Virus record (IMG/VR): IMGVR_UViG_3300027142_000062 | Coordinates: 1-22,424 of that record | Direction: 5' to 3' (one strand) | Source of the DNA: a virus | DNA length: 22,424 nucleotides | In this document: positions 1 through 22,424 of the stretch, piece by piece | Numbering within the stretch: position 1 is the stretch's first letter | How the letters are laid out: every line of letters begins with the position of its first letter | Program-made: the position numbers and the translations under genes | Notes under the pieces: generated by a model | What the model was told of the DNA's origin: nothing | Seen by the model: the letters and a program-made list of their open reading frames with translations, nothing else | The model's database searches: none

Positions 1-23
1 AAGCTGGCTTCACCCGAACGTAG

Positions 24-44
24 TTAGTATTTAGTAACTAGTAA
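24..44. repeat. Three tandem heptamers (TTAGTAT, TTAGTAA, CTAGTAA)
   Basis: Three 7-base units follow one another without a gap at 24-30, 31-37 and 38-44. They differ from each other at one or two positions. The AT-rich iteron-like spacing in a GC-rich genome suggests a protein-binding array, for example for a terminase small subunit or a regulator. No function can be assigned from sequence alone. Confidence 0.45.
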
Positions 45-119
45 CAAGAAACTGGGAACAAGTGAACCAAGAGTGTGCACAAGGCACCATGATCTCTTGT
101 GTACATGGGCCATGCGGAC

Positions 120-141
120 CCCCGCAACACCCCCGCAACAC
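120..141. repeat. 11-bp perfect tandem repeat (CCCCGCAACAC x2)
   Basis: CCCCGCAACAC occurs at 120-130 and again at 131-141, ending 17 bases before the -35 box. Two exact adjacent copies could be a tandem binding site or simple slippage. Confidence 0.5.
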
Positions 142-153
142 AAATTAGCTGCG

Positions 154-173
154 CCCCCTTGACAAACAGGGGG
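154..173. promoter_or_regulatory. Dyad overlapping the -35 box (possible operator)
   Basis: CCCCCT at 154-159 and AGGGGG at 168-173 are perfect inverted repeats separated by 8 bases. The -35 hexamer TTGACA (159-164) lies in the left arm and loop. A repressor or activator bound here would directly affect promoter use. The dyad is not followed by a T-run, so it does not look like a terminator. Regulatory use is inference. Confidence 0.35.
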
Positions 174-188
174 TGGCAAGGGTATATT
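159..188 (+). promoter_or_regulatory. Sigma70-like promoter for the late operon
   Basis: A consensus -35 TTGACA (159-164) is followed after 18 bases by TATATT (183-188). TATTAT at 185-190 is an alternative -10 with a 20-base spacer. Transcription would start near 195-200, about 35-40 bases before the first terminase ATG. It is the only near-consensus promoter I noticed on the + strand, and it precedes about 22 kb of co-directional genes. It implies use of host RNA polymerase holoenzyme, at least here. Confidence 0.6.
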
Positions 189-234
189 ATACACTGCGGC
201 AATAGGCTCTTCGCCTGATAAGTCCTCGTTGACG

Positions 235-1638
235 ATGGCCGTGGATGGGAGGTTGTTTGCTGCCGAGCGGGTGGGGCGACGCAGCACCCCCACAGCGGTA
301 GCTGTCTGCATAGCTGTCTCTGACCCCGAGATCGTGCCAGCCGCCAAGCCGAAAGCGCAGGAAGTCAGCATCCGGCTCCACAAGCTCCATCCCGGCCAGC
401 GCCGGGTGGCGGAGCATCCCGCCCGGTTCCGGGTGGTGATGTGTGGCCGACGGTACGGCAAGTCGGCGCTAGGCATCCGCCTGGCCTGTGACGCGGCGCT
501 GAAGGGCCAGCCGGTGGGGTGGTTTGCCCCGAGTTACAAGTTAGCGCTAGAAGCGTGGCGGGAGCTGAGTCAACGGCTCCAGCCCATCGTGGCGCGGCAG
601 AACGAGCAAGACAAGCGGATGGAGCTGGTCACGGGTGGGGTCATCGAAATCTGGACCTTGGACACCCAAGACCCGGCTCGTGGTCGTAAATACGCGCTGG
701 CCGTTATCGACGAGGCGGGGATTGCCAAGGACCTGCTTGATGTCTGGCAGGCGGCGATCCGGCCGACGCTGGTAGATATGGGGGGGCGGGCCCTGTTCCT
801 CGGGACCCCGAAGGGCCGGCGGCACGGGTTCGTGACGTTGTTTACCCGCGGGGACACGGGACAGGACCCGGACTGGCAGAGCTTCCGGGCCTCCACGCTG
901 GAGAACCCCTACATCCCGCCCGAAGAGATCGAGGCCGCCCGCAAGGAGCTGCCGCCCGACATCTTCGCGCAGGAGTTCGAGGGCATCCCGACCGATGACG
1001 GCGCAAACCCCTTTGGGTTGGACGCCATCCGGAAGGCGGTGGGGGAGGTGGGCGAACAGCCGCCGGTCGTCTACGGCATCGACCTCGCCCGCTCGATGGA
1101 CTACACCGTGGTCTGCGGGATGGATGCCTGGCGGCGCGTGGTGCGGTTGGAGCGGTGGCAGTTGCCGTGGGCCGAGACGAAGTCAAAAATTTTGGGACTC
1201 GTGGGCAAGGTGCCCTGCGTGGTGGATGCCACCGGCGTGGGAGATGCCATCGTCTCGGATCTTCAGCAGATGGGGGTGGATGTCACCCCGCACGTCTTCA
1301 CCCAATCGTCCAAGCTCCGGCTGATGCAGCGGCTCATTGCCGCCTTCCAAGGCGGCGAATTGCAGATTCCCGCCGGGTGGTTGCCGGCCGAACTGGAAGC
1401 GTTCGAGTTTAGTTACACGGCCACCGGCGTGAAGTACGAAGCGCCCAAGGGGTATCACGATGACGGCGTCATGGCGTTGGGCTTGTCCCTGTATGGCTGG
1501 GACCGGGTGCAGATGGTGCCTCCGGACCCGTATGTGAAACCGGCGGTCTACGGGGATGACCCGCAGACCCGCCTCGATCAGCCCCGCCCGACCGCGGTGG
1601 GGGACTTCAGTTCGCAACTGCCCGCGGAGGGTTGGTAA
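235..1638 (+). CDS. terL: Terminase large subunit (packaging ATPase/nuclease)
   Basis: This motor protein cuts phage DNA and pumps it through the portal into the prohead. Numbering from the ATG at 235, the ATPase half shows a Walker A CGRRYGKS (70-77), a Walker B ALAVIDEA with acidic Asp159/Glu160, and the coupling motif LFLGTPKG (187-194). The RNase H-like nuclease half shows its acidic residues in GIDLA (Asp283), VVDATG (Asp331) and YHDDGV (Asp409/410). The protein looks complete at 467 aa. The start is unsure: TTG 229 and ATG 235 both lack a Shine-Dalgarno, and about 45 residues precede the usual family beginning near LHPGQRRV. GTG 241 and GTG 271 are also in frame. The next gene begins 2 bases after the stop. 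Confidence 0.95.
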   Translation: MAVDGRLFAAERVGRRSTPTAVAVCIAVSDPEIVPAAKPKAQEVSIRLHKLHPGQRRVAEHPARFRVVMCGRRYGKSALGIRLACDAALKGQPVGWFAPSYKLALEAWRELSQRLQPIVARQNEQDKRMELVTGGVIEIWTLDTQDPARGRKYALAVIDEAGIAKDLLDVWQAAIRPTLVDMGGRALFLGTPKGRRHGFVTLFTRGDTGQDPDWQSFRASTLENPYIPPEEIEAARKELPPDIFAQEFEGIPTDDGANPFGLDAIRKAVGEVGEQPPVVYGIDLARSMDYTVVCGMDAWRRVVRLERWQLPWAETKSKILGLVGKVPCVVDATGVGDAIVSDLQQMGVDVTPHVFTQSSKLRLMQRLIAAFQGGELQIPAGWLPAELEAFEFSYTATGVKYEAPKGYHDDGVMALGLSLYGWDRVQMVPPDPYVKPAVYGDDPQTRLDQPRPTAVGDFSSQLPAEGW

Positions 1639-1640
1639 CG

Positions 1641-1964
1641 ATGGATAAGAAAAATGCCTTGATGGAGGCCGTGGCCGAGAAGGTCGGCAAGCGGGCCCCC
1701 GCCTTCAAGCGGAAGGGACCGGGCAAGCCCGGCCTTGCCGTGATGATCGCCGTCGGTGCCCCCAAGGCGGGGATGAAGCCGGCGATGAAGTCCCCGATGG
1801 GCAAGGACGCAGGCGAAGACGAGGGCGAAAGCGAAAAGATGCCCAAGGCCCAGAAGATCGCCGCCCTCCAAGAGAAGATTGCCGCCTTGAAGGCCGAGCT
1901 TGCCCTCCTCGAAGACGAAGACGAAGACGAGGACGAGATGGATGAGGACGAGGCCGAGGACTGA
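1641..1964 (+). CDS. Small coiled-coil protein with acidic tail, unknown function
   Basis: 107 aa, started at ATG 1641 because GGAGGG (1627-1632) sits 8 bases upstream; an in-frame TTG at 1632 has no such site. The N-terminal two thirds are basic and Lys/Pro/Met-rich. A heptad stretch, KIAALQEKIAALKAELALL, follows and should form a leucine/isoleucine-zipper coiled coil, and the protein ends in about 16 residues that are mostly Asp/Glu. I do not recognise a named family. Its position directly behind the terminase gene suggests a packaging or virion role. The basic body and acidic tail could bind DNA or a basic partner, but this is inference. Confidence 0.75.
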   Translation: MDKKNALMEAVAEKVGKRAPAFKRKGPGKPGLAVMIAVGAPKAGMKPAMKSPMGKDAGEDEGESEKMPKAQKIAALQEKIAALKAELALLEDEDEDEDEMDEDEAED

Positions 1965-2224
1965 TGGCGTCCCCGGCGTGGCAGCGGGCAGAAGGCAAGG
2001 ACCCTGAGGGCGGCTTGAACGCTAAGGGCCGCGCCTCGTTGCGGGCCGAGGGCCGGGACATCAAGCGGCCGGTAAGCAAGGAGCAGGCGGCTCGCTCGCC
2101 AAAGTCAGCGAAGCGGCGGATCGCGTTTTGCCGCCGGAGTGCTGGCCAGATGAAGATGTTCCCCGATGCTGCAAAGGATCCCAATAGCAGACTTCGCAAG
2201 GCACGGAGAAAATGGGATTGCTGA
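1964..2224 (+). CDS. Conserved small phage protein (EGKxPEGGLNAKGR family)
   Basis: 86 aa, with its ATG overlapping the preceding TGA by one base. The opening PAWQRAEGKDPEGGLNAKGR and the ending RKARRKWDC match a small basic protein that I recall next to terminase or structural genes in many environmental phages (possibly DUF6321; recalled, not searched). Its function is unknown. The last 20 or so codons are AT-richer than the first part, about 53% GC over 2161-2220, grading into the low-GC endonuclease gene that overlaps its 3' end by 13 bases. The tail of the gene may therefore have been replaced together with that insertion. Confidence 0.8.
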   Translation: MASPAWQRAEGKDPEGGLNAKGRASLRAEGRDIKRPVSKEQAARSPKSAKRRIAFCRRSAGQMKMFPDAAKDPNSRLRKARRKWDC

Positions 2225-2679
2225 CTTGCACAAAATGCAAAGCAGAATACCCGGCAACATTGGAGTATTTTCAAGGCAACGCAAGAAAAGTAAACAAGCT
2301 AGATTCGTGGTGCAGGGAATGTCGCAGAAGCTATAAGCGCGGCAAGACATTTCCTAAGGGAATCACAGATTTTGCCAAGGCACTGGAAGCAAGAGGACTG
2401 CCTGAGTGCATTATTTGTGGAGATCCAAGAACGGAAAGATTCGCTGTAGATCATGACCACAAAACAGGGTATGTGCGCGGAGCATTGTGCTTGCGGTGCA
2501 ACATGGGTATCGGACAGTTTCGTGACGACCCAGAGCTTTTAAGGCTTGCTGCACTGTATCTTGAGGGCCGGTGCGCGTGCGGCGAGTGCGAAGTATATTG
2601 GGGCGGAAGCCAAGTAGTAGCCACGCAGGAAAACAGTATAACCAAGCAGGAGATAGACCATGCCGAACTTTCGGAATAG
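2212..2679 (+). CDS. Endonuclease VII-type HNH nuclease
   Basis: 155 aa. The catalytic core matches phage T4 endonuclease VII: zinc-binding pairs CIIC (66/69) and CLRC (93/96) flank VDHDHKTG (79-86, with Asp80-His81), followed by Asn97 and a GIGxFxDDPELL segment. An extra N-terminal CxxC...CxxC (6/9, 34/37) is often seen in this group. The family either resolves branched DNA before packaging, which fits the terminase neighbourhood, or acts as a free-standing homing nuclease. Hand count gives about 47% GC over 2221-2520, far below the neighbours, so recent acquisition is likely. A GGAG only 3 bases before the ATG, or AAGG 10 bases before it, may serve as ribosome binding site. It overlaps both adjacent genes. 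Confidence 0.9.
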   Translation: MGLLTCTKCKAEYPATLEYFQGNARKVNKLDSWCRECRRSYKRGKTFPKGITDFAKALEARGLPECIICGDPRTERFAVDHDHKTGYVRGALCLRCNMGIGQFRDDPELLRLAALYLEGRCACGECEVYWGGSQVVATQENSITKQEIDHAELSE

Positions 2680-2986
2680 CACCCAGAGCACGATTACGGC
2701 CGCCGACGGCGCGGTCACCTTGGCCTACCGCCAGTTCTTCAACGGCGGCATTGGCGTCCAGGTGACGGGCACCTTTTCGGCCACGCTGTCGTTTGAGATG
2801 TCGATTGACGGCACGAACTTCGTGTCGGTGCTGGCGACCAATGTAAACTCTGGGGGCATCGCCACAACGACCACGGCGACCGGCATCTACAAGTTTGATG
2901 TCGTCGGCGCGTTGGTGGTTCGGGTGCGGGCCTCGGCGTACACCTCTGGCACGGCGACGGTCACCGTGGTTGGGATGGCCGGGTGA
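2660..2986 (+). CDS. Beta-rich virion protein, probable head decoration or fibre component
   Basis: 108 aa, ATG 2660 with AGGAG (2648-2652) 7 bases upstream, inside the end of the endonuclease gene. The sequence is almost entirely short alternating beta strands rich in Thr/Val/Gly, with an FEMSIDGTNFVSV strand-loop typical of small phage beta-sandwich structural proteins. It has no signal peptide or membrane segment. Its stop overlaps the GTG of the next gene, the N-terminal part of the spike module, so a role in the same surface structure is plausible. No precise family is recognised. Confidence 0.75.
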   Translation: MPNFRNSTQSTITAADGAVTLAYRQFFNGGIGVQVTGTFSATLSFEMSIDGTNFVSVLATNVNSGGIATTTTATGIYKFDVVGALVVRVRASAYTSGTATVTVVGMAG

Positions 2987-3219
2987 GCGACAGCGATTTC
3001 TTCGGAGGGCGTCGTCGCCGCCGGGGGAACGGGGGCAGCGGCCTGACGCTCTTTTCATGGGTCGTCGGTGAGGGTGTCTCGGGCGGGACGTTCGCCCGGA
3101 CGGGTGACGCGACGTACAACGCGATCCAGCCGCCGTTCCTGCTCTGGGATTACACGGATGGTGTCTCGGGCGGGACGTTCGCCCGGACGGGTGACGCGAC
3201 GTACACTGCGGAGAGCTAA
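2983..3219 (+). CDS. Split N-terminal segment of a spike/fibre protein, with internal duplication
   Basis: 78 aa, GTG start overlapping the preceding TGA. After an Arg-rich opening (GGRRRRRG) it carries GVSGGTFARTGDATY twice, 29 residues apart, each preceded by a hydrophobic LFSW/LLWDY stretch. In phage spike/fibre proteins of this type, a TFxRxxxATY strand normally lies just N-terminal to the LLLEPxRTNL segment. Here that segment is in the next ORF, in the same reading frame, behind TAA (3217-3219) and one extra codon. The product may be a separate subunit completing the next two proteins, the remnant of an interrupted gene, or the front of a readthrough product. Independent translation of the next gene is supported by a GGAG before it. 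Confidence 0.6.
   Translation: MSDSDFFGGRRRRRGNGGSGLTLFSWVVGEGVSGGTFARTGDATYNAIQPPFLLWDYTDGVSGGTFARTGDATYTAES
3073..3118 (+). repeat. 46-bp direct repeat, copy 1
   Basis: This copy is identical base for base to 3160-3205, and three further bases upstream differ at only one position. The period is 87 bases, exactly 29 codons, so the reading frame is kept. The lack of third-position changes points to a recent duplication or ongoing gene conversion. Confidence 0.9.
3160..3205 (+). repeat. 46-bp direct repeat, copy 2
   Basis: Second copy of the repeat at 3073-3118, ending 12 bases before the TAA that separates this ORF from the spike body. Recombination between the copies would delete exactly 87 bases and leave the frame intact. 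Confidence 0.9.
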
Positions 3220-3222
3220 CCG

Positions 3223-4377
3223 ATGGCCTTGACCGTAGCGACCGCAGGGACGGGAGTAGCGCGGACGGCGCACTATGTGACCCCGACCGGGGCGAGTGCG
3301 CCAATCCAGACGCTCCTGCTTGAACCTCAGCGGACGAATCTTGCGCTCCGTAGTGAGGATGTCACGAACGCCGCGTGGACGACTTCGGCGGTTGGGACCG
3401 TGGCGGTGGCCGACCAGACCACGGCCCCCGATGGGTTGGTGACGGCGGACCTGTTTCGTGAGGACACGAGCACAGGAAATCACTACAACTCGCAGTCGCC
3501 AAGCGTGACGAACGTGGCACACACGTTCTCTGTGTTTTACAAGTTGGCCGCTGGTACGCGCAAGATCGCGTTGTATCACGCTGGCACCAACGTCGGGCGG
3601 CAGTTTGACGCGAGCGGCAATAACGACGCTGGCGCGTTCAACGTTCCGGCGGGCGGCTACGGCGTCGAGACGTATGGCAACGGATGGTTCCGAGCGTGGA
3701 TTACTACGACCCCGGCGGCGGGGACTGCGTCGTGGCGGATGTGGTTGGTGACATCGGCCAACGTGTTGAACTACACGGGCGACGGGACGAGCGGGTTTTA
3801 CGTCTGGGGCGCACAGGTTGAAGCGGGGGCGGTTCCCTCCTCGTACATCAAGACCGAGGGGACGACGGTGACGCGGAACGCGGACAGCCTCTACTTCCCG
3901 TTTACCGTGCCACCGCAAGCGATGACGGTGTATGTGCGGGGGGTCAATGTTGGTGCATACCAGAGCCAGACAAACGCCGCACGCGTGTTGCACATTGGTG
4001 ACATCAATACGGGAACCGACCCCCGCTTTTCGCTGGTGCGAAATGCTGGCGCAAGTCAGGTGCAAACACTTTATGACGACGGCGTGACGCTGCGTTCCGG
4101 CAACGCTACGCCGTCGCCTACTCCCGTGTTGAGCGACATCATTGAGCATCGCGGCGTGCTTTCGTCATCGTGGGTGCCGTCAAGTGGCATCAGCGTTAAC
4201 GGCGGAGTCGAGCAGACGGGCACGACGACTGCCTCTGGCCCTGCAACGGCGTGGGCTAATCCGCGCCTCTATATTGCTGGTTACGCGGACCACGACCAGT
4301 TCGCCTACACCCACATCGCGGTGGTCCCGGGGGTGCAGTCGATGGCGGAGATGCGAGCGATTGCGGGGGTGTCGTAA
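3223..4377 (+). CDS. Spike/fibre protein, copy A (N-terminal strand missing)
   Basis: 384 aa. The N-terminal region has VATAGTGVAR (5-14) and LLLEPQRTNL (31-40), a jelly-roll with YTGDGTSGFYVWGAQVEAG (184-202), then a linker to a second beta-sandwich (about 220-384) ending in a VQSMAEMRAIAGVS helix. This layout is known from phage head-spike/fibre proteins with concanavalin/LamG-like domains that bind glycans or host surfaces. ATG 3223 has GGAG 9 bases upstream (3210-3213). It is in the same frame as the small ORF before it and the paralogue after it, each separated by a single TAA. It lacks the TFxRxxxATY strand expected before LLLEP, which is found twice in the preceding ORF. Confidence 0.85.
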   Translation: MALTVATAGTGVARTAHYVTPTGASAPIQTLLLEPQRTNLALRSEDVTNAAWTTSAVGTVAVADQTTAPDGLVTADLFREDTSTGNHYNSQSPSVTNVAHTFSVFYKLAAGTRKIALYHAGTNVGRQFDASGNNDAGAFNVPAGGYGVETYGNGWFRAWITTTPAAGTASWRMWLVTSANVLNYTGDGTSGFYVWGAQVEAGAVPSSYIKTEGTTVTRNADSLYFPFTVPPQAMTVYVRGVNVGAYQSQTNAARVLHIGDINTGTDPRFSLVRNAGASQVQTLYDDGVTLRSGNATPSPTPVLSDIIEHRGVLSSSWVPSSGISVNGGVEQTGTTTASGPATAWANPRLYIAGYADHDQFAYTHIAVVPGVQSMAEMRAIAGVS

Positions 4378-5523
4378 ATGGACGAGTTGATTGTCGCCAC
4401 CGCTGGCACCGGGGTCGCCCGCACCTCGCACTACGTTACTCCGACGGGGGCTAGCGCCCCGATCCAGACGCTCCTGCTCGAACCCCAGCGGACGAATTTG
4501 TGTATTCGGAGCGAGGAGTTTGATACGTGGACGAATATCAGTACCTGCAACGTCACCGCAAATGCTGTCGTCGCTCCAGACGGCACCACTACCGCTGACT
4601 TGCTTTCTTCAACTGTTACCGGTTCGAGCCGCGGGCAAACGATCACTTTTACCGGCGACGGTGAAAAGGCAATAGCTCTGTATCTCAAAGCTGGAACGTC
4701 GGCGTTGACTCAACTTCGCCTGCTTGACACAACGGCAAGCGCGTTCAGGCACACCGTCGCCGTTACTTGGGTTGCTGGTGTACCATCTTTGTCTACCGCT
4801 GGCGGAGCAGGTACGCTATATCCCGTTGAAGCATTGGCGAACGGCTGGTATCGCATCTTGTTTAGTGCGACGGGCGTGGTAGCGGCTAATGTCAACCAGT
4901 TACGCGTTCAACCAGACCCCGCAACAGGCACCGGCACCGTCTATGCGTGGGGCGCACAGGCCGAGAACGCCATCGTTCCGTCAAGCTACATCAAGACGCA
5001 AGCCACGACGGTCACGCGCAACGCCGACAGCCTCTACTTCCCGTTCACCGCGCCGCCGCAGGCGATGACGGTGTATGTGAGAGGGGTTGAGAACAACCGT
5101 GCAACAGACACACTCGCCGGTCAACTTGGTATTGTACAGATTTCAGATGCGGCAGGAAATGACGCATACTTTGCATTGATTAACCGAACCGGTTCTGCTG
5201 GGTATTCGAGCCTACACGACCCCGCCGCGCTTTCTATTTCTGGCGCAGTTGGAACTACGGTAACGCGGGGAGACTTGGTAGAGTTTGCTGGTGGAGTCCG
5301 AGCAAGCGGCGCGGCATTTCTGAGTATTAGTGTCAATGGTGGCGCGACGACATCAGGCGCTGACGGCACCGCGCAGGCATTTGCGGCAACGTGGTCTGGG
5401 CCGAGACTTTATCTGAACTCGCAGGGTAGCGTCAATCCCGGCCAGTTTGCTTTTACCCACGTCATCGTCGCTGCCGGTGAGCAGACGATGGCGACGATGC
5501 GTTCTCTCGCAGGAGTTGCCTGA
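4378..5523 (+). CDS. Spike/fibre protein, copy B (paralogue of copy A)
   Basis: 381 aa. It begins immediately after the TAA of copy A, in the same frame; GGGGGTG (4365-4371) is a possible ribosome binding site. The segments around VATAGTGVAR, VTPTGASAPIQT, LLLEPQRTNL, AWGAQ, PSSYIKT, TVTRNADSLYFPFT and PPQAMTVYVRGV are nearly the same as in copy A. The rest of the jelly-roll and the C-terminal domain differ strongly. Conserved scaffold with varied surface is what is expected of receptor- or glycan-binding paralogues. Parts of the gene (for example 4500-4800 and 5100-5350) are less GC-rich than the portal region. It also lacks the N-terminal TFxRxxxATY strand. Confidence 0.85.
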   Translation: MDELIVATAGTGVARTSHYVTPTGASAPIQTLLLEPQRTNLCIRSEEFDTWTNISTCNVTANAVVAPDGTTTADLLSSTVTGSSRGQTITFTGDGEKAIALYLKAGTSALTQLRLLDTTASAFRHTVAVTWVAGVPSLSTAGGAGTLYPVEALANGWYRILFSATGVVAANVNQLRVQPDPATGTGTVYAWGAQAENAIVPSSYIKTQATTVTRNADSLYFPFTAPPQAMTVYVRGVENNRATDTLAGQLGIVQISDAAGNDAYFALINRTGSAGYSSLHDPAALSISGAVGTTVTRGDLVEFAGGVRASGAAFLSISVNGGATTSGADGTAQAFAATWSGPRLYLNSQGSVNPGQFAFTHVIVAAGEQTMATMRSLAGVA

Positions 5524-5891
5524 TGCGTCCTTCGATGATTGTCACCCTCCCCGTCACCGCGCTCCCCGAGGAGCCCACGGCGGGCTACGTCGTCCTCGGG
5601 GTCGTGGACGGCCTCGCGTACGTCCACCTCGCGCCGTATGCCGAGCCGCAGGAGGTCTACTTCCGCGACGGGGCGTTGAGCGCGGAGCCGAACGGCGGAC
5701 AGGCCGGGGTGCTGGAGACGCCGCGCCCCGCGTTTGCGGAGGGGGCCGAGGTGTTCTACGATCCAGCGCCCGCCGCGTTCCGGTGGGACGTGTTCGCCGC
5801 CGCGCATCCGGACCTGACGACAGAGCAGACGAGCTGGTTGGGCGAGGCGCGTCCGCCGAAGCTGATGGCTCATCAGTGGATGGGCGAGTGA
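5523..5891 (+). CDS. Hypothetical protein downstream of the spike genes
   Basis: 122 aa. The ATG overlaps the TGA of spike copy B, with AGGAG (5511-5515) 7 bases upstream. The protein is acidic and proline-rich, with a likely beta-rich N-terminal half (TAGYVVLGVVDGLAYVHL) and a C-terminal FRWDVFAAAHPDLTTEQTSW stretch. There is no membrane segment, signal peptide or Cys cluster, and no family is recognised. Coupling to the spike genes makes an accessory, chaperone or spike-attachment role possible, but nothing in the sequence proves this. Confidence 0.7.
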   Translation: MRPSMIVTLPVTALPEEPTAGYVVLGVVDGLAYVHLAPYAEPQEVYFRDGALSAEPNGGQAGVLETPRPAFAEGAEVFYDPAPAAFRWDVFAAAHPDLTTEQTSWLGEARPPKLMAHQWMGE

Positions 5892-6157
5892 GCCTCGTCA
5901 TCCACAGCCTTTGGGCGGCGGTGGCGGTGTACTTTGTGCATACCGCCGCTGGCGTGGTGCGGGAGTTCAAGGCCGCGCCGGTGGCACCGGTCCTGCCCCC
6001 GCCGGTCGAGATTCCCGAGGATTTGGTGGCCGTGGCCAACCAGGAGCGGGAGCCGTGGGCGCAGGAAGAGGTTCTCCGGTCCATTCGGGAGCGGCATGAG
6101 GACCTCAGGGACTGGAATCGGGTTCGGAGCGCCTTTGGCGTCGGGAGAATCGGGTAA
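5888..6157 (+). CDS. Small single-pass membrane protein upstream of the portal gene
   Basis: 89 aa, GTG 5888 overlapping the preceding TGA. The open frame extends further upstream, but that part is antiparallel in codon logic to the spike and 5523 genes and is a shadow. One hydrophobic helix lies at about residues 3-25 (LVIHSLWAAVAVYFVHTAAG), then a Pro-rich linker (PVAPVLPPPVEIPE), then a charged helical tail containing PWAQEEVLRSIRERHEDL. The layout could suit a membrane-anchored lysis accessory such as a spanin-like protein or a small virion protein. Lack of periplasmic features such as a lipobox, and the place before the portal gene, leave the role open. Confidence 0.7.
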   Translation: MSLVIHSLWAAVAVYFVHTAAGVVREFKAAPVAPVLPPPVEIPEDLVAVANQEREPWAQEEVLRSIRERHEDLRDWNRVRSAFGVGRIG

Positions 6158-8371
6158 ATGACGAGTCCGTATATCGAGTCGCTGCTGGACGACGTGGCGG
6201 TGCGGGCGATGGAGGGGTTTTCCAACGATCCCGCCACGCCGAATGACGAGGTTGCGCCGAATCCGCCGGAGGATACGGGGGCGACGGTCGAGGAAGACAT
6301 CGCAGCGCTCCAGCGGGCGCTGTATGGCGCGGATTACCCCGGGGCAGACCCGAATACCGCCGACGATATGCAGGCATGGGCCTCGTGGGGCCGGGGGCTG
6401 TGGGAGTCTCGGCGCGAGGCCGTGCAGATGCACCTCCACTTGGTGGAGCGGAACCGGCTGTTCCGGGCTGGTCAGCAGTGGATTTCGGCCAATGGGCTGG
6501 GGCCGTGGCGTGAGCCGGCCCGTCCGCGGGATGCGGCTCGCGTGGTCTACAATATGATCGACAAGGCGCTCGACCAGCGCCTGCAGATCCTAATGGACCA
6601 GAAGCCGGGCTTCTCGGTGACGCCGACGACGCAGGACCCGGACGATAAGCGCAAGGCGCAGGCCCAGCAGCTGTCGCTGGAGTACCAGTACGAGCAGATG
6701 CTGATGCCCCGGCTGGCTCGGGAAGCGGCGTTCTGGGCTCAGACGGACGGCGTGAGCTTCTGGCACCTATTCTGGGACCCGGACAAGGGTCCGTGGGACG
6801 AGCGGCTGGGGATGGCTCCGGGCCAGAAGAAGCCGCTGGGCGACCTCGGGTGCCAGACACTCCGCGTGGAGCAGGTCCGAGTGTCCCCCAACGCGACGGT
6901 GTCGCAGGCCCCGCATTGGGTGGTCATCCGCGAGGTGATCACCAAGGCTGAGGCCGCGTTCCGCTACGGCGTGACGGGGCTGGAAGCGGCGGATACCACG
7001 ATGATGTCGGGTAACCAGCCGACCTATAGCGGGTCGGAGGGCATTGGCGCGTGGGTGCTGACGCAGACCACGATTGGCGAGGGCCAGCGGCTCCGGGACG
7101 AGGACGTGACCGAGCGGTTCACGGTCTACGTCGCTCCGCACCCGGACGCCCTCCCTGAGGGTCTGCACCTCATCATCGTGGGGGACACGGTCGTCTTCGG
7201 CCCGTCGCCCCTCCTCTGGAACGCCATCCCCGTGGTCGCGGTACGGGACGGCTCCAGCGATCCGTCGTACTACCCACGCCCGGTGGTGGAGCAGTGGCTC
7301 GACCACCAGATGCGCGTGAACGCCCTGTTGTCCAAGTGGGTCGAGAACATCCGCGTGAACGCGGGTGGGCGGTTCCTGACCCGGCCGAACGCGATTGCCA
7401 CCGAGACGTTTATGGGTGGCGTGACCTCGATGATTGAGATTCGGGGCGCGGGGCCGATGTCGGACTCCATCCAGCCGGTGCAGGGCTTCTCGGTCGGGCA
7501 GGACGTAAAGGAGGCGCTGGCGCTGGAGAAGACGGCTTTTGAGGACGCCTCGGGCTGGAACGCGGTCAGCCGCGGCCAGGTCACCGGGGAGTCGGGCCGA
7601 GCCATCATCGCCAGCCGTGAGCAGCTGGAGCGGGTGTTCAGCCCCGCCGTCAACGCGCTGGCGCAGGCGTTCACGGACTGGTGCAAGGTGGCGATGGCGG
7701 GGATGGCGTGGGGCTACGATGTCCCGCGGGCGCTGGGCGCGGTCGGCAAGGGCCGGCCGGACCTCGCTCGGGCGGTGTCGTCCACGGACCTCGACGGGCA
7801 GTCGGATGTCCGGGTGGAGCCCGCGACGCTGATGCCGATGCCGATGGCCTTCCGGCTCTACCTGCTCGACAACTGGCTGCAGTCCGGCATTATCGACATC
7901 AAGGAATACCGCCGTCGACAGATGTTCGCCGTGGCGCGGGATATGTCCAGTCCGGACGAGGATCAGGAGGCACGGGCCAAGCGGGTGGCGGACGCCATCC
8001 GGATGGGCGCGATGGTCCCCGAGCTTCGCTGGCAGGACAACGAAGCGATTCATCAGGACGTACTGGAGCGGGAGATTCTGCTTCAGGACGACCTGGACCC
8101 ACAGATTATTGCCGCCGCGCAGGAGCGGTGGACGGCCTTGGCAAATCAGGCCGCACAGAAGCAGGGGGCGATGGCTCCGCCGATGGGCGGGGCACCCCCG
8201 GCTGGCCCCGGTCAACCGACCGGTGTGCCCTCCTTCCCCGCGGGACAGCTGCCGCTGGCCAGCAATAATCCGCCGATTGGGGCCCTTGGGGCCCTGCAGG
8301 AGGCCCAGATGGGCCAGTCGCCGGATCAGATGTTGGCGGGCCAGTCCGACACCCTGTCGCGCCAATTTTAG
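6158..8371 (+). CDS. Portal protein (P22-like)
   Basis: 737 aa. The portal is the dodecameric ring at the head vertex through which DNA enters and leaves and on which the terminase docks. The segment LVERNRLFRAGQQWIS (95-110) followed by WREPARPRDAARVVYNMI (117-134) and LDQRLQILMDQ (138-148) is typical of large podovirus-type portals. So is the later GQVTGESGRAIIASREQLER region. The C-terminal 80 or so residues are Pro/Gly/Gln-rich and probably lie outside the core fold. The start follows the previous TAA directly, with GGGAG (6143-6147) 10 bases before the ATG. It is followed by scaffold and capsid genes, the usual order. Confidence 0.92.
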   Translation: MTSPYIESLLDDVAVRAMEGFSNDPATPNDEVAPNPPEDTGATVEEDIAALQRALYGADYPGADPNTADDMQAWASWGRGLWESRREAVQMHLHLVERNRLFRAGQQWISANGLGPWREPARPRDAARVVYNMIDKALDQRLQILMDQKPGFSVTPTTQDPDDKRKAQAQQLSLEYQYEQMLMPRLAREAAFWAQTDGVSFWHLFWDPDKGPWDERLGMAPGQKKPLGDLGCQTLRVEQVRVSPNATVSQAPHWVVIREVITKAEAAFRYGVTGLEAADTTMMSGNQPTYSGSEGIGAWVLTQTTIGEGQRLRDEDVTERFTVYVAPHPDALPEGLHLIIVGDTVVFGPSPLLWNAIPVVAVRDGSSDPSYYPRPVVEQWLDHQMRVNALLSKWVENIRVNAGGRFLTRPNAIATETFMGGVTSMIEIRGAGPMSDSIQPVQGFSVGQDVKEALALEKTAFEDASGWNAVSRGQVTGESGRAIIASREQLERVFSPAVNALAQAFTDWCKVAMAGMAWGYDVPRALGAVGKGRPDLARAVSSTDLDGQSDVRVEPATLMPMPMAFRLYLLDNWLQSGIIDIKEYRRRQMFAVARDMSSPDEDQEARAKRVADAIRMGAMVPELRWQDNEAIHQDVLEREILLQDDLDPQIIAAAQERWTALANQAAQKQGAMAPPMGGAPPAGPGQPTGVPSFPAGQLPLASNNPPIGALGALQEAQMGQSPDQMLAGQSDTLSRQF

Positions 8372-8382
8372 GAGCTGGACCG

Positions 8383-9507
8383 ATGGACATTCAGCAAGCT
8401 CTGGCCGACGCCGCGTCGGCGGCCCTCGCGGACACCACCGCGAGTGCCACCCCCACGCCCGCCGTGCCGGCTCCCGCTGACACGCAGGACGACACCCCAG
8501 CCGCTGCGGCGGTTGAGGCCCCGGAAGATACCACGGCAGTCACCCCGGAAGACACCACGGAAGACGCCGAGCCCTCTGAAGCAGAGGCGACCGAGGAGAC
8601 GACCGAGGAGGCCACACCGGAGTTGCCGGGTGGCTATGTCGCGGTGCCGACGGTCACCGAAGGGCTGGCGACGGAGTTCACGCTCAAGGATGCCGAGGGT
8701 GAGGTCGAGGTACCGGACCTCATCGTCGAGTACAAGGCGAACGGCAAGGTGCGGCAGGACCGCTTGGACAAGGTGGTCAAGCTCGCCCAGTTCGGCGTGT
8801 ACAACGAAGAGCGCGAGCAGAAGATGCAGCAGGCGGAGCGGGACGCGCTGTCGCTCAAGTCGGAGCGTGAGGAGCTGTCCCAGCTCATCGAGGAACGGGA
8901 GGCCCAGCTGGAGCGCCTTCTGACCGACGAAGATTATTTCTTGGCCGTGCGGGACGCCTTCTCGCAGGAGAACTCGCCGGAGCGGCGAGCCCAGCGGGCC
9001 GAGCAGCAGGTGAAGGACCTCCGGGTGCAGACGGAGATGCAGCGCATCACGGAGGCAGGACAGCAGTTCTACACGGGGGAGGTGCAACCGGCGATCCAGC
9101 TGATTGCAGAGGCGCTCCCCTCCGTGTCGCGGCAGGAGTTGGAAGAGCGGATGGCGTATGCCATGCAGCTGCACGCGGCGGTCGCCCCGAACGGGCAGAC
9201 CTATCTCCCCGCGTCACAGTTTGACGCCGCTCGGCAGTACATCGTGCAGGACCTGGCAATTTGGGCCCAGATGCAGCATGCCCGGCGTAGTGAGTCTGCC
9301 CCTTCCCCGCAGGTCAAGGAAGCGCAGGCCGCGGTCGCCAAGGCGCAAGTCGAGGCACAGAAGGCCAAGCGGGCGGTGGGGCAGGCCACGAAGCCCGTGG
9401 GTCGTGCGGCGAGCAATACCCCGGCCAAGCCCAAGGCCGCCAAACCGGCGACCGTGGATGACGCCCTCGATTCCGCGATGTCGGAAATCATGGCGTCCAT
9501 CCGTTAA
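8383..9507 (+). CDS. Capsid scaffolding protein
   Basis: 374 aa, ATG 8383 with AGGAG just after the portal stop. An acidic, Thr/Ala/Glu-rich disordered N-terminus (1-80, including a repeated PEDTT) leads into a short folded region (about 83-125), a strongly charged coiled coil (about 140-182), a helical middle, and a basic Ala/Lys-rich C-terminus (about 310-355). Scaffold proteins of podoviruses have this acidic/coiled-coil/basic-tail build and guide procapsid assembly before leaving or being degraded. Its place between portal and capsid supports the call. No protease motif is visible. Confidence 0.85.
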   Translation: MDIQQALADAASAALADTTASATPTPAVPAPADTQDDTPAAAAVEAPEDTTAVTPEDTTEDAEPSEAEATEETTEEATPELPGGYVAVPTVTEGLATEFTLKDAEGEVEVPDLIVEYKANGKVRQDRLDKVVKLAQFGVYNEEREQKMQQAERDALSLKSEREELSQLIEEREAQLERLLTDEDYFLAVRDAFSQENSPERRAQRAEQQVKDLRVQTEMQRITEAGQQFYTGEVQPAIQLIAEALPSVSRQELEERMAYAMQLHAAVAPNGQTYLPASQFDAARQYIVQDLAIWAQMQHARRSESAPSPQVKEAQAAVAKAQVEAQKAKRAVGQATKPVGRAASNTPAKPKAAKPATVDDALDSAMSEIMASIR

Positions 9508-9532
9508 CCTCTAGTTTTCCACACACACTCTC

Positions 9533-10843
9533 ATGCCGAATCCTACCGTTATCACGGATGCGGAACTCACTGGTCTGCTGAAGAACGTTTACAGCCAGTT
9601 CCGCGAGAAGGTCCAGAACCTCGTCACCCCGCTTCTTGCCCAGCTGGAGAAGGGTCGGGCGGGCGGCCCCCGCAACATGCGCTGGGGCGGCAACAACGTG
9701 TTTTTCGATGTCGTGACCGGCCGTCCGGCTGGCGCGACGTTCTCGTCGGCCGGGTACTTCCCGCCTGACACCACCGCGACGGAAGTGCAGGCGAACGTCG
9801 GCGTGGTTCGTGCGTACACGACCCGCCAGATCGACGGCCTCGCCTTCGTTGGCACGCAGTCCAAGGATGCCGCTTTCACCACCATCGCCAAGAAGACGAT
9901 GGAGGAGATCAAGGAGGCGTCCACCCTGCTCATGCAGCAGGCGCTCCACAATAAGGCGGATGGCGTCGTCGCCCTCATCGGCACGGCTTCGTCCACCACG
10001 AGCATCATCGTGTCGTCCCCCTACGGCGTGAGCGGCGCGGGCCAGGGCTCGCTCCTCCTCTCCGTGGGTGACTACATCGCGGTCCTCGACACCTCGTCGT
10101 CGGACGCGGTGCTCGGCCGCTCGGCCATCACCGCCATCAGCAACAGCGGCGACAACGCCACGCTGACGCTTGGCACGGCCATCTCGGGCATGGCGGCGAC
10201 GGACAAGATTGTCAAGGCGACCGCCTCTGACACCTCGTTCAACAGCGCTATGAACGGGCTCATCAACATCACCAACCGCGGCGGGTCGTATGCCTCGCTG
10301 CACAACATCTCGGCCTCCACCTACGGCATCTGGGACGCGACGCGCCTCGTGGCCGGCACGGATACGCCGGATGCGAACCAGCCGACCGAGTCGGACATCT
10401 GGGACCTTATCCAGAAGATCTCTGGCCGCAGCGGCAAGGACGCGATGGTGCGTCCGAAGGACTTCCTGCTCATGACGACCCCGGGCCTCGCCAAGAAGCT
10501 CATGGAGTCGATGGTCGGGCAGCGTCGGTTCACCGCCGGCGAGTTCAGCACGACGATCAAGGGTGGCTACAAGGCCCTTGAGGTCTGCGGCGTGCCGCTC
10601 GTGCAGGACTACTACGTCCCGGCTGGCACCATCTACCTCCTCCACATCCCCTCGCTCTCGTGGGTGGATGCGAAGGATTGGGGCTTCGTCGAGTTCGAGG
10701 GCGCGGGCCCGTGGCGTTGGCTCTCGGGGCGTGACGCCTTCGAGACGACCTACGGCTGGTACGGCAACCTCGCCTGCCTGGCGCGTAACGCGCACGGCTC
10801 GATCACGGGGTACACCGACACGGCGCGCTACACGCACGTCTAA
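9533..10843 (+). CDS. Major capsid protein (HK97 fold)
   Basis: 436 aa, following the scaffold gene. The features are those of a podovirus-type capsid protein. There is an N-terminal helix, then GGPRNMRWGGNNVFFDVVTG (44-63), an E-loop-like stretch, and a long helix TTIAKKTMEEIKEASTLLMQQA (116-137). A beta-rich segment at about 155-232 looks like an inserted domain. The C-terminal P-domain/A-domain part follows, with GGYKALEVCGVPLVQDYYV and a GWYGNLACLARNAHGSITG ending. No Shine-Dalgarno is visible: the 25 bases before ATG 9533 are pyrimidine/CA-rich. A stable hairpin follows the gene. Both points matter for how this, normally the most abundant product, is expressed. Confidence 0.9.
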   Translation: MPNPTVITDAELTGLLKNVYSQFREKVQNLVTPLLAQLEKGRAGGPRNMRWGGNNVFFDVVTGRPAGATFSSAGYFPPDTTATEVQANVGVVRAYTTRQIDGLAFVGTQSKDAAFTTIAKKTMEEIKEASTLLMQQALHNKADGVVALIGTASSTTSIIVSSPYGVSGAGQGSLLLSVGDYIAVLDTSSSDAVLGRSAITAISNSGDNATLTLGTAISGMAATDKIVKATASDTSFNSAMNGLINITNRGGSYASLHNISASTYGIWDATRLVAGTDTPDANQPTESDIWDLIQKISGRSGKDAMVRPKDFLLMTTPGLAKKLMESMVGQRRFTAGEFSTTIKGGYKALEVCGVPLVQDYYVPAGTIYLLHIPSLSWVDAKDWGFVEFEGAGPWRWLSGRDAFETTYGWYGNLACLARNAHGSITGYTDTARYTHV

Positions 10844-10856
10844 CCTTCACGGGGAC

Positions 10857-10882
10857 GGGGTGGGGGCTTCGGCTCCCACCCC
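10857..10882 (+). promoter_or_regulatory. UUCG-capped hairpin after the capsid gene
   Basis: Arms 10857-10867 (GGGGTGGGGGC) and 10872-10882 (GCTCCCACCCC) pair over 11 bp with one G-U, closing on a TTCG tetraloop (10868-10871). No T-run follows, so a classical intrinsic terminator is unlikely. It could be a pause or attenuator, or a structure that protects the capsid mRNA end and sets stoichiometry relative to downstream genes. The next gene's GAGG (10888-10891) lies just outside the stem. Confidence 0.65.
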
Positions 10883-10898
10883 AACCCGAGGATAACAC

Positions 10899-11336
10899 AT
10901 GGCTTATAACATCTTTGCGCCGAAGCCGGGCCGGCTGGGGGTCTTCCCCGTGCCGCTCACGAGCGGTCGCATCAACACCGGGACGCTCGCGGCGGGCACC
11001 CAGACGCACACCGTTGGCTCGATGCCGGCGAAGTGCTACATCAATCGTGCGATTGTGGCGGCGGGGACGTACCCGACGGCGGCCACGTCCTGCGTGGCGC
11101 GGCTCATCAAGTACGACAGCACGGCGAACGCGGCCGTGACGCTTACGGCGAACTTGGACATCAACGCCAAGACGGCCCGCGAGGGGATTGCGCTGGCGCT
11201 GACTAGCACCCTGACGGATGCGGAGCGGACGCTCAATCCGGGCGATACGCTGGAGTTCGAGATTGTGACTGTGGGCGCGGTGTCGGTCCAGCCGGACGAC
11301 ATCTCGTGCGTGGTCGAGCTGTACGTCGAGGAGTAA
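10899..11336 (+). CDS. Probable head decoration or minor head protein
   Basis: 145 aa, ATG 10899 with GAGG (10888-10891) 7 bases upstream. It is beta-rich throughout, with a hydrophilic N-terminus and repeated strand-like segments (INRAIVAAGTYPTAATSCVARLIKY, split by turns; NPGDTLEFEIVTVG). It has no membrane segment. It lies directly after the major capsid gene, where decoration or cement proteins are commonly encoded, and its size fits that role. Family identity is not recognised, so the call rests on position and composition. Confidence 0.65.
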   Translation: MAYNIFAPKPGRLGVFPVPLTSGRINTGTLAAGTQTHTVGSMPAKCYINRAIVAAGTYPTAATSCVARLIKYDSTANAAVTLTANLDINAKTAREGIALALTSTLTDAERTLNPGDTLEFEIVTVGAVSVQPDDISCVVELYVEE

Positions 11337-11339
11337 GAC

Positions 11340-11729
11340 GTGACCGTGCTGCTGAACGCAGCCGGCCAGCCCGAGCCGCCCACCCATGTGGTGGCGCGGC
11401 TCCGGGCCCTCCACGCCGGATTGTTTATGAAGTTTCTGGAGCAGACAGGCGAGCACTGGGCCATTTGCCTTCGCTGGAGTCCCGAGGACACCCGGTGGGA
11501 GTGGGTGCAGCGGGGCGAGACAGACCCCGAGATGGCGTACGATATCATCGGGTATCTCCCGATGCTCTGCAGTATTGACGAAGCGCCGGCCTACTTGGAG
11601 CGCACGTTCCGGCAGTATCCCAAGGACGAGGTGCGCCGGATGGCGGATTTCGTCGAGCAGTTCAATGCCACCCAGCCCATCGGTCAGGCCGTGGACGCCG
11701 CGCTGACTGAAGTGCTGGACACGCTGTAA
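11340..11729 (+). CDS. Hypothetical phage protein between head and connector genes
   Basis: 129 aa, GTG 11340 with GGAG (11329-11332) 7 bases upstream. It appears mixed alpha/beta and Trp-containing (HWAICLRWSPEDTRWEWVQRG), followed by an acidic helical C-terminal half (LERTFRQYPKDEVRRMADFV). No cysteine-metal motif, membrane segment or known catalytic motif is seen. Small unknown genes between the capsid and adaptor genes are common in podovirus-like genomes and often encode connector or head-completion factors. That is a positional guess only. Confidence 0.7.
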   Translation: MTVLLNAAGQPEPPTHVVARLRALHAGLFMKFLEQTGEHWAICLRWSPEDTRWEWVQRGETDPEMAYDIIGYLPMLCSIDEAPAYLERTFRQYPKDEVRRMADFVEQFNATQPIGQAVDAALTEVLDTL

Positions 11730-11749
11730 GCCCCTTACCCCCTCCGCCC

Positions 11750-12433
11750 GTGGCCGTTACCAAAGCCCAACTGATTGCGCTCACCCGCGAGACGATGGAC
11801 GCGGTCGCGTCGGATCGGTGGTCGGATGCGACCATCACGACCGTCCTTAGCAGCGTCTACGGGGATGAGTGGTCCAATATCCTCAACGCCCAGCCCTACT
11901 ACACCTTCGCCAAGCGGACGGTGACGACGGATGGCGACGGGATGGTGTCCTTCAGCGCCCTGTCTAGCGGCAGCGGGGACAGCCAGCAGAACTTCTACCG
12001 CGTCCTTTCGGTGTCAGACGGCAACGTGCTGTACACCCAGACGCGGTTCCAGGACGTGCCGCTGGCCACGACGACGAACTATCTGCCCACCTACCCGCGG
12101 CTCTTCTACACCGCCGGGCAGGCCCTGCAGATTCTCCCCGTGGCGGCCAGCACGACGCTGTATGTGTATGTCAACTACAAGCCGACCGCGTTCAACCAGC
12201 TGGCCACCGACAGCTCGGTCATCGACTTCCCGGACGGCGGGGAGCTGATCCTCGCCAACGAGGCCGGTGCGTCCCTGCTCAATAAGGGCGGGGCGGAGTC
12301 TGGGGCGGCGCGGGTCCTCCGGGAGGAGGCCCAGCTGTCGCGGACGCTACTGTTGGACGACCTCCGGCGCTACACCATCCAGCCCACGATGATGGCCTAT
12401 CCGGATCAGAAGTATGACTGGAGCGGCGGCTGA
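11750..12433 (+). CDS. Head-tail adaptor (connector) protein
   Basis: 227 aa. An N-terminal helix-rich part (KAQLIALTRETMDAVASDRW) is followed by a beta-rich core and a helical C-terminus (GGELILANEAGASLLNKGG, then LREEAQLSRTLLLDDLRRY). This is the usual build of gp10/gp4-like adaptor proteins that sit below the portal ring. Its position between the capsid genes and the propeller tail gene agrees. The start is GTG 11750, and upstream sequence is C/T-rich without a Shine-Dalgarno. The next in-frame ATG (11795) would remove the conserved-looking N-terminal helix. The TGA overlaps the following ATG. Confidence 0.75.
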   Translation: MAVTKAQLIALTRETMDAVASDRWSDATITTVLSSVYGDEWSNILNAQPYYTFAKRTVTTDGDGMVSFSALSSGSGDSQQNFYRVLSVSDGNVLYTQTRFQDVPLATTTNYLPTYPRLFYTAGQALQILPVAASTTLYVYVNYKPTAFNQLATDSSVIDFPDGGELILANEAGASLLNKGGAESGAARVLREEAQLSRTLLLDDLRRYTIQPTMMAYPDQKYDWSGG

Positions 12434-13965
12434 TGGCCCGGGAGCGCTTGGCGGACGCCCAGCCGCGGATGGACGGCGGGCTCAACAGCGTCTCGGATGA
12501 CATCTCGCTCCAGCCCAACCAGCTGCGGCAGACGGTCAATATGCGCCTGACGGACTATGGCGCGGCCAGCAAGCGGGGCGGCACCCAGCGCACCTCCACC
12601 GCCGCGCTGGCGGCCGCTTCGGTGCTGAACGGGTACACGTTCCAGCAGGACAGCGGGACGAACCAGATTCTGGCCATCTCCAATACGGACCTGTTCACGA
12701 CGACCTACGGGGCCTTCCCGCTCACCTACACGAATCAGGGCGGGACGTTCTCCACGACCGTGGCGCCCGACTTCGCGCAGTTCCGGGATGGCTCAGGGAC
12801 CGACGTGGTTTATATCGCAGACGGCGGCCTGCTCAACAAGTGGACCGGCACGACGCTGACCTCGGATATCGCGGGCACGGTGGCTGTGGACACGATTCAG
12901 GTCCACAATCAGCGCCTCTGGGGCTGTGGGAACAGCAGCTTCCCGGACAGCATCTTCTACTCCTCGCTAAATAACGGGGATGACCTTGGCAACGCTACGC
13001 CTCCGGCGGGGGGTGGCCAGATTATCGTCCGGACCTTTGGCGACGAGCGGATTGTCGGGCTGGCCTCGGTCAACACCAGCCTGCTCATCTTCCACCGGCG
13101 CGGGATCTCCCGCCTGACGGGGTACGGGCAGGACGACATCGTGGCGGCCCCGGCTGGACTGACGGCCGACGTAGGCACGATTGCCGCCAAAAGCATCGTG
13201 GCGAACAACAACATCGCCTACTTCATCTCGGAGCGCGGGCTCTACCGCTGCAACGAGTCCGAGGTGGCGGCGGTCGGCACCCCGACCAAGCCGGACCCCA
13301 TCCTGCCCATCATCCGGCAGCTGTCATCGTCAGACTTTGACAAGATTCGCGCTGTCATCAACCGAGCCACCAAGGAGCTGTGGATCACGATTCCCGGCTA
13401 TGGGTGCTACCAGTACCACACGGTGCTGGATGCGTGGTCGGGCCCGTGGAACGGCGCGTATATCAGCCCGGACACGACCGCGCTCTTCGAGACGATTAAC
13501 ACGAGCGGCCTGCCGGTCGTCCTGCGTGGCGACGCGAGCGGCTGGGTCAGCCTCTGCGATGCGCCGGGCGTAAACAAGGATAACGTCGCCGCTGCCGGGA
13601 CGGGGGGCGATGTGTACACGATGGTCGCCCAGTTCCATCGCCAGTATATGGGTGATCCAGCGCTGGCGAAGGCCCTGCGCTGGGGGTATCTGACGGCCCA
13701 GCTCAATGGCTCCCAGAGCTGCTCGGTGTCGTGGACAACCGATGAGGCCACGGGCGCGTATCAGCTTCCTACAAACACGGGAGGCGTTTGGTCTACGAGT
13801 GCAACCTGGGGCACGGGAGCGTGGTCTGGGCCAAAGAGCCGAAACTTCCGTGTCCCAATGGGTGGCACGGGGTACTTTCTTGATGTGACCATCACCGACG
13901 CTGGCACGGCGCTGCCGGTCTTCAGTCAGTGGCAAACCGAAACCTTCGCCTTGGGGCGTCGATAA
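12433..13965 (+). CDS. Beta-propeller tail hub / stabilisation protein (P22 gp10-like)
   Basis: 510 aa, ATG overlapping the adaptor's TGA, with GGAG (12420-12423) 9 bases upstream. The N-terminal signature RMDGGLNSVSDDISLQPNQL followed by VNMRLTDYGAASKRGGTQ is characteristic of phage tail proteins that wrap a repeated-blade propeller around the channel. The middle contains recurring strand pairs such as FRDGSGTDVVYIADGG, IQVHNQRLWGCGNSS and IAYFISERGLYRCNES, matching propeller blades. It ends in a beta-sandwich-like part. In P22 the gp10 homologue plugs the DNA channel and holds tail spikes. Here the two fibre genes follow at once, consistent with an attachment hub. Confidence 0.82.
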   Translation: MARERLADAQPRMDGGLNSVSDDISLQPNQLRQTVNMRLTDYGAASKRGGTQRTSTAALAAASVLNGYTFQQDSGTNQILAISNTDLFTTTYGAFPLTYTNQGGTFSTTVAPDFAQFRDGSGTDVVYIADGGLLNKWTGTTLTSDIAGTVAVDTIQVHNQRLWGCGNSSFPDSIFYSSLNNGDDLGNATPPAGGGQIIVRTFGDERIVGLASVNTSLLIFHRRGISRLTGYGQDDIVAAPAGLTADVGTIAAKSIVANNNIAYFISERGLYRCNESEVAAVGTPTKPDPILPIIRQLSSSDFDKIRAVINRATKELWITIPGYGCYQYHTVLDAWSGPWNGAYISPDTTALFETINTSGLPVVLRGDASGWVSLCDAPGVNKDNVAAAGTGGDVYTMVAQFHRQYMGDPALAKALRWGYLTAQLNGSQSCSVSWTTDEATGAYQLPTNTGGVWSTSATWGTGAWSGPKSRNFRVPMGGTGYFLDVTITDAGTALPVFSQWQTETFALGRR

Positions 13966-15345
13966 ATGGCAACGACGGTTGGACAGCATCCAGTCAGTAA
14001 CCTTACTTCTCCGGTCAACGGCGATCCCCTCAACGCCGATGTGGTGCGGAGCAACGATAATACCGTGCGGTCGGCGTATGTGGACCATGACGCTGACCCC
14101 GGGATTCACGTCCAGTCATCAACGCTGGCTCTTCGGCCGGCCGCGGGTACGGCGGGGCGCAAGTGGATGACGGTCGATGGCACGGTGGTGCGGTATTGGT
14201 ACGACACGGGGTCGGTATGGGTCGAGGGCACGGCGGCTGGCCTGTCTTCGGCGCAGACAATCGCCTTGACTGGCGATGTGACCGGGTCGGTGTCCACGGA
14301 CCTATCGACCGGGGCCAGCATCGCAACAGCAATTGGGGCTGGTGTCATTGTTAATGCAGATATCAACGCCGCCGCCGCCATCGCGGACACCAAGCTGGCG
14401 ACCATCAGCACGGCAGGGAAGGTTAGCAACAGTGCCACGACCGCGACGAACGCCAATACGGCCAGCACCATCGTCGCACGCGATGCCTCCGGCAACTTCA
14501 GCGCCGGCACGATTACGGCTACACTGAACGGCGCGGCGCCGGCCGGGAGCCTGTCTGGCGCAACGCTAGCCTCTGGCGTGACCGCGTCGAGCCTGACCTC
14601 GGTTGGCACGATTACGACAGGGACTTGGAGCGCCTCAACGATTGCGGTGGCGCGTGGCGGGACGGGGGCGACGACGATCCCGACCAACGGTCAGTTGCTA
14701 ATCGGCAACGGCACGGGGTATACCGTGGCGAGCCTGACGGCTGGGTCGAACGTCACCATTACCCCCGGCGCGGGGTCCATCACGATTGCGTCGGCAAGCT
14801 CTGGTGGCGATGTCGTTGGGCCGGCGTCTGCGACAGACAATGCCTTGGTTCGCTTTGACCTGACCACGGGGAAGTTGGTGCAGAACAGCGGCACTACGCT
14901 GTCGGACACCGGAACGCTGGCGATGGCTGGCCTGCTGGATATTTCGAGCGCCAGCGCTGGGCAGATTAAGTTTCCGGCCACGCAGGTGGCGTCGTCGGAT
15001 GTCAATACGCTGGATGACTACGAAGAAGGCCCGTTCACGCCGACGGGCAACGGCATCACGTTTACGTCGGCGTCTGGGACGTATACGAAGATTGGACGGG
15101 CGGTCACCTTTCGGCTGGATGCACTGTGGCCGACAACGGCCAATGCGTCTAATGCGCGAATTGCCGGGTTGCCGTTTGCTCCAGCGGTGGGTACGGCGTT
15201 CGCGGTGTGGTCGGACAAGGGAACACAGGTGCAAGCGCTTTCGTCAGGATCGTCTGTATTCCTCTATGATGTCTCCGGGGTTGAGTACACGAATGCCAAT
15301 ATGAGTACGAAGGCGGTGTCTGTCTCAGGCGTCTACTTCGTCTAA
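13966..15345 (+). CDS. Tail fibre protein 1 (long, with collagen/stalk-like repeats)
   Basis: 459 aa, starting right after the propeller gene's TAA. Residues about 1-88 form an anchor domain shared with the next gene (TSPV, NDN, VDHxAD, a Trp-Val ending). A low-complexity Ala/Thr/Ser/Gly stalk follows (LTGDVTGSVSTDLSTGASIA, AINADINAA-like ADI/IADTKL repeats, ATTATNANTAST, ARGGTGATT). The C-terminus (from about 345, LDDYEEGPFTPTGNGITF, then GTYTKIGRAVTFRL) is a known phage fibre-tip type. It probably trimerises and reads host surface molecules. No chaperone gene is seen nearby. Confidence 0.85.
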   Translation: MATTVGQHPVSNLTSPVNGDPLNADVVRSNDNTVRSAYVDHDADPGIHVQSSTLALRPAAGTAGRKWMTVDGTVVRYWYDTGSVWVEGTAAGLSSAQTIALTGDVTGSVSTDLSTGASIATAIGAGVIVNADINAAAAIADTKLATISTAGKVSNSATTATNANTASTIVARDASGNFSAGTITATLNGAAPAGSLSGATLASGVTASSLTSVGTITTGTWSASTIAVARGGTGATTIPTNGQLLIGNGTGYTVASLTAGSNVTITPGAGSITIASASSGGDVVGPASATDNALVRFDLTTGKLVQNSGTTLSDTGTLAMAGLLDISSASAGQIKFPATQVASSDVNTLDDYEEGPFTPTGNGITFTSASGTYTKIGRAVTFRLDALWPTTANASNARIAGLPFAPAVGTAFAVWSDKGTQVQALSSGSSVFLYDVSGVEYTNANMSTKAVSVSGVYFV

Positions 15346-16055
15346 TGGGCGTCGGTGATTACCCAATCGCCCCGTTCACGTCGCCGGTCGGCATGGACCG
15401 AGCGGCGTATGAGACGCGGGGAAATGACAACGTCCTGCGGGACAAGTTCGTAGACCACCAGGCGGACGCCGTTGCGCATCCGACCTATGGACTGGACGCC
15501 AACAAGCCCACCCCGCCCGAGACGGGGATGATTTATGTGGCCACGGACACGGGCGTCTTCTGGTTTTACAATGGGACGACGTGGGTGTCCACGGCGGCGT
15601 TCCGGCAGTTTGGGGCGTGGCAGGACACAACCAACCAGACGGCGGCAGCAGCGAATACGGCATACGCGATGACGTTCAACACGCAGGACGTGGCAGACGG
15701 CATCACCTTGGTGAGTAGTTCTCAGCTGACGGTGCCGATGTCCGGCATCTACAACCTGCAATTCAGCGCCCAGCTGGTCAATACAGACTCCCAGATTCAC
15801 GACGTGGACATCTGGATTCGCAAGAACGGGACGGATTTGTCTGGGACGAACGGACAGGTTTCGGTGCCGAATAAGCACGGGGCGATAGATGGTCACGCCC
15901 TGCCCGCGTGGAACTACTTCCTGAGCCTAAACGCCAACGATTACGTTCAGCTGTACTGGTCTACCGGAAACGTCGCGTGTTCCCTGCAGGCGCTGGCGGC
16001 GGTCACTCCACATCCAGCCTCCGCGTCGGTCATTGTCACCATGAATCGTATTTAA
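15345..16055 (+). CDS. Tail fibre protein 2 (short, C1q-like tip)
   Basis: 236 aa, TAATG overlap with fibre 1. The first 85 or so residues align with the fibre 1 anchor (FTSPV, GNDNVLRDKFVDHQAD, DTGVFWFYNGTTWV), but no long stalk follows. Residues about 92-236 (WQDTTNQTAAAANTAYAMTF, GIYNLQFSAQLVNTDSQIHD, VDIWIRKNGTDL, YVQLYWSTG, ASASVIVTMNRI) form a jelly-roll of the C1q/TNF-like type used as a trimeric tip in many phage fibres. Shared anchor with a different tip means both could attach to the same hub site, together or as alternatives. Confidence 0.85.
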   Translation: MGVGDYPIAPFTSPVGMDRAAYETRGNDNVLRDKFVDHQADAVAHPTYGLDANKPTPPETGMIYVATDTGVFWFYNGTTWVSTAAFRQFGAWQDTTNQTAAAANTAYAMTFNTQDVADGITLVSSSQLTVPMSGIYNLQFSAQLVNTDSQIHDVDIWIRKNGTDLSGTNGQVSVPNKHGAIDGHALPAWNYFLSLNANDYVQLYWSTGNVACSLQALAAVTPHPASASVIVTMNRI

Positions 16056-16057
16056 CG

Positions 16058-16222
16058 ATGCCGAAACGCAAGGTCGCCTTCTGGCGCACCAAGAACCCCG
16101 AGAAGTCCTCGACCCCCCTTACCCCCGCGCAGAAGGCAAAGGCCAAGGCGCGGGCCGAGGCGGCGGGGCGACCCTATCCGAACCTCGTCGATAACGCCGC
16201 GGTGGCGCGAGGGAGCAAGTAA
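16058..16222 (+). CDS. Tiny basic phage protein
   Basis: 54 aa, ATG 16058 two bases after the fibre 2 stop; no clear Shine-Dalgarno, so translation is probably coupled. The sequence is Lys/Arg-rich with a KVAFWRTKNPEKSSTPLTPA opening and an AKAKARAEAAGRPYPNLVDN helix and ending. I recall similar short proteins near fibre and internal-protein genes of other environmental phages, but no function is known to me. The basic charge suits nucleic-acid or virion-interior binding. Confidence 0.7.
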   Translation: MPKRKVAFWRTKNPEKSSTPLTPAQKAKAKARAEAAGRPYPNLVDNAAVARGSK

Positions 16223-16404
16223 TGCCGATCCGTAGCAAGGCCCAACAGCGGGCGATGTACGCTGCCGCCGCCGGTCGCGGGAAGACCGGCATTTCCAAGG
16301 CCGTGGCCAAAGAGTACATTGAGTCCACGCCCACGTCTGCCTACGCCGACCTCCCCGAACGGGCGAAGCGGCGGATGGCCCTCAAGCGTAAGGGAGGTAA
16401 GTAG
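16222..16404 (+). CDS. Tiny basic protein with SKAQQRAMY motif
   Basis: 60 aa, ATG overlapping the previous TAA; GAGGGAG (16209-16215) 6 bases upstream is a good ribosome binding site. The opening RSKAQQRAMYAAAAGRGKTG and the Lys/Arg-rich end recall a widespread family of small phage and bacterial proteins with an SKAQQR start. Their role is unknown. It forms a pair with the preceding tiny gene, ahead of the ejection-protein block. Confidence 0.75.
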   Translation: MPIRSKAQQRAMYAAAAGRGKTGISKAVAKEYIESTPTSAYADLPERAKRRMALKRKGGK

Positions 16405-16406
16405 TC

Positions 16407-17153
16407 ATGGCGTACCAGGATGAACTCGCTGCCGCGAACCGCCTCCCGACCCGGGAAGCGCGACTGGCCGCTCGGAACGCGGTGCGGGCCAAGTACGGGA
16501 TGGAGGCGGAGAAGCGGAAGCGGGGCGGCTTTGCCGGCGCGTATGACCGCAACAAGGGGCTGATTCAGGCCGCCCTTCCGACGCTGGCCGGCTTCCTCGT
16601 CCCAGGCTCGTCCATGCTGGCAGGAGCCCTGACGGGTGGCTTGGCGCGTGGACTCGATCGCCCGGGCCAGCGTGGCATCGGGCTGGACCTTGGGCAGGCC
16701 GCTCGCGGGGCCGCGACGGGGGCCGCGCTTGGCGGTCTTGGCGGCGGCTTCCGGGGAGCGCCAGCAGCTCCTGCGGCTCCGAAGGCCCCGGCGATGCCGG
16801 CGGGCCCGGCCCCGGGTCAGGTGATGGCAACTCCGAACTACGGGGCGCAGATTGGCACGGAGGCGGCAATGGCGGCGGCTCCGGCTGCGGCTGCGGCGGC
16901 CCCTGCGGCGGCGGCCGCACCGACCACAATCCAGAAGCTCTTGGCGGCGGTGCAGCGGCCTGAGGTGCTTGCGCCGCTGGCTGGCGGGGTGGCCGACGTG
17001 CTCGGCTCCGCGCAGGATCGGGCGGTGCAGGAGCGCCGGATTCAGTTGGAGGAGGAGCAGATGCGGCAGGAGCAGGAGCGGCAGGAGCGGTTGGCCCTGC
17101 TCCTGATGCCGCTCTTCCAGCAGCAGGTGTCTCAGTACGGGGGGCGGCGCTAA
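16407..17153 (+). CDS. Probable internal virion / ejection protein 1
   Basis: 248 aa, ATG 16407 with a strong GGAGG (16393-16397). The N-terminal 48 residues are charged helix. Gly/Ala/Leu-rich hydrophobic segments follow (about 50-82 and 98-116), then a Pro/Ala linker including an Ala-Pro run (154-172), a short amphipathic region, and a Gln/Glu/Arg coiled coil (about 203-230). Glycine-rich membrane-active segments followed by Gln-rich coiled coils are usual in podovirus proteins carried in the head and injected with DNA. Direct homology is not recognised, so this is a composition and context call. It is coupled by TAATG to the next gene. Confidence 0.65.
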   Translation: MAYQDELAAANRLPTREARLAARNAVRAKYGMEAEKRKRGGFAGAYDRNKGLIQAALPTLAGFLVPGSSMLAGALTGGLARGLDRPGQRGIGLDLGQAARGAATGAALGGLGGGFRGAPAAPAAPKAPAMPAGPAPGQVMATPNYGAQIGTEAAMAAAPAAAAAAPAAAAAPTTIQKLLAAVQRPEVLAPLAGGVADVLGSAQDRAVQERRIQLEEEQMRQEQERQERLALLLMPLFQQQVSQYGGRR

Positions 17154-18355
17154 TGGCGACCAGTAGCTACGCCAACCTCTTCGGCACGACGGGGAGTGGC
17201 AAGAAGCAGGGGGTCGGCTTCGGCAACCTCTTCGGCCAGCAGGAAGCCCCGAAGGCCCAGCAGATGCAACAGCCTATGCAACAGCCTATGCAACAGCCGA
17301 TGCAACAGCCCGCTCCGACCTTTGCACAGATGCAACAGCAGGGGCAGGCCCGTCCGGCAGCACCGGCACAGGCGGCGCCGACCCAGCCGGCGATGCTCCA
17401 GCAGTTGCAGCAGCAGATGAGCCAGCCTGCCGCCCTGACGATGGCCCCTCTGTCGCCGGGCGTCGACATGGCCCCGCCGGACTCAACGATTACGACGACT
17501 GCGGCCCCGGGGCAGGTGAACCCTTATACGGGTCGGATTCAGCCAACGCCGGCGATACCGGCGCCGACCGTGACGGTCGGCTCTCAGGCGTACGACACGC
17601 TACAGCGGCAGATTCAGGATATCCTGAATCGGCCGGTCGGATACTCGGACGAAGATTTGGCTAAGATGCGTGCGGCCAGCGTGGGCCAGCTGGAGCAGCA
17701 GTTCGGCGCAGCGCGATCCGCGTTGGAGGAAGACCTGGCCCGTCGTGGGCTGGCGTCTTCGAGCATTGCCGCGGGGCGGTTTGGGGACCTTGGGGGACAG
17801 CAGGCGCAGGCGTTGGCGGGCCTTGAGTCGAACCTCCTCCAGCAGCAGATGGAGGCGCAAGAGCGTGGCCGGGGCCAGCAGCTGACCGCCCTGACGGCGC
17901 TGGCGGGTCAGCGGGCGGACATTGATGCGCGGGCGGCCCAGCTGATGGAAGAGGCGCGGCTCCGCGGCCGCGAGATGGATATTACCGAGGCGCGGAACCT
18001 CGCAGAGCGGGAGCAGTCCGACCTGGATCGCCAGCTCCGAGAGAAGCTCGGCTTGGCGGAGTACACAGGCAAGTTCGATGGGCAGGAAACGTTTGCGGCC
18101 CAGCAGGCCCGGCAGAACCTCCTCATCCAGCTGGCGGGCATCCTCGCGCAGGGTGGTGGCGCGACGGCCGGGGCGATGCCGCAGCTCCTCAAGTTGCTGG
18201 CGGACCAGTTCGGGTTCCAGTTGACCACGCCACAGGATGACGCTGATTTGGCGAGGCGACAGCGGGAGGCGGCCGACCGGGCTGCACGAGATGCTGAGAA
18301 CGCTCGCCGTGCGGCCGCGGGACTTCCGCCACTTCCTGACAATACACAGGCCTAA
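17153..18355 (+). CDS. Probable internal virion / ejection protein 2, Gln-rich
   Basis: 400 aa. The N-terminus has NLFG twice (GYxNLFGTTGSG-like start and GFGNLFGQQ), then four MQQP units (37-53) and a Gln/Pro/Ala-rich disordered region to about residue 140. A helical region begins near YDTLQRQIQDILNRPVG, continues with MRAASVGQLEQQFGAARSAL and EDLARRGLASSSIAAGRFGD, and becomes a long coiled coil to about 300. The helical part resembles a domain I recall from phage internal or DNA-injection proteins. A 30-bp near-palindrome lies under the QIQDILNR codons. It is followed 15 bases later by the next ejection gene. Confidence 0.7.
   Translation: MATSSYANLFGTTGSGKKQGVGFGNLFGQQEAPKAQQMQQPMQQPMQQPMQQPAPTFAQMQQQGQARPAAPAQAAPTQPAMLQQLQQQMSQPAALTMAPLSPGVDMAPPDSTITTTAAPGQVNPYTGRIQPTPAIPAPTVTVGSQAYDTLQRQIQDILNRPVGYSDEDLAKMRAASVGQLEQQFGAARSALEEDLARRGLASSSIAAGRFGDLGGQQAQALAGLESNLLQQQMEAQERGRGQQLTALTALAGQRADIDARAAQLMEEARLRGREMDITEARNLAEREQSDLDRQLREKLGLAEYTGKFDGQETFAAQQARQNLLIQLAGILAQGGGATAGAMPQLLKLLADQFGFQLTTPQDDADLARRQREAADRAARDAENARRAAAGLPPLPDNTQA
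17264..17311 (+). repeat. Four 12-bp tandem units encoding MQQP
   Basis: Units ATGCAACAGCC(T/G/C) at 17264-17275, 17276-17287, 17288-17299 and 17300-17311 differ only in the last base. The repeat adds Gln-Pro spacers in frame and could change copy number by slippage without breaking the gene. Similar but separate Gln-rich codons follow downstream. Confidence 0.9.
17606..17635. repeat. 30-bp near-perfect palindrome
   Basis: The central 20 bases (17611-17630) are a perfect palindrome with half-site GATTCAGGAT and no spacer. After one mismatched pair (17610/17631), another four bases on each side pair (CGGC 17606-17609 with GCCG 17632-17635). In total 14 of 15 pairs match. It lies inside coding sequence (codons near QIQDILNR of ejection protein 2). 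Confidence 0.85.
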
Positions 18356-18370
18356 CCGAGGAATACCCCT

Positions 18371-19504
18371 ATGGCACGACGTGGCGCATTGACGGCAATT
18401 CAGGCGGCACTGGCGGGCCTCTCCGGAGGCGCGGCGGGGTATGTCCGCCAGAAAGAAATGCAGCGGGAGCAGGATCGGCTGAAGGCGCAGGAAGAGCGGC
18501 AGAAGTCGCGGGACATCTTTGACCTGATGCAGGCCGGATTTATGCGGCCGGAAGAACTGACGCAGCGGCAGCAGGCCGTGACGCGGCAGGGGGGCGAACT
18601 CGCCACGCAGGCGCTGATGTCCGCTCTCAACCCGCGGGCTGGAGCGCCGATGACCGCCGCAAGCGGGCCGGGAGCGGGGGCGCTCTCCGAGGCGATGGCC
18701 ACGGCGGGTCGGGCCCCGTCCCAGCGGCTGACCTACGGCGGCCAGGAGTTCGTCCGGGCTGAGGCACCGATGGAGCGGCAGGAGCGGTTGGCTGGGCTGG
18801 AATATCAGCGAGATATTATGAAGACGCAGGCGGAGAGCCGACTCCGCGCTGAAGAGCGGGCCGAAGATCGCAGGTCCCGCGAACAGCAGGCGAAGGACAA
18901 CGCGAAGCTCCAGCGGGACCTCACGCAGATGCGGATTGATGCGAACCGATCGTTGGCGGAGGTGCGGGCCAGCGAGGAATCGGGCAAGCCGCCGGCGCGG
19001 CCGACTGAGGCGCAGGAGAAGAGCTTCCTCTTTGCCCAGCGCATGACGGCGGCCAATCCCATCATCGAGCAGTACGGCCCGAAGGCTCGACTGGATCGTA
19101 TTTCAGCGGCGCTGGCGGCAGATAACGCCGTGACCCGGGCGGTTACCAACCGGATGCTGAGTGATGAAGAGCAGCAGCTGGTGGTAGCGATTCGCCAGTT
19201 TGCCGAGCCAATCCTTCGCAAGAACACTGGCGCGGCGTTCAACAAGGAAGAAATCGGCTGGATTGAGTCGCAGGTCATTCCGGTGTCTGGCGACTCAGAG
19301 GCGACCCAAAAGTACAAGTCGGCGTCTCGACTGCGTGAACTTGAAACGTTCAACAATATTGCCCTGCCGGCGTCTCGGTATTATTCGCAATTTGGCACAG
19401 CGGCTGGTAGCGGAGCCGGTAGCACCACGCAGGCCGCTGGACGTTCGGCTGGCACTGGGACCCAGGCGCGCCGGACTCTCCCCAATAACCCGGATACATT
19501 CTAA
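18371..19504 (+). CDS. Probable internal virion / DNA-transfer protein 3
   Basis: 377 aa, ATG 18371 with GAGGA (18358-18362) 8 bases upstream. A short Gly/Ala hydrophobic N-terminus (6-24) is followed by a coiled coil (25-50), a Gly/Ala/Pro linker, a second long charged coiled coil (130-205) and a C-terminal domain (about 213-335). In that domain, FAEPILRKNTGAAFNKEEIG followed by a proline/GDS motif and QKYKSASRLRELE matches a pattern common in phage DNA-transfer or internal proteins. Such proteins leave the head with the DNA and help form or line the path into the cell. The Ser/Gly/Thr-rich last 40 residues look disordered. Confidence 0.72.
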   Translation: MARRGALTAIQAALAGLSGGAAGYVRQKEMQREQDRLKAQEERQKSRDIFDLMQAGFMRPEELTQRQQAVTRQGGELATQALMSALNPRAGAPMTAASGPGAGALSEAMATAGRAPSQRLTYGGQEFVRAEAPMERQERLAGLEYQRDIMKTQAESRLRAEERAEDRRSREQQAKDNAKLQRDLTQMRIDANRSLAEVRASEESGKPPARPTEAQEKSFLFAQRMTAANPIIEQYGPKARLDRISAALAADNAVTRAVTNRMLSDEEQQLVVAIRQFAEPILRKNTGAAFNKEEIGWIESQVIPVSGDSEATQKYKSASRLRELETFNNIALPASRYYSQFGTAAGSGAGSTTQAAGRSAGTGTQARRTLPNNPDTF

Positions 19505-20976
19505 TGGCCAACGGTGATCCGACGCGCGACCCGACACAGGCGATGTTGGAGAACGTGCGCTTTATGCGGGAGAACGGGTACTCCAAGGACGAGATTGACG
19601 CCGAAATCAAGCGCTGGGCGCCAAAGATTGCCGCGTTCAACGCGGCCGAAATGCAGCGCGAAGACCCGATGGGGCTGGCCGAGATGTCTCCGGCCGCCGC
19701 CAACATCAAGGCCGGCGCACGGGCGGGACTAGAGGCGCTCCAGACGGTGGCCGCCGGGTTCCCGGGCGCTCAGCTGGCGATGTCCGGTCTGCGGGCCGCG
19801 ACCAGTGGCGTCCCGGTGGAAGAGGCCAAGCGGCAGATTCAGGCCGAGGTAACTGATGTGCCGGTCGCCTCCGCAGTCGGACGGATGGCTGGTGGCCTGC
19901 CGCTGATGGCCGCTGGTGGGGCGATGGCGGGTCGTGCCCCGCAGGCCCTTCGCGGGGCGCTACAGGCCGCTGGACGGCTGCCGGTGGCGCGATCGGGTGC
20001 GGCACGACTGATGGGGGGTGGCGCTGGCCTTGCGGCTGGCGAGCAACTCCTCTCTGGGGCGCCGGGCATGGAGGGCCGTCGGCTGGAGTCGGCGCTGGAG
20101 GCCGGGGCGGTCGGAGCGGTTGCTGCGCCGGTTACGGCCGGGGTGGCTCGCGGGTTATTTGGGGCGGCGGACATTGTGCGGGCCTTGCGGACGCCGTCAC
20201 GGGCCACGCAGCAGATGGGGGCCAAGGCACAGCGCGAGGCCGTGACCGGGCCGATGTTCCGGGCGGCAGAGCGAGCGGGGCAGCAGGCGGAAGCCGCTGG
20301 TATTCGGACGGGGGTGTTGGATGACCCGGAAATCCAGCCGTATGTGTTGGAGATTATGGAGAGCCCGTCCTTCCGTAAGCAGTATCCGGACCCGACCGAA
20401 CAGGACCTGATCAAAGCGACCCGCGAGTATATCCTCGATGTGGCGGACAAGGCGCAGTCGGCGGCGACAGCACAGGCGGCTCGCGGCACACAGCGCGTAC
20501 AAGCGGGCACGCGCCGGGCGGTTGATGATGCCCGGGCACTGGCCGACCGCCTGACGGAGGCATCGGACGTGACGACAGGCGGTCAGTATCGTGGGGCGTT
20601 GCAGGAATATGCCAAGCAGTCTGAGGCTATGCGCTTGGGCCAGCAGGCTGGTGATGTCACCCGGGCGGCCGTGTCTGGCAAGTGGACGCCGTCCAAGCGC
20701 CTGACCACAGAGAGTCCGGAGGCATTTGCACAGCGCGTGCCATCGCTGGCGCGTGAAGAGGCGCAGGCGGCGCTCCCGATGGCCCGTGCGGCCTTGGCTG
20801 AGAGCGTTGGCCTGTCCTTCAGCCCGCTCTCGGGCTTCGGCATCCCGCGCTCTGCGCAGCGCATCTACCGTGCCCGTGAGGTCTTCCAGCCGCTGGAGCA
20901 GGCGGCATCTGGCGGGCAGGCGATGACGCCGAAGTCGCTGAAGGACTACCTGCTCGCTGCGGGAATCGGCTACTAA
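19504..20976 (+). CDS. Probable internal virion / ejection protein 4, glycine-zipper rich
   Basis: 490 aa, TAATG overlap with the previous gene. A charged N-terminal region (MRENGYSKDEIDAEIKRWAP) is followed by several Gly/Ala-rich hydrophobic helices (about 71-102, 122-160, 166-188, 198-222) with small-xxx-small spacing. A charged helical middle (about 230-340) and a C-terminal region ending in AMTPKSLKDYLLAAGIGY follow. Small-residue helices of this type can insert into or cross membranes, as expected of a protein that builds a DNA conduit during infection. I do not recognise a specific family. It precedes the lysozyme gene with another TAATG overlap. Confidence 0.68.
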   Translation: MANGDPTRDPTQAMLENVRFMRENGYSKDEIDAEIKRWAPKIAAFNAAEMQREDPMGLAEMSPAAANIKAGARAGLEALQTVAAGFPGAQLAMSGLRAATSGVPVEEAKRQIQAEVTDVPVASAVGRMAGGLPLMAAGGAMAGRAPQALRGALQAAGRLPVARSGAARLMGGGAGLAAGEQLLSGAPGMEGRRLESALEAGAVGAVAAPVTAGVARGLFGAADIVRALRTPSRATQQMGAKAQREAVTGPMFRAAERAGQQAEAAGIRTGVLDDPEIQPYVLEIMESPSFRKQYPDPTEQDLIKATREYILDVADKAQSAATAQAARGTQRVQAGTRRAVDDARALADRLTEASDVTTGGQYRGALQEYAKQSEAMRLGQQAGDVTRAAVSGKWTPSKRLTTESPEAFAQRVPSLAREEAQAALPMARAALAESVGLSFSPLSGFGIPRSAQRIYRAREVFQPLEQAASGGQAMTPKSLKDYLLAAGIGY

Positions 20977-21551
20977 TGCCCGACTCCATCATCCCCAAGG
21001 GGCGCCTCCGAGCGCCTGCAGATAAGACGATGGTACGGGGGCAGCGGCCGTATGAGCCGCCGGCCCCCGAGGTCGTCCGGGCCCAGATGCTGGACGAGGC
21101 GCTCCAGATGATCGCCCCACACGAAGGCTACCGGGAGCGGGCCTACCGCGACCCGGCGGGCGTCTGGACGGTCGGCTATGGTGAGACGGGGCCGTCGGTG
21201 GGCCCTGGGGCAACTCGGAGCCGAGAGGCAGCGCTCAACTTCCTCCGCGGGCGCTTGGCCGAAGATGCGGCGATGCTGGAGCGTCAGCAGGTGCCACTGA
21301 GCCCCGGCCTGCTCTCGGCCACCTACAACCTCGGCCCGACCAAGCTCCGGCGCTACGGCGTACTGGAGGCGCTCCGGGCCGGGGAGTACGACCGGGGCGC
21401 AGATATTTTAGAGACGGCGACCAAGGCGCGGGTGCGTGGGCGGTTGCAGGACCTGCCGGGCCTCGTGACCCGTCGCCGGCAGGAAGCCACCAGTATTCGG
21501 AAGTCTGACCCTAACGATCCGCTCGGCATCTTCCGAACCGGGCAGGAGTAA
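20976..21551 (+). CDS. T4-type lysozyme (glycoside hydrolase family 24)
   Basis: 191 aa. It cleaves the glycan chain of peptidoglycan. The catalytic triad is intact and spaced exactly as in T4 lysozyme: Glu50 in PHEGYR, Asp59 in YRDPAG, Thr65 in VWTVGYG (9 and 6 residues apart; T4 has Glu11, Asp20, Thr26). Later family motifs are ATYNLGP and LPGLVTRRRQEA. About 40 Pro/Arg-rich residues precede the domain, with no signal peptide or membrane anchor, so export would need a holin or delivery in the virion. It sits between the ejection genes and two holin-like genes. Both endolysin and virion lysozyme roles are possible; endolysin is favoured by the holin neighbours. Confidence 0.92.
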   Translation: MPDSIIPKGRLRAPADKTMVRGQRPYEPPAPEVVRAQMLDEALQMIAPHEGYRERAYRDPAGVWTVGYGETGPSVGPGATRSREAALNFLRGRLAEDAAMLERQQVPLSPGLLSATYNLGPTKLRRYGVLEALRAGEYDRGADILETATKARVRGRLQDLPGLVTRRRQEATSIRKSDPNDPLGIFRTGQE

Positions 21552-21553
21552 CG

Positions 21554-21844
21554 ATGTCCAACGAGAAGAGCAGTGTGATGCTGGTGGTGGCTGGGTTCTT
21601 TGGTTCCCTGATTGCGGTCGGGAAGGCCAGCCACGGCAATATGCGGGACAACCTCCTCGCCATCAGCGCGGGGACGAGCAGTGCCTACTTCCTCACCCCG
21701 GTGGTGTTCGAGATCACGGGCATCGCGGCCAGCTCCCAGACGATGAGCGCGATGGCGTTCCTCCTCGGGGTGCTGGGCCAGCGCGGGGTCGAGATTGTCA
21801 TTGGGAAAATCTTTCCGGAGGCTAAAGATGCTCCAGTCGATTAA
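21554..21844 (+). CDS. Probable holin (three membrane helices)
   Basis: 96 aa, ATG 21554 with AGGAG 5 bases upstream. Three hydrophobic helices are visible at about 8-23, 33-54 and 64-84, separated by short polar turns, with a charged C-terminus (KIFPEAKDAPVD). The size, topology and place directly after the lysozyme gene fit a holin that opens the inner membrane for the lysozyme. AYFLTPVVFEITG and MAFLLGVLGQRGVEIVIG resemble holin sequences I recall from other phages. Its last codons overlap the start of the next membrane-protein gene. Confidence 0.78.
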   Translation: MSNEKSSVMLVVAGFFGSLIAVGKASHGNMRDNLLAISAGTSSAYFLTPVVFEITGIAASSQTMSAMAFLLGVLGQRGVEIVIGKIFPEAKDAPVD

Positions 21845-22169
21845 CGTCATCGCCAACGCCCTCATCTGTCTTGGCGGGCTCGCGTTCTATGTGATGCTCT
21901 TCACGAAGATTGGTGACGGCGTGAAGCAGATTGACCAGTTCGGCAAGGTCAGCTACCACGTCGTCCGCACGGGGCTGGCGTTTATCGTCGCCGGGGCGCT
22001 CTTCAACGTGTTGCTCCTCACGGTTCCCCCGGCCAGCGAGGTGCTGATGAACCTCGGCTTCGGTTTGGTGCTGTCGTGGGCGGCGGTGTGGCACGGGAAG
22101 AAGTTCGGCGTCATCACGGGCGTGAAGGCGATTGACCGGAAGACGGGCACCTACCGGGTACAGAAGTAA
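21828..22169 (+). CDS. Second small membrane protein, possible holin or antiholin
   Basis: 113 aa, started at ATG 21828 because GGAG (21817-21820) lies 7 bases upstream; an earlier in-frame start at 21795 lies deep inside the holin gene. Three hydrophobic helices are seen at about 4-27, 45-66 and 72-90, ending in a basic tail (HGKKFG, DRKTGTYRVQK). Overlap with the holin gene by 17 bases suggests coupled expression and a paired function such as antiholin or second holin. Sequence alone cannot separate these. Confidence 0.7.
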   Translation: MLQSINVIANALICLGGLAFYVMLFTKIGDGVKQIDQFGKVSYHVVRTGLAFIVAGALFNVLLLTVPPASEVLMNLGFGLVLSWAAVWHGKKFGVITGVKAIDRKTGTYRVQK

Positions 22170-22424
22170 TGAATCCTGACCTGCTCGCAGAACTCCGTCG
22201 CTTGTTCATGCCGTCCGCTCCGGCGGACGCGACTGCGACGCCAGCCCCGCCGCGCCAGATGACGATTGGGCCTCGCACGGGGACTCGGATGCCGTTGCCG
22301 GAGCCGGGGATGCTGGCGGCGATCCAGCGCTCGGCACAGCCGTCGCCGGATACCCCGGGCGGGATGCTGAACGAAATGTTCAACCCCATCCGGGCTGGGG
22401 CGCAGGCGCGGGAGTTGGCGGGTC
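22169..22424 (+). CDS. Start of a gene cut by the window edge, unknown
   Basis: An open frame begins at ATG 22169, overlapping the TAA of the previous gene, and runs without stop to the end of the window (85 full codons). The visible part is Pro/Ala/Met-rich (LLAELRRLFMPSAPADATAT, PLPEPGMLAAIQRSAQPSP) with no membrane segment. The composition resembles the disordered N-termini of the ejection proteins upstream. It is too short to name. Confidence 0.65.
   Translation, partial: MNPDLLAELRRLFMPSAPADATATPAPPRQMTIGPRTGTRMPLPEPGMLAAIQRSAQPSPDTPGGMLNEMFNPIRAGAQARELAG

Follow-up and report, generated by a model that had tools for sequence, protein, structure and literature searches.

Tandem fibre genes with homologous N-terminal anchors and different tips beside a predicted adaptor-nozzle tail hub in an uncultured virus

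Dual receptor-binding proteins (RBPs) with swapped tips, as well as truncated RBPs, are already known, and the closest described systems are summarised here from excerpts of the papers cited. In SU10 (Kuravirus) the long fibres are docked on the adaptor and the short fibres on the nozzle (PMC9509320), which is a precedent for a tail with two sockets. Klebsiella phages of the KP32 and KP34 kinds have two RBPs, swapped tips, and single-RBP variants; in their two-RBP groups the first RBP comprises an anchor and a T4gp10-like domain and the second a short conserved peptide, while in KpV767 the second RBP is cut to 69 aa (PMC6872550). CBA120 possesses several tailspikes with related N-terminal domains, XD2 and XD3, that link the spikes to each other (PMC8825819). 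The C1q genes of marine and cryoconite phages are located beside or near a tail fibre gene and have a variable C1q domain, with a better conserved N-terminus in the marine phages (PMC3909814, PMC7468147), and the podovirus PhiGT1 shows an unusual hub, two paralogous tubeA adaptors and what its authors regard as a seeming surplus of tail fibre genes (PMC10386132).

The DNA analysed here, hereafter the window, is a virus record of 22,424 bases from an uncultured source, in which two fibre genes, F1 and F2, overlap by one base (TAATG) and are followed by small conserved genes (Table 1). The locus resembles SU10 in an adaptor and a nozzle of the same kinds and in what are presumably two kinds of fibre per tail; the SU10 fibres sit on two different proteins, whereas here the anchors are homologous and the genes adjacent. 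Two putative RBPs, swapped tips, and single-RBP variants are shared with the KP32/KP34 phages, but here both RBPs carry homologous anchors and a cut-down second anchor, parallel to that of KpV767, is found in three relatives, under purifying selection in the pair compared. F2 is not peptide-attached in the KP32/KP34 manner, in that it has a full anchor homologous to that of F1. Related N-terminal domains recall the CBA120 tailspikes, whose XD domains join spike to spike; in F1 the Pfam scan returned no family at E up to 1. A common N-terminal anchor of fibre and C1q protein, as seen here, is not reported in the available parts of the two papers on marine and cryoconite C1q genes, and in PhiGT1 it is the adaptor that is doubled, whereas here it is the fibre anchor, with one adaptor identified. 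The open-access literature searched yielded no description of tandem podovirus fibres with a common anchor.

Mu-type invertible fibres keep alternative tip genes in opposite orientation; this arrangement was rejected for the window, in which both genes are complete, lie on the + strand and have each their own anchor. New here are paralogous anchors faithful to their slots and, in three relatives, bare anchors; no close annotated relative of this lineage was found in the phage collection searched.

Table 1. Features of the tail and fibre region of the window.
Feature	Position	Strand	Basis or remark
Adaptor, tail, SU10-type	11750..12433	+	Pfam PF24175 SU10_adaptor, 27.8 bits vs cut-off 27
Tail nozzle with beta-propeller, probable hub	12433..13965	+	AF2 model, Foldseek/VIA
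F1, whole	13966-15345	+	459 aa
F1 anchor core, slot 1 (aa 1-50)	13966..14115	+	39-anchor alignment; DNA homology limits
F1 neck (aa 51-86), predicted beta strands, Trp-Val end	14116..14223	+	
F1 stalk, ARGGTGAT-type segment	14224..14910	+	phrog_31660 tail fiber, aa 217-281
F1 tip, GTYTKIG type (aa about 316-459)	14911..15345	+	tblastn to phage proteins
F2, whole	15345-16055	+	236 aa
F2 anchor core, slot 2 (aa 1-47)	15345..15485	+	DNA homology; predicted helix 19-39
F2 neck (aa 48-81)	15486..15587	+	phrog_20787 aa 47-83; predicted strands 63-66, 71-75, 80-84
F2 tip, C1q/BclA-like jelly roll (predicted)	15588..16055	+	VIA Z to BxpB, Caprin-2 C1q
Small protein MPKRKVAFW...	16058..16222	+	After F2; in L092/L093 between F1 and F2
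Conserved small gene, right-hand marker of fibre region	16222..16404	+	

An earlier note, made from the letters of the window, had proposed two fibres with a common anchor and different tips, and this is borne out by the comparison of the two proteins. F1 5-86 and F2 3-81 are 35% identical (BLASTP, pairwise E 2e-10), and the N-termini reach a Smith-Waterman score of 124, the maximum of 5000 shuffles being 51. The similarity lies mostly in the first 47-50 residues: the core alone (F1 1-50 v F2 1-47) scores 91 against a shuffle maximum of 48 (n=5000), while the neck alone (F1 51-90 v F2 48-86) is weak, its score being reached by 16 of 5000 shuffles. The tips are unrelated, with a score of 45 against a shuffle maximum of 64 (n=200). 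The motifs listed in the note are indeed found at matching places of F1 and F2, namely TSPV at 14 and 12, NDN at 30 and 27, VDHDAD at 39 and VDHQAD at 36, and Trp-Val at 85 and 80. In an alignment of 39 anchors from both slots, taken from the window and its relatives, M1, P16, N32, H41, D44, H48, P58, G64, and W85 (F1 numbering) are invariant. On this sequence evidence, the anchors of F1 and F2 are homologous.

In the model of the F1 anchor a helix (24-38) is followed by strands 66-71, 74-80, and 85-87, at a low confidence (pLDDT about 32-33 over the helix and 66-74 over the strands). The F2 model has a pLDDT of 86, with a low-confidence start (first 11 residues under 50), and predicts a helix at 19-39, neck strands within 63-84, and a jelly roll at 85-236; helix and strands are thus predicted in the same order in both anchors, that of F1 with low confidence. 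The anchor obtained no fold match of its own in the comparisons of the larger models, in which the matches went to the C1q domain and the propeller. Against PDB sequences the anchor profile retrieved repeat-protein matches and the Gp49 C-terminus of 9d83 (E 0.39), nothing usable, and F2 a single match at E 0.53.

The C1q-like tip ascribed to F2 agrees with the predicted fold of residues 85-236, a C1q/BclA-type jelly roll that is superimposed on BxpB with a VIA Z of 17.2 (rmsd 2.1, 133 residues) and on the C1q domain of Caprin-2 with a Z of 16.3 (rmsd 2.0, 128 residues; matches span 85/86-236); in Pfam this tip is below the curated cut-off, the sole match being BclA_C with 20.3 bits vs 38. The GTYTKIG motif, from which the tip type of F1 had been named, was found at residue 371. 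The C-terminal part of F1 gave weak to moderate tblastn matches in Synechococcus, Prochlorococcus, and Pelagibacter phages (best 20 of 29), and among the matches listed some of the phage proteins similar to the F1 tip are annotated as tail fibres. Ends of the S74 or collagen type are marks of fibres; Peptidase_S74 chaperone domains close both of the relatives' fibres that were scanned (F1 of L089 and F2 of L015), and the latter also contains collagen repeats.

The nozzle protein is without a Pfam match, and its profile retrieved a single match among PDB sequences, at E 2; in the lack of a usable sequence relative a fold search was needed, with the fold taken from the AF2 model of the nozzle together with the F1 anchor (mean pLDDT 74.7). 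The best counterpart is the protein of Pa223 (9nwi_Y; Foldseek E 7.9e-21; VIA Z 27.9 over 440 residues); SU10 (Z 26.4), P22 gp10 (Z 25.0), Pan3 and others are further fold matches, and T7 gp12 is present in the Foldseek list. The gene had been taken for a propeller hub, rightly so as far as the model tells, for it is predicted to be a nozzle-type beta-propeller. The adaptor gene, of the SU10/T7 type, adjoins the nozzle gene, and this order is kept in relatives; the Pfam match of the adaptor and the predicted fold of the nozzle point to a tail of the adaptor-nozzle kind, presumably a short one. In L009 and L015 the adaptor is 85% identical to that of the window and the nozzle only 50%; adaptor and nozzle of these phages appear to have separate histories.

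At the DNA level the window was compared with nine relatives (L008, L088, L089, L092, L093, L097, L098, L104, and L112). In seven of the nine, homology ends at 14120-14185 (F1 aa 52-73), while all of F1 is common to the window, L092 and L093; the F1 stalk is aligned in full length only in these two, and in short pieces in L089, L112, and L088. Homology restarts at the start of F2 (15339-15343), again in seven of nine, and at 15412 in L093; the sequence of L097 stops before F2. Inside F2 it is confined to the core in L098, L089, and L112 (up to 15484-15485, aa 47), continues up to 15561 in L088, covers all of F2 at 98% in L008, and ends at or near the contig end in L092, L093, and L104. The break after the F1 core and the core-only homology in F2 show a constant core anchor followed by exchanged parts. 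The anchor is therefore modular, with a core of ~47 residues, a swappable beta neck, and an exchangeable tip, and the tips have been exchanged between relatives. The neck is generic, neck-like stretches being present in other phage proteins (phrog_20787, phrog_1325 and others; Gp49 C-terminus of 9d83).

Slot 1 is defined as the gene directly after the nozzle. In a tree of 90 distinct anchors, built on 91 columns for 90 rows and with a bootstrap that had not settled, 64 slot-1 and 26 slot-2 anchors are separated by a branch with support 100/99.7. Slots were assigned by position, so that L158 and L185, whose nozzle frames are truncated or split, belong to slot 1 and L020 to slot 2. Under a labelling of 62 vs 28 that puts L158 and L185 outside slot 1, a single clade is rejected (p-AU 3.8e-82); that labelling was discarded, the positional labels separating fully. 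The tree needs a single slot change, which speaks for a single origin of the pair and gives no sign of copying between slots; it is consistent with one old duplication and no slot switching among the 90 anchors. The anchor profile retrieved 72 further loci, and in all of these the slot-1 anchor comes directly after a nozzle relative. Fibre length is not tied to the slot: in L015 and L018 slot 2 encodes 1419 and 1582 aa and slot 1 201 aa.

The earlier note had further supposed that both anchors may bind the same site of the hub. In such a case they would occupy one equivalent site per nozzle subunit, in a random or ratio-controlled mix, and the homology of the anchors, with nine invariant residues in 39, as well as the identical order of helix and strands in both anchor models, would suit it. 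However, anchors interchangeable at one site are expected to mix, and the 64 and 26 anchors never exchange slots despite recombining fibre genes and exchanged tips; the supposition is thus not supported by the sequences and is regarded as unlikely. Separate, non-interchangeable sockets fit better.

Two fibres with a duplicated anchor, whose slot-faithful copies each fit their own docking position, are held to be an arrangement slightly more probable than not. F1 and F2 would be two receptor-binding fibres on one short-tailed phage, each starting with a mounting module, made of an extended peptide and helix core (47-50 residues) and a beta neck, to which the tip is added; both anchor copies would come from one old duplication and would have stayed each in its own gene slot, the tips being replaced through recombination beside the core. 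The slot fidelity is most readily explained by each anchor having a docking position of its own on the adaptor-nozzle ring; the nozzle is the most likely partner of slot 1, and slot 2 would be docked at another place, which may be the adaptor. We infer that the fibres are trimers and that each virion carries both, for two receptors or for two contacts with one host, as we infer the docking sites, the receptors, and the direction of loss. The second fibre would be optional in evolution, either absent beside a longer single fibre or cut to a bare anchor.

Mirror-tree comparisons over 26 loci gave a partial r of 0.71 between slot-1 cores and the nozzle and of 0.44 between slot-2 cores and the adaptor, neither reached in 2000 permutations, and both signals exceed those with five neighbouring genes (15-23 loci each). 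Without the seven loci of the window clade the slot-2 signal with the adaptor falls to 0.10 and that with the nozzle climbs to 0.57, and the signal between slot 1 and the nozzle can be mere gene adjacency; what is left is a slight indication that slot 1 follows the nozzle and, as far as one clade goes, slot 2 the adaptor. It is very unlikely, in our judgement, that F2 docks on F1, or the reverse, in a branched complex as the second RBPs of G7C, KP32, and CBA120 do. Such complexes have been described (PMC6872550, PMC8825819, both seen in excerpts) and the F1 and F2 genes are adjacent, but a T4 gp10-like docking domain was not found in F1 (by Pfam alone, which is weak evidence), F2 has a whole F1-homologous anchor and not a short peptide, and the slot-2 anchor is kept where the stalk and tip of F1 are replaced.

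In L089, L098, and L170 the slot-2 gene stops after the neck, with 86-87 aa, and is directly followed by the next conserved genes; L090, L112, and L116 have the same DNA as L089, and no loose tip gene was seen by eye beside the bare anchors. Between the bare anchors of L089 and L098, dN is 0.045 and dS 0.595, which indicates a kept protein under purifying selection. L008 and L098, with nozzles at least 95% identical, form a natural pair with and without tip, L008 having a C1q tip in the same slot. A more specific proposal, tentative and on the whole doubtful, is that the anchor was duplicated once and that the copies then became specialised for different ring proteins, the nozzle in the case of slot 1 and the adaptor in that of slot 2; the bare anchors would be functional caps, filling the second socket in phages that lack a second tip.

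The slot-2 anchor is internal, without its own start codon, in 3 of 31 two-anchor junctions (L127, L141, and L214), and these cases count against simple N-terminal docking. In the same three loci, 176-383 residues with AFTLTGQ-type repeats stand in frame before the slot-2 anchor. The internal anchors are among the points in favour of a generic N-terminal module, which would serve the start of folding or trimerisation and not the docking on the tail; so are the resemblance of the neck half to widespread phage motifs, including those named above and the S-BM1 pair described below, and the distant relatives found via the C1q domain, in which C1q is behind an unrelated N-terminus directly after a distant nozzle in eight of nine loci viewed (of 38). 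Yet it is the core half that holds most of the F1-F2 similarity, all of the 72 newly fetched loci have the core after this nozzle, and purifying selection maintains it even where the tip is missing, so that a merely generic module seems quite improbable and tail docking is preferred.

At least 218 loci with a nozzle relative were collected, at least 129 of them distinct over 400 bases at the nozzle end; a junction was taken as complete if it reaches the right-hand marker genes. Among the matches listed, 18 of the 26 complete distinct junctions have two anchors and eight have one, which rules out that all relatives have two; the 103 incomplete junctions among these matches have two anchors in 13 cases, one in 45, and none in 45, the last being 38 distant relatives and seven sequences that end at the nozzle or no more than 90 bases from it. 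The window group accounts for one of the 18 dual junctions, two came from the F2 search only (L009 and L010), and 15 were retrieved by the anchor-1 or nozzle searches too. When complete loci among the matches listed are grouped at 95% nozzle identity, 14 dual and six single clusters are obtained. In the eight single junctions a lax search for a second anchor yielded, F1 apart, nothing better than noise (best E 1.1). Single loci have the longer F1, with cluster medians of 708-1117 aa against 201-797 aa in dual ones (Mann-Whitney p 2e-4, without correction for kinship). Of the 73 rows of the nozzle tree (midpoint root), 40 are of unknown state; single loci are nested in dual ones, with four changes, and loss of F2 is therefore the simpler reading of the direction.

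Two fibres, one long fibre, and a fibre with a bare anchor form a natural series in which the tail hub stays alike. With a changing number of RBPs on a similar hub, the series lends itself to studying the acquisition, retention, and loss of a second receptor by phages, and any need to cap a socket left empty. In L138, L146, and L154 a frame with HECRHDVLGTE.HPA.WFNGS was seen by eye at the place of F2 after the single long fibre. Other genes may lie between the fibres: a glycine-rich protein and a tail assembly chaperone in L010 (4543-5988; PF21722, PF16778), similar genes in L019 (3957-5443, by eye), and an RCC1-like repeat protein in L020 (3122-5010, by eye).

Among annotated phages the nozzle retrieved three weak records only and the slot-1 anchor none at E up to 0.1, while the slot-2 anchor retrieved 69 records, all of Synechococcus phages, with E 0.003-0.1 over residues 26-83 or 38-83 in the best 20 of 69. 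In the best match, S-BM1, two neighbouring genes resemble the neck (GTTAQRP...FYDGSGWE); as this likeness is confined to the neck, the Synechococcus phage records were rejected as anchors. The S-BM1 genes (L226 1425-3556) encode two neighbouring hypothetical proteins with a neck-type motif near their N-termini and different C-terminal parts, and may be a further tandem pair that starts alike. An Acidobacteria host was considered on a single match, a 3.7-kb contig of an Acidobacteria bin, and dismissed as too weak.

Elsewhere in the window, three open frames (2983-3219, 3223-4377, and 4378-5523) share one reading frame over positions 2983-5523. The second and third are tandem paralogues (phrog_5939 tail protein) with a common 'HYVTPTGASAPIQTLLLEPQRTNL' start and make up a second doubled gene in the same genome, probably a structural one. 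Upstream of them, the part 'GTFARTGDATYTAES' is closed by an in-frame TAA (3217-3219) that shortly precedes the frame at 3223-4377. A Recombination endonuclease VII gene (2212-2679; PF02945, 65.4 bits) follows the terminase gene, and a frame resembling an endonuclease VII gene was noticed by eye in the fibre region of L146.
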